A stretch of 64,000 bases of DNA, taken from assembly GCA_037481655.1 (NCBI GenBank), contig JBBFLF010000013.1, forward strand, positions 1 through 64,000, given 5' to 3'. Origin of the DNA: Desulfobaccales bacterium. GTDB taxonomy: Bacteria; Desulfobacterota; Desulfobaccia; Desulfobaccales; 0-14-0-80-60-11. The position numbers were made by a program, and so were the translations under genes. The number at the start of each line of letters is the position of its first letter. Within the stretch, counting starts at the first letter, position 1. Shown here piece by piece: positions 1-64,000 of the stretch. The notes beneath the pieces were generated by a model. The model did not search any database, was not told where the DNA came from, and was given only the letters and a program-made list of their open reading frames with translations.

Positions 1-75
1 CCCTACCCTTTATAAGGGATTGGGGGAGGGGCGGGGGAGGGGGTAAGGGCCTGTGGCCCTTAGCCCCCTCCCCCG
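1..75. repeat. GC-rich hairpin repeat, copy 1 (divergent)
   Basis: Long near-perfect hairpin just beyond the 3' end of pheA. The arms read GGGGGAGGGGG-TAAGGGCC and GGCCCTTA-G-CCCCCTCCCCC around a TGT loop, with one extra base in the 3' arm. The layout matches the hairpins at 3318, 3581, 15711, 27157 and 34313, but the inner stem differs. It may act as a transcript end for the minus-strand aromatic operon; there is no U-run, so that role is inference. Confidence 0.6.
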
Positions 76-96
76 ATCCTTTTCCGGTTCCCTTGC

Positions 97-1188
97 TCAA
101 CTCAGCCGCTCCATGCCGGGGGCTTTGGGGAAGGAGCCCAGGAGTTTGAACCAGGCGCTCAGGTGGCGGATTTCCTCCAGGGCCTGGCCCACGTGGGGGT
201 CGGCCTGGTGGCCGTCCAGGTCCACGAAGAAGAGGTAGCGCCAGGCTTCGGTCTTCATGGGGCGGGAGACGATGCGGCTCATGTTGATTTCCCGTTCCGC
301 CAGGGGGCGTAGGGTATGGTATAGGGCGCCGGGTACGTCGTCCACCGCGAAGATGATGGAAGTCTTGTCGGAGCCGGTGGGGCCCGGCGCGTCGGGGCCG
401 ATGACGAAGAAGTGGGTGACGTTGCCGGGGTGGTCTTCGATGCGTTTCTCGATGACCCGAAGGTCGTAGAGGGGTGCTGCAAAGGCGCTGGCGATGGCTG
501 CCGAGTTGGGATTTTTGGCGGCTTTCTGGGCCGCGGCGCCGGTGGAGGCCACTTCCAGCACCGGGATGTCCGGTAAATGCGTGGCCAGCCAGCGGCGGCA
601 TTGGGCGAGGGCCTGGGGGTGGCTGTAGATCACCTCCACATCCGAAATCTGGCCGGAGCGGGAGAGGAGATCGTGGCTGATCTCCAGGTAAATCTCACCG
701 CAGATGCGCAGGGAGTTTTCGGCAAAGAGGTCCAGGGTTTCGTTCACCACGCCTTCGGTGGAGTTCTCGATGGGCACCACGCCGTAGTGGTATTTCTCCT
801 TGCTCACCTCGCTGAAGACTTCCCGGATGGTGGCCATAGGCCGGTAGCGGGTGGCGTGGCCGAATTTCTTCAGGGCCGCCAGGTGGGAGAAGGTGGCCTC
901 CGGCCCCAGGAAAGCCACGGACAGGGGCGCCTGGATCTCCCGGGCGGCGGAGATGATCTCCCGGAAGATGTTGCGCAAGGCCGCAGAAGTGAGCGGCCCC
1001 GGGTTTTTGTGCAGCAGGTGGGCCAGCACTTCCTCTTCCCGGCGGAAATCCAGGGTGCGCTGGCCCTCCCGGTTCTTGATCAGCCCGATCTCCTGGGCCA
1101 GGGCCTGGCGGCGGTTGAGGAGCGCCAGCAGCTCCTCGTCCACCTGGTCGATGGCGGCTCGCAGCCGTTCTTTGTCCGTCATGGTCAT
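97..1188 (-). CDS. pheA: Bifunctional chorismate mutase / prephenate dehydratase
   Basis: P-protein of phenylalanine synthesis: chorismate to prephenate to phenylpyruvate, in the cytoplasm. At 363 aa it has the usual full length. Residues 1 to about 85 form an AroQ-type chorismate mutase helical domain (R-x-x-ID-x-x-D pattern near the start). About 90-265 is prephenate dehydratase, with the GPEATFSHLAA motif, IENSTEGVV and the GNVTHFFVIG catalytic segment (THF for the usual TRF). About 275-350 is the ACT domain for Phe feedback, with VPGALYHTL and a VSRP segment. The start overlaps the stop of the upstream aroB' by 4 nt, so the two are translationally coupled. It is the last gene of the operon controlled by the attenuator at 3051-3254. 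Confidence 0.95.
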   Translation of the reverse strand: MTMTDKERLRAAIDQVDEELLALLNRRQALAQEIGLIKNREGQRTLDFRREEEVLAHLLHKNPGPLTSAALRNIFREIISAAREIQAPLSVAFLGPEATFSHLAALKKFGHATRYRPMATIREVFSEVSKEKYHYGVVPIENSTEGVVNETLDLFAENSLRICGEIYLEISHDLLSRSGQISDVEVIYSHPQALAQCRRWLATHLPDIPVLEVASTGAAAQKAAKNPNSAAIASAFAAPLYDLRVIEKRIEDHPGNVTHFFVIGPDAPGPTGSDKTSIIFAVDDVPGALYHTLRPLAEREINMSRIVSRPMKTEAWRYLFFVDLDGHQADPHVGQALEEIRHLSAWFKLLGSFPKAPGMERLS

Positions 1189-2177
1189 TTCTCGGTGATG
1201 GTTTCCGTGACTTTATGGCCGAAATGGCGCCCGGCTTCCTCCAGGGCGGCCAGCACCTCCTCCCCGGGCTTTAAGGCCACGATGGAGACGGCCTCGCCCC
1301 CAGGCCGGGTGAGGCGGATGGTCTCAGCGTTCTGCAGGATGGTGCTGAACTCCTTCCCGTCGGCTTCGGCGGTCACCAGCATCAGGGGTCGGCTCTCCAC
1401 CTTCACCCGGCCCACCACCGCCGGCCGGGTGCTGCCGTCGTGGCGCACCACCAGGACCTCATCCCCCGCTTTCAGCTCCCCCAGATAGCGGGTCTTGCCG
1501 CCGGTGACCCGGATGTAGGCGTGTACCGGTCCGGCGTTCACCCGGAAGGGTCGGGGCGCCACGTAGGGGTTTTCCAGGGACTCGGCGTGCACCAGAAACA
1601 GCCCCCCGGAAGAGTTGCCCACCAGCATGCCTTCCCCCAACCCCAGGTTGGAGCAGGTGTCCACGCACACCCGGTCCCCCATCCCCAAGGGTTTGAGGCC
1701 GGTGATGCGGGCCACCGTCAGGGCCACTGGCGGGGAGGCCTCTTTCACCAGACGGGCCACCGCCTTGATGACGGAGGGGTCCCGGCTTGCTACCACCACG
1801 CCGTCCACGCCCTTCTCCAGCACCCCCAGAGCGGTGCGGGCCTCTTCGGGGCTGGCCACCTCCACAAAGATATTGCCGCTTTGGGCCACCAGGTTTTCCA
1901 GGGGGATGATGGTCCAGTCCGGGGTGCGGACAATGACCGGCAGCTCCCGGGCCAGGCGGATGACCTCCGCTTCGTCCTCGGTGGAGGTCACCGTCACTTC
2001 CGCCACCTGCCGCCCCGGCACCAGGTCGCCGTCTTCGGCCACCACTGTGATGAGGCCCAGGGCTTTGACCTCCGCAGCTTTCCCTGGCGGCACCCACACC
2101 GCGTCGGCGCCGGACTCCAGGGCGGTGGTCACCAGTTTCTTGTCCCAGGGGTCGATCTTCACCCACAGCTTTTTCAT
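1185..2177 (-). CDS. aroB': 3-dehydroquinate synthase II (archaeal type)
   Basis: 330-aa protein of the dehydroquinate synthase II family. It oxidatively deaminates and cyclises 2-amino-3,7-dideoxy-D-threo-hept-6-ulosonate to 3-dehydroquinate with NAD+, the second step of the non-canonical aromatic pathway first described in methanogens. Family features are the KIDPWDKKLVTTALE start, the DRVCVDTCSNLGLGEGMLVG stretch and the HAYIRVTGGKTRYLGEL stretch near the C-terminus. It lies 12 nt after aroA' and overlaps pheA by 4 nt. The pairing with aroA' makes the assignment secure; no canonical AroB or DAHP synthase is in the window. Confidence 0.93.
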   Translation of the reverse strand: MKKLWVKIDPWDKKLVTTALESGADAVWVPPGKAAEVKALGLITVVAEDGDLVPGRQVAEVTVTSTEDEAEVIRLARELPVIVRTPDWTIIPLENLVAQSGNIFVEVASPEEARTALGVLEKGVDGVVVASRDPSVIKAVARLVKEASPPVALTVARITGLKPLGMGDRVCVDTCSNLGLGEGMLVGNSSGGLFLVHAESLENPYVAPRPFRVNAGPVHAYIRVTGGKTRYLGELKAGDEVLVVRHDGSTRPAVVGRVKVESRPLMLVTAEADGKEFSTILQNAETIRLTRPGGEAVSIVALKPGEEVLAALEEAGRHFGHKVTETITEK

Positions 2178-2189
2178 GGGTTCTCTGCC

Positions 2190-3011
2190 TCAACTGGCCG
2201 CCCGGCGGCCCACTTCCACGGCGCTCAGGAAACCCAAGGCCTCATCCACGCTGGCGTTTTCATGCACGATGAGGCTGATGGCTCCCACCATGCGGGCCGG
2301 ATCCCGGTGCTGGAAGATGTTGCGGCCGATGGAGACTCCGGCCCCGCCGGCCTCGATGGAATCCTTCACCATCTCCAGGATCTCCCGGTCCGAGTTCATC
2401 TTGGGGCCGCCGGCGATGACCACCGGCACGGGGCAGCCCCGCACCACCTCCCGGAAGGACTCCACCGAGCCGGTATATGAGACCTTGATGATGTCGGCGC
2501 CCAGCTCCGCCCCCAGCCGGGCCACGTGCTTGATGACCGCGGCATCGTATTCGTTCTTGATCTTTTCCCCCCGGGGGTACATCATGGCCAGGACCGGCAT
2601 GCCCCAATCCCGGGCGTGGCGGCAGACCAGCCCCAGGTCGCTCAGCATCTCCTTTTCCGAGCCGTTGCCGATGTTGACGTGGATGCTCACCGCGTCCGCG
2701 CCCAGCTTGATGGCCTCCTCCACGGTGCACACCAGGGTCTTGGCGTTGGGGAAGGGTGAGAGCACTGTGGAGCCCGAGAGATGAATGATGAGCCCCACAT
2801 CCTTGCCCCGGCGGCGATGGCCGCCCTCCACCAGGCCCTTGTGAATGACGATGGCGTTGGCGCCTCCGGAGGCCACCGCATTGACGGTGGTCTTCATGTC
2901 GATGAGGCCCTCGATGGGTCCCACCGTCACCCCGTGGTCCATGGGGACGATGACGGTGCGTCCCGTCTCCCGGTTCATAATGCGTTCCATGCGGATGAGT
3001 TTGCCGATCAC
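2190..3011 (-). CDS. aroA': 2-amino-3,7-dideoxy-D-threo-hept-6-ulosonate synthase (ADH synthase)
   Basis: 273-aa class I aldolase-family enzyme (DeoC/FbaB-like TIM barrel). It joins a deoxy-ketohexose phosphate-derived unit with aspartate semialdehyde to start the archaeal-type route to dehydroquinate. Visible motifs: [15 protein letters not shown] near residue 25, [15 protein letters not shown], the Schiff-base lysine region [10 protein letters not shown], and [10 protein letters not shown]. First gene of the aroA'-aroB'-pheA operon. The ATG at 3011 follows a GGGAGGAGGCGACGTG ribosome binding region; a GTG just upstream is an alternative. About 190 nt of leader RNA with an attenuator precede it. 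Confidence 0.93.
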
Positions 3012-3050
3012 GTCGCCTCCTCCCGCCGGGGCACCGGGGGCCGGCCCAAC

Positions 3051-3088
3051 AAAAAAGCCGTGGCCCCCTCTGGTGCGCCACGGCTTTT
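3051..3088 (-). terminator. Attenuator terminator of the aromatic operon
   Basis: On the minus strand a perfect 12-bp stem (AAAAGCCGTGGC pairing with GCCACGGCTTTT, 12-nt loop) runs into a six-T stretch, 40 nt before aroA'. The loop side of the 5' arm (3072-3079, GGCGCACC) can instead pair over 8 bp with 3132-3139 (GGTGCGCC), inside the end of the leader ORF. That alternative pairing breaks the terminator, so an antiterminator is available. Confidence 0.88.
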
Positions 3089-3110
3089 AAAAGTTTGCTG
3101 GTTTGTGCTG

Positions 3111-3200
3111 TTAAGGACTTTTAAAAGTCGAGGCGCACCTGTAGCCCCAAAAATAATAGTAGCTAAAATAAAAGCCACGGAGCTGGAGCCCAAGGTGCAT
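3111..3200 (-). CDS. Aromatic-rich leader peptide (attenuation)
   Basis: 29-codon ORF starting ATG at 3200 and stopping TAA at 3111-3113. Residues 10-20 read FYFSYYYFWGY: three Phe, five Tyr and one Trp in eleven codons, exactly what a ribosome-stalling leader for an aromatic operon needs. A GAGGAA ribosome binding site lies at 3209-3214. The predicted transcript 5' end AAGTCGAGG (3211-3219) is complementary over 9 nt to 3125-3133 at the end of this ORF, so the leader's own ribosome site can also be sequestered. Stalling at the Tyr/Phe codons (3141-3173) would leave 3132-3139 free to form the antiterminator. Expressed from the promoter at 3225-3254. Confidence 0.88.
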   Translation of the reverse strand: MHLGLQLRGFYFSYYYFWGYRCASTFKSP

Positions 3201-3224
3201 GTGAATTTTTCCTCGACTTGATTC

Positions 3225-3254
3225 ATGCTAAATTTTTTGCGCCGGGGCTGTCAA
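3225..3254 (-). promoter_or_regulatory. Sigma-70 promoter of the aromatic operon
   Basis: Minus-strand TTGACA (3249-3254), 18-nt spacer, TAGCAT (3225-3230). The predicted start near 3218 leaves a short 5' end before the leader peptide ribosome site. An in-frame ATG within the -10 element cannot be used from this promoter. Confidence 0.75.
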
Positions 3255-3317
3255 GCTTTTTTTGTGTGTCTGAAGGGATGGGCAGGGGAAATGGGCTTCA
3301 CGCTCTCCACTCAGACA

Positions 3318-3396
3318 CCCCACCCCCTATAAAGGGTTGGGGGAGAGGGTCCGGGAGAGGGGGCAGGGGCCAGTGGTCCCTGGCCCCCTCTCCCGG
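3318..3396. repeat. GC-rich hairpin repeat, copy 2
   Basis: A short leading hairpin (CCCCCTATAAAGGGTTGGGGG) is followed by a long hairpin at 3351-3396 with arms CCGGGAGAGGGGGCAGGG and CCCTGGCCCCCTCTCCCGG; the 3' arm has one bulged C. The core GGGAGAGGGGGCAGGG/CCCTGGCCCCCTCTCCC is shared almost letter for letter with copies at 3581, 15711, 27157 and 34313. Confidence 0.8.
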
Positions 3397-3580
3397 AAAT
3401 TGGCTCATTCAGCCGACTGACTGGGAAAAGCGGCCCCCGGTTTCCCCTTAAAGCGCTTTACCGCTTTATATTTAGTTAAATGCTCCGGCCTGACCCGGTC
3501 AGGCAGGATGCCGGTGTCAGCTGTGTTATTTTGAGAGGAGGGATGGGGCTCCTAGGGCCCCCGTCCTCCCTTTAAATACC

Positions 3581-3657
3581 TCACCCCCATAAGGGGTTTG
3601 GGGGTGAGGGTCTGGGAGAGGGGGCAGGGGCCGGTGGTCCCTGGCCCCCTCTCCCGG
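3581..3657. repeat. GC-rich hairpin repeat, copy 3
   Basis: Same two-part layout as the copy 200 nt upstream: a CACCCCCATAAGGGG lead-in, then the long hairpin at 3613-3657. Copies 2 and 3 form a tandem pair in the divergent gap between the aromatic operon promoter and the glycosyltransferase. The rest of 3255-3711 shows no gene. Confidence 0.8.
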
Positions 3658-3711
3658 CTAATCTTCCTGCGCGGCAGGGGGTGAACTGCCCCCGGCTTGC
3701 CTTCCTCCCAT

Positions 3712-4965
3712 ATGGCGATGACCGGCGGCTTGGCTTACATTCTCCTGTGGTTTCCCGAGCGCACCCAGACCTTCATCCGGGAGGAGGTGGCCACCGTGGC
3801 CGCTAACGCTCTGCCGGTGCGGGTCTATACCCTTTACGGCCCTCAGCGGGGCGCCCCGCCAGCCCCTCCGGTGCCCGTCACCCGGCTGGGGATGACGGCG
3901 GCGGGCACTCTCCTTCGCCATCTGGCCGGTATCCGTCGGGAATGCGGCCCTGACGCCCCAGGCTGCCTCGCCCGGGTGCTTTTCCGGCGCTGGCGCAGTC
4001 TGGAGACTGCCGGCGAAGCCCTGTGGGCGGTGCTGGCAGGGGTGTATCTGGCCAAGCGCATTCAGGCGGAGGGAGTCGCTCATATCCACGCGCCTTGGGC
4101 CGACGGGCCGGCCACCGCCGCCTGGGTGGCCTCGGAGCTCAGCGGCATCCCTTTCAGCTTTGCCGCCCACGCCCAGGATATCTTCCCGCCGGACGGGGCC
4201 CTGACAGAAAAACTGCAGGCCGCGGCCTGGGTGCGCACCGTCTCCCGGTTCAACCGGGACTATCTGGCGGGCCTCTGCCCCCCTACGGCAAAGAAAATCC
4301 TGAACATTCCCGTGGGGGTGCCCCTGCCGGCCCTGGACCCGACGCCCCCAAAACGCGCCCCCGGGCCTTTCCGGCTGCTCTCCGTGGGGCGCCTGGTGGA
4401 CAAAAAGGGCTACCCGGTACTCCTGGCAGCCTGTCGCCTCCTCGAGGAGCAGGGCCTGGCCGTGCGCCTGACCCTGGCCGGGGACGGCCCCCGGCGCCGG
4501 GCCCTGGAAAGGCAGGCCCATGCCCTGGGCCTGCAGGTGACCTTCCTGGGGCATGTGCCCCACCGCGAGGTGCCCCGCCTGTACCGGGAGGCGGACCTCT
4601 TTATCCTCCCCTGCCGGGTGGACTCCCGGGGGGACCGGGACGCCACCCCCACCGTGCTCAAAGAGGCCCTGGCCCTGGAGGTCCCGGTGGTGAGCACGTC
4701 GGTTTCCGGCGTTCCGGAGCTGGTTATTCCCGGCGAGACGGGCTGGCTGGTGCCGCCGGAAGATCCCGCGGCGCTGGCCGCGGCCATCCGGGAGGCCCTG
4801 GCCGACCCCGCCGAGGCCCGCCGCCGGGCCAAAGCCGGCCGGGAGCTGGTGGCCCGGGAGTTCAATGCCCGGGTGAATTACGCCCGTCTGGCGGCCTGCT
4901 TCCGGGCCAGCCTGGCCGGTCTGAACCCCGGGGAGAACTCCAACTGGCAGGAGGAGGCGAGGTGA
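3712..4965 (+). CDS. Family 4 (GT-B) glycosyltransferase
   Basis: Retaining GT-B glycosyltransferase of about 417 aa, likely making an exopolysaccharide or lipid-linked glycan at the inner face of the membrane. The N-terminus WFPERTQTFIREEV matches the W-x-P-x-x-x-TFI-x-x-E start of WcaL-like enzymes. The C-terminal half has SVGRLVDKKGYPVLL, LAGDGPRRRALE, and the E-x7-E region near TPTVLKEALALEVPVVST, followed by GETGWLVPPEDP. The start is uncertain: ATG 3712 is used here, while TTG 3697 and ATG 3718 are possible, and no strong ribosome site is visible. Next comes a family 2 transferase 65 nt downstream. Donor and acceptor cannot be told from sequence. Confidence 0.85.
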   Translation: MAMTGGLAYILLWFPERTQTFIREEVATVAANALPVRVYTLYGPQRGAPPAPPVPVTRLGMTAAGTLLRHLAGIRRECGPDAPGCLARVLFRRWRSLETAGEALWAVLAGVYLAKRIQAEGVAHIHAPWADGPATAAWVASELSGIPFSFAAHAQDIFPPDGALTEKLQAAAWVRTVSRFNRDYLAGLCPPTAKKILNIPVGVPLPALDPTPPKRAPGPFRLLSVGRLVDKKGYPVLLAACRLLEEQGLAVRLTLAGDGPRRRALERQAHALGLQVTFLGHVPHREVPRLYREADLFILPCRVDSRGDRDATPTVLKEALALEVPVVSTSVSGVPELVIPGETGWLVPPEDPAALAAAIREALADPAEARRRAKAGRELVAREFNARVNYARLAACFRASLAGLNPGENSNWQEEAR

Positions 4966-5030
4966 ATCAGCCAAGGGAAGTGGCATCCCTGGGCCAGAAA
5001 TCTCTGGGGTCTCAGTGACAGGAACCTGAT

Positions 5031-6257
5031 ATGGTATGGGCCTGCGCGGCGGCCATGCTCCTCACCCTGGGCCCCCTGGCGGCCCTCATCCTTCTAGGCG
5101 CCGGTCGCCTGGCCCGGAGTCTTGGGGAACCCCCGCCCCCTAGCGCCCCCTGGCCCCGCCTGAGCCTCATTGTGCCGGTGGCGGGCCCCCCCGAGGGCCT
5201 GGCCGCCGAGCTCACCACTCTCCTCACCCAGGATTACCCCGACTACGAGGTCCTGGTCGTCACCGCCCGCCTCGACGAGCCTGGGGTGCCACTGATCCAG
5301 GAGTTGATGCGGCGTTTTCGGCATCTGCGCCATGTGGTGAGCGGCCCAGCCCGGAGCTGCGGCCAGAAAAACCATAACCTCCTGGCCGGGCTCGGGCTTG
5401 CCGATCCCCGCTCCCCGGTGATTGCCTTCTGCGACCGGGGGCGCCTGGCCCCTCCGGATTTCCTGCGCCATCTGGTGGCCCCTCTTCTTGCAGGCGCCCA
5501 GGTGGCCAGCGGCTATCATCGCCTCCACCCCGACAAGCCCTGCCTCGCCGCTCTGGCCCGGGCCGCGGTGGTCCTGATGCTCCGCCTCACCCGGGAATTC
5601 CCCGTCCTGATGCAGCCCTGGGGCGGCGCCACCGCCCTGCGAGGGGAGCTTTTCACCAGCCTGGGCATCCCGGCCCTGTGGGCCAGGACCGTGGTGGACG
5701 ACGTCTCCCTGGCCGCCCGGCTGAAGAAGTGCCGGGTGCCCGTGGTGTCCGCCCCCGGCGCCCTCCTGACCACCCCCGCGGCGCCTGAAACCTGGGGGCA
5801 GGCGGTGGCCTGGCTCACCCGGCAATGGCTCTATCTGAAATATTACTTCCCCGGCACCTGGCTGGCGGCCGGGCTTCTCGTCCACCTCACCCTGGCCCTC
5901 ACTGCGGCCGTGGGGTTACAGCTCCTGATGACCCCTTTGCTGGGTGTGGGTCTGGAAACCTGCCTGGCCGCCGGCTATGTGGGCGCCCTGAGCCTGCTGT
6001 GCACCCGCCTCCACCGCCTGCTTCAGACTCCGGTTAGGAGAGGCCAGGCCCTGCTCCTCTGGCCGGCCGCGTTGCTTTTGGCCGCCTGGGCGCACCTGGC
6101 CTCCGGTGTCACTCACGTTTTGCGCTGGCAGGGGCTGGCATACCGGATGGGCCTGGGCGGCGAGGTGCGCCAGATATGGCGGACGGACTCATCAGACTCC
6201 CCCGCCGCCGGCAGTGTGCTCGGACTCGGGGGCAAGGAGGGGGCCCGGAAAACCTGA
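5031..6257 (+). CDS. Membrane family 2 glycosyltransferase (ceramide glucosyltransferase-like)
   Basis: 408-aa GT-A transferase with an N-terminal membrane anchor (about residues 2-25) and three or four C-terminal membrane segments (about 275-370), the layout of HpnI/ceramide-glucosyltransferase-like proteins. The catalytic domain starts RLSLIVPVAGPPEGL, with the first aspartates in DYPDYEVLVV. At the usual D-x-D site it reads FCDRGR. An acidic VDDVS motif precedes the QAVAWLTRQW motif that stands for the family Q/R-x-x-R-W signature. It probably transfers a sugar to a lipid. Likely co-transcribed with the upstream GT4. It converges with the response regulator, only 3 nt apart, with no hairpin between. 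Confidence 0.82.
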   Translation: MVWACAAAMLLTLGPLAALILLGAGRLARSLGEPPPPSAPWPRLSLIVPVAGPPEGLAAELTTLLTQDYPDYEVLVVTARLDEPGVPLIQELMRRFRHLRHVVSGPARSCGQKNHNLLAGLGLADPRSPVIAFCDRGRLAPPDFLRHLVAPLLAGAQVASGYHRLHPDKPCLAALARAAVVLMLRLTREFPVLMQPWGGATALRGELFTSLGIPALWARTVVDDVSLAARLKKCRVPVVSAPGALLTTPAAPETWGQAVAWLTRQWLYLKYYFPGTWLAAGLLVHLTLALTAAVGLQLLMTPLLGVGLETCLAAGYVGALSLLCTRLHRLLQTPVRRGQALLLWPAALLLAAWAHLASGVTHVLRWQGLAYRMGLGGEVRQIWRTDSSDSPAAGSVLGLGGKEGARKT

Positions 6258-6260
6258 ACT

Positions 6261-6899
6261 CTACACCTGGTTCTCGATGTATTCCTGGGACAGGGCGTAC
6301 TTCACCAGCTCCGCCATGGTGGAGAAATTCAGCTTTTCCATGATGTTATAGCGATGGCGACGCACGGTGTTGACGCTGATGAACAACAATTCGGCGATCT
6401 CCTGGGCCCGCTTGCCCTCCGCCAACAGTTTGAGGATTTCCCGTTCCCGGGCCGTGAGGATTTCTTTCTTGCCCTCCTCCCGCTGCAGGCTGATGAGCAC
6501 GTCGGTGAGCAAGGGGGAAAGGCACTTTTCGCCCCGGCGCACCGCCTGCAGGGCCCGCACCAGTTCCGAGGCCGGATCCTCCTTCAAAAGAAAGCCGTCG
6601 GCCCCGTCCATCAGGGCCTGACGGACGAATTCCTTTTTTCGGTGCATGGTGAGGATGATCACCTTCACTTCCGGGTGATACCGTTTGATCTCCCGCATGG
6701 CCTCCAGCCCCCGCATGTGGGGCATGGAGATGTCCAGCAAAATGAGGTCCGGCCTGTGGGTCTTGAGGAAGTCCAGCAACTCCAGGCCGTCCCCCACCTC
6801 GCCCATGACGCTGACCCCTTCCACCCGCTCCAGGAGCTTGCGCACCCCGGCCCGGAACATGGTATGATCATCGGCCAGCACTATCTGGTATGGTTTCAT
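6261..6899 (-). CDS. NarL/FixJ-family response regulator
   Basis: 212-aa DNA-binding response regulator. The receiver domain (1 to about 120) has the acidic pair ADDH, phosphoacceptor Asp in LILLDISMP, Thr in IILTMH, and Lys in FLLKEDP. The C-terminal LuxR-type helix-turn-helix (about 145-205) reads LTAREREILKLLAEGK, then ELLFISVNTVRRHRYNIMEKL. It overlaps the upstream histidine kinase by 4 nt (ATGA), so the two are a coupled pair. Target genes are unknown; the SH3 lipoprotein and NTF2-like protein upstream are candidates by position only. Confidence 0.95.
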   Translation of the reverse strand: MKPYQIVLADDHTMFRAGVRKLLERVEGVSVMGEVGDGLELLDFLKTHRPDLILLDISMPHMRGLEAMREIKRYHPEVKVIILTMHRKKEFVRQALMDGADGFLLKEDPASELVRALQAVRRGEKCLSPLLTDVLISLQREEGKKEILTAREREILKLLAEGKRAQEIAELLFISVNTVRRHRYNIMEKLNFSTMAELVKYALSQEYIENQV

Positions 6900-8149
6900 C
6901 CGTGCTCTCCTTCCTGGGGAATGGTGAAAGTAATTCTGGTGCCGTGGCCCGGCCGGCTCCAGAGATGAAAATCCCCCCCGAGGATGCGGACCCGTTCCTC
7001 CATGGCCAGCAATCCCAGGGTGCCTTTGGTGCGGGAGGTCAGGGACTGGTCGAAACCCTGGCCGTCATCCTGGATCTCGAAAACCACCCGGCCATCCTCC
7101 CGGGCGGCGGTCAGGGAGACCCGCCGGGGGTCGGCGTGTTTGCCGATGTTGGTGAGAGCCTCCTGCACCACCCGGTAGATGGCGGTCTGCACCGGCAGAG
7201 GAAAGAGGCCGTCCAGGTCTTCCAGGTCCACGGTCCAGGAGATGTCTTTCTTGAGGGCCCGGAAATCGTCGATCAGGGAAGTAAGGGCGGTGGTCAGTCC
7301 CAGGTCCTCCAGGTCCCCGGGGCTCAAATCCAGATACAGCCGCCGCACCTCGGCAATGGTGGCGGCAATCTCCTGCAGCATTTCCTGGATCTCATTCTTC
7401 ATGGCCTCCAGCTGCGGGGAGAGCTCCGCCTCCAGCGCCTCCAGCCTCAGCTTCAGGGTGAGGAGGCGATGGCCCAGCTCGTCGTGCAGCTCCGCCGCCA
7501 GACGCTTGCGTTCGTTTTCCTGGGCCTTGAGAAGCTGGGCCGCCAGCGTCCGGAGCTTGGCCTCGCTTTCCCGCAGGGCCTCCTCCGCCACCCGTCGGGC
7601 GGTGATGTCGATGCCGATGGCCCCCACCAGGGGGGTGCCGCCGTCGGGGGGCGGGATGGGGAAGCGGGTGAGCAGCCAATAACGGGTCTTCCCGTCCCGC
7701 TCCAGGGTTTCCAGGTGCTGCAGGGATTCCCCCCCTTCCCGCACCTGCCGGTTCAGCTCCCCCTCCCTCCGGGCCAATGCCTCGACCGACCCTGAGGTCT
7801 CACCCGGGGAGGTGCCGAAGATTTTTTCCCAGGTGTCATTGGCATAGAGGATGGTGTCCGCCGCATCCAGGATCACCGCCGCGCCGGGCACATTCTGCAT
7901 GAAGGCGGCAAACCGGGTCTCGCTTTCCCTGAGGCGGGCCTCGGCCTGCTGGCGTTCATCGATCTCCCTCAGGATGCGGGCATAGGAGGACTGGAGCTCG
8001 GCAATCTTGGCCATGGCCTGGCTCTCCAGATCCGCCACCTGCCCTTGGGCCCGCCTGAGCAGCCGCCGGGTGGAGCGGCCGTACCAGTAGGTCAGGACCA
8101 GCAATCCCAGGATGAAAACGCCGTTGACCAGGAAAATGAGAGGTCCCAC
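6896..8149 (-). CDS. NarX-type sensor histidine kinase with PAS domain
   Basis: 417-aa membrane-anchored kinase. One N-terminal membrane helix (about 4-22) is followed by a coiled-coil segment (about 30-75). A PAS domain (about 76-195) carries a PAC-like end (GAIGIDITARRVAEEAL). The HisKA_3 dimerisation domain has its histidine in AAELHDELGHRLLTL. The HATPase_c domain has the N box (VVQEALTNIGKHA) and the G box (FEIQDDGQGF, GTLGLLAMEERV). With no periplasmic domain, it probably senses a cytoplasmic or membrane cue through PAS; no haem- or flavin-binding residues are obvious. Partner of the regulator it overlaps. Confidence 0.93.
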   Translation of the reverse strand: MGPLIFLVNGVFILGLLVLTYWYGRSTRRLLRRAQGQVADLESQAMAKIAELQSSYARILREIDERQQAEARLRESETRFAAFMQNVPGAAVILDAADTILYANDTWEKIFGTSPGETSGSVEALARREGELNRQVREGGESLQHLETLERDGKTRYWLLTRFPIPPPDGGTPLVGAIGIDITARRVAEEALRESEAKLRTLAAQLLKAQENERKRLAAELHDELGHRLLTLKLRLEALEAELSPQLEAMKNEIQEMLQEIAATIAEVRRLYLDLSPGDLEDLGLTTALTSLIDDFRALKKDISWTVDLEDLDGLFPLPVQTAIYRVVQEALTNIGKHADPRRVSLTAAREDGRVVFEIQDDGQGFDQSLTSRTKGTLGLLAMEERVRILGGDFHLWSRPGHGTRITFTIPQEGEHG

Positions 8150-8200
8150 GATGTGTGGCTCACCTCCCCGCCGGCAGGGGCAGGTCCTGGGTCCCGGGCC

Positions 8201-9079
8201 TTACATGGCCTCGGGTTCGGGCCCGGGTTCCGGGACCAATTGAGGCGGCGGGGCCTTGTCGGAGGGTGCGGCCTTCTTGGCCGGCTTGCCCTTCGCCGGA
8301 ACGATCTGACCCCGGGTGGTGACTGGCACCGGCCTCAGAAACCGGGCCTCCACCCAGCCCTCGGCTCCCGTTTCCGGAAAACGTACCTTGCGCCAGCGGG
8401 CCCCGGATTCAGCAATGCTTTCCACCTTGTCATTGAGCTTGAGACGCCGCAAGACCTGGGAGTCCTTCAGGGGCAGGAGGTGCAAGGCGGCGGTATCCGA
8501 GGCCACGTAGAGATATACCGGAGAGGCGGGGGGCGGGTTCCCGGAAGCTGTCTGGCCCTCTGGGGTTGCCGTGACCGGCTCCGGAGGCAGTTTGTCCGCC
8601 AGGTGGACTGCCGGCACCCAGCCGATGGCCCGGTCCTTTTCCATCAGCACCAGCCACCATTCCTGCCGTTCCGTCAGTTTCTGCACCCGATCGCCGAACT
8701 CCAGGCGCCGCCGGGAGGTGGCCTCCGGGTGGGGGGAATCCCGCACCGGCAGCTCCTTGGCCACCACATAGTAGGTCTGCCCGGGAAGCGGCCGCTCACT
8801 GAGCAGGGCCCGCTGCGTCCAGCCCACCGCCCCGTCCCGCCGGGATTTCACCCGCCACCAGCCGTTAGGAAGGGACTCCAGCACCTGGACCTCATCGGCC
8901 AGATAAATTTCGCTCACCACCGGACAATCCAGCTCCGGGCAGGAGCGCAGATAGGATACCGCCGGAATGCTGTAAAAGACCCGGGGCTGAGGAGGGGACG
9001 GGACGGTGGCACAGGCCGGGGCCAGGAACAGGATCGCCACCAGCAGCCTGAGGGGCTGAACCCAGGTGCATACCCGCAT
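8201..9079 (-). CDS. Lipoprotein with repeated bacterial SH3 domains
   Basis: 292-aa exported protein. An N-terminal signal (LRLLVAILFLAPAC) ends at a Cys in a lipobox-like context (A-P-A-C, slightly off consensus). Then come three SH3-like modules: about 36-95 (VSYLRSCPELDCPVV to GAVGWTQRALL), about 105-165 (ELPVRDSPHPEATSRRRL to AIGWVPAVHL) and about 190-255 (AALHLLPLKDSQVL to EGWVEARFL). The tail is Pro/Lys-rich and disordered. Such proteins usually bind peptidoglycan or partner proteins in the periplasm; the ligand is unknown. It lies 9 nt from the NTF2-like gene, probably in the same transcript. Confidence 0.8.
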   Translation of the reverse strand: MRVCTWVQPLRLLVAILFLAPACATVPSPPQPRVFYSIPAVSYLRSCPELDCPVVSEIYLADEVQVLESLPNGWWRVKSRRDGAVGWTQRALLSERPLPGQTYYVVAKELPVRDSPHPEATSRRRLEFGDRVQKLTERQEWWLVLMEKDRAIGWVPAVHLADKLPPEPVTATPEGQTASGNPPPASPVYLYVASDTAALHLLPLKDSQVLRRLKLNDKVESIAESGARWRKVRFPETGAEGWVEARFLRPVPVTTRGQIVPAKGKPAKKAAPSDKAPPPQLVPEPGPEPEAM

Positions 9080-9088
9080 GATCCCTCC

Positions 9089-9772
9089 TCAGTTTGGCCG
9101 GACCCGGCCTGAATTTCCTTCGGGAAAAGTCTCCAGCTCCTGGATGAGCCATTGACCGGAGGCCCTGGTGAACTGCACCTGGTAGGTCTTGATGTGGCTC
9201 TTCACCGCCTGGGTGGCCCGGTCCCGGGTGGTGAAATCCCAGGTGACTGTCCCCCGGACCACGCCGTCGGACACCGCCTTCAGATCCTTGACATGGTAAT
9301 GCATGTCCAGGTAGTCGTAGCGCTGCCAGAGGGAGACCATGGTCTCTCGTTTCCGGGCCAGGTCCGGCAGGGTAGGGGAGTAGGCGCTCAGGAAGAGCTC
9401 CGGGTCTTTGGCAAACTGGGCTTCCCGGATGCGGTTCAAGAGCCCGGCCAAATCCTCCCGGGCCGGAAACTCCGGGAAGGTGTCGGGAGTGCTGACCGGT
9501 CTTGGCAAGCTGGCCGAGGGCACCGCCGTGGACACCGCCGGCGCCGCCGGCTGGCGGACCGCGGGCGGCACATAGACCATCACCAGGAAATAGGTCAGGG
9601 CCAGCACTGCCAGGACGGTCCAGATGAGCAGGAGCTGGCGCCAGATGCGGCGCACCGCTTCCACCAGGTTCTCATTGAGGCGGCGGGACACCTGGACCAG
9701 CTCTGCGGCCTCCGCCTGCAAAGCAGCCCGGGCCTGCTCCACCGCTTCCCGGGTGTGCGTCATCTCATCCAT
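9089..9772 (-). CDS. Membrane-anchored protein with NTF2-like C-terminal domain
   Basis: 227 aa from the ATG at 9772, chosen because GGAGGGG lies 5 nt before it; an upstream ATG at 9832 has no such site. About 1-45 is a helical cytoplasmic segment, about 48-68 a membrane helix (LLLIWTVLAVLALTYFLVMV), then a Pro/Ala-rich linker. About 105-220 is an NTF2/SnoaL-like domain (LLNRIREAQFAKDPELFLS to WLIQELETFP). The same C-terminal domain occurs in the zinc-ribbon protein at 40810-41457, with shared motif REAQ-x-x-KD-x-x-LFLS-x-YSP. Function unknown; probably extracytoplasmic ligand or partner binding. Confidence 0.7.
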   Translation of the reverse strand: MDEMTHTREAVEQARAALQAEAAELVQVSRRLNENLVEAVRRIWRQLLLIWTVLAVLALTYFLVMVYVPPAVRQPAAPAVSTAVPSASLPRPVSTPDTFPEFPAREDLAGLLNRIREAQFAKDPELFLSAYSPTLPDLARKRETMVSLWQRYDYLDMHYHVKDLKAVSDGVVRGTVTWDFTTRDRATQAVKSHIKTYQVQFTRASGQWLIQELETFPEGNSGRVRPN

Positions 9773-9913
9773 GGGCCCCTCCGGCACACATGACCGACAG
9801 CCCAAGGCCGTCGGGAAACGCCTGGCCGCCATTAATGTCTGAAGACGACTGCTTCACTAGACATTACATTATCACAATCCGCCGTGTAAAAAAACCGCCT
9901 TGATGGCTGGGGG

Positions 9914-10531
9914 TCACTCCCCCCAGTGCTCCTTGAGGAACTGCTCCCGGCCGGACAGGCTCCGGTAGGTGCAGTAACGCCCCGGGTTTTTCCGGGCAAA
10001 ATCCTGATGATATGCTTCGGCCGGGTAAAAGGTGGTGAAAGGCAGGATCTCCGTGACGATGGGCCGCCGGAAGCGCCCGGAGGCCGCCAGGGCCGCCTTG
10101 GAGGCCTCTGCCACCTGCCGCTGTTCCTCATCGTGATAAAAAATGACGGTGCGGTAATGCCGCCCCCGGTCGGCAAACTGGCCCCCCGGGTCGGTGGGGT
10201 CCACCTGTCGCCAGAAATGCTCCACCAGCTCGCCGTACGAGATCTTCCGGGGGTCAAAGAGGACCTGCACCGCCTCCACGTGCCCTTTCACGGCGTAATC
10301 CTCATAGGTGGGGTCAGCCCCCTGGCCCCCGGCATAGCCGGAGACCACCCTCACCACCCCGGGAAGTTTCCGGAATTCCGCTTCCACACACCAGAAACAG
10401 CCGCCGGCAAAGGTGGCTTTCCGGTACTGCTCGCTCGCCATAACTCTCTCCTCGGTCCCCCCCGGCGCCGCCAGGGCCACCAGCCCGAGAAACAGCGCCA
10501 GGCACCCCGCCGCCACTCCTGAATAACGCAC
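9914..10531 (-). CDS. msrA: Peptide methionine sulfoxide reductase A, probably exported
   Basis: Reduces methionine-S-sulfoxide in proteins. The catalytic motif GGCFWCVEAEF sits at the domain start, and the family motifs GYAGG, YEDY-x-x-x-GH-x-EAVQV and DPTDPGGQFADRG are all present. Two starts are plausible. GTG 10531 has AAGGG upstream and gives 205 aa with a clear signal-peptide-like stretch (GCLALFLGLVALAA), implying a periplasmic enzyme. ATG 10441 has a strong GAGGAGAG site and gives a 175-aa cytoplasmic form. I annotate the longer form. Reading further upstream extends it into hydrophobic sequence that overlaps the Usp gene and is unlikely to be used. No MsrB domain is fused. Confidence 0.88.
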   Translation of the reverse strand: MRYSGVAAGCLALFLGLVALAAPGGTEERVMASEQYRKATFAGGCFWCVEAEFRKLPGVVRVVSGYAGGQGADPTYEDYAVKGHVEAVQVLFDPRKISYGELVEHFWRQVDPTDPGGQFADRGRHYRTVIFYHDEEQRQVAEASKAALAASGRFRRPIVTEILPFTTFYPAEAYHQDFARKNPGRYCTYRSLSGREQFLKEHWGE

Positions 10532-10661
10532 GGGAAACCCTTTCAAGGTTTTTTCCAAAAGATAGGTAGTGATCAGGGGATATGCCAGAAAGAGGAGATA
10601 GAAAAGAAAGGGGGCAAGTTCATCTCGAACCGCCCCCCGAGGGACAAGGGCAAAAGCAGGC

Positions 10662-11084
10662 TTAGCGCACGATGAGCACGCTACAGGGGGCATGGCGGCT
10701 CACCTTCTCCGCCGTGGTGCCCAAAAACGCGGCCCACACTCCGGAAAGCCCGGTGTGCCCCACCAGCACCAGGTCGAAGCCCCCTTCCCGGGCCACCTGG
10801 ACGATGGTCTGGGCCGCATGCCCCGACCGGAGGAGAGTCTTCAACTCCACCCCGGCGGCCTCAGCTTGGGCCTTGGCCTCCTTGAGGAGCTGGCCGTAGT
10901 AGGCATCGGCGTAAGCCTTCTCCTCCTCCACCTCGTCAATGGTGGCGGCGAAGCGGGGCAGCTTCTCCTGCACTGCCAAGGCGGTGAGCTCCGCCTGGTG
11001 CAGTTTGGCCAGCTCCAGCCCCGCCGCCAGGGCCTTGACGGCGCCCTCGGAGCCGTCATAAGCCACCAAGATCTTGCGGTACAT
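10662..11084 (-). CDS. Universal stress protein (UspA family)
   Basis: 140-aa single-domain Usp. It begins YRKILVAYDGSEGAVKAL and ends with the ATP-binding signature G-x2-G-x9-G(S/T), here GHTGLSGVWAAFLGTTAEKV followed by APCSVLIVR, so it is probably the nucleotide-binding type. It lies 25 nt after the cation/proton antiporter gene in the same direction. Usp domains often accompany such antiporters, so a regulatory link, possibly within the fluoride-controlled transcript, is reasonable inference. Confidence 0.92.
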   Translation of the reverse strand: MYRKILVAYDGSEGAVKALAAGLELAKLHQAELTALAVQEKLPRFAATIDEVEEEKAYADAYYGQLLKEAKAQAEAAGVELKTLLRSGHAAQTIVQVAREGGFDLVLVGHTGLSGVWAAFLGTTAEKVSRHAPCSVLIVR

Positions 11085-11109
11085 GCTCCCCTCCTGACCT
11101 TTTTATGCC

Positions 11110-12315
11110 CTACTCTTCCGGCATGTGCAGGAAGTGCTCGCTGGTGCCCACAATTTCCGGTTCCGCTTCCAGACCCAGGGACACCTCCCGGGGCTGAAAC
11201 CACACCTGGGCAATGATGGTGGGAATGACCGCCGAGGCGATGACGCCGGCCACCAGAACGGAATACTGCGACTGGTCAATATACCCGTGGGTCAGCCCGA
11301 AGAGGGCGGAAATGCTTCCGAAGGTCAACCCGGTGGCCATGAGCAGGGTGGTATAATTGCTCTCTCTCACCGGGATCCCGAACAGCCGGCACAGCGGCCA
11401 GATGCCCACGATCTTGGTGACCATCTTCATGGCCAGCAAGGCCACCAGGGCCCCAAAGCCCGCCACCAGGGCCGGCAACGACACCAGGGTGCCCGCCTTG
11501 ATGAAAAAGAAGGGGGTCAACAGGGCAAAGGTGGTGGCCCTGAGGCGGTGCAGAATCACCTTGTCGTGCACAAACAGCCCGGCAATCACCATCCCGAAGA
11601 GGTAAGCCGGCAGCACCGCCTCGCTCCGGGCCGTCACCGCCAGGCCCCCCAGCACCGTGAGCACCAGGAAGATGAGCTTGATCTCCGGCTCGATCACCCG
11701 GCCCCCCCAAAGGGAGAAAAACCAACGGCACAGGCGGGGCAACTGCCACAGGGCCACCAGGGTAACCGCCGCAAAGATCAGGAGCCAGCGATCATACTCG
11801 GCAAACAGGAGCCCCAGGGCCAGCACCGTGCCCAGATCGGTGATGAAGCAGGCGGCCAGGATGAGTTTCCCCAGCTCGGTGTTGTTGAGACCGGTCTCCA
11901 CCATCACCGCATACACCACCGCCATGGAGGTGGTGGACATGGCCACCCCGGCAATCTGGGCCGCTTGCGAGGACCAGCCGCCCACATAGTAGGCGTAGGC
12001 CATGCAGCCCAAAAAAGGCGCCAGAAAGGAGATGAAGCCGATGGCCAGGCTGGGCTTCCACAGACGCCGGAAGGCCTCGGGCTCGATCTCCGCCCCCGCC
12101 AGAAAGGTGAGGACCACCGAGGCGAAACCGGCGAGAAAGTTGATCCAGGGAGTGGGCTTGAAGATCTCCCAACCGAAGGTGGTGCCTAAATTCCCGGCAA
12201 TGCAGCCCAAAAAGATTTCCACCAGGGCCACCGAGATGCCCACCCGGATGGAGATGAGGCTGGCCAACAGGGCCACCCCGATCCAGGCCGCGGCCGTATA
12301 CCAGACCTGCTCCAT
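11110..12315 (-). CDS. Cation:proton antiporter (CPA2 family), fluoride-riboswitch controlled
   Basis: 401-aa inner-membrane protein with about 11-12 hydrophobic segments and no C-terminal RCK domain, of the Na_H_Exchanger (CPA2/KefB-like) family. The signature helix pair reads STTSMAVVYAVMVETGLNNTE, then AACFITDLG with a buried Asp at residue 160, the usual ion-binding position. The ATG at 12315 follows GGAGGATATC. The 5' leader carries a fluoride riboswitch (12347-12439). Antiporters are among known fluoride-riboswitch targets, so this protein probably helps ion or pH homeostasis under fluoride stress. The ion (Na+, K+ or other) cannot be settled here. Confidence 0.9.
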   Translation of the reverse strand: MEQVWYTAAAWIGVALLASLISIRVGISVALVEIFLGCIAGNLGTTFGWEIFKPTPWINFLAGFASVVLTFLAGAEIEPEAFRRLWKPSLAIGFISFLAPFLGCMAYAYYVGGWSSQAAQIAGVAMSTTSMAVVYAVMVETGLNNTELGKLILAACFITDLGTVLALGLLFAEYDRWLLIFAAVTLVALWQLPRLCRWFFSLWGGRVIEPEIKLIFLVLTVLGGLAVTARSEAVLPAYLFGMVIAGLFVHDKVILHRLRATTFALLTPFFFIKAGTLVSLPALVAGFGALVALLAMKMVTKIVGIWPLCRLFGIPVRESNYTTLLMATGLTFGSISALFGLTHGYIDQSQYSVLVAGVIASAVIPTIIAQVWFQPREVSLGLEAEPEIVGTSEHFLHMPEE

Positions 12316-12346
12316 GATATCCTCCGGATGCCCGGGGGCGGACGTG

Positions 12347-12439
12347 AAAAAACTCCTGTCCCGCCACCATCAGGATCAGGAGTCATCAGCGTGAAACGCG
12401 GTTCGGACGACCACGACCGCCCGGGCGGACTCCATCGCC
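12347..12439 (-). promoter_or_regulatory. Fluoride riboswitch (crcB motif) upstream of the antiporter
   Basis: Minus strand. The aptamer begins GGCGATGGAGTCCGCC (12439-12424), an optional hairpin follows, then AACC, a short stem GCGT/ACGC, and the conserved TGATG ending in GACTCC (12384-12379), which pairs with GGAGTC (12433-12428) as P1. Downstream, ACTCCTG (12383-12377) can pair with CAGGAGT (12358-12352) ahead of six T residues, forming a terminator that shares bases with P1. This is the ON-switch design known for fluoride riboswitches. Confidence 0.87.
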
Positions 12440-12451
12440 GCGCATCTTGAG

Positions 12452-12479
12452 ACTATCAGGGTCATCTCCCCCCTGTCAA
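12452..12479 (-). promoter_or_regulatory. Sigma-70 promoter for the riboswitch-antiporter transcript
   Basis: Minus-strand TTGACA (12474-12479), 16-nt spacer, GATAGT (12452-12457). Transcription would begin about 6-12 nt before the aptamer, as expected for a riboswitch leader. Confidence 0.65.
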
Positions 12480-12511
12480 GCAATTGCTCTCTTGATGTGT
12501 TTTCTTTCACA

Positions 12512-12540
12512 TTGACATTGGCTCACCTTTCCCTTAGATT
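12512..12540 (+). promoter_or_regulatory. Sigma-70 promoter for the riboswitch-GTPase transcript
   Basis: TTGACA (12512-12517), 17-nt spacer, TAGATT (12535-12540). The predicted start falls at about 12547, right at the first base of the plus-strand fluoride aptamer. Confidence 0.68.
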
Positions 12541-12547
12541 AAAACTA

Positions 12548-12632
12548 GGCGATGAAGTCCGCCTTCAACCGCCCGGCCATGAGGCGCAGGGCTGATGACT
12601 TCTGTCCAGTACATCCGGGCAGAAGTTTTTTT
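12548..12632 (+). promoter_or_regulatory. Fluoride riboswitch (crcB motif) upstream of the dynamin-like GTPase
   Basis: The aptamer begins GGCGATGAAGTCCGCC (12548-12563), then TTCAACC, stem GCCC/GGGC (12571-12574 with 12589-12592), and TGATGACTTC (12593-12602). P1 is GAAGTC (12554-12559) with GACTTC (12597-12602). ACTTCTG (12598-12604) can instead pair with CAGAAGT (12620-12626) before a seven-T run, a terminator exclusive with P1. The conserved letters match the crystallised Thermotoga aptamer as I remember it. The gene's ribosome site lies 15 nt past the T-run. Confidence 0.88.
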
Positions 12633-12660
12633 ATTGGCCCGGTTTTTTAGGGAGGCCCGT

Positions 12661-14406
12661 ATGGGAACCTATCAGGAACTGAAAGAGGCTCTGGAGCGGC
12701 AGCTCACCCGCTTGGCGCAACTGCCGGAGATCCCCCAGGGCACCTTGCACAACCTGCTGGACAAACTGCGCCAAAATCGCTTTCACCTGGTGGTCATGGG
12801 CGCTTTCAAGCGGGGCAAGAGCACTCTCATCAACGCCCTTTTGGGGGAAGCCCTCCTGCCCACTGCCATCATCCCCCTCACCTCGGTGGTCACCATCCTC
12901 ACCTACGGCGAGCAGGTCCGGATCGAGGTGCGCTTCCAGGACGGCAGCACCCGCCTCATCTCCCCCCCGGAACTGGTGGACTACATCACCGAGCGGGGCA
13001 ATCCCGGCAACCGCAAGGGGGTCCGGGAAGTGGAGATCACCTACCCCTCCGACTACCTTAAAGACGGCGTCTGCATCATCGACACCCCGGGAGTGGGCTC
13101 CATCTACAGCCATAATACCGACGTGGCCTACAATTACCTCCCCTATGTGGATGCCGCCATCTTTGTGGTCACGGTGGATCCCCCCCTGTCCGCCGCGGAG
13201 CACGAGTTCCTCCGGGACATCCGGGAATACGTCCACAAACTCTTCTTTGTCCTCAACAAGATTGACTACGTGGACGAACCCGAGCGCCAGGAGGCCCTGG
13301 AATTCACCCGGCAGGTCCTGCAGGCGGACCTGGAGACCGAGCAGGTGAACATCTTCCCCCTCTCCGCCAAAATGGCGTTGGAAGGGAAACACAACGGCCA
13401 CCCGGAGCTCCTCACCCTGAGCCACCTGCCGGAGTTCGAAGAGCATCTGCGGGACTTCCTCTACCGGGAAAAGGGGCAGGTGCTCCTGGTTTCCTGCCTC
13501 AGCGGCGCCCTGAAGGCCATCACCGACTCCACCCTGGCCCTGAAGGTGGAGCGCCAGGCCGCCGCCCTGCCGGTGGCCGAGCTGGAGGCCAAAATCTCCC
13601 AGTTCAACCGGGAACTGGAGGGCCTGGAGAAGGAGCGGGAGATGTCCCTCCTCCTCCTGGACGGCCGCCTCAAGGGCGTGGCCACCCAGTTTGACGCCGA
13701 TCTCGAGACCTTCCGGCGGGAGACCACTACCCGTCTGCGCCGGGAAATCGACACCGTCTTTCAGGAAAAGAGCCGACTTTCCGGGGACTTGCGCCAGGAG
13801 ATGGAAAAGTACCTCTTCGGGGCCCTCAGGGACCTGTTCACCGGCTGGCGGCGCCAGGAAATCGACAAGCTCTCCCAGACCCTGGCGGAGACCCACCAGG
13901 AGTTTGCCACCCGCAGCAATGCCATCCTGGAGCGCCTCACCCAGCTCACCGCCCGCATCTTTGATTTCTCGCTGAGAGGCTTTGCCGTGGAGGAAACCTT
14001 CACCGACAAGAGCCGCTTCAGCTTCAAGTTCAAAGAGGAGCCGGTGGGCCTGGAGATCCTGCAGATGACCATCACCGGTCTTCTGCCCCGGGCCTTGACC
14101 AAGGGGATGCTCCTCAAGAAACTTCAGGATAATGTGGTGGAGCTGGTGGACAAACACTGCGGCCGGCTGCGCTGGGACTTCCACCAGCGCCTGCAGGAGA
14201 TCGGCCGGGAATTCCGCCAGAGCTGGCTGGCCCGCCTGGATGATACCACCGAGAGTATCCGCCAGGCCCTGGAACGGGCCCGGGCCCAGAAGCAGGCCAG
14301 CGCCCAGGCGGTGGCAGCCCGGGCCGGGGAGCTGGACCGCAGCCTGGCGGCCATCCTTCAGGCCGAGGCGGAGCTGGCGGCCCTCCGGGAACGCCTAGCC
14401 GCCTGA
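12661..14406 (+). CDS. Dynamin-like GTPase, fluoride-riboswitch controlled
   Basis: 581-aa bacterial dynamin-superfamily protein. The G domain has P-loop GAFKRGKS (47-54), switch Thr in PLTSVVT (72-78), DTPG (141-144) and NKID (199-202). After about residue 280 the protein is largely helical, with coiled-coil stretches at about 325-350 and the C-terminus. A hydrophobic patch near 480 (GLEILQMTITGLLPRAL) could be a membrane-touching paddle. ATG 12661 is chosen because AGGGAGG precedes it; the ORF reaches back to an ATG at 12595, but that lies inside the riboswitch aptamer. Bacterial dynamins remodel or repair membranes. Here the leader implies induction by fluoride, which I do not know as an established dynamin regulation. 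Confidence 0.88.
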   Translation: MGTYQELKEALERQLTRLAQLPEIPQGTLHNLLDKLRQNRFHLVVMGAFKRGKSTLINALLGEALLPTAIIPLTSVVTILTYGEQVRIEVRFQDGSTRLISPPELVDYITERGNPGNRKGVREVEITYPSDYLKDGVCIIDTPGVGSIYSHNTDVAYNYLPYVDAAIFVVTVDPPLSAAEHEFLRDIREYVHKLFFVLNKIDYVDEPERQEALEFTRQVLQADLETEQVNIFPLSAKMALEGKHNGHPELLTLSHLPEFEEHLRDFLYREKGQVLLVSCLSGALKAITDSTLALKVERQAAALPVAELEAKISQFNRELEGLEKEREMSLLLLDGRLKGVATQFDADLETFRRETTTRLRREIDTVFQEKSRLSGDLRQEMEKYLFGALRDLFTGWRRQEIDKLSQTLAETHQEFATRSNAILERLTQLTARIFDFSLRGFAVEETFTDKSRFSFKFKEEPVGLEILQMTITGLLPRALTKGMLLKKLQDNVVELVDKHCGRLRWDFHQRLQEIGREFRQSWLARLDDTTESIRQALERARAQKQASAQAVAARAGELDRSLAAILQAEAELAALRERLAA

Positions 14407-14444
14407 CGCAAACCGAAAAAAAATCGGCCGGGTCAGAAGGGGAA

Positions 14445-14472
14445 TTGACCCAGCTTTTCCTGAACCTATAAT
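14445..14472 (+). promoter_or_regulatory. Sigma-70 promoter with overlapping inverted repeat
   Basis: TTGACC (14445-14450), 16-nt spacer, TATAAT (14467-14472), 40 nt before the small gene at 14513. An inverted repeat GGGTCA-N10-TGACCC (14430-14435 and 14446-14451) overlaps the -35 and could be an operator. Confidence 0.65.
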
Positions 14473-14512
14473 TTGAGTAAAGACTTTATCCTTTCATCCC
14501 CAGGAGGCGGTT

Positions 14513-14797
14513 ATGAAGGAATATGAAGAGATCATGCGGCAAAAAGGTCTTCCCAGGGTAGGCCAGCTGGTGCGCAGCAAAAAGTACGGCACCCTCTGGC
14601 GGGTCATGGAGAAAAAGGAGATCTGGCGCAACATCGATCCCGATCCCAAAACCGGTGAGCCCCGCATGGTTCCGGCCATCTACCTCCTCTATTGGAAGGT
14701 GCAGGAAGGGGTCACCCCTGGGGTGGGCCGCCTCATGGGTTATGAGTACACCCTCTACGACAATACCTTTCACCTGAACTGGGAAATCGTGGAATAG
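14513..14797 (+). CDS. Small conserved-looking hypothetical protein
   Basis: 94-aa soluble protein with a strong ribosome site (CAGGAGG, 6 nt before ATG) and a promoter upstream. The start reads MKEYEEIMRQKGLPRVGQLV. It is rich in aromatic and charged residues (YGTLWRVMEKKEIWRNIDPD; YLLYWKVQEG) and ends HLNWEIVE. No signal peptide, membrane segment or known motif is recognised. A good intrinsic terminator follows, so it is monocistronic. The function is unknown, but composition and signals support a real gene. Confidence 0.75.
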   Translation: MKEYEEIMRQKGLPRVGQLVRSKKYGTLWRVMEKKEIWRNIDPDPKTGEPRMVPAIYLLYWKVQEGVTPGVGRLMGYEYTLYDNTFHLNWEIVE

Positions 14798-14833
14798 CGG
14801 CTGCAGCGTCGTGAGAACCGGTCGGATTCATGA

Positions 14834-14861
14834 GGCGGGGGCATTACCCCCGTCTTTTTTT
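14834..14861 (+). terminator. Intrinsic terminator
   Basis: An 8-bp stem GGCGGGGG/CCCCCGTC with loop CATTA is followed directly by seven T residues, 37 nt after the small gene at 14513-14797. A textbook rho-independent terminator. Confidence 0.88.
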
Positions 14862-15049
14862 CGCCGCCCACAGGCTCCCCGGCTCGGGGCTTAAGATGTG
14901 GTGAAAAATCTTGGCGGCCGGGCCAGCCGGGAACCGAGAAAAAAATTGTGGCCCTGGACCTTGGTTCACTACAATGGCAGGGAGAAAGGTGAGAAGGGGG
15001 CGACCTCAGGCCCCTGGGCCACCGTCCCTCACAGAGAAAGGATCAGGTT

Positions 15050-15685
15050 ATGACGCAGATCATCCTCGTGCGCCACGGACAGACCCCCTGGAACAAGGAC
15101 AAGATCTTTCGCGGTTCCAAGGACATCCCTTTAAACGACCAGGGCCGGGAGGAGGCCCGTTTGGCTGGGGAGTGGCTCAAGGGCGAGACCATCCATGCCG
15201 CCTACACCTCGCCCCTGTCCCGCTCCCGGGACACCGCCGAAGCCATCGCCCGCCATCACGGCCTTACGGTCCAGGACCTGCCGGGGTTAAGCGACCTGTG
15301 CTACGGCGACTGGGAGGGCCTGCCCCTCACCGAGGTCAAGGTGCGCTACGCCGACCTCTACCGCCAGTGGGAGACCGCCCCCCACACGGTGCGCTTCCCT
15401 AACGGCGAGACCTTGGACGAGCTGCGGGCCCGGGCCCTGGCCGCAGTGGAGGAGGTTCTCAAGCGCCGTCCCGGCCAGACCGTGCTCCTCTCCGCCCACC
15501 GGGCGGTGAACAAGGTGCTCATCGCCGCCTTCATCGGCCTGGACAACTCCCACTTCTGGCGCATCGGCCAGGACACCACCGCCATCAACCGCTTCACCCG
15601 GGTGGGGGACGTCTGGCACATCATGGCCGTCAACGACACCTGCCATCTCCGGGGCCTGGCCCGGGGCGAATACGTGGATTTCTGA
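15050..15685 (+). CDS. Histidine phosphatase family protein (phosphoglycerate mutase-like)
   Basis: 211-aa branch-1 histidine phosphatase. The phosphohistidine motif is LVRHGQTPWN (residues 6-15). The other catalytic residues are visible: Arg in SPLSRSRDTAEAI, Glu in YGDWEGLP, and the second His in LLSAHRAVNK. The usual H-G is here H-R, a mild oddity. It resembles alpha-ribazole phosphatase (CobC) and broad-specificity phosphatases; the window has a B12-dependent enzyme but no cobalamin genes, so the substrate stays open. A hairpin repeat between it and hisG separates the convergent genes. Confidence 0.85.
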   Translation: MTQIILVRHGQTPWNKDKIFRGSKDIPLNDQGREEARLAGEWLKGETIHAAYTSPLSRSRDTAEAIARHHGLTVQDLPGLSDLCYGDWEGLPLTEVKVRYADLYRQWETAPHTVRFPNGETLDELRARALAAVEEVLKRRPGQTVLLSAHRAVNKVLIAAFIGLDNSHFWRIGQDTTAINRFTRVGDVWHIMAVNDTCHLRGLARGEYVDF

Positions 15686-15710
15686 GGCCGGCAGGGCGCC
15701 TGCCGGTACA

Positions 15711-15842
15711 TTGAGGGGAGGGCCGGGGGAGCAGTGGCTCCCCCGCCCTCCCCTCAAACTCCCCACCCCACCCCCTGTACGGGGTTGGGGGAGAGGGGGT
15801 GGGAGAGGGGGCAGGGGGCCGCGCTCCCTGGCCCCCTCTCCC
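15711..15842. repeat. GC-rich hairpin repeat, copy 4 (long, two-module form)
   Basis: The first module is a perfect hairpin (GAGGGGAGGGCCGGGGGAGC arm, GGCTCCCCCGCCCTCCCCTC arm) at about 15714-15756. The second is the lead-in CCCCCTGTACGGGGTTGGGGG plus the family hairpin GGGAGAGGGGGCAGGG/CCCTGGCCCCCTCTCCC at about 15798-15842. The same two modules recur at 34313. It fills the convergent gap between the phosphatase and hisG and may terminate both transcripts. Confidence 0.82.
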
Positions 15843-15856
15843 ACGTATTCTCACCC

Positions 15857-16732
15857 TCAGATCACTTTGTGCAGGGGGTATTCCACGATCCCCTGGGCCC
15901 CGGCGTTGATGAGGCGGGGGATGAGATGGCGCACCTCGCTCTGGTTCACCATCACCTCCACGGAATACCAGTCCGTTTCATACAAGGGGGCGATGGTGGG
16001 GGCGAGCAGACTGGGCAGGATCTCCACAATGGTCTTTAAGCCCTTCTCCGGGATGTTCATCTTCAGGCCCACCATATTCTCGGCCCTGAGCGCCCCCAGG
16101 AGCAGCACCATGATGTTGCCGATCTTCTCCCGCTTCCAGGGGTTCTTCTCCCAGACCTCGGGGTTGGCGATGAGCTGGGTGTTGGACTGGAAGAATTCGT
16201 GAATGATCTTGAGGCCGTGGGCCTTGATGGTGCTGCCGGTTTCGGTGACCTCCACCACTGCGTCCGCCAGTCCCGCGGCCACCTTGGCCTCGGTGGCCCC
16301 CCAGGAAAACTCCACCGTCACCGGGATGTTGCGCTCGGCGAAATATCTCTTGGTGTAGTTCACCAGCTCGGTAGCGATCTTTTTCCCTGCCAGGTCTTTT
16401 AGGCTCCTGATCTCGGAATCCGCCGGCACCGCCAGCACCCAGCGCACCGGGTTGGTGGAGGCTTTGGAGTACATGAGGTCGGCCACCACCACCACCTTGG
16501 AGTCATTCTCCATGATCCAGTCCTTGCCGGTAAGGCCGCAGTCCAGGACGCCGCTTTCCACGTAGCGGCTCATCTCCTGGGCCCGGCACATGGAGCAGGA
16601 GATCTCCGGGTCATCAATCTCGGGAAAATAACTGCGGCCGCTCACCCGGATGTGCCAGCCGGCCCGGCGGAAGAGGTCGATGGTGGCCTTCTCCAGGCTG
16701 CCTTTGGGGATTCCCAGACGCAGTTTATCCAC
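15857..16732 (-). CDS. hisG: ATP phosphoribosyltransferase (long-type)
   Basis: First enzyme of histidine synthesis (ATP + PRPP to phosphoribosyl-ATP). 291 aa from GTG 16732, chosen for the AAGGAGGTG ribosome site 7 nt upstream; the open frame continues to 16915, but only as antisense overlap with hisI. Motifs: [18 protein letters not shown], the [13 protein letters not shown] loop, and the PRPP-binding segment [19 protein letters not shown]. The C-terminal ACT-like regulatory domain (about 215-290, ending [13 protein letters not shown]) marks the hexameric long form, normally inhibited by histidine without HisZ. It overlaps hisI by 8 nt. Confidence 0.95.
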
Positions 16733-17117
16733 GCTTGTACACCTCCTTGGGATCAAAGACGGGGGTGCCTTCCGTCTTCCAGCCTCCGTCGGTGAAGCGG
16801 CGGTAAAAGCAGCTCTCATAACCGGTATGGCAGGCGGCGCCGCCCACCTGCTCCACCTTAAGGAGCACCGCGTCGGCGTCGCAATCCAGGTAGATGGCCT
16901 GGACCTTCTGGACATGGCCGCTGGTGCCGCCCTTGTGCCAGATGCTTTGGCGGCTGCGGCTGAAATAGTGGGCCTCGCCGGTGGCCACGGTGAGTCGGAA
17001 GGCCTCCTCGTTCATGTAGGCCAACATCAGCACCCGGCCGCTTGCGGCATCCTGGGCGATGGCCGGGATGAGCCCCCCCATCTTGTCAAAGGCTAATTTC
17101 ACGTCTTCTGCTGTCAT
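16725..17117 (-). CDS. hisI: Phosphoribosyl-AMP cyclohydrolase
   Basis: 130-aa stand-alone HisI, third step of histidine synthesis. Zinc-binding and catalytic signatures are intact: [32 protein letters not shown], the DCDADA Mg/Zn site, and the C-terminal [10 protein letters not shown] with the conserved cysteine. No HisE (phosphoribosyl-ATP diphosphatase) domain is fused. It overlaps hisG by 8 nt, so the pair is co-translated. A 69-nt gap separates it from the divergent small gene at 17187. Confidence 0.95.
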
Positions 17118-17186
17118 TTCAAATAGATACCCTTTTATGTTTCATTGCGTCAGCCGGGATGATACAGTTAGGACAAAGGTGCCGCC

Positions 17187-17576
17187 GTGAGCAAGGTCAT
17201 TCCCTTCAGCCAGCTGGCCAGGGCCCAGCATCTCAACTACCTGGAGCACAAGCGCCGGGAATACCTGGAGCGGGAGGACTATCTGGCCCGCCTGCGTCGG
17301 CTCCTCTTCCAGATTGAAGGCCAGATGCGCCAGGCCGAGGTGCTGCAGCAGGACCTCTTCCTCCAGGTGGCCCGCCACTTTCAGCTGGAGCTCGCCTTCC
17401 CCAGCCAGGGCGACCGCCTGGCCCTGCAAATCTTCTTCGTGGAGAACCCCTTCCTTCAGGCCCTCACCGCCTTTTTCCAGGGCAAGCTCAGCGCCGAGGA
17501 GACCCTGGCCCGGATCCAGGCCTTGGGCGGCGCCGGCAAGGCCTCGGAGGACCAAGGTGAGGGCGGAGGCCTCTGA
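17187..17576 (+). CDS. Hypothetical protein, coiled-coil rich
   Basis: 129-aa soluble protein starting at GTG 17187 (AAAGGTG just upstream). The N-terminal two thirds is a long charged amphipathic helix (YLEHKRREYLEREDYLARL to GQMRQAEVLQQDLFLQVARH). The rest is a short helical domain with FPSQGDRLALQIFFVENPF, and the tail is Gly/Glu-rich. No family is recognised. Divergent from hisI, convergent with fabH. A long overlapping frame (17314-17811) is a shadow. Moderately sure it is real, from codon pattern and length; function unknown. Confidence 0.6.
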   Translation: MSKVIPFSQLARAQHLNYLEHKRREYLEREDYLARLRRLLFQIEGQMRQAEVLQQDLFLQVARHFQLELAFPSQGDRLALQIFFVENPFLQALTAFFQGKLSAEETLARIQALGGAGKASEDQGEGGGL

Positions 17577-17663
17577 TCTACCCAACGCCTCTGTTGCTTT
17601 GAATTCCCTTGCGAAAAACCGGTCTGCTCATGCCTGCCGGGGGAGGTGGGACGCGACGGCGCC

Positions 17664-18656
17664 TCAGCCGCTCCACTCCAGGAGTGCCGCCGCCCAGGTG
17701 ACCCCGGCCCCGAAAGAACAGAGCAGCACCTTGTCGCCGGGCTTGATCTGGCCAGAGCTCACCGCCTCGTGCAGGGCCAGCGGCACTGAGGCGGCGGAGG
17801 TATTGCCGTAACGGTCCACGTTGACGTAGAGCTTCTCCATGGGCACCTTGGCAAAGCGGGCCGCGGCCTCCAGGATGCGGTTGTTGGCCTGGTGGATGAT
17901 GAGATAGTCCAGCTCCTCCCGGGGGATGCCGCTCATTTCCGAGATGCGGCGGATGCACTCCTTGACGGCATTCACCGCAAACTTGAAGATCTCCGGGCCG
18001 TCCATGTAGATGTAATGCCGCTTGGTGGTCTCCTGCCGGGGCAGGAAAGGGCTCACCTCGGCGTTGAACTCCGTCTGGCAGTACAGGCGCATATTCAGGC
18101 TGGAGGCCACGAAAGAAGCAAGAATCCCCCCCTTGTCCACCGGCCCGGCCACCACCGCGCCGGCTCCGTCCCCGAAGAGCACGCAGGTGGAGCGGTCCCG
18201 CCAGTCGGTGAAGCGGGAGTTGGCATCGCTGCCGATGACCAGCACCGGCCGGCCGTCCGCCGCCACCAGGCGCTCCGCCAGATACAGGGCATAATTGAAG
18301 CCGCTGCAGCCCGCCTGCAGGTCAAAGGCCCCGAGCGAGCCGTTCAGGCCCAGGGCGTCCTGCACCCGAATGGCCACCGCCGGGTAGAGGTAATCCGGGC
18401 TGTTGGTGGCCACGATGATGTGGCTGAGCTCGCCGGGCGCGATGCCGGCGTTCTCCAGGGCCATGCGGCCGGCGGCCGCGGCCATGGTGGCCACCGTCTC
18501 CTCGGGCCCGATGATGCGCCGCTCCCGGATACCGGTGCGCTCCCGGATCCATTGGTCGCTGGTGTCCACCAGCTTCTCCAGCTCGGCGTTGGTGAGCACC
18601 CGTTCAGGCACATAAACCCCGGTGCCCAGGATGCCGACGCGTCGGGGATGGGCCAC
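17664..18656 (-). CDS. fabH: Beta-ketoacyl-ACP synthase III
   Basis: Condenses acetyl-CoA with malonyl-ACP to start fatty acid synthesis. 330 aa from GTG 18656, preceded by AGGAGGCGGCC; the frame runs on to 18716, but that start lacks a good ribosome site. The catalytic triad is present: Cys in DLQAGCSGFNYAL, His in LIIHQANNRILEAA, Asn in YGNTSAAS. The C-terminal glycine-rich end GAGVTWAAALLEW is typical. Lone gene; no other fab genes adjoin. It could be a FabH paralogue with a different primer, but nothing here argues for that. Confidence 0.93.
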   Translation of the reverse strand: MAHPRRVGILGTGVYVPERVLTNAELEKLVDTSDQWIRERTGIRERRIIGPEETVATMAAAAGRMALENAGIAPGELSHIIVATNSPDYLYPAVAIRVQDALGLNGSLGAFDLQAGCSGFNYALYLAERLVAADGRPVLVIGSDANSRFTDWRDRSTCVLFGDGAGAVVAGPVDKGGILASFVASSLNMRLYCQTEFNAEVSPFLPRQETTKRHYIYMDGPEIFKFAVNAVKECIRRISEMSGIPREELDYLIIHQANNRILEAAARFAKVPMEKLYVNVDRYGNTSAASVPLALHEAVSSGQIKPGDKVLLCSFGAGVTWAAALLEWSG

Positions 18657-18732
18657 GGCCGCCTCCTGCCTGTGAGTTTGTTCCGATTTTATACCCGAGG
18701 GCGGGGAAAAAGGCAATGGCCGGGGAAGGGGC

Positions 18733-18760
18733 TTGACGCCGTAGAAAAGGATTATATACT
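18733..18760 (+). promoter_or_regulatory. Sigma-70 promoter upstream of the AT-rich islet
   Basis: TTGACG (18733-18738), 16-nt spacer, TATACT (18755-18760). First of two plus-strand promoters ahead of the small gene at 18890. Confidence 0.55.
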
Positions 18761-18822
18761 ATACAAATGATGAGATATTAAGGAAGCAGACAAAATCAAA
18801 TTTGCGCAGCCCAAAAATTTTC

Positions 18823-18850
18823 TTGACAACTATATATTGGGCTTTATAAT
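18823..18850 (+). promoter_or_regulatory. Consensus sigma-70 promoter of the AT-rich islet
   Basis: TTGACA (18823-18828), 16-nt spacer, perfect TATAAT (18845-18850), 40 nt before the ATG at 18890. Its near-consensus, AT-rich character contrasts with the GC-rich surroundings. Confidence 0.75.
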
Positions 18851-18889
18851 TGATTAAAACACAATATATAGGAAAAAGCAGGGAAAACG

Positions 18890-19081
18890 ATGCCTAAAGA
18901 TAAGGGCATGAAACCAGGAGAAAAAGCTCCACGGTCGGGTCAATATCAACAAATTGGCCCTCAAGGGGAGAGGGAAAAGGAGGTGACGGTGACGAAGGGC
19001 AAACCACTTCCTCCCACACCTCAAAAAGGAATGACCTATCGGTTAGTTGACCCAACTAAAAACAAGTCTGGCCACAAATGA
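18890..19081 (+). CDS. Small YjzC-like protein
   Basis: 63-aa hydrophilic protein. KPGEKAPRSGQYQQIGPQGE followed by EVTVTKGKPLPPTP resembles the KPGE-x-AP-x-SG-x-Y-x-x-G pattern of the small YjzC family; the function of that family is not known to me. Ribosome site AGGG six nt before ATG, and a consensus promoter upstream. It lies in a strongly AT-biased islet (18,760-19,540) with codon use unlike its neighbours, which suggests recent acquisition. The next gene starts 16 nt after its stop, so the two probably form an operon. Confidence 0.7.
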   Translation: MPKDKGMKPGEKAPRSGQYQQIGPQGEREKEVTVTKGKPLPPTPQKGMTYRLVDPTKNKSGHK

Positions 19082-19097
19082 TTTGGGAGGTTTGTCA

Positions 19098-19400
19098 ATG
19101 AGCTATGAACAAATGGATATTATAAATGGGATTCTCGATTATATGGAAAAAGTTGGAGGAGACAGAAAATCCTGGTATGTTGGAATCGCAAAAGATGCTC
19201 CTACAAGGCTTTTTGATGATCATCGTGTAAGAGAATATAATGATCATTGGATATACTTTAAAGCTGATTCTTCACAAGCGGCCAGAAACGTAGAATCTTT
19301 TTTCGTGAAAATTTTAAAAACAGATGGCGGCCTTGGAGGAGGAGATATCTATAGCGATATGGTTTATGCTTATAAAAAAGGATATCATACGATTCCATAA
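19098..19400 (+). CDS. Small GIY-YIG-like hypothetical protein
   Basis: 100 aa from ATG 19098, chosen for GGGAGG seven nt upstream; the open frame back to 19047 overlaps the YjzC-like gene. The sequence KSWYVGIAKDAPTRLFDDH resembles the YVGI-x-KD-x-x-x-RLF-x-H pattern of GIY-YIG-like folds. It is followed by WIYFKADSSQAARNVESFF and a Gly-rich GGLGGGD with YAYKK near the end. I recall similar small proteins scattered in many bacteria without assigned function. The full catalytic residue set of a GIY-YIG nuclease is not evident, so nuclease activity is not claimed. AT-rich, probably horizontally acquired. Confidence 0.68.
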   Translation: MSYEQMDIINGILDYMEKVGGDRKSWYVGIAKDAPTRLFDDHRVREYNDHWIYFKADSSQAARNVESFFVKILKTDGGLGGGDIYSDMVYAYKKGYHTIP

Positions 19401-19412
19401 TATCTAATTATA

Positions 19413-19442
19413 TTTTGGGTATTCTGCTAAGAATACCCAAAA
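19413..19442. other. Stem-loop after the AT-rich islet genes
   Basis: Perfect 12-bp inverted repeat TTTTGGGTATTC / GAATACCCAAAA with a 6-nt loop, 12 nt after the stop at 19400. U-residues lie on the 5' rather than the 3' side, so it is not a classical intrinsic terminator, but it could still stabilise or end the transcript. Confidence 0.6.
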
Positions 19443-19543
19443 AAATTTATAATAATATGTGAAAAAATGCACAATAATAGAAACAATGATTCAATGATGG
19501 AGGTCAAAAAGAGTTTTCATCAGGTCAATAAAGGGAGGAAATC

Positions 19544-21751
19544 ATGGAACTCCAGGGGGAACTCCAGGACATCGCCGGGCAATTGCCCCTCAGCCACAAC
19601 GCCGTGGTGGTCCTGAAACGCCGCTATCTCAAAAAAGACGACCAGGGACGGGTCAGCGAAGGCGCCCCGGACATGTTCCGCCGGGTGGCGGAGACCATCG
19701 CCCAGGTGGACCAGCTCTACGACCCCGAGGCCGATGTGGCCGCCACCGCCCGCAAATTCTACGACCTCATGGCCTCCCTGGCCTTCATGCCCAACTCCCC
19801 CACCCTGATGAATGCCGGCCGGGAGCTGGGCCAGCTCTCCGCCTGCTTCGTCCTGCCGGTGGAGGACTCCATCGAAAGCATCTTCGAGGCCATCAAGCAC
19901 ACCGCCATGATCCACAAGTCCGGCGGCGGCACCGGCTTTTCCTTCTCCCGCATCCGCCCGGAAAACGACCCCGTCCTCTCCACCAAGGGGGTGGCCTCGG
20001 GGCCTATTTCCTTCATGACCATCTTCGATGTGGCCACCGAGACCATCAAGCAGGGCGGCACCCGCCGGGGTGCCAACATGGGGCTTCTCAGGGTGGACCA
20101 CCCCGACATCGAAAAGTTCATCACCTGCAAAAACGACACGAAGCGGCTGACCAACTTCAACATCAGCGTCGGGATCACCGAGGACTTCATGGAGGCCCTC
20201 CGGGCCGACCGGGACTTCCCCCTCATCAACCCCCGAACCGGCCGGGAGGTGCGCCGGGTCTCCGCCGCCCACCTCTTCGACCTCATCGTCCAGAGCGCCT
20301 GGGCCACCGGCGAGCCTGGGGTCATCTTCCTGGACGCCATCAACCGGGCCAACCCCCTGCCGCACCTGGGGGAGATCGAGGCCACCAACCCCTGCGGCGA
20401 ACAGCCCCTCTTCCCCTACGAATCCTGCAACCTGGGCTCCCTCAACCTGGCCCAGGTGGCCAAGGACGGCGCCATCGACTATGCCAAGCTCAAGGGGATG
20501 GTGCACACTGCGGTGCACTTCCTGGACAATGTGATCGACGCCAACAATTTTCCTTTGCCCATCATCGAGGAGCGGACCAAGCAGAACCGCAAGGTGGGCC
20601 TGGGGGTCATGGGCTTCGCCGATCTTTTGCTGCGCCTGGGGGTGCCTTATAACTCCGAGGAGGCGGTGGCGGTGGCTGAGGAGGTCATGGCCTTCATCCA
20701 GCAGGAGGCCAAGGCGGCCTCCGCGGCCCTGGCGGAGAAGCGGGGCAACTTCCCCACTTTCCCCGGCAGCCGCTACGACGGCAACGGCCTGGGGCGCATG
20801 CGCAACGCCACCGTCACCACCATCGCGCCCACCGGCACCATCAGCATCATCGCCGGGGCCACCAGCGGCATCGAGCCGCTCTTTGCCGTCTCCTTCGTGC
20901 GCCGGGTGCTGGAGGGCACCGAGCTCATCGAGGTCCATCCCTACTTCGAGGAGCTGGCCCGCCGCCGGGGCTTTTATTCCCCCGAGCTCATGAAGGCCAT
21001 CGCCAAGACCGGCTCCATCCGGGACTTCTCCGAGATCCCCCGGGATATTAGGCGCCTCTTCGTCACCGCCCACGAGGTCTCCCCCAAATGGCACATCCGC
21101 ATCCAGGCGGCCTTCCAGAAGCACACCGACAACGCCGTCTCCAAGACGGTGAACTTCCCCCACTCCGCCACCCAGGAGGACGTGCGCCAGGTCTATCTCC
21201 TGGCCCACGAGCTGGGGCTCAAGGGCGTCACCATCTACCGGGACGGCAGCCGGGAAGGCCAGGTCCTGAGCGTAGGCGGCAAGGAAGCCAAGCCCGCCCT
21301 GCAGTTCATCACCCCCAGGCCCCGGCCCGAGGCCACCCGGGGCGTGACCCAGCGCATCAACACCGGCTGCGGCAAGCTCTACGTCACGGTGAATTCCGAT
21401 GACCTGGGCTTCTGCGAGGTCTTTGCCCAGATGGGCAAGACGGGAGGCTGCGCTTCCAGCCAGATCGAGTCCACCGGCCGCCTCATCTCCCTGGCGCTGA
21501 GGGCCGGGGTCAAGATCGACGCCATCATCAAGCAGATCACCGGCATCCGCTGTCCCAACCCCATGTGGGTGAACGGCCGCCAGGTGCTCTCCTGCCCTGA
21601 TGCCATCGCCCAGGTGCTGGCCAAGGTGGCCCAGGTGGAGGCCCCGGCCCCGGTGGCCGCCATGGGGGCCTGCCCGGATTGCGGCGGCGCCCTGGAGCAT
21701 GAGGGCGGCTGCCTGGTCTGCCGGGGCTGCGGCTTCTCCAAATGCAGCTAA
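19544..21751 (+). CDS. nrdJ: Adenosylcobalamin-dependent (class II) ribonucleotide reductase
   Basis: 735-aa enzyme making deoxyribonucleotides with B12, independent of oxygen. Landmarks: [21 protein letters not shown] with the reductive-pair Cys, [28 protein letters not shown], the active-site NPCGEQ (about residue 282), and [22 protein letters not shown]-like domain follows. The C-terminus carries a zinc-ribbon cysteine set ([12 protein letters not shown], then [12 protein letters not shown]) that includes the thioredoxin-exchange cysteines. Ribosome site AGGGAGG. A terminator follows at 21780. No cobalamin riboswitch was found in the 140-nt leader. Confidence 0.95.
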
Positions 21752-21779
21752 AGGTCTGCTGACCGCCAGTCCTACCTCG

Positions 21780-21817
21780 GGGGCCGGACCATCAGGGTGC
21801 CGGCCTCTTTTTATTTT
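21780..21817 (+). terminator. Intrinsic terminator of nrdJ
   Basis: Stem GGGGCCGG (21780-21787) / CCGGCCTC (21800-21807) with a 12-nt loop, then TTTTTATTTT. Located 29 nt past the nrdJ stop. Confidence 0.85.
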
Positions 21818-21904
21818 CCGGAAACTCCCCGCCTGCCATTTCCAAGGGCCCACGAATCTTGACTTAAATCATATGAAATTAATTCCCCGGATGATTACAT
21901 AAAG

Positions 21905-22035
21905 ACAAAGTCCAGGGAAGGGTTAAGGGCCGACGGCCCCTGCCCCACACCCAGTCCCCTCGAAGGAGTTTCGGAGGGGAGCTTGGGGGGAGGGTGGGGT
22001 CTCCCCGCTTTTCCGGCCCTCCCCTCAACCAGGAA
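21905..22035. repeat. Degenerate member of the GC-rich hairpin repeat family
   Basis: Contains TTAAGGGCCGACGGCCCCT, recalling the inner stem of the copy at 1-75, then a GAGGGGAGC / GGCCCTCCCCTC region recalling the first module of the copies at 15711 and 34313. Mismatches are numerous, so this is a decayed or divergent copy. It ends just before the ribosome site of the SQR-like gene. Confidence 0.45.
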
Positions 22036-22063
22036 AGAAAGGACCCGAAAGGAGGGCCGGCGC

Positions 22064-23341
22064 ATGAAGAATCTAGTGGTTCTGGGGCACGGCACCGGTG
22101 GCACCATCATCGCCGCCAAAATGCGACAGAAGCTGCCGGAGCGGGAGTGGCGCATCACCGTCATCGACCGGGACTGGCAGCACCACTACCAACCGGGATG
22201 GCTCTTCATCCCGTTCGGCATCTACACCAAAGAGGACTGCGTCAAACCCCGGAGCCGCTATGTGCCCCCGGGCGTCAACTTTGTCCTGGACGACATCCTG
22301 GGAATTGACCCCGACAAGCGCCAGGTCCGCACCAAACAGGCCACCTTTCCCTATGATTTCCTGGTCATCGCCACCGGCTGCCGCATTGTGCCGGAGGAGG
22401 TGGAGGGCATGGCCGGCGAGGCCTGGGGAAAGGACATCCACACCTTCTACACCCTGGAGGGTGCCTTGGCCCTCCATGATAAACTCAAATATTTCAGCCA
22501 GGGCCGGGTGGTGCTGAACATCGCCGAGCTGCCCTTCAAGTGTCCTGTGGCCCCCTTGGAGTTCTGCTTCATGGCGGACTGGTTCTTCGCCGAAAACGGG
22601 GTGCGGGACAATATCGAGATCGAGCTCACCACGCCGCTGCCCGGGGCCTTCACCAAACCCATGGCCTCGGAGATGCTGGGGCGGCTGGCCCAGGAAAAAA
22701 ACATCAAGGTCACCCCCAACTTTCAGATCTCCGGGGTGGATGCCAAGCGCCGGGTCATCACCAGTTACGACGGCCGGGAAGTGCCCTATGATCTGCTGGT
22801 GGCCATCCCGCCCAACTTCGGGGCCCAGTGCATCATCGACAGCGGGATGGGCGATCCCATGGGCTACATGGACACCGACCATAACACTCTCAAGGCCAAG
22901 AATTTTGAGCGCATCTACGTTATCGGCGACGCCGCCAATGTCCCCACCTCCAAGGCCGGGGCGGTGGCCCACTACGAGGCGGACGTGGTGGCGGAAAACC
23001 TCCGGCGGGAGATCGACGGCCAGCCCCCCAGGCCGGATTATGACGGCCACGCCACCTGAATGGTGGTAACCGGGTACGAGAAGGGGTCCCTTCTCGATTT
23101 CAATTACAAAGTGGAGCCGCTGCCCGGCAAATTCCCCTTCCCGGGGATCGGGCCCTTTGATCTTCTGGGAGTCAGCTTCGCCAATTACATGGGCAAGATG
23201 ATGTTCCGCTGGGTGTACTACAACCTGATGCTCAAGGGCAGCCACCTGCCCCTGGAACCGCAGTTCATCCTGGCGGGCAAGGTCCGGGGCATTCTCTCCC
23301 CTGACATCGAGATCCCGCTGCGAGCCCGGAGGCGGCCATGA
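22064..23341 (+). CDS. SQR-like FAD oxidoreductase, putative selenoprotein (in-frame TGA = Sec332)
   Basis: Sulfide:quinone-oxidoreductase-family flavoprotein. The FAD site is VVLGHGTGGTIIAAKM; cysteines lie in VIATGCRIVP and LPFKCPVAPLEF. The frame meets TGA at 23057-23059 and continues unbroken in the same frame to 23341, giving 425 aa, the family length. The context is DGHAT-(TGA)-MVVTG, then GSLLDFNYKVEPLPG. In homologues I recall this as GHANCF(I/L)E-x-G, so TGA sits exactly on the redox cysteine that works with the KCP cysteine in sulfide oxidation. A hairpin with a GGTC loop lies 25 nt downstream. Most likely the codon is read as selenocysteine. Alternatives: a nonsense mutation, or two split ORFs. 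The last codons overlap the DUF1641 gene by 4 nt. Confidence 0.8.
23077..23096 (+). promoter_or_regulatory. SECIS-like hairpin
   Basis: Perfect 8-bp stem CGAGAAGG/CCTTCTCG with tetraloop GGTC (23085-23088), inside the coding sequence, starting 17 nt after the in-frame TGA; the loop begins 26 nt after it. GGUC is also the loop of the E. coli fdhF SECIS, and the distance lies in the known bacterial range. A bulged U as in E. coli is not seen. Confidence 0.68.
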
Positions 23342-23925
23342 ACGGCGAGGCGGAACTGAGCGAACGGCTGGCCCGCATCGAGGAAAAGCTGGACCGGGTC
23401 CTGGCCATGGAGGAAAAGCTCCAGGTCTTCGCCGACTGGTGGGAGAATATCCACGACCTGGGCCGGGACCTCTCCCTGCTCACCCATCCCACCGTGAAGA
23501 TGCTCACCGAGGAGCTGGCGGAGGTGGAGACCGGCTTCCAGTCCGAAGACGTCTTTATTCTCTTAAGGCGCCTGCTCCTCAACTTCCGCAACCTGGCCTG
23601 GTCCCTGGATCAGCTGGAGAATTTCATCGACTGGTGGCGGGACCTGGAGCCCATCCTCAAAGTGGCGGTGCCCCGACTCATCGACCAATTGGACCAGCTG
23701 GAGGAGGCGGGGCTCTTTCGGGTGCTGAAAAACGCCACCAGCCTGGAAATGATCCGCTTTTTGGACCGCTTAAGCCGGGTGCCGGTGGAGGTGGATTTGG
23801 CCGCCGCTCGGCCGGTGGGGCCGGTGGGTCTTATGTGGCGTCTCAGGAGCCCCGAGGCCCGGCAGGGGCTGGGCCTGGTGGTGGAACTCACCAAGGCCCT
23901 GGGCAAGGTCAAGGGCGAGGCGTAA
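23338..23925 (+). CDS. DUF1641 family protein
   Basis: 195-aa soluble helical protein. An N-terminal coiled coil (ERLARIEEKLDRVLAMEEKL) precedes the DUF1641 core; the C-terminal signature is PVGPVGLMWRLRSPEARQGL followed by LVVELTKALG. The family typically sits beside SQR-like or formate dehydrogenase-like flavoproteins and is thought to be an accessory or membrane-association partner; its exact role is not known. The start overlaps the SQR-like stop (ATGA), showing translational coupling, which itself argues that ribosomes reach the end of the TGA-containing frame. Confidence 0.87.
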   Translation: MNGEAELSERLARIEEKLDRVLAMEEKLQVFADWWENIHDLGRDLSLLTHPTVKMLTEELAEVETGFQSEDVFILLRRLLLNFRNLAWSLDQLENFIDWWRDLEPILKVAVPRLIDQLDQLEEAGLFRVLKNATSLEMIRFLDRLSRVPVEVDLAAARPVGPVGLMWRLRSPEARQGLGLVVELTKALGKVKGEA

Positions 23926-23965
23926 GGCCACGGGCAGAGGGGGGAGGCGAACTCCTTCCCCCTTC

Positions 23966-24796
23966 TTACCTGCGCTTTTGCTCCCACAGCCGGGAGAGGG
24001 CCGCCAGATGCGCCTTTTCCTCCTCGGCAATCTCAAAGAAGACCTGACGGGTGGCCTCCTCCCGGCACTTCCGGGCCAGCCGGAGGTAAAGGTCCAGGGC
24101 CTGGGTCTCCACCGTCAGGGCCAGCTCCAGGGCGGCGGCCAGGGTGGTGAGGTAGGGGGCATTGCGGGCGAGAAACTCGGACAGCTGGAAACCGCCTTCC
24201 ATCACCTCGGCGCCGGCGGCGGCCAGAGAGGCGGGGTCGGCCGTGGGGGTGATTTCCGCATAACGGTGGCGGAGCCGCTCCTGATGCGCCGCCTCCACCT
24301 GCATCATCTGCCGGCAGAAGGATGCCAATTCCGCATCCTGGGCCGCCTGCGCCACGGCCTCATAAAATGCTTGCAAAGCCCGCTCCAAGCCGTACGCCAG
24401 AGTGAGGGCCTCCGCCGGGCTCTCATCGCCCCGGACGAGCTCCTGGTGCAGCCCCTCGGGACCGGTGGCGGTAAGGCCGTTATAGGCATAGATACCGCCC
24501 GCCAGATTATAGACCTCCCGGAAGCCCAGGCTGCTTAACAGCTGGGCCGCCGCCCGGCTGCGGCCCCCGGCGGCGCAGTAGGCCAGCACCGGCCTTGCAG
24601 GGTCCAGCTCCTGCACCCGCCCCGGAAGCTCCCCCAGGGGCACGAGGGTGGCCCCGGGCAGATGGCGCTCCTCATACTCCCAGGGCTGGCGCACGTCCAG
24701 GAGGGTGTAGCTGCCCGCCGGCTGCTCGAGGAGGAACCGCCGGGCCGCTTCCGGGTCCATCACGGCCACCTCGGCGGATTTCGCCTCAGTCATCAT
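23966..24796 (-). CDS. Rhodanese-ferritin-like (rubrerythrin-type) fusion protein
   Basis: 276 aa with two domains. Residues about 10-112 are a rhodanese domain with active Cys in LAYCAAGGRSRAAA, which transfers sulfane sulfur. Residues about 125-272 are a four-helix ferritin-like domain with E-x-x-H ligands: MQVEAAHQERL in one helix pair and FFEIAEEEKAHLAAL at the end. A second in-frame ATG at 24793 fits the GAGGGAG ribosome site slightly better. It converges with the SQR-like/DUF1641 pair, so sulfide and polysulfide handling under oxidative stress is a fair guess. Such fusions occur in other anaerobes. Confidence 0.88.
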   Translation of the reverse strand: MMTEAKSAEVAVMDPEAARRFLLEQPAGSYTLLDVRQPWEYEERHLPGATLVPLGELPGRVQELDPARPVLAYCAAGGRSRAAAQLLSSLGFREVYNLAGGIYAYNGLTATGPEGLHQELVRGDESPAEALTLAYGLERALQAFYEAVAQAAQDAELASFCRQMMQVEAAHQERLRHRYAEITPTADPASLAAAGAEVMEGGFQLSEFLARNAPYLTTLAAALELALTVETQALDLYLRLARKCREEATRQVFFEIAEEEKAHLAALSRLWEQKRR

Positions 24797-25051
24797 GCAT
24801 CTCCCTCAAAAAGGAATCCAATCCCCTTCTTCCAAGACCCATACCTAGCCTCTCAGCCCTTGTTTTGCCGAAATATTTTAAGACTGTGGCAGACAGCTTA
24901 GGGCCAGGGAGTGTTGCCCCCTATCCCATCTCCCGGACACATTTTTTCAGTCCTTAAAGCCTTGGCCCCGATGCCCCGAAATCAGAGGGGGTGGGAGGGG
25001 AGAGGGGAGGGCGGAGGCACTTAGTCCCCGCCTCTTCCCTCACAAATCAAC

Positions 25052-26341
25052 TTAGCCACGGTCCATGTGCAGACGCAGGAAATGGGTGGCGCAGGAGATG
25101 CAGGGGTCATAATTGCGCACCGTCTGCTCCAGCCGCCAGGTGAGCTCCTCCTGGGGCAGGTCCAGGTGCCGTTCGGCCACCTCCCTGAGGTCCTCCTCCA
25201 GGCGCTTCTGGTTCTGGGAGGTGGGCGGCACGATCTTGGCGGCGGAAATAAGCCCCCCGGCATCCAGCTCGTAACGGTGGTACAGGAGCCCCCGGGGGGC
25301 CTCGGTGGCGGCCATGCCCACTGCCGCCCTCGGGGTCACGGCCACCGCCGGCAGCTCCGGCTCTTCATAGGCCATCACCAGCCGCAGGGCCTCCTCCGCG
25401 GCATAGAGCATCTCCACGGCCCGCACCAGGATGCTCTTGAAGGGGTTCGTCTCCGGGAGGGTGAGGCCCGCCTCCCGGGCCGCCGCCTGGGCCGTGGGGC
25501 TGAGCCGGGCGAAGTTGAGATTGTAGCGGGCCAGCGGCCCCACCAGATACGCCCCCCGGGCTTTCAGCCGGGAGTGCAGAGCGTGGGTGTGGGGGAGCTG
25601 CTCCTCCATGAAATGCTCTTCATAGGCCGTCACCGGAATGTCCAAGCCCCGACTGGAGGCCACCCGGCCCTCGTTCATGGGGTATTCCCCGGGGTGGGAG
25701 AGGGCGACGAACTCATAGTCCGGGGCGAAATCCGGAAACTCGAAGCCCGCCACCCAGCGCAGGGCGGCCTGGGCGGCCTCCATGGCCTGCTTGAGGTCCT
25801 CGGCCAAGGGCAGCAGCTCCTCCCGGCGGGGCGCCCGGTAAAAGCCGCCTACCCGCACATTCACCGGGTGGGTCTCCCGGCCGCTCAGGCGGCTCACCAC
25901 CACGTTCCCCACCCGTTTGAGGAGCTGCCCCAGCCGGAGTTTGTCCGGCTGCTGCCGGGCCAGGGCCAGGGCGTCAGGCAGCCCCAGGAAATCCGGGGCG
26001 TGGAGGAAAAAGACATGCAGGGCATGGGAGGCCAGCCACTCACCGCAATAGAGCAGACGCCGGAGCTCCCGTACGGGCCGGGGCACCTCCACCCCTAGGG
26101 CGGCCTCCAGGGCGTGCACCGCGCTCATCTGGTAGGCCACCGGGCAAATGCCGCAGATGCGGGCGGTGAGATCCGGGGCCTCCCTAAAGTCCCGACCCCG
26201 AAGAAAAGCCTCGAAAAACCGGGGCGGCTCAAAGATAGCAAACTCCGCCACCATCACCCGGCCGTCTCTGACCTTCAGAACCAGCCGGGCCTCCCCCTCC
26301 ACCCGGGCAAGGTAATCAACCTGGACGCGGCGGCTCTTCAT
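25052..26341 (-). CDS. hydA: [NiFe] hydrogenase large subunit, group 3b (sulfhydrogenase alpha)
   Basis: 429-aa catalytic subunit from ATG 26341. The Ni-Fe ligands are present: RICGICP near residue 60 and DPCISCATH near the C-terminus. A short tail (FLRLHMDRG) after the His would be removed by the maturation endopeptidase. Fewer residues between the motifs than in membrane uptake enzymes, and the gene order, mark the cytoplasmic NAD(P)-linked group 3b. It reversibly couples H2 to NAD(P)H through the other subunits. Last gene of hydB-cNMP-hydG-hydD-hydA; overlaps hydD by 26 nt. No hydrogenase maturation genes are nearby. Confidence 0.93.
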   Translation of the reverse strand: MKSRRVQVDYLARVEGEARLVLKVRDGRVMVAEFAIFEPPRFFEAFLRGRDFREAPDLTARICGICPVAYQMSAVHALEAALGVEVPRPVRELRRLLYCGEWLASHALHVFFLHAPDFLGLPDALALARQQPDKLRLGQLLKRVGNVVVSRLSGRETHPVNVRVGGFYRAPRREELLPLAEDLKQAMEAAQAALRWVAGFEFPDFAPDYEFVALSHPGEYPMNEGRVASSRGLDIPVTAYEEHFMEEQLPHTHALHSRLKARGAYLVGPLARYNLNFARLSPTAQAAAREAGLTLPETNPFKSILVRAVEMLYAAEEALRLVMAYEEPELPAVAVTPRAAVGMAATEAPRGLLYHRYELDAGGLISAAKIVPPTSQNQKRLEEDLREVAERHLDLPQEELTWRLEQTVRNYDPCISCATHFLRLHMDRG

Positions 26342-27110
26342 GGGCCTCGCTCTCCAGCCGGAAGGCCGGCGCATTGGCGTAAAACAAACGGAAAGCCCGC
26401 ACCAGCTCCGCTTCCTTGGCCCCCAGGCGCTCCGTGAACCACCGGGCCAAGGACGAGGTCTTGGGGGTCTCCTTGGGGCCGAAGCAGCCGTAGCAGGGGC
26501 GGTGCCAGCCCGGGCACAGGGCGCCGCAGCCTGCCTGGGTCACGGGCCCGAGACACGGTAGGCCCCGGGAGACCAGCACGCAGATGTGCCCGGCCCGCTT
26601 GCACTCCAGGCAGACGCTGGCCGGGGTCCGGGGCGGAGGGGCCCCGTGCAGGCAGGCAGCCACCGCGGCCACCACCTGGGCCCGATTGGGCGGGCAGCCT
26701 TGCAGCTCCAGATCCACCGGCACATGCTGGGAGATGGGGGTGGATTCCGCCAGCACCGGGATGAGCTCCGGCCGCTCGTAGACCAGCCGGGCGTAATCCT
26801 CCACCGCGGTGAAATTGCGCAGTGCCTGGATGCCCCCGGAGGTGGCGCAGGTGCCGAAGGCAATGAGCACCTTGGAGAGGCGCCGCACCCTTTGCACCTG
26901 CTCCAGGTGTTCCGGCAGGCTCACCGAGCCCTCCACCAGGGAGATGTCGTAGGGTCCAGGAACTCGGCGGCGGGAGGCCTCGGGGAAATAGGCGATCTCC
27001 ACGCATTCCGCCAGCTCCAGGAGCTCGTCCTCCAGATAGAGCAGCGAGAGCTGGCAGCCGTCACAGGAGGTGAATTTCCACACCGCCAGCTTGGGTTTTT
27101 TCTTGGGCAT
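26316..27110 (-). CDS. hydD: [NiFe] hydrogenase small subunit, group 3b (sulfhydrogenase delta)
   Basis: 264 aa from ATG 27110; the open frame upstream to 27212 runs through the hairpin repeat and is discarded. Proximal cluster: KFTSCDGCQLSLL, with GTCATSGG and the LQGCPP ligand. Further Cys-rich motifs CLECKRAGHICVLV and CGALCPGWHRPCYGCFGP carry the additional Fe-S clusters. No twin-arginine signal, consistent with a cytoplasmic complex. Its start follows the 125-nt gap that contains hairpin repeat copy 6, which may lower transcription between hydG and hydD or tune mRNA stability. Confidence 0.93.
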   Translation of the reverse strand: MPKKKPKLAVWKFTSCDGCQLSLLYLEDELLELAECVEIAYFPEASRRRVPGPYDISLVEGSVSLPEHLEQVQRVRRLSKVLIAFGTCATSGGIQALRNFTAVEDYARLVYERPELIPVLAESTPISQHVPVDLELQGCPPNRAQVVAAVAACLHGAPPPRTPASVCLECKRAGHICVLVSRGLPCLGPVTQAGCGALCPGWHRPCYGCFGPKETPKTSSLARWFTERLGAKEAELVRAFRLFYANAPAFRLESEAHEEPPRPG

Positions 27111-27156
27111 GGCAGCTTCTTCCCGGCGGCCTGCCAGGTGGCCACCGGTCAACTCA

Positions 27157-27210
27157 TTTAAGGGGTTGGGAGAGGGGGCAGGGGTCGGCGATCCCTGGCC
27201 CCCTCTCCCC
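27157..27210. repeat. GC-rich hairpin repeat, copy 6 (within the hydrogenase operon)
   Basis: A short TTTAAGGGGTTGGGAG lead-in, then GGGAGAGGGGGCAGGG and CCCTGGCCCCCTCTCCC arms around a 9-nt loop. This is the only copy lying between two genes of what should be a single operon (hydG and hydD). Confidence 0.78.
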
Positions 27211-27235
27211 AAAACTCTCTTTCAGATCATACAGA

Positions 27236-28090
27236 TCATAACTCCCGGAGCTGGAGCCATTTCTTTACGCGGGCGTAGGAGAAGACCGGGCCGTCCTTGC
27301 AGACAAAGACCGGCCCCAGCTGGCAATGGCCGCACAGCCCCAGGCCGCACTGCATGTTGCGCTCCAAAGAGACAAAAATGTGCTCTTCCGGCACCCCCCG
27401 GGCCAGGAGCTCCGCCACCGTGAAGCGCATCATCACGCCCGGGCCGCACACCAGGGCGCTGGTGTAGGGCGGGTCGAAGCGGGCATGGGAGATGAGGGTG
27501 GTGACCACCCCCACCGGGCCCCGCCACTCCGGGCCGGCGGCATCCACGGTGACATGCACCCGAAGGTCGAAGCGCCCCCGCCAGCGGGAAAGCTCCTCCG
27601 GGTAAAGCAGATCCTGGGGACTGCGGCTGCCGTAGATGATCTCCACCGCGCCGAACTCCAGGCGTCGGGCCAGCACCCCATACACGGCGGGCCTCAGAGG
27701 TGCCAGCCCCAGGCCGCCGGCGATGATGAGGAGGTCCCGCCCTGCCTGCTCCGCCACCGGCCAGGCAGTGCCGAAAGGGCCCCTGACCCCCAGTGTCTCC
27801 CCGGGCTTCAGGCGACACAGGGCCCGGGTCACCGGCCCCACCGCCCGGATGGTGTGGATCAGGCGCCGGGGCTCTCCGGGGTCGCCGCTGATGGAGATGG
27901 GCACCTCCCCCGCTCCCGGGACACTCAGCATGTTGAACTGCCCCGGCGCAAAGGCAAAGCCCCTTTCCCCGGGATCCAGGGTGAGGGTGACGGTATCCGC
28001 CGTCTCCCGGCGCCGCTGCAATACCATCAGGAGAGCCGGGACCATGGGGTCGGTCGCTTTCCGGGGCGGTGGGCGGTGCTCAGAGGCCAT
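27236..28090 (-). CDS. hydG: Sulfhydrogenase gamma subunit: FAD/NAD(P)-binding, 2Fe-2S
   Basis: 284-aa electron-transfer subunit linking the hydrogenase to NAD(P)H. The FAD domain has FAPGQFNMLSVPGAGEVPIS. The nucleotide domain has DLLIIAGGLGLAPLRPAV and VCGPGVMMRF. The C-terminal 2Fe-2S site is MQCGLGLCGHCQLG followed by FVCKDGPVFSY, in the style of dihydroorotate dehydrogenase PyrK and anaerobic sulfite reductase B. It overlaps the cNMP-binding gene by 11 nt. ATG 28090 lacks an obvious ribosome site; an internal ATG 45 nt later is the alternative. Not related to the [FeFe] maturase also called HydG. Confidence 0.92.
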   Translation of the reverse strand: MASEHRPPPRKATDPMVPALLMVLQRRRETADTVTLTLDPGERGFAFAPGQFNMLSVPGAGEVPISISGDPGEPRRLIHTIRAVGPVTRALCRLKPGETLGVRGPFGTAWPVAEQAGRDLLIIAGGLGLAPLRPAVYGVLARRLEFGAVEIIYGSRSPQDLLYPEELSRWRGRFDLRVHVTVDAAGPEWRGPVGVVTTLISHARFDPPYTSALVCGPGVMMRFTVAELLARGVPEEHIFVSLERNMQCGLGLCGHCQLGPVFVCKDGPVFSYARVKKWLQLREL

Positions 28091-28538
28091 GGAGGAGATT
28101 CACCACCTGGCGCTTCATGGAGGCAAAGTGCCGGGCCATGCCCTGGGTGAAGCGCTTGAGAAGCTGATACCCCAGCAGGGGGTCCTCGTCCAGAAGCCGG
28201 TTGAGGCACTCCAGGGGCAGGACAATGGCCCGGGTCAGCTCCAGAGCCCGGGCGTCCACCACCCACAGGGCATGGGGCTCCAGCCCCAGCCAGCCCAGGA
28301 AATCCCCGGCCTCCCGGGTCTGGATGAGGAGGGGGCCCCGCCGGGCGGTGAAGATCTCCAGGGCCACCCGGCCGCTCCGGATCAGGAAAAATTCCTGGAT
28401 TTCCTCGCCCTCCCGCACCAGGAACTCGTCCGCGGCGAATTGCCGTTCCACCGCGCAGGCGGCCAGCCGGGATACTTGTCCCGGCGCCAGCTCGCGGCAG
28501 AAGGGGTGGGCACTCACCAGGGGCTCCAGCCTTGCCAT
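28080..28538 (-). CDS. Cyclic-nucleotide-binding domain protein in the hydrogenase operon
   Basis: 152 aa from ATG 28538 (AGGGAG eight nt upstream). A single Crp-type beta-barrel: [21 protein letters not shown], then [16 protein letters not shown], then a C-helix. It has no helix-turn-helix, so it is not a DNA-binding regulator. The phosphate-binding cassette consensus (RAAT-like) is not obvious, so cyclic nucleotide binding is doubtful. It sits 4 nt after hydB and overlaps hydG, and similar genes occur at this spot in other bacterial group 3b operons. It may modulate or help assemble the complex. Confidence 0.85.
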
Positions 28539-28542
28539 GGCG

Positions 28543-29682
28543 TTACTCCCTCTTTGCCGGCGGCGTCTCCGGCCTTCGCAAAGCCGCCACTTCAGCGGTG
28601 AGGTCAATCCCCACCGGGCACCAGGTGATGCAGCGGCCGCAGCCCACGCACCCGAGGCAGCTGAACTGGTCCTGCCAGGTGGCCAGCTTGTGGGTCAGCC
28701 ACTGGCGGTAGCGGGCCCGGGGGGTGGCCCTGACACTGCCGCCGTGGATGTAAGAATGGGCCACGGTGAAGCAGACATCCTGCACCCGCCGGCGGCTGGC
28801 CTGATCTCCCCTCAAGTTGATGCTGTCCTCCAGGTGGTGACAGAAACAGGTGGGGCAGACCATGGCGCAGTTGCCGCAGGTGAGGCAGCGGGCCGCCACC
28901 TCGGCCCAGTGCCGGTGCTCGTAATTTTCGTACAGGTGCTCTTGGAGACCCGCCACCGTTAGCTGCCGGCCCATACGGCCGGCCGCGGCCGCCAGCGCCT
29001 GGGCGGCGGCCTCCGCTTCCCCCCTGGTGGCCTCCCGGTGCGGCACTTTCTCCATGAGGCGGCGGCCCGCGGCAGTGCCCATCTCCACCAAGAACCAGTG
29101 GCCCTCATGGGTGAACATTTCCGTCAGGGCCAGATCAAAGCCCCCCTGGGCCCGGGGCCCGGTCCCCATGGAGGCGCAGAAGCAGGTGCCCCCGGGTCGG
29201 GTGCAGTTCACCGCCACCACAAAGGCGGCCTCCCGGCGGGCCTGATAGTATGGCTCCACATAAGGCCCCTTCAGGAAGATGCGGTCCAGGACCCCCAGGG
29301 CCGCCAGGTCGCAGGGGCGCACGCCGATGAGGGCCACCGGCGGCAGGTCCTCTGAGGGGAGGGCGATCTCCCAGCCGCCGGCAGTCCGGGTTGCCTCCCA
29401 CATAAGCCGGCTCGACGGGAAGAAGACCGGCTTCCAGGAATGCTGCCCCACCGGATAGCCGAAAAGCTCCGCATCCCCCCGAAAGACCAGGCGGAAGGTC
29501 CCCGCCTCCTGCTCCATGCCCAGGCCCCGGGGCAGGTCCGCCGCGCCGGAGATCTCCCGGTGCCCGAAATCGCCCTGAACCACAGACGGCCCCAGGAGGG
29601 CATAGCCTTGGCGCCGCAGCTCCGCCAGCAGGGCCGCGAAACCTTCAGGAGTGAGGGTCAGGGCAGGGAAAGGGCCGCTCAT
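28543..29682 (-). CDS. hydB: Sulfhydrogenase beta subunit: 4Fe-4S dicluster protein
   Basis: About 379 aa from ATG 29682; the open frame runs on to 29745 but crosses a likely sigma-54 promoter. It is homologous to anaerobic sulfite reductase subunit A. N-terminal domain with [29 protein letters not shown]-type segment around residues 85-115. Two cluster motifs near the C-terminus: [17 protein letters not shown] and [20 protein letters not shown]. It passes electrons between HydG and the hydrogenase core. First gene of the operon. No strong ribosome site is seen before the chosen start. Confidence 0.9.
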
Positions 29683-29740
29683 TAACAGATGTGGGTCGAC
29701 TTTGGATTTTCCCTGGATTGTGGCATGGGCGGCCGGGAAG

Positions 29741-29755
29741 TGCAAGGGGAACGCC
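29741..29755 (-). promoter_or_regulatory. Possible sigma-54 promoter of the hydrogenase operon
   Basis: Minus strand GGC-N9-TTGCA (GGC at 29755-29753, TTGCA at 29745-29741): the GG and GC dinucleotides have the required 10-nt spacing, but the -24 element (CGGCGT) departs from TGGCAC. About 60 nt before the hydB ATG. Confidence 0.42.
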
Positions 29756-29801
29756 GTGGACGTTTGGGCCGCGATTAGGCCCGGGTCCTCAGGAAAGGAG
29801 G

Positions 29802-29827
29802 GGGCGGGGGATGATTTTCCCCCGCCC
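29802..29827 (-). terminator. Stem-loop after the porin gene
   Basis: 9-bp GC stem GGGCGGGGG/CCCCCGCCC with an 8-nt loop, 9 nt past the porin stop at 29836. No U-run follows, so it is a candidate terminator or mRNA-protecting hairpin only. Confidence 0.5.
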
Positions 29828-29835
29828 GGTGTGGT

Positions 29836-30699
29836 TCAGAAGGAGGCGGCGATCCCCACTCCGCCGACGATATGGTTGTGGGTGCGGTCCCAGGAGAGGT
29901 TGCGGATGACAAAGGTGGAGTCGCCCCCCAAGGCATACCAATACTGGATCTTGGGGGAGATCTTCACATGTTTCCCCACCGGGAAATTGAGGCTGGCAGA
30001 GATGAGCCCGGCGTTGAAATCCCGGTAGTAGCCGCCGTCCTGGGTGGGGAAGGCGGCCCGGTCATTGGAGAGCACCGCGCTCCAGGCGGCCAGCAGGTCC
30101 AGGCTGGCGCCGGCAAAGGGCAGGTTGAAGCTCCGGCTGATGGACCACTGCAGATACCAGCCCGGCAGATGGGAGACCTCCCGGTAGGCGGTGAAGGCCA
30201 CGTCAAACCAGGGGAATTTGTAAGAGAAGCCCCCGAAGATCTCAAAGGAATCGTCCAGGGCGCTGTTGCCGTCCAGGGCGTAGTAGATCACCCCGGCGGT
30301 GAGGGTGAAATTCTTCAGGACCTCCCGGCTGTAGGACAGGGTGAAGTCCGTTTCGTTCCACTTGGGGTTGTTGCGGTTGGGCGAATGGATGCCATAAGGA
30401 TTGCGTTCATTGGTGTCAAAGTTGGCCCAGATGTTGGCGGACAGGCCCTTGTAGCTCACGGTGAAGCTGGGCTGGATAACGGCGCTGTCCCGGCTGAAGG
30501 CGATCCCCCGGAAGATGTACTGACTGAGAATATCCACCCCCACCGACACCTCCACCTTGTCGGCGGCCGGGGCAGCGGCTGCCTCTCCTGGGACAGCCTG
30601 CCCTGCCGGCGGATCCTCGGAACGTCCCGGGAGCGGGCAGAGGCCAAGAATCAGGCACATGATCGCAGTGACGAGAAAACTATAAGTTCTGGGTCGCAT
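29836..30699 (-). CDS. TorF-family-like putative porin
   Basis: 287-aa exported protein. A signal peptide (about 1-27, hydrophobic VTAIMCLILGLCPLPG) is followed by an Ala/Pro-rich linker. From about residue 48 the sequence alternates in beta-strand style with aromatic girdles, e.g. VEVSVGVDILSQYIFRGIAF and FDVAFTAYREVSHLPGWYL, and ends in Phe (GGVGIAASF), the outer-membrane beta-barrel C-terminal signature. It lies downstream of amt-glnB, so it may pass ammonium or small nitrogen compounds through the outer membrane; that is inference. A 37-bp direct repeat separates it from glnB. Confidence 0.8.
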   Translation of the reverse strand: MRPRTYSFLVTAIMCLILGLCPLPGRSEDPPAGQAVPGEAAAAPAADKVEVSVGVDILSQYIFRGIAFSRDSAVIQPSFTVSYKGLSANIWANFDTNERNPYGIHSPNRNNPKWNETDFTLSYSREVLKNFTLTAGVIYYALDGNSALDDSFEIFGGFSYKFPWFDVAFTAYREVSHLPGWYLQWSISRSFNLPFAGASLDLLAAWSAVLSNDRAAFPTQDGGYYRDFNAGLISASLNFPVGKHVKISPKIQYWYALGGDSTFVIRNLSWDRTHNHIVGGVGIAASF

Positions 30700-30716
30700 C
30701 GGTTATCCCCCTTATC

Positions 30717-30825
30717 CCCGAAGTTGTGAGGCCGGAGGGATCAGCGCAGGTCCTCGCGGTGGTCAATCATGAAGGTCTGCAAATCCATCCCGAATTTGTG
30801 AGGCTGGAGGGATCAGCGCAGGTCC
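30717..30825. repeat. 37-bp direct repeat between glnB and the porin gene
   Basis: Copies at 30717-30753 and 30789-30825 differ at two positions (CCCGAA(G/T)TTGTGAGGC...). Unit length is 72 bp. On the minus strand a 15-codon ORF (30788-30741, MDLQTFMIDHREDLR) spans the gap and ends in copy one; it has no convincing ribosome site. A tandem duplication with partial decay is likely. Confidence 0.75.
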
Positions 30826-30843
30826 CCTCCGGCCACGGTGGTC

Positions 30844-32423
<1,580 letters not shown>

Positions 32424-32482
32424 GATGGTGCTCCCCTCCTTACCTGTGGGAAATGAAAAATGAATTCTTGCCCCACAGGAGA

Positions 32483-32498
32483 AGCAAGGGGAGTGCCA
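32483..32498 (-). promoter_or_regulatory. Sigma-54 promoter of amt-glnK
   Basis: Minus strand TGGCAC (32498-32493), 5-nt spacer, TTGCT (32487-32483): a perfect -24/-12 element, 60 nt before the amt start. Implies an NtrC-type activator. Confidence 0.85.
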
Positions 32499-32550
32499 GA
32501 AAAAAATATAGTTATATCAGGGAGATAAAATGAGGGAGGGTGGGGAATAA

Positions 32551-32598
32551 TTTACAATAATGTTTTTATTAAAAATTTAAGTGATTCATAATTGTAAA
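32551..32598. promoter_or_regulatory. Inverted repeat upstream of the amt promoter (possible enhancer)
   Basis: TTTACAATAATG (32551-32562) and CATAATTGTAAA (32587-32598) form an 11-of-12 inverted repeat with a 24-nt gap, 53-100 nt upstream of the -24 box in an AT-rich gap. It does not match the enteric NtrC site, so another enhancer-binding protein or IHF bending is possible. Confidence 0.45.
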
Positions 32599-32652
32599 TA
32601 TTTTTTCATTGACAATTATGTTCAGCAAATCTCTGGCGGCCCAGCCAGGCAC

Positions 32653-33867
32653 TCAGCCGGCCAAGACCTCCTTGACCGCGGTGATCACCCGCTCCTGCTC
32701 CGCCTCAGTCAGGTCAGGAAAGAGCGGCAAAATGACGGCATGATCCTGCAGGTATTCGCTCACCGGCAAGGGAAAGCGTAAGGGCAGGTCCCGGTAGGCA
32801 CCTTCCCGGTGGGCGCACATCACCCCCCGGCGACTGTCCACCCCCTTGGCCTTGAGAGCCTCCATCACCTGGCGCTGGCTTAAGGGGCACTCAGGGGAGA
32901 GGATGATCCAGAAGGACTGCCAGTTGCTGCGGCCGTACGGGGGCTCCTGGGGCAGAAGGAGCCAGGGGTGTCCCTGTAAAGCCTCCAGATACCGGGCCGC
33001 CAGCCGCCGCCGGGCGGCGATCATCCCCGGCAGGCGCTTCAGCTGCTCCCGGCCCACCGCCCCCTGGATGTCGGTGAGGCGGTAGTTCCAGCCCACCTCC
33101 GAGTATTCCTCAAACACCACCCCGGTGGCCCGGTGGCGCTCGGCAGTGGAGAGGCTCATGGCATGGGTCCTGAGCCTCTTGATCCGCTCGATTAGCTCCG
33201 GGGGACCGGTGACCATGCCGCCGTCGCCGGTGGTGATGACCTTGCGGGGGTGAAAGCTGAAGGTGGCCAGCACGCCATGGGGCCGGCCGATGGGCTGAAA
33301 AGACGGAGAGACTTGGGATGTTAGGGGAGAAGGGCAGCAGGGTCCACTCTCCGAAGTCGCGCCGGCCACACATATTTCTGACCCTAAGGCGCAGGCGGCG
33401 TCCTCGATGACGGGCAAGCCGTGCTGCTCCGCCAAGGCCAGGATGCGGGGGAGATCGCAGGGCATCCCCAACTGATGCACCGCCAAAATGGCCTTGGTGC
33501 GGGGGGTCAGGGCTGCGGGCAGGAGCTCCGGGTTGAGGTTGCCTGTGGCCAGCTCCACATCCACAAACACCGGGGTGGCCCCCACATAGCGCACCGCATT
33601 GGCGGTGGCAATGAAGGAGTGGCTGACAGTGATGACCTCGTCTCCGGGCCCGATCCCCAGGGCCAGCAGCGCCAGATGCAACGCCGCAGTGCCGCTGGAG
33701 CAGGCCGCCGCCGCCGGCGCCCCCACCAAGGCGGCAAACTCCTCTTCAAAGGCGGCCACCTCCGGCCCCTGCACCACCCAGCCGGAGAGGATGGCCCGCC
33801 GGGCCGCGGCGGCCTCTTCTTCCCCCAGGGTGGGACGGGCCACCGGAATGAGAGTCAGGGCGCTCAC
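32653..33867 (-). CDS. DegT/DnrJ/EryC1-family aminotransferase with an insertion
   Basis: 404-aa PLP-dependent sugar aminotransferase of the ArnB/DegT class, probably making an amino sugar for surface glycans. The PLP lysine lies in FSFHPRKVITTGDGG, the phosphate-binding region is SSGTAALHLALLALGIGPGD, and PVIEDAACALGSE carries the PLP-stacking Asp. An insertion of about 30 residues (CVAGATSESGPCC to FQPIGRP) interrupts the usual GS-x-x-x-GRP stretch. Ends 9 nt from the SRPBCC gene upstream. Which sugar it acts on is not visible. Confidence 0.87.
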   Translation of the reverse strand: MSALTLIPVARPTLGEEEAAAARRAILSGWVVQGPEVAAFEEEFAALVGAPAAAACSSGTAALHLALLALGIGPGDEVITVSHSFIATANAVRYVGATPVFVDVELATGNLNPELLPAALTPRTKAILAVHQLGMPCDLPRILALAEQHGLPVIEDAACALGSEICVAGATSESGPCCPSPLTSQVSPSFQPIGRPHGVLATFSFHPRKVITTGDGGMVTGPPELIERIKRLRTHAMSLSTAERHRATGVVFEEYSEVGWNYRLTDIQGAVGREQLKRLPGMIAARRRLAARYLEALQGHPWLLLPQEPPYGRSNWQSFWIILSPECPLSQRQVMEALKAKGVDSRRGVMCAHREGAYRDLPLRFPLPVSEYLQDHAVILPLFPDLTEAEQERVITAVKEVLAG

Positions 33868-33875
33868 AGGTCACC

Positions 33876-34295
33876 TCAGGCAGAAAGCTGGCGCGCCAGG
33901 CGGGCCAGGTTGCGCCGAAACTGCTGCGTCAGCAGGGCCGCCACCTCACTTTCCGGCGCGCCCTTGGGGCCGAAAGTGGCGCTCCACTCCACCTCGCTGC
34001 GGCCGGGGCCGGATTCCCGGGCAGTGAGGCGGGCGATGCAACCCTCCAGAGGCAGTGTGGTCTCCAACACGCTATAAGTCAGAGTGCGGGCCCCCTCATC
34101 CAGGCTCTCCAGGCGCTCCACCTGGCGGCGACCCTCCTTGTCGGTGAGGGTGCGCCGGGCCCCCACGCCGCTGCCAATTAGCTTGAGCTCCGCCAGCTCC
34201 GGATACCACCTGATGATGCCGGCAAAATCCCTCAGGCGGCGCCAGACCTCCTCCACCGGCACCGGAAACTGCATCACCACACTCACCTGGCCCAT
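33876..34295 (-). CDS. SRPBCC-family protein
   Basis: 139-aa START/Bet v1-like helix-grip protein (polyketide cyclase/dehydrase-like). It begins MGQVSVVMQFPVPVEEVWRR, then FAGIIRWYPELAELKLIGSG, the typical W-x-P-E-L-x-x pattern, and ends in a long helix (VAALLTQQFRRNLARLARQL). Such proteins bind a hydrophobic ligand or act as a cyclase; no catalytic residues can be assigned. Eight nt upstream of the DegT gene, so probably one transcript, but the functional link is unclear. Confidence 0.85.
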   Translation of the reverse strand: MGQVSVVMQFPVPVEEVWRRLRDFAGIIRWYPELAELKLIGSGVGARRTLTDKEGRRQVERLESLDEGARTLTYSVLETTLPLEGCIARLTARESGPGRSEVEWSATFGPKGAPESEVAALLTQQFRRNLARLARQLSA

Positions 34296-34312
34296 AAGAA
34301 GGCCTCCATATT

Positions 34313-34446
34313 ATTGAGGGGAGGGCCGGGGGAGCGGTGGCTCCCCCGCCCTCCCCTCATACTCCCCTCCCAACCCCCTTTAAGGGGTGGGGGGAGAGGG
34401 TGTGGGAGAGGGGGCAGGGGTCTATGACCCCTGGCCCCCTCTCCCA
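34313..34446. repeat. GC-rich hairpin repeat, copy 7 (long, two-module form)
   Basis: Module one GAGGGGAGGGCCGGGGGAGC / GGCTCCCCCGCCCTCCCCTC (about 34316-34359), then CCCCTTTAAGGGG and the family hairpin TGGGAGAGGGGGCAGGGG / CCCCTGGCCCCCTCTCCCA (about 34402-34446). Nearly identical to the 15711 copy. It ends 4 nt before the ROK kinase stop. Confidence 0.82.
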
Positions 34447-34449
34447 ATC

Positions 34450-35433
34450 CTATTCTTCAGGTGGGGTCACGGCTTCCCAGGCCAGTTTGGCGGCGCCCAG
34501 GAGCCCCGCGTCGTCTCCCAGTTGGGCGGGCACGATGCTCATGGCGGCGGGAGGGAACATGGTGAGGCGTCTATGGAGCTCTTCCATGAGGGGCAGATGG
34601 AAGAGTTCCCAGGCCCGGGAGAAGCGCCCGCCCAGGACGACCCGGGACAGCCCCAAAAGGTGCACCACATTGGCGATGGCCACTCCCAGGGCCTTGCCCA
34701 CCCGCTCAAAGGCCCTGAGGGCCAAAGGGTCGCTCATGCGGGCCGCCACCACCAGGGTTTCGCCGTCGATGGCTTCCGGGTCTTTTTCATACAGGTCCGA
34801 CAGCCAGGAGGAGGTGCCTTCCGCCAGTTGGTCTTTGACGTATTGCACCGTCCAGGAGGCGGAGGCCAGGGTCTCGAGACACCCCCGGTTGCCGCAGTGG
34901 CACTTTTTGCCGTCCGGGTCGATGGTCATGTGGCCGATCTCGCCGGCGGTGCCGGCGGTGCCGGACCAGAGGCGGCCGTTCAGGATGAGGCCACCGCCCA
35001 CCCCGGTGCCCAGGGTGATGCCCAGCATCTGGGGGTAGCCCTGTCCGGCCCCCACCCAGTATTCCCCCAGGGCGAAGAGATTGGCGTCGTTTTCCAGGCG
35101 CAGGGGCCAAGGCAGGAGAGGACTGAGGCTGGGAATGAGGGGGCAGGCATTAAGGGCCGGGACATTGGGGGAGAAGGCCACCATGCCCTCCTCGGGGAGG
35201 ACCCGGCCCGGCACCCCCAACCCGGCGGCCAGGACCTCCACGCCCTGGCGATCCGCCTCCCGGGCAGTGGCCAGAAACTCCGCCACCAAGGTGCTCAGCA
35301 GCACCTCCTGGTCCGGCATGCTGGCGGTGGCCCGTTCCCAGCGCTGAAGGATGCGGCCGGTGCCGCTCACCAGGGCCCAGCGCATGTTGGTGCCGCCCAG
35401 GTCCAGGGCGATGACCGCGGCCTCTTTAGCCAT
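34450..35433 (-). CDS. ROK-family sugar kinase (glucokinase-like)
   Basis: 327-aa cytoplasmic kinase. The ATP-binding DLGGTNMRWAL opens the protein, the sugar site ENDANLFALGEYW contains the catalytic Asp, and GTGVGGGLILNGRL and GEIGHMTIDPDG follow. The ROK zinc motif KKCHCGNRGCLETL is complete. It most resembles bacterial glucokinases of the ROK type; N-acetylglucosamine or mannose cannot be excluded. It lacks the helix-turn-helix of ROK repressors. Overlaps tsaC by 8 nt. Confidence 0.9.
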   Translation of the reverse strand: MAKEAAVIALDLGGTNMRWALVSGTGRILQRWERATASMPDQEVLLSTLVAEFLATAREADRQGVEVLAAGLGVPGRVLPEEGMVAFSPNVPALNACPLIPSLSPLLPWPLRLENDANLFALGEYWVGAGQGYPQMLGITLGTGVGGGLILNGRLWSGTAGTAGEIGHMTIDPDGKKCHCGNRGCLETLASASWTVQYVKDQLAEGTSSWLSDLYEKDPEAIDGETLVVAARMSDPLALRAFERVGKALGVAIANVVHLLGLSRVVLGGRFSRAWELFHLPLMEELHRRLTMFPPAAMSIVPAQLGDDAGLLGAAKLAWEAVTPPEE

Positions 35434-36085
35434 GTGCCTCTCCCGCTGCGGCCAGATCCGGCAGCAGCTCCCTGAGCTCCTCCAGGCTTATCGCGCCTGG
35501 GCGCACCAGCCGGGGCGGCCGGGTGGTGAGGTCCACCACCGTGGAGGGCAGCCCCCCGGGGCAGGGGCCATCATCCAGGATGCCGTCCAGCTTGCTTCCC
35601 AGGGCCTGAGCCACCTCCTGGGCGGTGCAGGCCGGCGGCTCCCCGGCCCGGTTGGCACTGGTGCCGGTGAGGGGGAGGTCCAGGGCCCTAAGCAGGGCCA
35701 GGGTGGCCCGCTGCCGGGGCTGGCGCACCCCCACGGTGCCGGTGCCCCCGGTGATCAGGGGCGGAAGCTCCGGCCGCGCCGGCAAAATCAAGGTCAGCGG
35801 GCCCGGCCAGAAACACTCTATGAGGCGCACCGCCACTGGGGGAATGGCATCGGCCACCTCCGCCACCCGTCCTAAGTCGGCCACCAAAAGCAGGATGGGC
35901 TTGTCCGGGGGCCGTTCCTTGACTGCAAACAGGCGCCGGAGGGCCTCAGTCCGAAAGGGATGGCAGGCCAGGGCGTAAAAGGTCTCCGTGGGCACCGCCA
36001 GCAGCCCATCGGCCTCCAATATCTCCCGGGCTTCCTGAAAAAATGGCTCCGCAGTCTGGGGCTGCCAAGGCCACATCCGGCACAT
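35426..36085 (-). CDS. tsaC: L-threonylcarbamoyladenylate synthase (YrdC/Sua5 family)
   Basis: 219-aa enzyme making threonylcarbamoyl-AMP for the t6A37 modification of ANN-decoding tRNAs. YrdC-domain landmarks: GLLAVPTETFYALACHPF near the start, the KERPPDKPILLLVADL nucleotide-binding stretch, FWPGPLTLIL, and VGVRQPRQRATLALLRALD with GTSANRAGEPP. Short form without the extra Sua5 C-terminal domain. The start at 36085 could be a few codons downstream. The linked ROK kinase is probably co-transcribed by chance. Confidence 0.92.
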   Translation of the reverse strand: MCRMWPWQPQTAEPFFQEAREILEADGLLAVPTETFYALACHPFRTEALRRLFAVKERPPDKPILLLVADLGRVAEVADAIPPVAVRLIECFWPGPLTLILPARPELPPLITGGTGTVGVRQPRQRATLALLRALDLPLTGTSANRAGEPPACTAQEVAQALGSKLDGILDDGPCPGGLPSTVVDLTTRPPRLVRPGAISLEELRELLPDLAAAGEAHG

Positions 36086-36168
36086 CGCTGTATCATATCC
36101 CGCCCGCCCCCTCCTGACAAGGCCGCCGGCGATTTTCCCCGCCTCTCTGTCCTTGAGGCCCGGCGACC

Positions 36169-37167
36169 TCAGGCGTGATTGCGCAGCTGTAGCTCCAGGG
36201 GGTGGGGATTCAGGTAATACTGGGTCATAAGATATGGCTGGCTGTATTTGCGGACGTAATGGTTGATGAGGGTCACCGGCACGATGAGGGGAAGCAGGCC
36301 CGCATGATAGTGGCCGATGATCTCCAGAAGCTCCTGCTTTTCCTCGGCGGAGAGCTCCTTTTTGAAATAGCCCATGAGATGGTGCAGCACATTGGTGTTC
36401 TTTTTGATGGTGGTCTTAAGGCGCAAGGCCTCCAAAAGCAGCCGCTGATAGCGCTCAAAGACGTCAGCGAGGGGGAGCTCCCGCACCTTGGCCACCAACT
36501 GCCCCATCTCCCGGAGATGCTTGGGACTGTGGGCCATCAGGAGCAGCTTATGGCGGGTATGGAAATCCACCAGGGCGGCGGCGCTCTGGCCCTGAGCCAG
36601 ACATTCCCGCCAGCGCTTCAAGGTGAAGATGGCCTCGATGAAGGTCTCCCGGAGCTTGGGGTCATGGAGCCGGCCCTCCTCTTCCACCGGCAGGAGGGGA
36701 AAGTGCTCCATGAAGACCCGGGCGAACATCCCCACCCCGGTCTTGCTGGGCATGCCCTGGGAGGTATAGACCTTGACCCGCTCCATGCCGCTGGAGGGGG
36801 AGTCGCTTTTGAAGATGAAACCGCACAGCTCCTCTTTTTCCAGCTCCGCCACCCGGCGGCGGGCCCACGTTAGCATCCGCTCGGTATGGTCAATGCCGCT
36901 GCGCACCGTCACCAGCCGGGGGTGGTGGGGATCCCCCACCAGGCGCATGGCCTCCCGGGGCACCGGCAGGCCGCACTCCACCTCCGGGCAGACCGGGACA
37001 AATTCCACAAACTTTCCCAGGGTGTCCACGATGAAGCGGTCCAGCTTGTGGCCGCCGTCGTAGCGCACCGGCTGCCCCAGGAGGCAGGCGCTGATGCCTA
37101 AGCGTATCTTGCCGGCTTCCGAAACCGTCATGGCAGGACTTTGTGTATCGTTCATCATGAATATCAT
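36169..37167 (-). CDS. DUF523 and DUF1722 fusion protein
   Basis: 332 aa. N-terminal DUF523 (about 20-160): IRLGISACLLGQPVRYDGGHK, VPVCPEVECGLPVPRE and FIFKSDSPSSGMERV, with conserved Cys residues suggesting an Fe-S or metal site. C-terminal DUF1722 (about 200-325): FHTRHKLLLMAHSPKHLREMG to GLLPLIVPVTLINHYV. Full-length fusions of this kind resemble E. coli YbgA plus its DUF523 partner. Links to thiouridine metabolism or DNA repair have been suggested but not settled. Several in-frame Met codons (MIFMMNDTQS) leave the exact start open; a TATAAT overlaps the first. Confidence 0.85.
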   Translation of the reverse strand: MIFMMNDTQSPAMTVSEAGKIRLGISACLLGQPVRYDGGHKLDRFIVDTLGKFVEFVPVCPEVECGLPVPREAMRLVGDPHHPRLVTVRSGIDHTERMLTWARRRVAELEKEELCGFIFKSDSPSSGMERVKVYTSQGMPSKTGVGMFARVFMEHFPLLPVEEEGRLHDPKLRETFIEAIFTLKRWRECLAQGQSAAALVDFHTRHKLLLMAHSPKHLREMGQLVAKVRELPLADVFERYQRLLLEALRLKTTIKKNTNVLHHLMGYFKKELSAEEKQELLEIIGHYHAGLLPLIVPVTLINHYVRKYSQPYLMTQYYLNPHPLELQLRNHA

Positions 37168-37343
37168 TATACCCGCTTTTCCCGACTGGGGTGAGAAAGC
37201 CGGGACTCAGGCGGTCTTTGGCCTTGCAGCGCACTAAAGTCGATGATAAGGTGACCCAGGAACAGGGATGGGGGGAGGGGGAAAGGCTCCGCCTCCCTCC
37301 ACCTCTTCCTTGGCTTTAGGCTGACATCACATGCAGGGTGAGG

Positions 37344-38471
37344 ATGAACCGACGCCTGGATTTCATTGACCTCAAAGCCCAGCAGGAGCGCTTGCGGCCG
37401 CAGCTCCTGGAGCGCCTCACCCGCGTCCTGGAACACGGGCAGTATATCCTCGGGCCCGAAGTCTTTGATCTGGAAGAGCGCCTGGCCGCTTATGTGGGGG
37501 TCAAACACGCCGTCACCTGCGCCTCGGGCACCGACGCCCTGCTCATGACCCTGATGGCCTGGGGGATCGGCCCTGGCGACGCAGTCTTCACCACCCCTTT
37601 CACCTTCGTGGCCACCCTGGAGGTCATCTGTCTCGTGGGGGCCACCCCGGTCCTGGTGGATATCGACCCCCGGACCTACAACCTGGACCCTCAGGCCCTG
37701 GAAGCAACGCTGGCAGACTTCGGGCGTAGCCCCCGCACCTCGGGCTTGCGGCCCCGGGCCGTCATCCCCGTGGACCTTTTCGGGCAGCCGGCGGACTACG
37801 AGCGGATCAACGCCCTGGCGGCCCGCCAGGGGCTGCTGGTGTTGGAGGACGCCGCCCAGTCCTTCGGGGCGGAGTATCAGGGGAAAAAGGCCGGGGCTTT
37901 GGCCCACGCTGCGGCCACTTCCTTTTTCCCCGCCAAGCCCTTAGGGGGCTATGGCGACGGCGGCGCCATCTTCACCGACGAGGACGAGCTGGCGGAAATT
38001 CTCCGCTCCATCCGGGTGCACGGCCAGGGCCGCCATCGCTATGAGCACGTGCGCCTGGGACTCAACGGCCGCCTGGACACCCTCCAGGCGGCGGTGCTGC
38101 TCTGCAAGCTGGAGATCTTCCCCGAGGAGGTGGCCCGGCGTCAGGAAGTGGCGGAGCGCTATTCCCAGGCCTTGGCGGGCGCCTTTACCGTCCCCTATGT
38201 GGCCGACGGGTGCCGTTCGGTGTGGGCCCAGTACTCCCTTCAGAGCCCCCGGCGGGAGGAGTTCCGGGCCCGGCTGGAGGCGGCGGGCATCCCCACCGCG
38301 GTATACTACCCCCTGCCTTTGCATCTACAGCCGGCCTATGCGTTTTTGGGCTACCGGGCCGGCGATTTCCCGGTGAGCGAGGCGGTGGCCCAGCGCATCT
38401 TCAGCCTCCCCATGCACCCTTATCTCTCTTTGTCAGACCAGGACCGCATCATCCAGCTTCTCCTTGCCTGA
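37344..38471 (+). CDS. DegT/DnrJ/EryC1-family aminotransferase (WbpE-like)
   Basis: 375-aa PLP-dependent nucleotide-sugar aminotransferase. It starts RRLDFIDLKAQQERLRPQL; the phosphate loop is CASGTDALLMTLMAWGIGPGD, and the PLP-stacking Asp is in VLEDAAQSFGAEYQGKKAG. The PLP lysine is in TSFFPAKPLGGYGDGGAIF, followed by VHGQGRHRYEHVRLGLNGRLD. It is closest in pattern to UDP-2-acetamido-3-keto sugar aminotransferases of O-antigen pathways. ATG 37344 is chosen; GTG 37338 is possible. The downstream beta-helix protein may be a surface product or glycan processor. Confidence 0.9.
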   Translation: MNRRLDFIDLKAQQERLRPQLLERLTRVLEHGQYILGPEVFDLEERLAAYVGVKHAVTCASGTDALLMTLMAWGIGPGDAVFTTPFTFVATLEVICLVGATPVLVDIDPRTYNLDPQALEATLADFGRSPRTSGLRPRAVIPVDLFGQPADYERINALAARQGLLVLEDAAQSFGAEYQGKKAGALAHAAATSFFPAKPLGGYGDGGAIFTDEDELAEILRSIRVHGQGRHRYEHVRLGLNGRLDTLQAAVLLCKLEIFPEEVARRQEVAERYSQALAGAFTVPYVADGCRSVWAQYSLQSPRREEFRARLEAAGIPTAVYYPLPLHLQPAYAFLGYRAGDFPVSEAVAQRIFSLPMHPYLSLSDQDRIIQLLLA

Positions 38472-38654
38472 CCATCCCCCGGACACGGTTTCCTGCGGCG
38501 CTGAGCGGTTGTGTGCCACGTGTCCCTCCCGTGCTGGAGTGTTTTGCCGCTTTGGGGTATCTCTCCCCCAGAATCCGGCCTGCCAGTGAGACCCCGTTCG
38601 GCTGGGGAAGCGGGGAATGGCCGGAAAAAGCGGAATCTCAGGGGGAGACAAGAG

Positions 38655-40514
38655 ATGAGCAGAAAGATGATGGTGTGCCTGATGTGTTTCGCCCTGCTGG
38701 GGGCGGCCATGGCTGAAGCCGGGGTGAAGACCAGCAACCAGTTTTTCTACAAGCCGAGCCTCGGGGCCAGGGGCACGGCAGAGATGAGCCAGTTCGACGC
38801 CGGCCTGGACCTGGTGGACGCCCACCTGGGCAAATACAAGACTCTGGGAGATCCGGGTTATGAGACCCTGGCCGCGGCCTTGAGCACCATCGGTTCCACC
38901 CCGGTGAGCCTAGTCATCCCGGCGGGCACGGTGAACATCACCGCCAACACCACCATCCCGGCCAACGTCCACCTGGTGGTGCAGCGGGGAGGGATCTTCA
39001 ACATTGCCAACGGCGTCACCCTGACCATCAATGGGCCGCTGACCGCCGGCCTGTACCAAATCTTTGCCTTAACCGGCACAGGAAAGGCCTCGTTTGCCGA
39101 TGGCACCGTCAAAGAGGTATACCCCCAATGGTGGGGGGCCAAGGGAGATGGCACCACTGACTGCGCCGCGGCCTTCCAGGCGGCGATAAATGGTCTCGGC
39201 TTTACGGGCACCGTGCACATTCCCACCGGGGAATACGTGCTTAATAGCGGCTTGACCCTTTACAAGGGCATTGTATTGCGAGGGGACCGGCCAAGGATGA
39301 GGTTCGGGAACCTTTCCTCCGGAAGCGCCATCACGGTGACTGGGGGCAAATCCGGCGGACCGCTCGGCCTTAACACTGGTGTTTATTTGGCCATGGAGAA
39401 CCTGCGGCTGGTGGCCGACGGCACCTACACGGCAGGCAACTATAAGGCAGGGGTTCATGGGGTCTATATTACCAACCAAGAAATGACCTTCCGCAACCTG
39501 GAAATCTGTGGGTTTGACCAGGCTGTTAAAATGACTAATGGCGCATATTGCATCAACTTTCACGACTCGTCTTTCCGCTTTAACAATTATGGTATTTATA
39601 TTGATTGCACGGAAACAGTTCCGCGCATATTCTTCAGCGGGTGCGCCATTTCAAATAATAATTATGGCATCTATAACAAATTAGGTGTAACCACTTTATC
39701 CAATTGTAATTTCGATTACAACCTGCGGGGTCATGTGGCTGGCAATGAGACCAGAGTTTCTGGCTTCATTGCCGCAACCCTCAATTTCATCTCGACCCAC
39801 TTTGAAAACTTGTCATCCTACTCCCCTCCACAGACGTACTACCGTATCAACAATTCAAATGGCGATATGGTTTTGATCAACTGTCAGTTAACTGATGACG
39901 TCTCTGCTTACCCCGTCATCAACAATAATTCGGGAATTCTGGATCTAGAAAATTGTCATTTCCGGATGCCCGAGGGAAAATACCTTATCAATGGCGGCCT
40001 GGTTAGGGTAAAGAATTCCTTTTACCAGGATACCACCGAAAACCGGGCCAGATTTTCCCGCCAACACTCCGGAATTTATAACAACGGTTTTGAGACCGGC
40101 GACCTCACGGGCTGGACCATGGATGTGGGCAGCCAGGGAGTAGTGATCAACACCGACAAGTATGACGGTAGCTATTGCCTGCGATTGACCAGAACCAGCT
40201 CGACGGCGGGAACGGAAGTCGTGAGCCAACGAAACCCCATCCCCGCGGGCGCAAACGAACTCAACCTGAGCGTTTTCTACAAAAACACGCAAAATGAAAT
40301 ATCCTGGAATGACATCAAATTTTACAATGCCAGTGGCAACGAAGTCGGCTCGGCCTCCCTTTCTCTTCTGGGGAATGTCACCAACTGGACCAAGGCCAAA
40401 GGAAACTACCTGGTGCCGGTGGGAGCCGTTAGCTTTACCGTGCGGTTCAAAGTGACCTCAGCTTGGAATGGCACCTACCTGTTCATCGATGAAGTGTATG
40501 CTCATTGGAAATAA
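38655..40514 (+). CDS. Secreted right-handed beta-helix protein
   Basis: 619 aa from ATG 38655 (GGGGGAGACAAGAG upstream), with signal peptide MSRKMMVCLMCFALLGAAMA. About 60-150 is beta-rich with TVNITANTTIPANVHLVVQRG. From about 155 (YPQWWGAKGDGTTDCAAAFQAA) it has the pectate-lyase-3/phage-tailspike start, then a parallel beta-helix with repeated N-rich turns (residues 300-420). About 460-619 is a jelly-roll carbohydrate-binding-like domain (NGFETGDLTGWTMDVGSQG to TYLFIDEVYAHWK). The middle (39,540-40,000) is distinctly more AT-rich than the ends, a sign of mosaic origin. Probably binds or cleaves polysaccharide outside the cell; no catalytic residues assigned. Confidence 0.82.
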   Translation: MSRKMMVCLMCFALLGAAMAEAGVKTSNQFFYKPSLGARGTAEMSQFDAGLDLVDAHLGKYKTLGDPGYETLAAALSTIGSTPVSLVIPAGTVNITANTTIPANVHLVVQRGGIFNIANGVTLTINGPLTAGLYQIFALTGTGKASFADGTVKEVYPQWWGAKGDGTTDCAAAFQAAINGLGFTGTVHIPTGEYVLNSGLTLYKGIVLRGDRPRMRFGNLSSGSAITVTGGKSGGPLGLNTGVYLAMENLRLVADGTYTAGNYKAGVHGVYITNQEMTFRNLEICGFDQAVKMTNGAYCINFHDSSFRFNNYGIYIDCTETVPRIFFSGCAISNNNYGIYNKLGVTTLSNCNFDYNLRGHVAGNETRVSGFIAATLNFISTHFENLSSYSPPQTYYRINNSNGDMVLINCQLTDDVSAYPVINNNSGILDLENCHFRMPEGKYLINGGLVRVKNSFYQDTTENRARFSRQHSGIYNNGFETGDLTGWTMDVGSQGVVINTDKYDGSYCLRLTRTSSTAGTEVVSQRNPIPAGANELNLSVFYKNTQNEISWNDIKFYNASGNEVGSASLSLLGNVTNWTKAKGNYLVPVGAVSFTVRFKVTSAWNGTYLFIDEVYAHWK

Positions 40515-40546
40515 GAAAATCGCCGGCTTATGGGTGCTGACCTCGG

Positions 40547-40602
40547 GAGGATTTTCGATTAGTCCTTATTGTCGGGTCAACCTGTTACCCGGTTAAATCC
40601 TC
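40547..40602 (+). other. Nested stem structure after the beta-helix gene
   Basis: Outer arms GAGGATTT (40547-40554) and AAATCCTC (40595-40602) enclose an inner hairpin CGGGT (40573-40577) / ACCCG (40587-40591). It lies 33 nt past the stop, with no U-run. Could be a 3' UTR structure or a small RNA element. Confidence 0.4.
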
Positions 40603-40650
40603 TGAGTCCACGAAGCGGCCAAACTTGACCGCAAGCTATAAATTGGGGAG

Positions 40651-40690
40651 CGGTGGGAGCTCGGGCTTAAGTCCGGGCTCCCACCGTTTT
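40651..40690 (+). terminator. Intrinsic terminator
   Basis: Ten-bp stem CGGTGGGAGC/GCTCCCACCG extended by TCGG/CCGG, 8-nt loop, then TTTT. About 140 nt downstream of the beta-helix gene and before the zinc-ribbon gene. Confidence 0.82.
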
Positions 40691-40809
40691 CATTAGCCCT
40701 TGCCCCGCAGCTTGACTTTCGGACCCCTAAATGCTTTATGCTTATTCTGCCACGTTGGCTCATCGCGTCTCCAAGCCCCGTGCGGGGCCGCCGGCGAAAG
40801 GAGGAGAAG

Positions 40810-41457
40810 ATGCCCCTTTGCCCCCGTTGTCAATTGTCCAATCCGGCAGGCCAGAAGGTCTGCCAGGCCTGCGGCGCGCCGCTGACCGGCGGCGGGCCGG
40901 AGGCTGAGGCCCCCCTGGCAGCCCGGGCCGCGGCCCGCTTTCGCCTTCTTCCCTGGGTGGGGGTGCTGGCGAGCCTCGGGGTGGTGGCCTGGCTCCTCTA
41001 TTCCCTGGGCTATCTCTCCCCTTGGGCGCCTCCTCCTTCTGCCACCGCCCCTTCTGCGCCGGCCCCGCCAGCCAAAACGCCCCCACCGGCTGCCCCCGCG
41101 GCCAGCCTGCCGGAGCAGGTGCAGGCCCTCTTCAATACCCTGAGGGAGGCCCAGCTCAAAAAGGACCTCACTCTGTTCCTGAGCTGTTACTCCCCCTCCT
41201 TCCCGGGCTTGGCGGAGAAACGCCAGCAGACTCAGAAGGCCTGGGAGGAGTATACTTTTACCAACATGTTTTATTTCCTGGATGAAGTGACCCCTCAGGG
41301 CCCCGACCAGGCCAAGGTGCGGGTCACCTGGGAACTGCAGGCCCAGCCCCGGGCCGGCGATGAGACCCTCACCGCCACCCAAATCTTCCAGGTGGAGCTC
41401 AAGCGGGAAGGCGGCGCCTGGAAGATCGCCGGCCTGAAGGAACTCCCGGCCCCCTAA
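40810..41457 (+). CDS. Zinc-ribbon membrane protein with NTF2-like domain
   Basis: 215 aa from ATG 40810 (AAAGGAGGAGAAG). Residues 1-25 are a zinc ribbon (CPRCQLSNPAGQKVCQACG). A single membrane helix lies at about 52-70 (WVGVLASLGVVAWLLYSLGYL), then a Pro/Ala linker. About 103-213 is an NTF2-like domain (LFNTLREAQLKKDLTLFLSCY to WKIAGLKELPAP), paralogous to that of the protein at 9089-9772. Topology: ribbon in the cytoplasm, NTF2-like domain outside. Function unknown. Confidence 0.78.
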   Translation: MPLCPRCQLSNPAGQKVCQACGAPLTGGGPEAEAPLAARAAARFRLLPWVGVLASLGVVAWLLYSLGYLSPWAPPPSATAPSAPAPPAKTPPPAAPAASLPEQVQALFNTLREAQLKKDLTLFLSCYSPSFPGLAEKRQQTQKAWEEYTFTNMFYFLDEVTPQGPDQAKVRVTWELQAQPRAGDETLTATQIFQVELKREGGAWKIAGLKELPAP

Positions 41458-41692
41458 GGAATTTCGTCCTCCTCCACCTCCATCCCCAAGCCACGGCCTT
41501 TTGCCAAGGCTTGGGGAAAGATGGTCTGGCCTCTGTCCCTCCTGGCCGGGCGTCCCCGTTGCCTTCCCCTCCGGGAGGGCTTCGCCCCTTTTGTGCAATT
41601 GTGGTATAAGCTTAAAGAGCGAGGCTGGCCCCGGACCCCAAAACGTCCGGTCCCGCCCCCAACATCACTCCCCCGCACCCAAAGAGTTTCTC

Positions 41693-43117
41693 ATGCATCT
41701 CAACATCCGCCAGAAGGTCATCGTCATTTTTGCCGCGGCCATCGTGGTCATCGGACTCATTGCCAGCTATTCCTACTATTACCTGAAAGTCATTGAGGTG
41801 AAGCAGCACATTGTGGAGATGGCCAATGACCTGAGGGAGATCATCCTGGAGATCAGACGCTATGAAAAAAACTTCCTCCTGTATCATTCCTCCCAGGACT
41901 TGCAGGAAAATCTCCATCAGCTCGATCTGGCCCGTGACACCCTGAAACAGTTTTATCCGGAAGGGGAGACCCTCAGGATCGCCCAATTCCTCCGGCACCT
42001 GGAGGCGGAACTCCAGGGTTACCGGCAACTGATGGAGAAATTCCTCTCCGGGGAGGCCAAGGTGAGCCCCGCCCAGGAAGAGGAGATGCGGGAGCGGGGC
42101 AAAAGGCTGGTGGAACTCTCCCGGGAGCTGGTGATTTTCGAACGGCAGCGCATCCTGGAGATCCTCACCAGCCTGAAGGCCCAACTTTTGAGCGCGGTCT
42201 TCTTTTTCGTGCTCAGCGGCATTTTCCTTACCATCATCATCAGCCGCAAAATCCTCCGCCCCTTAAAGGTCATTGAAAACACCACCCTGAGGATCGCCAA
42301 AGGAGATTTTCGGCCCCTGCCCGTCTTGGAGACCCGGGATGAGACCCAACAGGTGGTGGAGGCCTTCAACCGCATGGTGACTGAGCTCGCCCGGCGCCAG
42401 CACCAGTTGGTGGAGTCCAAAAAGATGTCCTCCCTGGGGATTCTCACCGCGGGCATCGCCCATCAGCTCAACAATCCCTTGAACAACATCTCCACCTCCT
42501 GTCAGATCGTGCTGGAGGAACTGGACGGCGGCCCCAAGGAGCTCTTGCGCAAGATGTTGCACAACATTCAGCAGGAGGTCTTCCGGGCCCGGGATATTGT
42601 CAAGGGATTGCTGGAGTTTTCCCGGGTGCGGGATTTCTCCTTGCATCGGGTGCCCGTGGCCCAGGTGGTGAAGCGGGCCGTGCAGCTCATCTCCAGCCAG
42701 GTGCCGCCCCATATCGACATCATTAACGAGGTGCCCGAAGATCTGGTGCTGGAGATCGACCCCCAGCGGCTGCAGGAGGTCTTTCTCAACCTGATCATGA
42801 ACGCCATCCAGGCCATCCCTGAGGGGCCCGGCCGCATCCACCTGAAAGCCGAGGCCGACGCCTCCCGAAGGCAGGCGGTCCTCACCGTGTCCGACAACGG
42901 CACGGGCATCCCCCCTGAGGCCCTGGATCAGATCTTTGACCCCTTCTTCACCCTGAAGGAGGAAGGGGTGGGCACCGGCCTGGGTCTGTCCATCGTCTAC
43001 GGCATCATCGAAAAGCACCGGGGCACCATTGAAGTGGAAAGCAAAGTGGGGGAGGGCACCACCTTCATTATCCGCCTGCCCCTGCCGGCGGCTCCGGGGG
43101 AGGAGCCCAAGGAATGA
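41693..43117 (+). CDS. NtrB-like membrane sensor histidine kinase
   Basis: 474 aa from ATG 41693. Membrane helix about 10-30, a mostly helical periplasmic sensor domain (about 31-160) with EIRRYEKNFLLYHSSQ, as in methyl-accepting-like helical bundle sensors, then a second helix (about 168-188). A HAMP domain follows (ISRKILRPLKVIENTTLRIAKG...). HisKA has the phospho-His in AGIAHQLNNPLNNI. HATPase motifs: LMNAIQAIPEG, SDNGTGIPPEAL, FFTLKEEGVGTGLGLSIVYG. The ATGA overlap with the downstream sigma-54 activator shows the pair works together. The signal is unknown. Confidence 0.93.
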   Translation: MHLNIRQKVIVIFAAAIVVIGLIASYSYYYLKVIEVKQHIVEMANDLREIILEIRRYEKNFLLYHSSQDLQENLHQLDLARDTLKQFYPEGETLRIAQFLRHLEAELQGYRQLMEKFLSGEAKVSPAQEEEMRERGKRLVELSRELVIFERQRILEILTSLKAQLLSAVFFFVLSGIFLTIIISRKILRPLKVIENTTLRIAKGDFRPLPVLETRDETQQVVEAFNRMVTELARRQHQLVESKKMSSLGILTAGIAHQLNNPLNNISTSCQIVLEELDGGPKELLRKMLHNIQQEVFRARDIVKGLLEFSRVRDFSLHRVPVAQVVKRAVQLISSQVPPHIDIINEVPEDLVLEIDPQRLQEVFLNLIMNAIQAIPEGPGRIHLKAEADASRRQAVLTVSDNGTGIPPEALDQIFDPFFTLKEEGVGTGLGLSIVYGIIEKHRGTIEVESKVGEGTTFIIRLPLPAAPGEEPKE

Positions 43118-44466
43118 GCGCCCCCCGGATCCTGGTGGTGGATGACGAGCAGATCGCCCGGGAAAACCTGGAGTATGTCCTGGCCAAGGAAGGCTATGAG
43201 GTGGTGGCGGTGGAGAGCGGCGAGCGGGCCCTGGAAGAGCTGGAGGGCGGCGAGTTCGACCTGGTTCTCACCGACCTGCGGCTCCACCGGGTGGACGGCA
43301 TGCAGGTGTTGAAGCGCACCAAGGAGCTCTCCCCGGATACCGAAGTGATCGTCATTACCGGCTACGCCACCGTGGCCAGCGCCGTGGCGGCCATGCAGCA
43401 GGGCGCCTACCACTATCTGGCCAAGCCCTATCAGAACGAGGAGGTGCGACTGCTGGTGCGCCAGGCTCTGGAAAAGCGGGGCCTGCGCCTGGAGGTGCGG
43501 GAACTGAAACGCCAGGTGGCGGCCCACGGCGCCATCCCCTCCCTCATCGGCAATCATCCCAAGATGGTTGCCTTAAAGGAGACTATCGCCCAGATCGCCC
43601 CCACCGACTGCAATGTCCTCATTTTGGGGGAGACCGGCACCGGCAAGGAGCTGGTGGCCCGGGCCCTCCACGCCTTGAGCCCCCGGGCCGGCAAGCGCTT
43701 CCTGGCGGTCAACTGCGGCGCCTTCAGCGAGGAGCTGCTGGCCAGCGAGCTCTTCGGCCATGAGAAGGGGGCCTTCACCGGCGCCCACAGCGTCAAAAAG
43801 GGGCTGCTGGAAGTGGCCAGCGGCGGCACCTTCTTCCTGGATGAGGTGGGCGATATGCCCCTGGCCATGCAGGTGAAGCTCCTCAGGGTCATCCAGGAAA
43901 AGGTCCTGCTGAGGGTGGGCGGGGTGGAGGAGATTCCGGTAGATGTCCGTCTGGTGGCCGCCAGCAACAAGGACCTGCGCCAGGAGGTGGCCCAGGGCCG
44001 CTTCCGCCAGGACCTCTACTACCGCCTCAATGTGGTCACCCTGATGGTGCCGCCCCTGGCTGAGCGCCGGGATGACATCCCTCTCTTGTGCCAGCATTTT
44101 CTGGCGCAGGTGGCGGCCCGCCAAGGCAAACGCATCGAGAGCATCGCCCCGGAGGTCATGGAGGTTCTCCTCCACTATGAATTTCCGGGAAACGTCCGGG
44201 AGCTGGAGAACATCATCGAGCGGGCGGTGACCCTGGCCACCGGGCCGGTCATCGAACTGGCCCATCTGCCGCCGGACCTGCAGCAGCGCAGCCTGCAGAT
44301 GACCCGCCACCAGCGCCGGGAATTCCTGACCCTGGAGGAAAACGAGAAGGAGTATATCGCCTGGATCCTGAAGCAGGTCCAGGGGAACCGCACCCGGGCG
44401 GCGGAGATCCTGGGGATTGACCGGGTCTCCCTGTGGCGCAAACTCAAGCGCTACGGCTTGGCCTGA
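43114..44466 (+). CDS. NtrC-family sigma-54-dependent response regulator
   Basis: 450-aa activator. Receiver (1-120): VVDDEQIARENLEYVL, phospho-Asp in LVLTDLRLHRVDG, Thr in VITGYATV, Lys in LAKPYQ. AAA+ domain: Walker A LGETGTGKELVARA, sigma-54 contact loop EKGAFTGA, Walker B FFLDEVGDMP, arginine-finger region. The C-terminal Fis-type helix-turn-helix reads NRTRAAEILGIDRVSLWRKLKRYGLA. It could act at any sigma-54 promoter in this window (amt, hdr-met, perhaps hyd), but nothing in the sequence proves that. Its receiver is strikingly like that inside the adjacent Lon fusion. Confidence 0.95.
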   Translation: MSAPRILVVDDEQIARENLEYVLAKEGYEVVAVESGERALEELEGGEFDLVLTDLRLHRVDGMQVLKRTKELSPDTEVIVITGYATVASAVAAMQQGAYHYLAKPYQNEEVRLLVRQALEKRGLRLEVRELKRQVAAHGAIPSLIGNHPKMVALKETIAQIAPTDCNVLILGETGTGKELVARALHALSPRAGKRFLAVNCGAFSEELLASELFGHEKGAFTGAHSVKKGLLEVASGGTFFLDEVGDMPLAMQVKLLRVIQEKVLLRVGGVEEIPVDVRLVAASNKDLRQEVAQGRFRQDLYYRLNVVTLMVPPLAERRDDIPLLCQHFLAQVAARQGKRIESIAPEVMEVLLHYEFPGNVRELENIIERAVTLATGPVIELAHLPPDLQQRSLQMTRHQRREFLTLEENEKEYIAWILKQVQGNRTRAAEILGIDRVSLWRKLKRYGLA

Positions 44467-44526
44467 GGGGAACGCCGGCGGCTGCCCAGGTTCCACGGTT
44501 CCCACCCAAAAAGAGTCGCCCTTCCC

Positions 44527-46539
44527 CTAACGCAGCACCCGGTCCAGGACCTCCCTCAGGTTGTCGGCCAGGATGATCTCCAGACCCTCCCTGGCCTCTT
44601 CCTCCACCCGGGCCACCTCCGCCTCATTCTGTCGGGGCAGCACCACCACCTGGACCCCGGCCCGCTGGGCGGCCAGAAGTTTCTCCCGGACGCCGCTCAC
44701 CGGCAGCAGCTGGCCGTTCAAGGTGAGCTCGCCGGTGAGGGCCACCTCCCGGCGCACCGGCCGACCGGTCAGGAGGGAAATGAGGGCCACGGCAATGGTG
44801 GCTCCGGCACTGGGCCCCTCCTTGGGGATGGCGCCGGAGGGCAGGTGAATGTGGATGTCGCTGTCGGTGAAAAAGTCGGGATCCACCCCCAAGGCGGCGG
44901 CGTGGCTGCGCACGTAGCTTAAGGCGGTCTGGGCCGATTCCCTGAGGACCTCCCCCAAAGAGCCGGTGAGCAGAAGCTGCTTGTGGCCCTTCATACGCAC
45001 CGCCTCCACGAAGATGATCTCCCCGCCGAATTCGGTCCACACCAGCCCTGTAGCCACTCCCACCCGGTCCTCCCGGGCGGCGATCTCATGCTGGTAGAGG
45101 TGCGGGCCCAGGAGCTTCTCCACCACGGCCGCGTCCAGGTGCGTCACTGGCAGACGCTGCTGCTCCTGGAGGCACATGCGGGCCAGCTTGCGGGCCAGGG
45201 TGGCCAAAGCCCGGTTGAGCTGGCGTAAGCCCGCCTCCCGGGTGTAGTGCTGGATGATGGTGCTGACCGCCTCGGGGGTGAGCTCCAGCTCCTGCCCGGT
45301 CAGGCCGTGGGTGCGCAACTGCCGCGGCCATAAGTAACGGCGGGCGATCTCCTGCTTTTCCCGGCTGGTGTAGCCGGGGAAGGTGATGACCTCCAGCCGG
45401 TCCACCAGCGCCGCCGGCAGGTCGCTCACCGCATTGGCGGTGGCGATGAACATCACCCGGGAGAGGTCGAAGGGCACCTCCAGGTAATGATCCACGAAAT
45501 GCCGGTTCTGCTCCGGATCCAGCACCTCCAGGAGCACCGCCGCCGGATCCCCCCGGAAATCCTGGCCGATCTTGTCGATCTCATCCAGCATGAAGACCGG
45601 GTTGTTGACCCCCAGGCGCCTCAGTTCACTGATGATCCGGCCGGGGAGGGCGCCCACGTAGGTGCGGCGGTGGCCTCTGAGCTCCGCTTCATCCCGCATC
45701 CCGGCCAATGACAGGCGCACGAACTTGCGGCCCAGGGCGGTGGCGATGGCCTGGCCGATGGAGGTCTTGCCGGTGCCGGGCGGGCCGCCGAAACACAGCA
45801 CCGGCCCCTGGCTCACCTGAAAGAGGCGCCGGCGTTCGGCCAGCTCCCGGACGGTCTGGCGCAGCTCCTCCAGGTTGATGGGCTTGGGGAGATAGTGGGC
45901 TGCGCCCTTGCGCAGGGCGTCCACCGCGGTGCCCACGGTGGCATAGCCGGTGATCATCACCACCTCGGTGGCCGGGGCCTTGGCCTTGATGGCCTCCAGG
46001 AGCTGCAGGCCGTCCATGCGCTCCATCTTGAGGTCGGTGAGGACCACATCGAATTCCCGCCCTGTGAGCTTGTCCAGGGCCTCCAGGGCGCTGGCCGCAG
46101 TGTCCACCTGGTAGCCGTCCTTTTGAAGGATGTATTCCAGGTTGGTGCGGGCGATTTCCTCGTCATCCACCACCAGCACCCGGCTGGGCTGCAGGCTGCA
46201 GAGCATGCGGCCGGCCAGGTATTCCAGGATGCGCTCCTTGACCGGCATGAGACCGTAGTGCTGCTCATGGAGCACCGCCTCCACATGCCGCAGGTTCAGG
46301 TTGTCCGGGGTGCTGCGCTCCCAGGGCAGGGACAGAAGCAGGTCGAGATAACTGAGCCCGATGGCATACTCGGGCAGGGTGGGGTCGGTCTTTTCCAGCT
46401 TTTCCAGCTCCCGCAGGGCCACCTGGGCGGCGGCCTCCGGCAGCCGGGCCTGCTTCAGGGCCTGGCGCAGGCTGTCCAGTTCCGGTGCCGCCTTGGGGGC
46501 TTCCGGCGGGGGGGGACGGCGAAAAAACATGGGCACCAT
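44527..46539 (-). CDS. Lon-type protease with an inserted response-regulator receiver domain
   Basis: 670 aa. It lacks the N-terminal Lon substrate domain and begins in the helical region (about 20-112, ending [14 protein letters not shown]). A complete receiver domain (120-237) is then inserted: acidic pair D125/D126, phospho-Asp D169, T197, K219. The Lon AAA+ follows immediately ([16 protein letters not shown], Walker A about 252-259; [11 protein letters not shown]). The C-terminal Lon protease domain has the Ser577-Lys620 dyad (GPSAG and VREK) at the family spacing. The receiver lies exactly between the two halves that are continuous in ordinary Lon. It converges with the NtrC-like gene. 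Proteolysis may be switched by phosphorylation. Confidence 0.92.
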
Positions 46540-47023
46540 TTCCTGAGGTGAGGCCCGGTAAGCTCAGGGGCCCCACCTATTATTCCTGGGTCCTTGGCAC
46601 GCTGCGGGAAATCGAGGCCAAGGCCCCGATTTTCCCCTCATGGATCGGGGGTGGCGGAGTGGAAGGGGAAGGGGCAGAGGGCCTGCCCTTCCCTGGTCCG
46701 CTCCCCCCAGGGCTAGGGGCAACAGCTTCATTATAGGAGGAAATCCTCCCGGAGACAACGGCCTTGGCTCTCCGGAGCGCTGGTGTTGCAGATTGCAGCA
46801 TAAAAGGGGATAAGCGAAACAATCATTAACTACCTATAATTACAAATAAATTAGTATATCATTGCAATATGCAACATACGCCAAGGCAGAAGGAACCGGC
46901 GAAATCAGTTTATCTCGTTGAATTAATTAAGAAAAATAAATTCCTGGCCCATGGCCCGGCCATTGCAAAGGCAGAAGGACAAAACCGGCGGGTGATGGCC
47001 TGCCGACCAGGAAGGGCAAAGAC
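46540..47023. other. Intergenic region, no gene assigned
   Basis: 484 nt between the divergent Lon fusion and the Usp-membrane gene. The left part is GC-rich with weak inverted repeats. The right part (about 46,800-46,950) is AT-rich and probably holds promoters. A 71-codon frame at 46869 overlaps the next gene, lacks a ribosome site and is not called. No RNA gene recognised. Confidence 0.5.
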
Positions 47024-47839
47024 ATGGACGGCAAAAAGTCAAAGGCAGGATGGGATCCCCGGGAGGCCGCCCAGGCCAGTCTGATGGCCAAGGGGCTGTC
47101 GGTGCCCCCGGAACTGGCCCCGGAAAACCGCAAGATCCTCCTGGTGGGGCAGGGGGCCCGGTTCAGCGACTCGGTGCTGGAATACGCCCTCAACCTGGCG
47201 GACCGTCTGGGCTATGACCTGGTGGCGGTGCAGGTGGGGCCGCTCCCTCCCACAGGGGGGTGGCTCTCGGGACTGAAGGCCTGGGGGCAACAGGCCTGGT
47301 TTCGCCTCCAGGCGCGCTGGGCCTGGCGGCCGGCCCGCCACAAGCTCCACGCCTCTGGCCTGAAGTGTGACCGGGCGGTCCGGTTCGCGCCCCTCAGCGA
47401 GGTGGTGACCGGCCTCAATCGGGAGAAGAAGCGCATCGAATTTGTCCTGAACGCCACGGAAGCCCGGGAAGACGAGATGCTTCGGGAGGTCTCGCTCCCG
47501 GTCTTTACCATTTCCACGGGAAAAGGAGAAAGGACCATGGCAGCGGAATCGAAGGTGGAGAAAGTGCTGGGACGGACCCTCGGCTGGGGGGCGGCCACGG
47601 TGGCCCTCTATGCCGCAGTTTTCCTGAACTCCGAGAGCATCATGAGTTATTTCACCCGGGGCGGCTGGTATGCGGCCTTGCCGGTGGCCACGGTCTTCGT
47701 GTTCTCCTATATCCACGGCTCCTTTTCCCATTACCTCTGGGAGGCCCTGGGCATCCGGGCTCCCCAGCAGGGGGTGCGGCCCCAGGCCCGGCCGGTCCGG
47801 CGTCAGCGCCCGCGGCCTCGCCTGCGTCTCAACGTCTAA
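47024..47839 (+). CDS. Usp-like protein with C-terminal membrane segments
   Basis: 271 aa. About 30-165 resembles a degenerate universal stress protein (ENRKILLVGQGARFSDSVLEYAL, YDLVAVQVGPLPP, LREVSLPVFTISTG), without the ATP-binding G-x2-G-x9-G. Two membrane helices follow, at about 190-206 and 214-230 (WGAATVALYAAVFLN; ALPVATVFVFSYIHGSF), then an Arg-rich cytoplasmic tail. It is followed 27 nt later by a TauE/SafE exporter and then a PEP-synthase-like gene. It may be a regulatory partner of the exporter. Confidence 0.7.
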   Translation: MDGKKSKAGWDPREAAQASLMAKGLSVPPELAPENRKILLVGQGARFSDSVLEYALNLADRLGYDLVAVQVGPLPPTGGWLSGLKAWGQQAWFRLQARWAWRPARHKLHASGLKCDRAVRFAPLSEVVTGLNREKKRIEFVLNATEAREDEMLREVSLPVFTISTGKGERTMAAESKVEKVLGRTLGWGAATVALYAAVFLNSESIMSYFTRGGWYAALPVATVFVFSYIHGSFSHYLWEALGIRAPQQGVRPQARPVRRQRPRPRLRLNV

Positions 47840-47866
47840 GGCTCCGGCTCCAAGGAGGGTGATCCC

Positions 47867-48934
47867 ATGCATGAAATGGCAGGCAATATTCAGTTTATCG
47901 ACCTGAACAGCACCGCCATCCTGTTTCTCTTCATCGTCGGCTTCATCGGCGGGCTGGTGAGCGGTTTCATCGGCTCCGGCGGCGCCTTCGTCCTCACCCC
48001 CGGGATGATGAGCCTGGGGGTGCCCGCGGCGGTGGCCGTGGCCAGCAACATGTGCCACAAGTTCCCCAAGGCCCTGGTGGGGGCCATCAAACGCTACAAG
48101 TATGGCCAGGTGGACCTGAAACTCGGCCTCACTATGGCCGCCTCCGCCGCCGTGGGAGTGCAGGTGGGCATCAAAATCCAGGAGTGGATCCTGAAGACCT
48201 GGGGCCAGGCGGGGTCCAACCTCTACGTCAGCCTCTCCTTTGTGGCGGTCCTGGTCCTGGTGGGTGGCTATGTCTTCTATGACGCCTATAAAATCGCCCG
48301 CCAAGGCGGCGGCGAGCAGGTCTCCTCCCTGGCCCGGCGGCTGATGCAGATCCACCTGCCGCCCATGATCACCTTTAAGACGGCCAACACCCGCATCTCC
48401 CTGTGGTTCACCCTGCCCATCGGCTTCGCCACCGGCCTTCTGGCCGCCACCATTGCCGTGGGCGGCTTCATCGGGGTGCCGGGCATGATTTATGTCCTGG
48501 GGGCCCCCGGCCTGGTGGCTTCGGCCACCGAACTGGTCATCGCCTTTGTCATGGGCTTCGGCGGCACCCTGAAGTGGGCCCTGAGCGGCATGGTGGATAT
48601 CCGCCTCACCCTCATCATCCTGGCCGGGTCGCTTTTGGGGGTGCAGCTGGGGGCCATCGGCACCACCTATGTCAAGGAGCACATGATCAAGGTGGTCATG
48701 GGCACCATCATGCTCATCGTGGCGGTGAGCCGGGCTTTGGCGGTGCCCCGCTACCTCACGGACCTGGGCCTCATGGCGGTGAGCCCCGGGATGCTGAGCC
48801 TCCTGGACAAGGCGAGCTTTCTTTCCATGTGTCTGGCCTTGCTGGTGGGCGCCGTCATCATCCTCGGGGCCATGTGGCGGGCGGAAGTCTCCGTGGCTGC
48901 CCACCCTGAGCCCACCGAAGAATCCTGGGGATAA
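47867..48934 (+). CDS. TauE/SafE (TSUP) family anion exporter
   Basis: 355-aa membrane protein with about nine helices in the two-repeat TSUP layout. The first repeat has FIVGFIGGLVSGFIGSGGAF, then GVPAAVAVASNMCHKFPKAL; the second has GFATGLLAATIAVGGFIGVPG, then GAPGLVASATELVIAFVMG. The family moves sulfite, sulfonates or sulfoacetate; in sulfate-reducing relatives it is often paired with Usp-like genes. The substrate is not fixed by sequence. Ribosome site AAGGAGG. Central gene of the 47.0-51.5 kb trio. Confidence 0.9.
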   Translation: MHEMAGNIQFIDLNSTAILFLFIVGFIGGLVSGFIGSGGAFVLTPGMMSLGVPAAVAVASNMCHKFPKALVGAIKRYKYGQVDLKLGLTMAASAAVGVQVGIKIQEWILKTWGQAGSNLYVSLSFVAVLVLVGGYVFYDAYKIARQGGGEQVSSLARRLMQIHLPPMITFKTANTRISLWFTLPIGFATGLLAATIAVGGFIGVPGMIYVLGAPGLVASATELVIAFVMGFGGTLKWALSGMVDIRLTLIILAGSLLGVQLGAIGTTYVKEHMIKVVMGTIMLIVAVSRALAVPRYLTDLGLMAVSPGMLSLLDKASFLSMCLALLVGAVIILGAMWRAEVSVAAHPEPTEESWG

Positions 48935-48963
48935 AGCCACCCGGGCGCGGCGGAGGTGAGGTC

Positions 48964-51489
48964 ATGTTCAGCTTCCTGAGGACGGTCTCAGCCCCAAAGG
49001 GTGCTCCCCAGGAACTCCTGCGGGAGAGATATGCCCACTTCCGTCGCCTGCTGAAGTGCAATAATCGGCTCCTGGCGCTGATGGCGGACCTGGAGGAGAG
49101 AGGCGCCTCAGGCCCCCTGCCGGAGGAGGATGATCTCTACCGGCGCCTGGAGGAACTGGGGGAGGAGACGGCGGAGATGATCACCGCCCTCCAGCGCCTC
49201 AGCGGGGACCGCTACCCCCAGCTGTCCCTGGCCTTTCAATCCCTGTGGCAGCGGCTGCAACGCACCCTGGAGGGCGCGCCGGAGATCCCGGATACCCCCT
49301 ACCTCCTCCCCTTGCATGCCCTCAGCCGGGAGCAGAGCCTGGCGGTGGGCCAGAAGATGGCCCGGCTGGGGGAGATCCGCCACCGGCTGGGACTGCCGGT
49401 GCCCCGGGGCTTTGCCGTCACCACCGCGGCTTACCAGGCCTTCATGCGCTTCCAGGGTCTGGATAAGACCATTGCCGCCCGGCTGGCGGCCGTTCCTCCG
49501 GAGGATACCGGGCGCCTTACCCGGGTCTGTGAGGAGATTCAGCAGCTCATTCTGGACACGCCCCTGCCGCCGGACCTGGAGGGCATCCTCCACCTGGCCG
49601 CCCAGGCGCTGCCCGCAGAGCACCTGGCGGTGCGCTCCAGCGCCGTGGGCGAGGACGGGGAGCACTCCTTCGCCGGCCAGTTCACCACCCTCCTCAATGT
49701 GCCGGTGGCGGAGCTGCCGCTGGCCTACAAGCGGGTCATCGCCGGCAAGTTCAACCCGGCCGCAGTGGTGTATTGGCGGCGCCAGGGGTATGAGGTGGGC
49801 GGCCTCCCCATGGCGGTGGGGGTGCTGAGCATGGTGGCGGCCCGGGCCAGCGGCGTGATGTTCACCGTGGACCCCCGCCGGCCTGAGGAGGGGACCCTCA
49901 TCATCAATGCGGTCTGGGGTCTGGGGAAATACGCCGTGGACGGGGTGATCACCCCGGACCTGTACTGCCTGGAGCGGGAGACCGGGCGCCTGAGTCGGCA
50001 GGAGATCGCCTTCAAACCCGTGGCCTTGCGCCTGGGGCCGGAGGGCGGCTGCGTCGAGGAGGCCCTTCACCCCGAGCTGGCCGCCGCCCCGTGCCTGTCG
50101 CCGGCGGAGCTGGCCAGGTTGCGGGACCTCGCCCTGGCGCTGGAGCGCCATTTCGGCGGCCCCCAGGATGTGGAATGGGCCCTGGATGAGTCAGGCCATC
50201 TGGTGATCCTGCAATCCCGCCCCCTGCGCCTGGAGAGGGAGAGGGAAAGCCCGGTGACGGGCCCGGCCCCCGACCTCGAGCCCCTCCTTTCAGGCGGGGT
50301 GTGTGCCGTCGGGGGTGCCGGCGCCGGGCCGGTGTATCTCTATCCGCCCCAGGGCGACCCGCAGGCGGTACCTATGGGCGCAGTGCTGGTGGCCGCCCAG
50401 CCCTCCCTACGCCTGGCCCTGGTGCTGGACCGGCTGGCCGCCCTCGTTTTGGAAGTGGGCAGCCCCACGGATCACCTCACCATCCTGGCCCGGGAATACC
50501 AGGTGCCCACCCTGGTGGGACTGAAAGGGGCCGCCCGCCGATTGACCCCGGGGGAGTGGGTCACCGTGGATGCCGACCGCACCCGGATTTATCCCGGCAG
50601 GCACCCGGTGGTAGCGGAAAGACCGCGCCGGGATGGGGCCGAAGGCCGGGAGCGCTCCCGGAGACTGAGATACCGCCAGGTGCTGCGGCAGGTGGTGCCG
50701 TTGCACCTCCTTGACCCGCACAGTCCGGAATTCCGGCCGGAAAACTGCCGCTCTGTCCATGACCTCACCCGCTTCTGCCATGAGAAGGCCATGGAGGCCA
50801 TGTTCACCCTGGAGGTGGGGAACCTTGGCCAGATGGGCGGCGTGCGGCGCCTGCAAGCCGATCTCCCCTTCACTCTTCTCGTCTTGGATTTAGAGGGCGG
50901 CACCACCGGTTCCGACCCCCAGGCGCTCAGGGAGGAAGAGATCACCCACCTGCCTTTGCGGGCCCTGCTCCAGGGCTTCCGCCACCCGGGGCTTGCCGGC
51001 CTGAGCCGGGCCGCTCCCGATCTCAGCGGCTTTTTGTCCATCGTCGCCAACACCGTCTATGACCCCGCCAAAGCCGAAGGCGAACTGGGGGACGCCAGCT
51101 TCGCCCTGATCGCGGAGCACTACCTGCATTTCAGCTCCCGCCTGGGCTACCACTTCGCCCTGGTGGACGCCTACCTCGGGCCGGAAAGCAACGATAACTA
51201 CCTGGCGGTGCAGTTCCAGGGGGGGGCCGCCTCGGGCGACCGCCGGGCGCGCCGCCTGCGTCTGCTCACGGCCATCCTTACCGACCTGGGTTTTGAGGTG
51301 GAACTCAACGGCGAGCTTCTCCAGGCCCGCCTGGTCAAGCCCCCTCAGGAGGAGGGCGCCGCCATCCTGAAGCAGGTGGCCTGTCTCCTGGCCTTTTGCC
51401 GCCAACTGGACGTGGCCCTCACTTCCGAGACCGCCCTTGAGCATTACCTCGACGCCTTCCGCCGGCAGGAATTCCCCCTGGCTCTCTAA
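48964..51489 (+). CDS. PEP-synthase-like protein with non-canonical C-terminus
   Basis: 841 aa. After a helical N-terminus (1-105), about 120-420 is the ATP-grasp-like PPDK_N domain: GLPVPRGFAVTTAAYQAFM, VRSSAVGEDGEHSFAGQFTT, ARASGVMFTVDPRRPEEGT, QDVEWALDESGHLVILQSRP. About 445-540 is the swivelling phosphohistidine domain, with its His in VGSPTDHLTILAREYQVP in place of the usual G-G-x-x-SHAAI. The PEP/pyruvate TIM barrel with its catalytic Cys is not recognisable; instead about 560-841 is a different alpha/beta region. So PEP synthesis is uncertain. It may phosphorylate another substrate or act as a regulator with the TauE exporter. Confidence 0.8.
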   Translation: MFSFLRTVSAPKGAPQELLRERYAHFRRLLKCNNRLLALMADLEERGASGPLPEEDDLYRRLEELGEETAEMITALQRLSGDRYPQLSLAFQSLWQRLQRTLEGAPEIPDTPYLLPLHALSREQSLAVGQKMARLGEIRHRLGLPVPRGFAVTTAAYQAFMRFQGLDKTIAARLAAVPPEDTGRLTRVCEEIQQLILDTPLPPDLEGILHLAAQALPAEHLAVRSSAVGEDGEHSFAGQFTTLLNVPVAELPLAYKRVIAGKFNPAAVVYWRRQGYEVGGLPMAVGVLSMVAARASGVMFTVDPRRPEEGTLIINAVWGLGKYAVDGVITPDLYCLERETGRLSRQEIAFKPVALRLGPEGGCVEEALHPELAAAPCLSPAELARLRDLALALERHFGGPQDVEWALDESGHLVILQSRPLRLERERESPVTGPAPDLEPLLSGGVCAVGGAGAGPVYLYPPQGDPQAVPMGAVLVAAQPSLRLALVLDRLAALVLEVGSPTDHLTILAREYQVPTLVGLKGAARRLTPGEWVTVDADRTRIYPGRHPVVAERPRRDGAEGRERSRRLRYRQVLRQVVPLHLLDPHSPEFRPENCRSVHDLTRFCHEKAMEAMFTLEVGNLGQMGGVRRLQADLPFTLLVLDLEGGTTGSDPQALREEEITHLPLRALLQGFRHPGLAGLSRAAPDLSGFLSIVANTVYDPAKAEGELGDASFALIAEHYLHFSSRLGYHFALVDAYLGPESNDNYLAVQFQGGAASGDRRARRLRLLTAILTDLGFEVELNGELLQARLVKPPQEEGAAILKQVACLLAFCRQLDVALTSETALEHYLDAFRRQEFPLAL

Positions 51490-51606
51490 TTTGAGGGCCG
51501 TCCGCCGGTTTGGCTCCGGCTCTCCCAGGTCCGGTCCCGTTAATTGCCCTCACGTTAACTTTCCCCTCAGGCTTGTTCCTCTCCCGGGGTTGCCGGATGA
51601 CCAGGT

Positions 51607-51632
51607 GTCCGGCTCTTCCCTGTGAGCCGGAC
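51607..51632 (+). terminator. Stem-loop in the gap before hdrC
   Basis: Nine-bp stem GTCCGGCTC/GAGCCGGAC with an 8-nt loop, 118 nt after the PEP-synthase-like stop. No U-run; possible transcript boundary for the upstream trio. Confidence 0.45.
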
Positions 51633-51673
51633 GCGGGATACCCCTTTCGGCTGCATTGTGGTTTTTTCCGACA

Positions 51674-51792
51674 AAATAATTTCAAATAAATCCAATAAGT
51701 TAAGGGGATTGGGCCAAATCTGTCGCCTTATCCGACACTTTCTGGAGCCCCAAGGAGAAGAATTATAAAAAATTATAAATAATTTCAAATAA
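51674..51792. repeat. Direct 16-mer repeat upstream of the hdr-met promoter (possible enhancer)
   Basis: The 16-mer AAATAATTTCAAATAA occurs twice without change, at 51674-51689 and 51777-51792, 103 nt apart. TCCGACA is likewise repeated, at about 51667 and 51731. Both lie upstream of the sigma-54 box at 51811 in an AT-rich stretch, as expected for activator or IHF sites. Confidence 0.55.
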
Positions 51793-51810
51793 TTATATTT
51801 CTGAAGCGGT

Positions 51811-51825
51811 TGGCACAAGCCTTGC
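51811..51825 (+). promoter_or_regulatory. Sigma-54 promoter of the hdr-mvhD-met operon
   Basis: TGGCAC (51811-51816), 5-nt spacer, TTGC (51822-51825), a near-perfect -24/-12 element. Transcription would begin near 51837, about 55 nt before the hdrC ATG. Confidence 0.85.
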
Positions 51826-51891
51826 CTACATAAAGGGCAGCCCCGGCCGGCCAGCCCATGGCCGAGGCCACACTCCGTGTCGGGAGTCCGG

Positions 51892-52476
51892 ATGATGGAA
51901 AGCCTGACCGCTGAGGGGCTGGTCCCCTCCACCGCCCTGCCGGCGCGCCTGGCGGCGCACTTCAGTGTCCCTCCCTCCGTCTGCTATCAGTGCAAAAAAT
52001 GCTCCGCCGGCTGTCCTCTGACCTTTGCCATGGATCTTCTGCCGGATACGGTCATCCGGCTGGCCTTGCTGGGCCAGGAGGAGAGCCTCTTGTCCTGTCG
52101 CACCATCTGGGTGTGCGCCTCCTGCGTCACCTGCACCACCCGTTGCCCCAACGGCATTGACATTGCCGGGGTGATGGACTGGCTGAAAGAAGAGGCGCTA
52201 CGTCGGGGGGTGGCGGTGCCGCAGCCCGAGGTGGCCACCTTCCACCGCTACTTCCTGGAGAGCATCCGCAAGGGCGGCGGCCGCCTCTCGGAGACCGCCC
52301 TGATGCAGCGTTACACCCTGTTTCAGCTCCGGCGGCGCCCCGACTTGAAGGAGCTGGTGCGCCAGCTCAAGCTGGGCTGGGAGCTCTTCCGTCGCCGGCG
52401 CCTGCGCCTCTTGGGCCCCCCGGCCCTCAAGGGGCGGGCGGACATCCGGGCCATCTTTCAGAAAGCGGGGGCATAA
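51892..52476 (+). CDS. hdrC: Heterodisulfide reductase-like subunit C
   Basis: 194 aa from ATG 51892 (GGGAG five nt upstream); GTG 51877 is an alternative. Two [4Fe-4S] motifs: CYQCKKCSAGCPL and CASCVTCTTRCPN, the second followed by GIDIAGVMDWLK. The rest is helical. HdrC passes electrons between HdrA and HdrB. No membrane segment, so this is the soluble type. First gene of hdrC-hdrB-hdrA-mvhD-metV-metF, the order seen in acetogen methylene-THF reductase complexes. Confidence 0.92.
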   Translation: MMESLTAEGLVPSTALPARLAAHFSVPPSVCYQCKKCSAGCPLTFAMDLLPDTVIRLALLGQEESLLSCRTIWVCASCVTCTTRCPNGIDIAGVMDWLKEEALRRGVAVPQPEVATFHRYFLESIRKGGGRLSETALMQRYTLFQLRRRPDLKELVRQLKLGWELFRRRRLRLLGPPALKGRADIRAIFQKAGA

Positions 52477-52483
52477 ACGAGCC

Positions 52484-53311
52484 ATGCAAGTGAGCTATTA
52501 TCCCGGCTGTTCCCTGGAGGGCACTGCGGCGGATTATGCCGCCTCCATCCAGGCGGTAGCCCCTCTGTTGGGAGTGGAGCTCCTGGAGCTGGAGGATTGG
52601 AACTGCTGCGGCGCCAGCGCCGCCCATAGCATCAACCATGAGCTGGCGGTGGCCCTGCCGGGGCGCAACCTGGCCCTGGCCCGAGAGCGGGGCCTGGATG
52701 TGGTGGTGCCCTGCGCCCTGTGTTTCAACCGCCTCAAGGCCGCCGAAAAAGAGACGGCCGCACCCACGGCCCGCCAGGTGAAGATCTGGGACCTGCTGGA
52801 TTTCCTCACCCAGGAGACTTTTCTCACCCAGATCTCCCGGCGGCTGGCCAAGCCCCTGACGGGTCTCAAGGCGGTGGCCTACTACGGCTGTCTCTCGGCC
52901 CGGCCGCCCCAGATCACCGACAAAGCGGACTGGGAAAACCCCACCGCCATGGACCGGCTGCTGGAGGCCCTGGGTGCTGAGGCCATCGACTGGTCCTACA
53001 AGACCGACTGCTGCGGCGCCGGCTTGGCGGTGGCCCGGCCGGACATCATCGACACGTTGGTGGGCCGCCTCTATGAACGGGCCCTGGCCGCCGGGGCCGA
53101 GTGCTTCGTGGTCTCCTGCCAGATGTGCCAGGCCAACCTGGACCTGACCCAAAGCCGCATCTCCGAGAAGGCCGGCAAGCGCTACTATCTCCCGGTCTTC
53201 TATTTCACCGAGCTTTTGGGACTGGCCTTGGGCCACCCGGAGGCGGCGGGCTGGCTGAGGCGGCACCTGGTGGATCCCCGGCCCCTCCTCACGGCCAAGG
53301 GGCTGTTGTGA
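52484..53311 (+). CDS. hdrB: Heterodisulfide reductase-like subunit B
   Basis: 275 aa with two CCG domains. First: YYPGCSLEGTAADYAAS, WNCCGASAAH, PCALCFN. Second: YYGCLSARPPQ, TDCCGAGLAV, SCQMCQANLD. In methanogens these bind two noncubane [4Fe-4S] clusters that reduce a disulfide. In Hdr-MetVF complexes no disulfide substrate is known, so the role may be structural or electron relay. Seven nt after hdrC; 34 nt before the hdrA fusion. Confidence 0.93.
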   Translation: MQVSYYPGCSLEGTAADYAASIQAVAPLLGVELLELEDWNCCGASAAHSINHELAVALPGRNLALARERGLDVVVPCALCFNRLKAAEKETAAPTARQVKIWDLLDFLTQETFLTQISRRLAKPLTGLKAVAYYGCLSARPPQITDKADWENPTAMDRLLEALGAEAIDWSYKTDCCGAGLAVARPDIIDTLVGRLYERALAAGAECFVVSCQMCQANLDLTQSRISEKAGKRYYLPVFYFTELLGLALGHPEAAGWLRRHLVDPRPLLTAKGLL

Positions 53312-53345
53312 TGGCCTTTCACCTTCGCACACGGACGGGACGCGT

Positions 53346-56300
53346 ATGACTGCCTCCAACGGAAAAGTGGGCGCCATCGCTGTGGTGGGCGGCGGCATCG
53401 CCGGCATGCAGGCGGCCCTGGACGCCGCCAACGCCGGCTATAAGGTGTATCTGGTGGAGCGGGACATCTCCATCGGCGGGGTCATGGCCCAACTGGACAA
53501 GACCTTCCCCACCAACGACTGCTCCACCTGCCTCATCTCCCCCAAGCTCATCGAGGTGGCCCGGCACCCGGACATTGAGATCATCACCCAGGCCCAGGTG
53601 GCCAAGGTGGAGGGCGAGGCCGGGAACTACCGGCTCACCGTGACTCTCGAGCCCCGTTACATCGACCGGGCCAAGTGCAACGCCTGCGGCGCCTGCGCCG
53701 AGGCCTGTCCGGTGAGCATGCCCAGCACCTTCGACGAGGGCCTGGGCACCCGGCCGGCGGCCTATCGCCATTTCCCCCAGGCCATCCCCGCCACCTACGC
53801 CATCAAGAAGCTGGACCGGGCGCCCTGTGTGCGGGCCTGCCCCGCCAACCTGAGCGCCCAGGGGTATGTGCAGCTCATCAAGGTGGGGAAATACGCCGAG
53901 GCCCTGGCCCTCATCATGGACCGGCTGCCCCTGCCCGGCACCATCGGCCGCATCTGCCCTCACCCTTGCGAGGACCAGTGCCGGCGGGGCGAGCTGGATG
54001 AACCGGTGGCCATCTGCGCCCTGAAGCGCTTCGCCGCCGACATGGCGGACTGGCAGAGCCTGCCGGTGCCGGAGATCACCCCCCGGCCCGGGAAGGTGGC
54101 GGTGGTGGGCTCCGGGCCCTCGGGCCTGAGCTGCGCCTATCACCTGGCCCGCCGGGGCTATCAGGTGACGGTCTTTGAGGCCCAGAGCGACATCGGCGGC
54201 TGGCTGCGCTACGGCATCCCCGAATACCGCCTGCCCCGGGAGGTCCTGGACCGGGAGGTGGACTACATCCGCCGACTGGGGGTGGAATTCAAGGTCAACA
54301 CTCCCATCGGCCCCGGTCTCACGGTGAACGACCTCCTCACCCGGGAGGGCTTCCAGGCGGTGTATCTGGGGGTGGGGGCCCAGGATTCCCTGCGCCTCCC
54401 TGTCCCCGGGGCCGACGCCCAGGGGGTCTTGTGGGGCGTGGAGTACCTCAAGGAGTCCGCCGCCGGCCGGCCCCAGGACTTCCGGGGCCGCCGGGTGACG
54501 GTCATCGGCGGCGGCAACGTGGCCATGGACGTGGCCCGCACCGCCCGCCGCCAGGGTGGCGAAGTCACCATCATCTGCCTGGAGACCAGAGACGAGATGC
54601 CCGCCTCGCCCTGGGAGGTGGCCGAAGCGGAGCAGGAGGGCATCACCATCCTGCACCGCTGGGGCGTCAAGGAGATCGTGGCGCCCAAAGGCCAGGTCAC
54701 CGGCCTGGTGCTCAAGGCGGTGGAGAGGGTTTTTGACGAGCAGGGCCGCTTCGCCCCCACCTACCGGGAAGAGGAGACCACCCGTCGGGAGACCGACGTG
54801 GTGATTCTGGCCATCGGCCAGAAGACCAATCTGAGCTTCCTCACCGAGACGGACGGCATCCGGCTCACCCCCCGGGGCCTCATCGAGGCGGACCCCGAGA
54901 CCCTGGCCACCAGCCGGGAGGGGGTCTTTGCCGGCGGCGATGTCATCACCGGGCCCTACATCGCCATCGCCGCGGTGGCCGCCGGCCGGGAGGCGGCGGA
55001 ATCCATCGACCGCTACCTCTCCGGCCGGGATCTCAAGGAGGGCCGGGAATTTCCCTTACGGCCCCTCCCCAAAGGCGAGGGCAACTGGGCGCCTCTGCCG
55101 CCCAAATCCGCCCGCAAACCCCGGGCCCGCATGCCGGAGCTGCCTCTGGCCGAGTGGACCAAGGGCTTTAAGGAAATCAACCTGGGCTTCAGCGAGGAGC
55201 AGGCCAGAAGCGAGGCGGAGCGCTGCATCAACTGCGGGGTGTGCTCCGAGTGCCTGCAGTGCGTGGCCGCCTGCCAGGCCGGGGCCATCAACCACCAGAT
55301 GCAGCCCGCCACCCGGGAACTGGAGGTGGGGGCCCTCATCCTGGCACCGGGCTTTAGGCCCTTCGAGGCGGACCAGAAGGCGGAGTACGGCTTCGGCCGC
55401 TACCCCAACGTGGTCACCTCCCTGCAGTTTGAGCGCCTGCTTTCCGCCACCGGGCCCACCGGCGGGCATGTGGTGCGGCCCAGCGACCATCAGGCCCCCC
55501 GCAAGGTGGCCTGGATCCAGTGCGTGGGCTCCCGGGACGCCTCCCTGAACCGGGAATACTGCTCCTATGTCTGCTGCATGTATGCCACCAAGCAGGCCAT
55601 CATCGCCAAGGAGCACGACCCCGATATCGAGCCCACCATCTTCTACATCGACATGCGGGCCCAAGGAAAAGGCTTTGACCGCTACTACGAGCGGGCCAAA
55701 ACCTCCCACGGGGTGCGCTATGTCCGGAGCATGATCTCCCGGGTGGCCCAGGATCCCAAGACCCACAACCTGGAGCTCACCTACGTGAGCGAAGACAACC
55801 AGATCGTCACCGAGACCTTCGATCTAGTGGTCCTGTCGGTGGGTCTCAATCCCCATCCCGCGGCCCGGGAGCTGGCCGGCAAGCTGGGGATCGACACCGA
55901 CCGCTACGGCTATGCCCAAAGTCCGCCGTTCAAGATGATCTCCACCACCCGGGAGGGCATCTACACCTGCGGCGTCTTCCAGGCCCCCAAGGACATCCCG
56001 GAGACCGTGGGCCAGGCCTCCGCCGCCGCCGGTGCCGCTGCGGCGCTTTTGGCCGAGGCCCGGGGCACCCTGGTCACCAAGGAGGAGTATCCCCCCGAGC
56101 GGGACATCCTGGCCGAGGAGCCCCGCATCGGCGTTTTTGTCTGCCACTGCGGCATCAACATCGCCGGGGTGGTGGATGTGGCGGCGGTGACGGATTATGC
56201 CCGCACTTTGCCCCAGGTGGCCTATGCCGACCACTTCACCTTCACCTGCTCCACCGACTCCCTGGACCGCATGCGTGAGGTGATTGAGGAGCATAAGCTC

Positions 56301-57818
56301 AATCGGGTGGTGGTGGCCTCCTGCAGCCCCCGCACGCACGAGCCTCTGTTCCAGGAGAACCTGCGCAAGGCGGGCCTGAACAAATACCTCTTTGAGATGG
56401 CCAACATCCGGGACCAGGACTCCTGGGTGCACCAGGGCGAGCCGGCCCTGGCCACGGAGAAGGCCAAGGAGCTGGTGCGCATGTCCGTGGCCCGGGCGGC
56501 GCTCCTCAAGCCCGTGGGCGACCTCCTCTTCCCGGTGACCCAGAAGGCCCTGGTGGTGGGCGGCGAGCTGGCGGCACTGCAGGCCGCCCTCACCATCGCC
56601 GAGGCGGGCTACCCGGTGTACCTCACCGAGCCCGGGGAAAAGCTGGGGGCCAGCCTGGCCCGGCGCCAGCACCACACCCTGGAGGGCCACGCCATCCAGC
56701 CTTTTATCGCCGAGATGGTGAAAAGGGTGGAGGAGCACCCCCTCATCGAGTGGCTGCCCTTCACCCGCATCCTGGACGTCAAAGGCCACATCGGCAAGTT
56801 CAAAAGCACCGCCGAGGCTGGCCGCTTCCACCGGGAGCTGGAGTACGGGGCGGTGGTGGTGGCCACCGGCGCCCAGGAATACCAGCCCACGGAATACCTC
56901 TACGGCCAGCACGACCGGGTCCTCACCCAACTGGAGCTGGAGGAGCTCCTGGCGGAAAACCCCCGGGCGCTCCCTGCCGGGGCGAAGGTGGTGATGATCC
57001 AGTGCGTGGGCTCCCGGGAGCCGGAGCGCAACTACTGCAGCCGGGTATGCTGCAGCGAGGCGGTGAAAAACGCCCTGAAGATCAAGGAGCTGGATCCCAC
57101 GGCCCAGGTCTTCGTCCTCTATCGGGACATCCGCACCTATGGCTTAAAGGAGCTTTACTACCGCAAAGCCCGAGAGCTGGGGGTGCAGTTTGTGCGCTTC
57201 GAGCCGGAGCGCCGCCCCGAGGTCACGCCCCAAGGCCAGGGGCTCACGGTGACGGTCTTTGACCAGTCCCTGAAGCTGCCCCTGAAGCTCACGGCCGACT
57301 ACCTGGTGCTTTCCGCCGCTCTGCGGCCGCATCCGGCCAGCGCCGAGGTGGCCCGGGTCTTCAAGCTCCCCCTGGACGCCGATGGCTTCCTCATGGAGGC
57401 CCACCTGAAGCTCAAGCCTCTGGACTTTGCCTCCGCCGGCATCTTTCTTTGCGGTCTGGCCCACGGCCCCAAGACCCTGGAGGAGAGCCTGGCCCAGGCC
57501 CAGGGCGCCGCGGCCCGAGCTCTGGGGGTCCTCTCCCGGGAGGAGATGTATGTGGCCGGCGCGGTGGCCCAGGTGGATCCGCTGAAGTGCGTTGCCTGCC
57601 TCACCTGCGTGCGCACCTGCCCCTTCGGGGTGCCGCAGATGGATGAGAGCGAAGGCGTGGTGCGCATTGACGCCGCCTCCTGCCAGGGCTGCGGCAACTG
57701 CGCCAGCGCCTGCCCCCGCAAGGCCATCGAAGTGAAACACAATCTGGACGAGCAGTTCATCGCCAAGATCCTGGCCGTGAGTGACACCTGGCCGGCGATG
57801 GGCTCCGAGGCGAGGTAG
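53346..57818 (+). CDS. hdrA: Giant HdrA fusion: HdrA with inserted NfnB/GltD-like domain plus a second HdrA
   Basis: 1490-aa flavin/Fe-S protein, several times the usual HdrA mass. Domain order: HdrA FAD site VVGGGIAGMQAAL and CSTCLISPKLIE (1 to about 110); ferredoxin motif CNACGACAEACPV (about 112). A GltD/NfnB-like insert follows (about 150-560): APCVRACPANLSAQ, VAVVGSGPSGLSCAYHL (251) and NAD(P)-site VTVIGGGNVAMDVA (384). Then CINCGVCSECLQCVAAC (about 627), the rest of HdrA one with VFVCHCGINIAGVVD (about 932), and a second HdrA FAD domain (about 1070) whose glycine motif is weakened (VVGGELAALQAAL). It ends with two ferredoxin motifs CVACLTCVRTCPFG and CQGCGNCASACPRK. Probably the bifurcating centre, with its own NAD(P)H site. 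Confidence 0.9.
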   Translation: MTASNGKVGAIAVVGGGIAGMQAALDAANAGYKVYLVERDISIGGVMAQLDKTFPTNDCSTCLISPKLIEVARHPDIEIITQAQVAKVEGEAGNYRLTVTLEPRYIDRAKCNACGACAEACPVSMPSTFDEGLGTRPAAYRHFPQAIPATYAIKKLDRAPCVRACPANLSAQGYVQLIKVGKYAEALALIMDRLPLPGTIGRICPHPCEDQCRRGELDEPVAICALKRFAADMADWQSLPVPEITPRPGKVAVVGSGPSGLSCAYHLARRGYQVTVFEAQSDIGGWLRYGIPEYRLPREVLDREVDYIRRLGVEFKVNTPIGPGLTVNDLLTREGFQAVYLGVGAQDSLRLPVPGADAQGVLWGVEYLKESAAGRPQDFRGRRVTVIGGGNVAMDVARTARRQGGEVTIICLETRDEMPASPWEVAEAEQEGITILHRWGVKEIVAPKGQVTGLVLKAVERVFDEQGRFAPTYREEETTRRETDVVILAIGQKTNLSFLTETDGIRLTPRGLIEADPETLATSREGVFAGGDVITGPYIAIAAVAAGREAAESIDRYLSGRDLKEGREFPLRPLPKGEGNWAPLPPKSARKPRARMPELPLAEWTKGFKEINLGFSEEQARSEAERCINCGVCSECLQCVAACQAGAINHQMQPATRELEVGALILAPGFRPFEADQKAEYGFGRYPNVVTSLQFERLLSATGPTGGHVVRPSDHQAPRKVAWIQCVGSRDASLNREYCSYVCCMYATKQAIIAKEHDPDIEPTIFYIDMRAQGKGFDRYYERAKTSHGVRYVRSMISRVAQDPKTHNLELTYVSEDNQIVTETFDLVVLSVGLNPHPAARELAGKLGIDTDRYGYAQSPPFKMISTTREGIYTCGVFQAPKDIPETVGQASAAAGAAAALLAEARGTLVTKEEYPPERDILAEEPRIGVFVCHCGINIAGVVDVAAVTDYARTLPQVAYADHFTFTCSTDSLDRMREVIEEHKLNRVVVASCSPRTHEPLFQENLRKAGLNKYLFEMANIRDQDSWVHQGEPALATEKAKELVRMSVARAALLKPVGDLLFPVTQKALVVGGELAALQAALTIAEAGYPVYLTEPGEKLGASLARRQHHTLEGHAIQPFIAEMVKRVEEHPLIEWLPFTRILDVKGHIGKFKSTAEAGRFHRELEYGAVVVATGAQEYQPTEYLYGQHDRVLTQLELEELLAENPRALPAGAKVVMIQCVGSREPERNYCSRVCCSEAVKNALKIKELDPTAQVFVLYRDIRTYGLKELYYRKARELGVQFVRFEPERRPEVTPQGQGLTVTVFDQSLKLPLKLTADYLVLSAALRPHPASAEVARVFKLPLDADGFLMEAHLKLKPLDFASAGIFLCGLAHGPKTLEESLAQAQGAAARALGVLSREEMYVAGAVAQVDPLKCVACLTCVRTCPFGVPQMDESEGVVRIDAASCQGCGNCASACPRKAIEVKHNLDEQFIAKILAVSDTWPAMGSEAR

Positions 57819-57822
57819 TCCC

Positions 57823-58320
57823 ATGGAAGCCTCCAAAGTGATTTCCGCCGCTCCGGAAGCGGCATTTGTCCCCAAGATCCTGGCCCTGGTGTGCACCTAC
57901 TGCACCTACACCGCCGCGGACATGGCGGGCTCGGCCCGCATGCAGTACCCGGCCACGGTGCGCATCGTCAAGTACTTATGCACCGGCCGCATCGACATCC
58001 TGCACATCCTCAAGGCCTTTGAGGCCGGGGCGGACGCGGTGATGGTGAGCGGCTGCGAAGCCGGGAGCTGCCACTTCCTGGAGGGGAACTTGCGGGCCCG
58101 GGAACGGGTGGAATATGCCAAAAAGCTCATCGCCGAAGTGGGCCTCGAGCCCGAGCGCCTGGAGATGTTTGAGGTGGCCGCCTCCGACGCCCCCAAGTGG
58201 GTCCAGGTGGTCCGGGAGATGACGGAGAGGGTGAAACGGTTGGGTCCCAGCCCGCTCCATCGGGTGGGCGAAAGCCCCGCCCAGGTGGCGGCGGCAGTTC
58301 AACGGGTGGTGGCGCAATGA
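57823..58320 (+). CDS. mvhD: MvhD-like hydrogenase iron-sulfur subunit
   Basis: 165 aa from ATG 57823 (GAGG ten nt upstream). A 2Fe-2S protein of the MvhD family: VCTYCTYTAADMAGSARMQY, VMVSGCEAGSCHFLEGN with the family cysteines, and the C-terminal helix. In methanogens MvhD carries electrons from hydrogenase to HdrA; here it links HdrA to MetV/MetF or to another donor. Four nt after the HdrA fusion stop; overlaps metV by 4 nt. Confidence 0.93.
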   Translation: MEASKVISAAPEAAFVPKILALVCTYCTYTAADMAGSARMQYPATVRIVKYLCTGRIDILHILKAFEAGADAVMVSGCEAGSCHFLEGNLRARERVEYAKKLIAEVGLEPERLEMFEVAASDAPKWVQVVREMTERVKRLGPSPLHRVGESPAQVAAAVQRVVAQ

Positions 58321-58997
58321 TCATCGCAGAACGCAAGCCTTTCAAGGAAATCCAGGAGATGGTGGCCCCCTACGGGGACGTCCTCATCGTCGGCTGCGGC
58401 ACCTGTGTGGCCGTCTGCCTGGCCGGGGGCGAAAAGGAAGTGGGGCTGTTGGCGGCGCAACTGAAGCTGGCCCGCAACCTGGCGGGACAGGCCGGCCGCC
58501 TGGGCGAGATCACCGTGGAGCGCCAGTGCGACCGAGAGTTCATCGAGCCCCTGCGGGAGACGGCGGCCGACTATGAGGCCGTCATCTCCACCGCCTGCGG
58601 CGCCGGGGTGCAGTTTCTGGCGGCGCTGCTGCCGGACAAGCCCGTCTTCCCGGCCCTCAACACCACCTTCATCGGGGTGAACGAGGCGGCGGGGCACTAC
58701 ACCGAGCGCTGCCGCTCCTGCCACCAGTGCTATCTGGGCCTCACCGGCGGCATCTGCCCGGTGACCATGTGCACCAAGGGCCTGCTTAACGGCCCCTGCG
58801 GCGGCACCATCGGCGGCAAGTGCGAAGTGGACCCGGAGCGGGACTGCGCCTGGTGCCAGATCTATGAGCGCCTGGAAAGCCAGGGGCGCCTTGAGCAGAT
58901 CGAGGCTATTTTGCCCCTCCATCCGCACAGCCGCACCACCAGCCCGGGAACGGTGATTCACCCTGCCTATTTAAGGAGATACGCCGCCCATGAGTAA
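58317..58997 (+). CDS. metV: MetV: methylenetetrahydrofolate reductase zinc/iron-sulfur subunit
   Basis: 226 aa from ATG 58317 (overlap ATGA with mvhD). MetV family: KPFKEIQEMVAPYGDVLIVG, CGTCVAVCLAGGEKEV, and a Cys-rich C-terminal region (CRSCHQCYLGLTGGICPVTM, GPCGGTIGGKCEVD, CAWCQIYERL). It forms the core reductase with MetF and carries Fe-S clusters and zinc. Eight-nt overlap with metF. Its presence marks the acetogen-type complex, not the lone E. coli-type MetF. Confidence 0.93.
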   Translation: MIIAERKPFKEIQEMVAPYGDVLIVGCGTCVAVCLAGGEKEVGLLAAQLKLARNLAGQAGRLGEITVERQCDREFIEPLRETAADYEAVISTACGAGVQFLAALLPDKPVFPALNTTFIGVNEAAGHYTERCRSCHQCYLGLTGGICPVTMCTKGLLNGPCGGTIGGKCEVDPERDCAWCQIYERLESQGRLEQIEAILPLHPHSRTTSPGTVIHPAYLRRYAAHE

Positions 58998-59874
58998 GCT
59001 CAAGGACGCCCTGAGTGCCGGGGGATTTCCCCTGGTGGTGGAAGTGAAGCCGCCCAAAGGGGTGGAAGTGGCCAAGATGCTGGCCCCGGTGACGGGCCTC
59101 AACGGCCAGGTGACGGCCTTCGGGGTGCCGGATAACGAACACGCCAAGATGCGCCTCTCCGCTTTGGCCGCCGCCCGGCTGGTGAAGGAGGCCGGAGGCG
59201 AACCCTTGATGCTGCTCACCTGCCGGGACCGCAACCGCCTGGCCCTGGAGAGCGATCTGTTGGGCGCCGCCGCCCTGGGAGTGGAGAATATCCTGGTGCT
59301 GAGCGGCGATTACGTCCATCAGGGCGACCACCCGGACGCCAAGCCGGTCTATGACGCCGACTCGGTGCAACTGCTGCTGGTGGCCCGGGAGCTCATGGCC
59401 GGCCGGGACAGCGCCGGCAACGCCTTAAGCGGCGCCCCCCGGTTTTTCCTGGGCGCGGTGGTCATCCCTGAGGCCCAACCTTTAGGCCCCCAGCGGCTGA
59501 AATTCCGCAAAAAAATTGAGGCCGGCGCCGACTTTTTCGTCACCGCGCCCCTCTTTGACCTGGAGAAATACCGGGCCTTCCGGAAAGAGGTGGTGCCCGA
59601 GGGCGTGAAGATCCTGGCCTGCCTCAAGGTGCCCTCCGCCGAGGAGGTGGAGAAGGCCGCCAAGGGTGAGCTCCGGAAGGTGTATTCCCTGCCGCCCGCA
59701 GTGATTCAGGAGCTCTCCGGCGGCGACCCGGAGGAAGTGCTGGCCAAGGGCGCGGCCCTGGCCGGGCGCCTGGCCAAACAGCTCCGGGAAGAAAAGCTGG
59801 CGGACGGCATCTATCTCAAGGCCAAGGGCCGGCCGGACCTGGCGGCGGCGTTTCTCAAGGCCGCCGGGTTCTGA
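58990..59874 (+). CDS. metF: Methylenetetrahydrofolate reductase
   Basis: 294-aa FAD-binding TIM barrel. It starts LKDALSAGGFPLVVEVKPPK, with the catalytic Glu in the EVKPPKG motif. It then has NDNEHAKMRLSALAAA-like pterin region, MLLTCRDRNRLALESDLLGA and LVLSGDYVHQGDHPDA. It reduces methylene-THF to methyl-THF in the methyl branch of the Wood-Ljungdahl pathway, or the reverse during acetate or syntrophic oxidation. With MetV, MvhD and HdrABC it probably takes electrons from the complex and not from free NADH. Last gene of the tightly overlapped operon; 79 nt to the next gene. Confidence 0.93.
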   Translation: MSKLKDALSAGGFPLVVEVKPPKGVEVAKMLAPVTGLNGQVTAFGVPDNEHAKMRLSALAAARLVKEAGGEPLMLLTCRDRNRLALESDLLGAAALGVENILVLSGDYVHQGDHPDAKPVYDADSVQLLLVARELMAGRDSAGNALSGAPRFFLGAVVIPEAQPLGPQRLKFRKKIEAGADFFVTAPLFDLEKYRAFRKEVVPEGVKILACLKVPSAEEVEKAAKGELRKVYSLPPAVIQELSGGDPEEVLAKGAALAGRLAKQLREEKLADGIYLKAKGRPDLAAAFLKAAGF

Positions 59875-59953
59875 CAATTGGCTCGGCCAAGTAATAAACC
59901 CTGGCCGGGAGCGCACTGAGGAAAAGTTTGCGCCCCATGACACGGATCAGCCT

Positions 59954-61198
59954 ATGAAAGCGCACGTGCAACATCCGGTGGTGGTTTTGGGCGGCGGCAT
60001 TGCCGGCCTTACCGCCGCCCTGGAGCTCAACCGGGCCGGAGTGCCGGTGGCCCTGGTGGAAAAGAGCCCCTTTTTCGGGGGGCGGGCGGCCAGCTTTGTC
60101 TGCAAGGCCACGGACAGCTGCCAGAAATGCGGCGCCTGCCGGGTGGAGCAGGCCCTGAGGGAGCTTTTCGAGACCCTGGAAATCCGCCGCTTCCCCCACA
60201 CCCGGGTGACGGCCGGCCGTCGGGTGGATGGCGGCCTCCATCTCACTCTGGTAAGCCGGCCCCAGGTGGTGGACCCTGACCGCTGCACCGACTGCGGCCT
60301 CTGCGCCGCGGCATGCCCGGTCCCCGGCGCCCTCCTCACCACGGTGTCGGCGGAGAATCACCCTCGCTATGCCGTGGACCCGGACAAGTGCCTCTATTAC
60401 CAGGACGGCTCCTGCCGGCGGTGTGCGGAGGTGTGCCCCACCGGGGCCATTGATCTCACCCGCCCGGAGACCACGCTGGAGCTCACCGCCACCGGACTGG
60501 TGGTGGCCACCGGCTATCAGCCCTCCCCGCCGCCGGCCCGCTCGATCTTTGCCCGGGCCGGCCTCCCCCAGGTGGTCACCGGCTGGGAGCTGGAGGAGCT
60601 CCTCCGCCAGGGGGGCCCGCTCCTTAGGCCCGGGGACGGCCGTTTAGTTAGGCGGCTGGCCTTCGTGCAGTGCGTGGGCAGTCGGGACCGGGAACATGCC
60701 TACTGTTCCCGGGTCTGCTGCGGCTATGGCCTGAGGCTCGCCCGCCTGGTGCGCCATCGCTGGCCGGAGGTGCAGGTGAGCACCTTTTACATGGACCTGC
60801 AGAATGTGGGGCCCGACCCGCAGGATTTTGAGGCGGCGGTGCAGCGGGAGCTGGAACTCATCCGGGCCTTGCCCGGGGATATGGCCACCACCACCGACGG
60901 CAGCCTGGTGCTCCGCTTCTTTGACGACACAAGCGGCAAGGCCCTCTTTCGGGTGGTGGACCTGCTGGTGCTGGCGGTGGGGATCGCCCCGGGGCCGGAC
61001 AACCCCTGGCTGGCGGAGATGCTGGGCTTGCCCCTCACCGCGGACGGCTTTCTGGGCTCCGGCAACGGCGCTCATCCCTTACCCCCCGGCGTCTTTCTGG
61101 CCGGCACCGCCACCGGTCCTTTGAGCATTCTTGAGTGCATCACCCAGGCCACCCGGGCGGCCGAGCAGGTCTGCCGCTATCTGGAGGAGACCCCATGA
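59954..61198 (+). CDS. HdrA/QmoA-like flavoprotein with ferredoxin clusters
   Basis: 414-aa FAD protein. The FAD site is VVLGGGIAGLTAALELNRAG, then CKATDSCQKCGACRVEQAL. An inserted two-cluster ferredoxin follows: CTDCGLCAAACPVPG, CLYYQDGSCRRCAEVCPTGA. After it comes the conserved HdrA stretch FVQCVGSRDREHAYCSRVCCGYG and the C-terminal LAGTATGPLSILECITQAT. Size and shape resemble QmoA of the sulfate-reducer Qmo complex, but no QmoC or aprAB is visible. It overlaps the next gene by 4 nt, so the two make a pair (QmoA/QmoB-like) behind the MetVF operon. Confidence 0.85.
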   Translation: MKAHVQHPVVVLGGGIAGLTAALELNRAGVPVALVEKSPFFGGRAASFVCKATDSCQKCGACRVEQALRELFETLEIRRFPHTRVTAGRRVDGGLHLTLVSRPQVVDPDRCTDCGLCAAACPVPGALLTTVSAENHPRYAVDPDKCLYYQDGSCRRCAEVCPTGAIDLTRPETTLELTATGLVVATGYQPSPPPARSIFARAGLPQVVTGWELEELLRQGGPLLRPGDGRLVRRLAFVQCVGSRDREHAYCSRVCCGYGLRLARLVRHRWPEVQVSTFYMDLQNVGPDPQDFEAAVQRELELIRALPGDMATTTDGSLVLRFFDDTSGKALFRVVDLLVLAVGIAPGPDNPWLAEMLGLPLTADGFLGSGNGAHPLPPGVFLAGTATGPLSILECITQATRAAEQVCRYLEETP

Positions 61199-64000
61199 GC
61201 CCTGTGAATCCCGAACCTGCAGTGAACATCGTCCTCATGCACGGCCCGGAACTGAGCGGCGCCGGTCTCGATCCTGAGGAGCTCTGCCGCCATCTGGCGG
61301 AGCTCCCCAACTCCCGGGTGCTGGCCGTGGATCTGGCCCGGCCGCCGGAAGAGCAGCGCCAGGCGTTGGCAGGCTTCCTGGCCGCGGCGGACCGGCAGCC
61401 GGTGGTGGTGGCCGCCCGGGAGCCGGAGCACCGGATCGCCACCCTCGCCCGCCTGCGCGAGGAACTGGGTCTGACCCCCGCGCTCGTGGCGCCGGTGGAC
61501 CTGACCCCGGCCCTGGATTACCCGGAGCTGGACCTGCGCCGGGCCAAAGGGATGGAGCTCATCCGCCAGGCCGCGGCCCAGATGAGCCGGGCCTTGCCGG
61601 TGGGCACGCAGACGGTGCCGGTGAGCCGCCAGGTGCTGGTCTGGGGGGATTCCTATGCCGCGGTGCGCACCGCCCTGGAGCTGGCCCAGCGGGGCTACCC
61701 GGTGCTTCTGGCCAGCTCCGGCCCGGCGCCCAGCCCCCTGGCCTTTGAATACGCCCGGGGCACCGCCGGCGGCGACGCCCTGGCGGAGCTCACCCGTCAG
61801 GCCCAGGAGCATCCACTGATCAAGGCCCTGTATGAAGCCGAGCTCCTGGATTTCCAGGGCACCGCGGGCCGGTTCGGGGTCAAACTCCGCACTCCTCAGG
61901 GACGGGTGAACGAAATGGCGGGCGCAGTGGTGCTGGCCCCGGAACTGCACCGCCAGCCCGCCCTCTCTTGCTATGCTGTGCCGGATGACCCCCGCCTCCT
62001 CTGCCAGAACCGGCTGGAAGCCCTCCTGGCGGAGAACCCGGAAAACCTCCCCGGGACCACTGCCTTTCTGGTGGGCCTGGCCGGGGAGGGGCATCCCCTG
62101 TCTTTGAAGCGGGCCCTGGCCGCCGCCCGGCGGCTGCTCTCGGCCGACAAGGAGGTCTGCTTGCTGGTGGGTAACGCCAAGCTGGCCGGACCGGGCATCG
62201 AACGGGCCCTCCGGGAAGCCCAGGAAGCGGGGCTGGTGCTCATCAAGCTCAAGGATTGCCCCGCCATCGAAGTCGGCGACACCGGGGTGAGCCTCAGCTT
62301 CTTTGAGCCTTCCCTGGGAAAGCAGGTCACCCTGCACCCGGACCTCATCGTCCTGGATGATCATTACCGGGCGGCGGCGGAAAATGCCGGGCTGGCGGAA
62401 AAGTTCCGGCTGGAGCTCGGCCCCCGGGGCTTTCTCCAGGACGACAATGTGCACCTCCTGCCCGTGGGCACCTACCGCCGGGGCATCCTGGCGGTGGGGC
62501 CGGCCCGGGGAATCCAGGACCTGGAGGAAACCGAGGCCGACATCCAGGCCGCGGTCCTGGCCGTGGAGGAGCTGCTGGGGAACGGCTATGCCCAGGCCCC
62601 CCAGGGACGGGCGCTGGTGGACCGGGGCAAATGCGTCCTTTGCCTTACCTGCTACCGCTATTGCCCCCACGGCGCCATCACCTGGGACAGCCGGGCCATC
62701 ATCAACGAACTGGCCTGCCAGGGCTGTGGCATCTGTGCCAGCCAGTGCCCCAATGACGCCATCCAGCTGCAGCCCTGCCGCGATGACCAGGTGGCGGCGC
62801 AACTGACGGCCCTGGACCCGGGACTTAGCCCCCGGCTGGTGGCCTTTCTCTGCCGCAACTCCGCCTGGGAGGCCTACCAGTCCGTGGTACGCCTCAAGGC
62901 CGGGGTGCTGCCGCCGGGCTTTACGGCGATCAAGCTCCCCTGCGCCGGCAAGGTGGACCCGGAGTATCTCCTCCAGGCCTTCGCCACCGGGGCCGAGGGC
63001 GTCCTGGTGCTGGGCTGCCCCACGGACAACTGCAAGTCCAGCCACGGAAATGTATGCGCCCAAAAAGCCGTGACCCAGGTGCAGGCCATGCTGGCGGAAG
63101 CCGGCTTGGACCCCGGGCGCCTCTCCTTCCAGTCTCTGGCCGCCAACGGCGTGGGGGATTTCCTGGACGCGGTGGATCATTTCCTGGCGGCACTGGCCGC
63201 TCTCACCCCGGCTCCGGATGACCAGCATCCCCTGAGGCTGGCTGTGGGAACTGCCGTCACCCGGCCCGCCGCCCGCCGGCCCCTGGCTGTGGAAATCCGG
63301 GAGCTGGCGTTAGAGATTAACCCTCAGGATGCCGCGGCCCTGGGCCTTCGCCCCGGCGAAACCGTGACTGTGGGCGGCCGGGAGGAAAAGCTCCAGGCCA
63401 CGGTGCGCCTCAACCCCCGGGTGCGGCCGGGCATGGCTTATCTGCCCGCAGCTCCGGATTCGGTCGCAGTGCGGCGCCTGGCCGCGGAAGCCCAGGAAGC
63501 CCTGCCCCGCTTCCGGGGCCTGGCGGTGTATCTGGCCAAACTGACGGAGGAATTCGAGGAGATCTTCGGGGTGCGGGTGCCCCTCTCCCGTTATCTGCAC
63601 CAGGGGCACACCTGGGTGGCCCTGGAGAGCGGCGGCCGGGTGCGCCTGGGGCTGGATGACTTCTCCCAGAAGCTCCTGGGTCCTGGGGATGGCTTGCAGG
63701 TGCCCCTGGTGGGCGAGGAGATCCGCCGCAATCTCGCCCACCTGGTCCTCTACCGGGGGAAAAATCTGGCCCCGGTGCTGGCGCCCCTGTATGGGGTGGT
63801 GGAAAAGGTGAATCCCAAGGTCCTGAACCGGCCTTCCCTGGTGCACGACGACCCCTACGGGGACGGCTGGATCCTGGAGGTGGCCCCCATCAGCCTGGAG
63901 CCTGACCTCACCCGGCTCATCCCCGGCTCCCAGGGGGTTTCCTTCATGGAGGAGGAGACCAGGCGCCTGATCGAGCTGTTGGAGCCCGGGGTGGGCGCCA
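61195..64000 (+). CDS. QmoB-like multi-domain flavoprotein with GcvH-like C-terminal domain (partial)
   Basis: At least 935 aa, open at the right edge. It has an atypical N-terminal domain (1-135) and a degenerate HdrA-type flavoprotein core (about 140-470; VLVWGDSYAAVRTALEL). Ferredoxin motifs CVLCLTCYRYCPHGA and CQGCGICASQCPND follow (about 479-525), then an MvhD-like domain (about 548-670; LPCAGKVDPEYLLQA, GCPTDNCKSSHGN). About 697-752 is a molybdopterin-guanine-dinucleotide-binding-like barrel (LEINPQDAAALGLRPGETVT). From about 800 it is glycine-cleavage-H-like (HTWVALESGG, GLDDFSQKLLG, DDPYGDGW). Lys856, in GKNLAPVLAP, is 8 residues before the AP, where GcvH carries lipoate. The N-terminal flavin site is weak, so FAD binding is uncertain. 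Confidence 0.8.
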   Translation, partial: MSPVNPEPAVNIVLMHGPELSGAGLDPEELCRHLAELPNSRVLAVDLARPPEEQRQALAGFLAAADRQPVVVAAREPEHRIATLARLREELGLTPALVAPVDLTPALDYPELDLRRAKGMELIRQAAAQMSRALPVGTQTVPVSRQVLVWGDSYAAVRTALELAQRGYPVLLASSGPAPSPLAFEYARGTAGGDALAELTRQAQEHPLIKALYEAELLDFQGTAGRFGVKLRTPQGRVNEMAGAVVLAPELHRQPALSCYAVPDDPRLLCQNRLEALLAENPENLPGTTAFLVGLAGEGHPLSLKRALAAARRLLSADKEVCLLVGNAKLAGPGIERALREAQEAGLVLIKLKDCPAIEVGDTGVSLSFFEPSLGKQVTLHPDLIVLDDHYRAAAENAGLAEKFRLELGPRGFLQDDNVHLLPVGTYRRGILAVGPARGIQDLEETEADIQAAVLAVEELLGNGYAQAPQGRALVDRGKCVLCLTCYRYCPHGAITWDSRAIINELACQGCGICASQCPNDAIQLQPCRDDQVAAQLTALDPGLSPRLVAFLCRNSAWEAYQSVVRLKAGVLPPGFTAIKLPCAGKVDPEYLLQAFATGAEGVLVLGCPTDNCKSSHGNVCAQKAVTQVQAMLAEAGLDPGRLSFQSLAANGVGDFLDAVDHFLAALAALTPAPDDQHPLRLAVGTAVTRPAARRPLAVEIRELALEINPQDAAALGLRPGETVTVGGREEKLQATVRLNPRVRPGMAYLPAAPDSVAVRRLAAEAQEALPRFRGLAVYLAKLTEEFEEIFGVRVPLSRYLHQGHTWVALESGGRVRLGLDDFSQKLLGPGDGLQVPLVGEEIRRNLAHLVLYRGKNLAPVLAPLYGVVEKVNPKVLNRPSLVHDDPYGDGWILEVAPISLEPDLTRLIPGSQGVSFMEEETRRLIELLEPGVGA

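Follow-up and report, generated by a model that had tools for sequence, protein, structure and literature searches.

A putative selenocysteine-containing type III sulfide:quinone oxidoreductase predicted from an in-frame UGA and a downstream hairpin in a Desulfobaccales genome

The window analysed here is a stretch of 64,000 nucleotides from a Desulfobaccales bacterium. Among the records closest to it are one from an uncultured bacterium (98%) and one from a Syntrophobacterales bacterium (96%); several near relatives have Desulfobacca as their recorded name, and a plasmid search gave a short weak match only. On its plus strand, positions 22064 to 23341 hold a gene for a predicted selenocysteine (Sec)-containing type III sulfide:quinone oxidoreductase (SQR) of 425 residues, assigned by the NF049943 profile, by alignment with human SQOR and by a fold match. 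Translation from the ATG at 22064 to the TGA at 23339-23341 meets one in-frame stop only, the TGA at 23057-23059; the initial annotation had described a frame broken by this single TGA, and re-reading returned the same coordinates. It had also taken the two flanks of the TGA for one SQR protein, which was borne out by the profile: with the TGA read as a residue, NF049943 is matched over positions 1-405 of 406 with 664.7 bits (cut-off 525, E 4.6e-200). NCBIfam names this profile 'type III sulfide quinone reductase, selenoprotein subtype', and the type III label used here is taken from that name rather than from a phylogeny of our own among the six SQR types. As pure Cys homologues also score above the cut-off, a match to NF049943 alone cannot show Sec. 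In a sample of the phylum, 20 of 297 genomes contained a match over the cut-off, and within the class 19 of 29 did so, where every TGA-bearing match belongs to the window's own family. Sec copy and Cys paralogue occur together in several of these genomes (G214, G257, G302, G303, G306, G307 and G300); the source genome has the Sec copy without a Cys paralogue.

Human SQOR, usually classed as a type II SQR, is the best solved relative by sequence alignment (residues 4-392, E 5e-48) and also the top fold match (E 9.7e-30, 402 columns, 26% identity in the structural alignment). The structure model behind the fold match is of moderate quality (mean pLDDT 67, with low confidence after residue 331) and served for fold comparison only. 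In the human enzyme Cys201 and Cys379 make the catalytic trisulfide, the sulfane sulfur staying on Cys379 and the charge-transfer complex forming on Cys201 (PMC11039317). Counting by hand on the alignment, we place Cys160 of the window's protein at chain position 161 and the TGA at chain position 339, which an offset of 40 converts to Cys201 and Cys379. The codon of Cys160, the partner active-site cysteine (FKCPVAP), lies at 22541-22543 on the plus strand, and the residue is invariant in 19 aligned homologues. The motif around the TGA, YDGHAT-U-M-VVTGY, matches the human YDGYTSCPLVTGY, so that the proposal that the TGA sits where the family has its redox cysteine agrees with the alignment. The motif given for that site, GHANCF(I/L)E, does not hold for the window's protein and rather resembles distant SQR-like relatives, most homologues of 29-32% identity having C-F-L-E at this column.

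Alignment of the homologues for a Cys or TGA at this column, which the initial annotation had suggested, gave one or the other throughout: every homologue that covers the column has TGA or Cys, with no exception. The TGA is present in 20 distinct full-length homologues, namely the window's gene, 16 more with its hairpin type and three from a separate lineage, and Cys in all others found. Hence the HxxU column combines an in-frame TGA with Cys homologues, as in the published NF049943 family, and with Cys160 and Sec332 both sulfur-bridging positions would be occupied by redox-active residues, invariant as Cys or Sec. Taken as a whole, the evidence for a predicted Sec at the catalytic Cys position is strong.

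If the TGA came from a sequencing error or from a nonsense mutation of recent date, the gene would be a normal Cys SQR or else a pseudogene. A change of one base from TGC or TGT would be enough for this, and at 2.87 Mb in 50 contigs, with a completeness of 100, the source genome looks like a draft assembly. This explanation was rejected as close to negligible in probability, since the same-codon TGA recurs in 20 distinct homologues from many independently assembled genomes, and since the region past the TGA is under purifying selection. Over the 80 codons that follow it, the differences at codon positions 1, 2 and 3 number 8, 4 and 28 against the homologue L087 and 1, 0 and 10 against L049 (upstream counts for L051 and L061 were left out, as an indel spoils them), and this third-position bias implies that the C-terminal part is translated and that purifying selection on it continues. 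A second possibility was that translation does end at the TGA and that stop-restart then yields the rest as a protein of its own, as the window indeed has an ATG directly after the TGA. In relatives, however, the codon after the TGA is CTG, ATT or TTT; known SQRs need both active-site residues, and the Cys homologues are single proteins. The variable codon, the recurrence of the TGA and the downstream purifying selection led us to reject stop-restart as well, as very improbable.

Downstream of the TGA we found a SECIS-like hairpin at 23077-23096 on the plus strand, with the stem CGAGAAGG / CCTTCTCG and the loop GGTC. Folding reproduced the perfect 8-bp hairpin reported 17 nt past the TGA at the same coordinates, with stem arms at 23077-23084 and 23089-23096 and the loop at 23085-23088; a SECIS-like hairpin soon after the UGA with a G in its apical loop is what is expected of a bacterial selenoprotein gene. 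Taken alone, the hairpin is unusual to a moderate degree and not extreme: 16 of the 1770 TGA triplets of the window (about 0.9%) have a stem of eight or more perfect pairs in range, four of the 1770 have such a stem together with a GG loop, and its fold z-score reaches -1.3 over 51 nt and -2.5 over 91 nt. Its significance comes from conservation across relatives. The window's clade contributes 17 distinct full-length Sec genes, and codons 338-344 (TAC GAG AAG GGG TCC CTT CTC), which form the hairpin, are invariant in all of them. Of 225 columns with an invariant residue (Met, Trp and Cys excluded), just 21 have an invariant codon, and flanking codons with an invariant residue mostly vary. Only at the hairpin are seven codons in a row invariant, with no other stretch of the gene coming close, and their freezing exactly there indicates that the RNA itself is under selection. 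Because the 17 hairpins are identical, there are no compensatory pair changes among them that would back the structure, and synonymous-site conservation was used in place of covariation; this codon invariance is the strongest single piece of support for the hairpin probably working as RNA. Moreover, the codons are frozen in TGA-bearing genes only, which speaks further against a sequencing error.

The check for selA, selB, selC and selD that had been proposed found all four in the source genome: selA with 617.1 bits, selB with 350.8 bits, selC/tRNA-Sec with 73.8 bits and the anticodon TCA, and selD, itself with one internal TGA. The same genome has three FdhA-like genes with an internal TGA (G000:C10:62437-65475, C7:122703-123422 and C4:90990-91721), which are likely further selenoproteins, and in two of them the motif CARLUHS is followed by a hairpin with the loop GGTCT. 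As these two hairpins share a GGTC-type loop, GGTC looks like the SelB target of this organism, and its SelB would probably recognise the loop in the SQR gene too. The Sec-containing formate dehydrogenase (FdhA) thus resembles the SQR in having a UGA and then a hairpin with a GGTC-type loop, but it is an unrelated protein and its loop is closer to the UGA, at about 18 nt in the two FdhA hairpins versus 25 nt in the SQR gene, a difference that counts somewhat against the Sec reading.

The SQR gene overlaps by ATGA with a gene for a DUF1641 protein at 23338-23925 on the plus strand (PF07849, E 1.1e-8), in agreement with the start at the end of the extended frame that had been assigned to it, and the overlap is likely to reflect translational coupling. 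A DUF1641 homologue lies directly 3' of the SQR gene in nearly all close-family loci, and since this holds for Sec and Cys loci alike, the pairing appears to predate the Sec form; our literature search found nothing linking DUF1641 with SQR. Beside the operon, on the minus strand at 23966-24796, is a rhodanese-rubrerythrin fusion gene (PF00581, E 1.5e-19; PF02915, E 1.8e-9), which also adjoins the locus of one close relative (L048) and was not seen at the other loci read; its product is a possible persulfide handler, associated with the operon by position only. Directly 5' of a Cys paralogue of the SQR in another locus (L065), an HdrA-like gene with Pyr_redox_2 and 4Fe-4S domains spans positions 418-3489.

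Elsewhere in the window are two divergent fluoride riboswitches, at 12370-12448 on the minus strand (43.6 bits) and at 12539-12611 on the plus strand (52.8 bits). The first precedes an apparent cation/proton antiporter gene at 11110-12315, identified by eye, and the second overlaps the first listed start of a dynamin-like GTPase gene (PF00350), which it would control; to our knowledge, a dynamin-like GTPase is not a familiar fluoride riboswitch partner.

The column alignment, the recurrent TGA, the conserved hairpin and the Sec machinery support the claim of the initial annotation that Sec replaces the sulfur-bridging cysteine, and we consider it highly probable that the gene encodes a selenoprotein SQR with Sec inserted at UGA 332 via SelB and the GGUC-loop hairpin. 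SelB loaded with Sec-tRNA(Sec) would bind the hairpin 17 nt past the UGA, and Sec insertion at position 332 would yield a membrane-associated flavoprotein of 425 residues. By analogy with human SQOR, HS- may attack the sulfur that bridges Sec332 and Cys160, after which the sulfane sulfur would remain on Sec332 and then go to an acceptor, Cys160 would make the charge-transfer complex with the flavin, and electrons would reach the quinone pool via FAD. If selenium or SelB were lacking, translation would end at 331 residues, short of the other active-site residue and of the C-terminal part that binds the membrane, so SQR activity should depend on selenium. The co-translated DUF1641 protein would probably work together with the SQR.

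It is possible, though we think it less likely than not, that Sec is inserted and the main reaction is other than sulfide oxidation, such as polysulfide reduction or the handling of selenide or persulfides with DUF1641, in the service of sulfur reduction or detoxification. The family name rests on homology, DUF1641 is without known function, the Cys paralogue at L065 adjoins an HdrA-like gene, and the host, probably a sulfate-reducing Desulfobacca-like organism of an anaerobic lineage, does not have net sulfide oxidation as its obvious metabolism. Against this, the protein retains both active-site residues and resembles SQOR over its full length. In the main reading the SQR would act in the direction of sulfide oxidation, with electrons flowing towards the quinone.

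The protein tree places four Cys genes, L083, L055, L082 and L057, in one group with the Sec genes of the clade to which the window belongs (100/100), and these four are nested within the group (97/87). Hairpin stability is lower in three of the four, as the hairpin has decayed to between -7.0 and -8.3 kcal/mol in L083, L082 and L057. At 4994-5040, L055, from Desulforhabdus sp. TSK, has TGC for TGA, followed by a hairpin that is almost intact, one of its pairs being G-U (-13.0 kcal/mol); the chance of its synonymous codons at the hairpin is about 0.001, calculated from the codon usage of the gene as a product of counts, and the hairpin is likely a fossil SECIS element. Two of the nested Cys genes are held by genomes (G044 and G296) that retain selB. 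The nesting, the kept hairpin of L055 and the retained selB favour a reversion from Sec to Cys. A second Sec group, L067, L068 and L069, is placed apart from the window's clade in the tree and has an unrelated hairpin, AGCCAT-GGT-ATGGCT, with the loop GGT nearer to the UGA. AU tests did not reject the alternative to reversion (p 0.117 for protein, p 0.152 for DNA) or a single Sec origin (p 0.181), and for this reason reversion and two origins are favoured only. We lean towards the view that Sec was gained at least twice in SQR, in a Desulfobacca-like clade (GGTC/CGAGAAGG) and in a Desulfobacteraceae clade (GGT/AGCCAT), and was lost once to Cys despite selB. If so, Desulforhabdus sp. TSK would have been caught mid-reversion, with TGC replacing TGA and the hairpin intact.

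From bacteria to human mitochondria, sulfide oxidation begins with SQR, which catalyses through a Cys-S-S-S-Cys bridge, so that a natural Sec at the position of human Cys379 would offer a direct test of the role of selenium in persulfide chemistry. Closely related Sec and Cys SQRs, some within one genome, form a ready comparison set for this. For annotation, pipelines that read UGA as stop would cut the SQR gene at 331 residues. The remark of the initial annotation that it did not know the enzyme as a selenoprotein needs correcting, because the family is in NCBIfam (NF049943), in the 2025 deep-Sep paper, which has Sec SQR in print (PMC12013277), and in a 2026 review, which lists the type III SQR selenoprotein subtype as NF049943 with the motif HxxU in its Table 1 and credits the deep-Sep paper for it (PMC13188914). 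The Sec SQR family was thus already predicted and catalogued in 2025-2026, and the gene is a good new example, not a new kind; what seems new here is the second Sec lineage with its other hairpin and the probable Sec-to-Cys reversion with a fossil SECIS. Compared with the published NF049943 Sec SQR, the predicted enzyme is alike in family, HxxU motif, TGA at the column, SECIS-like hairpin and Cys homologues, and differs in its host, the hosts named there being Desulfosediminicola species whereas here it is a Desulfobacca-like lineage. Compared with human mitochondrial SQOR (PDB 6OI5, 6OI6), it shares a full-length alignment, both active-site positions and the best fold match; however, identity in the structural alignment is 26%, and the human enzyme has Cys379 where Sec is predicted here.
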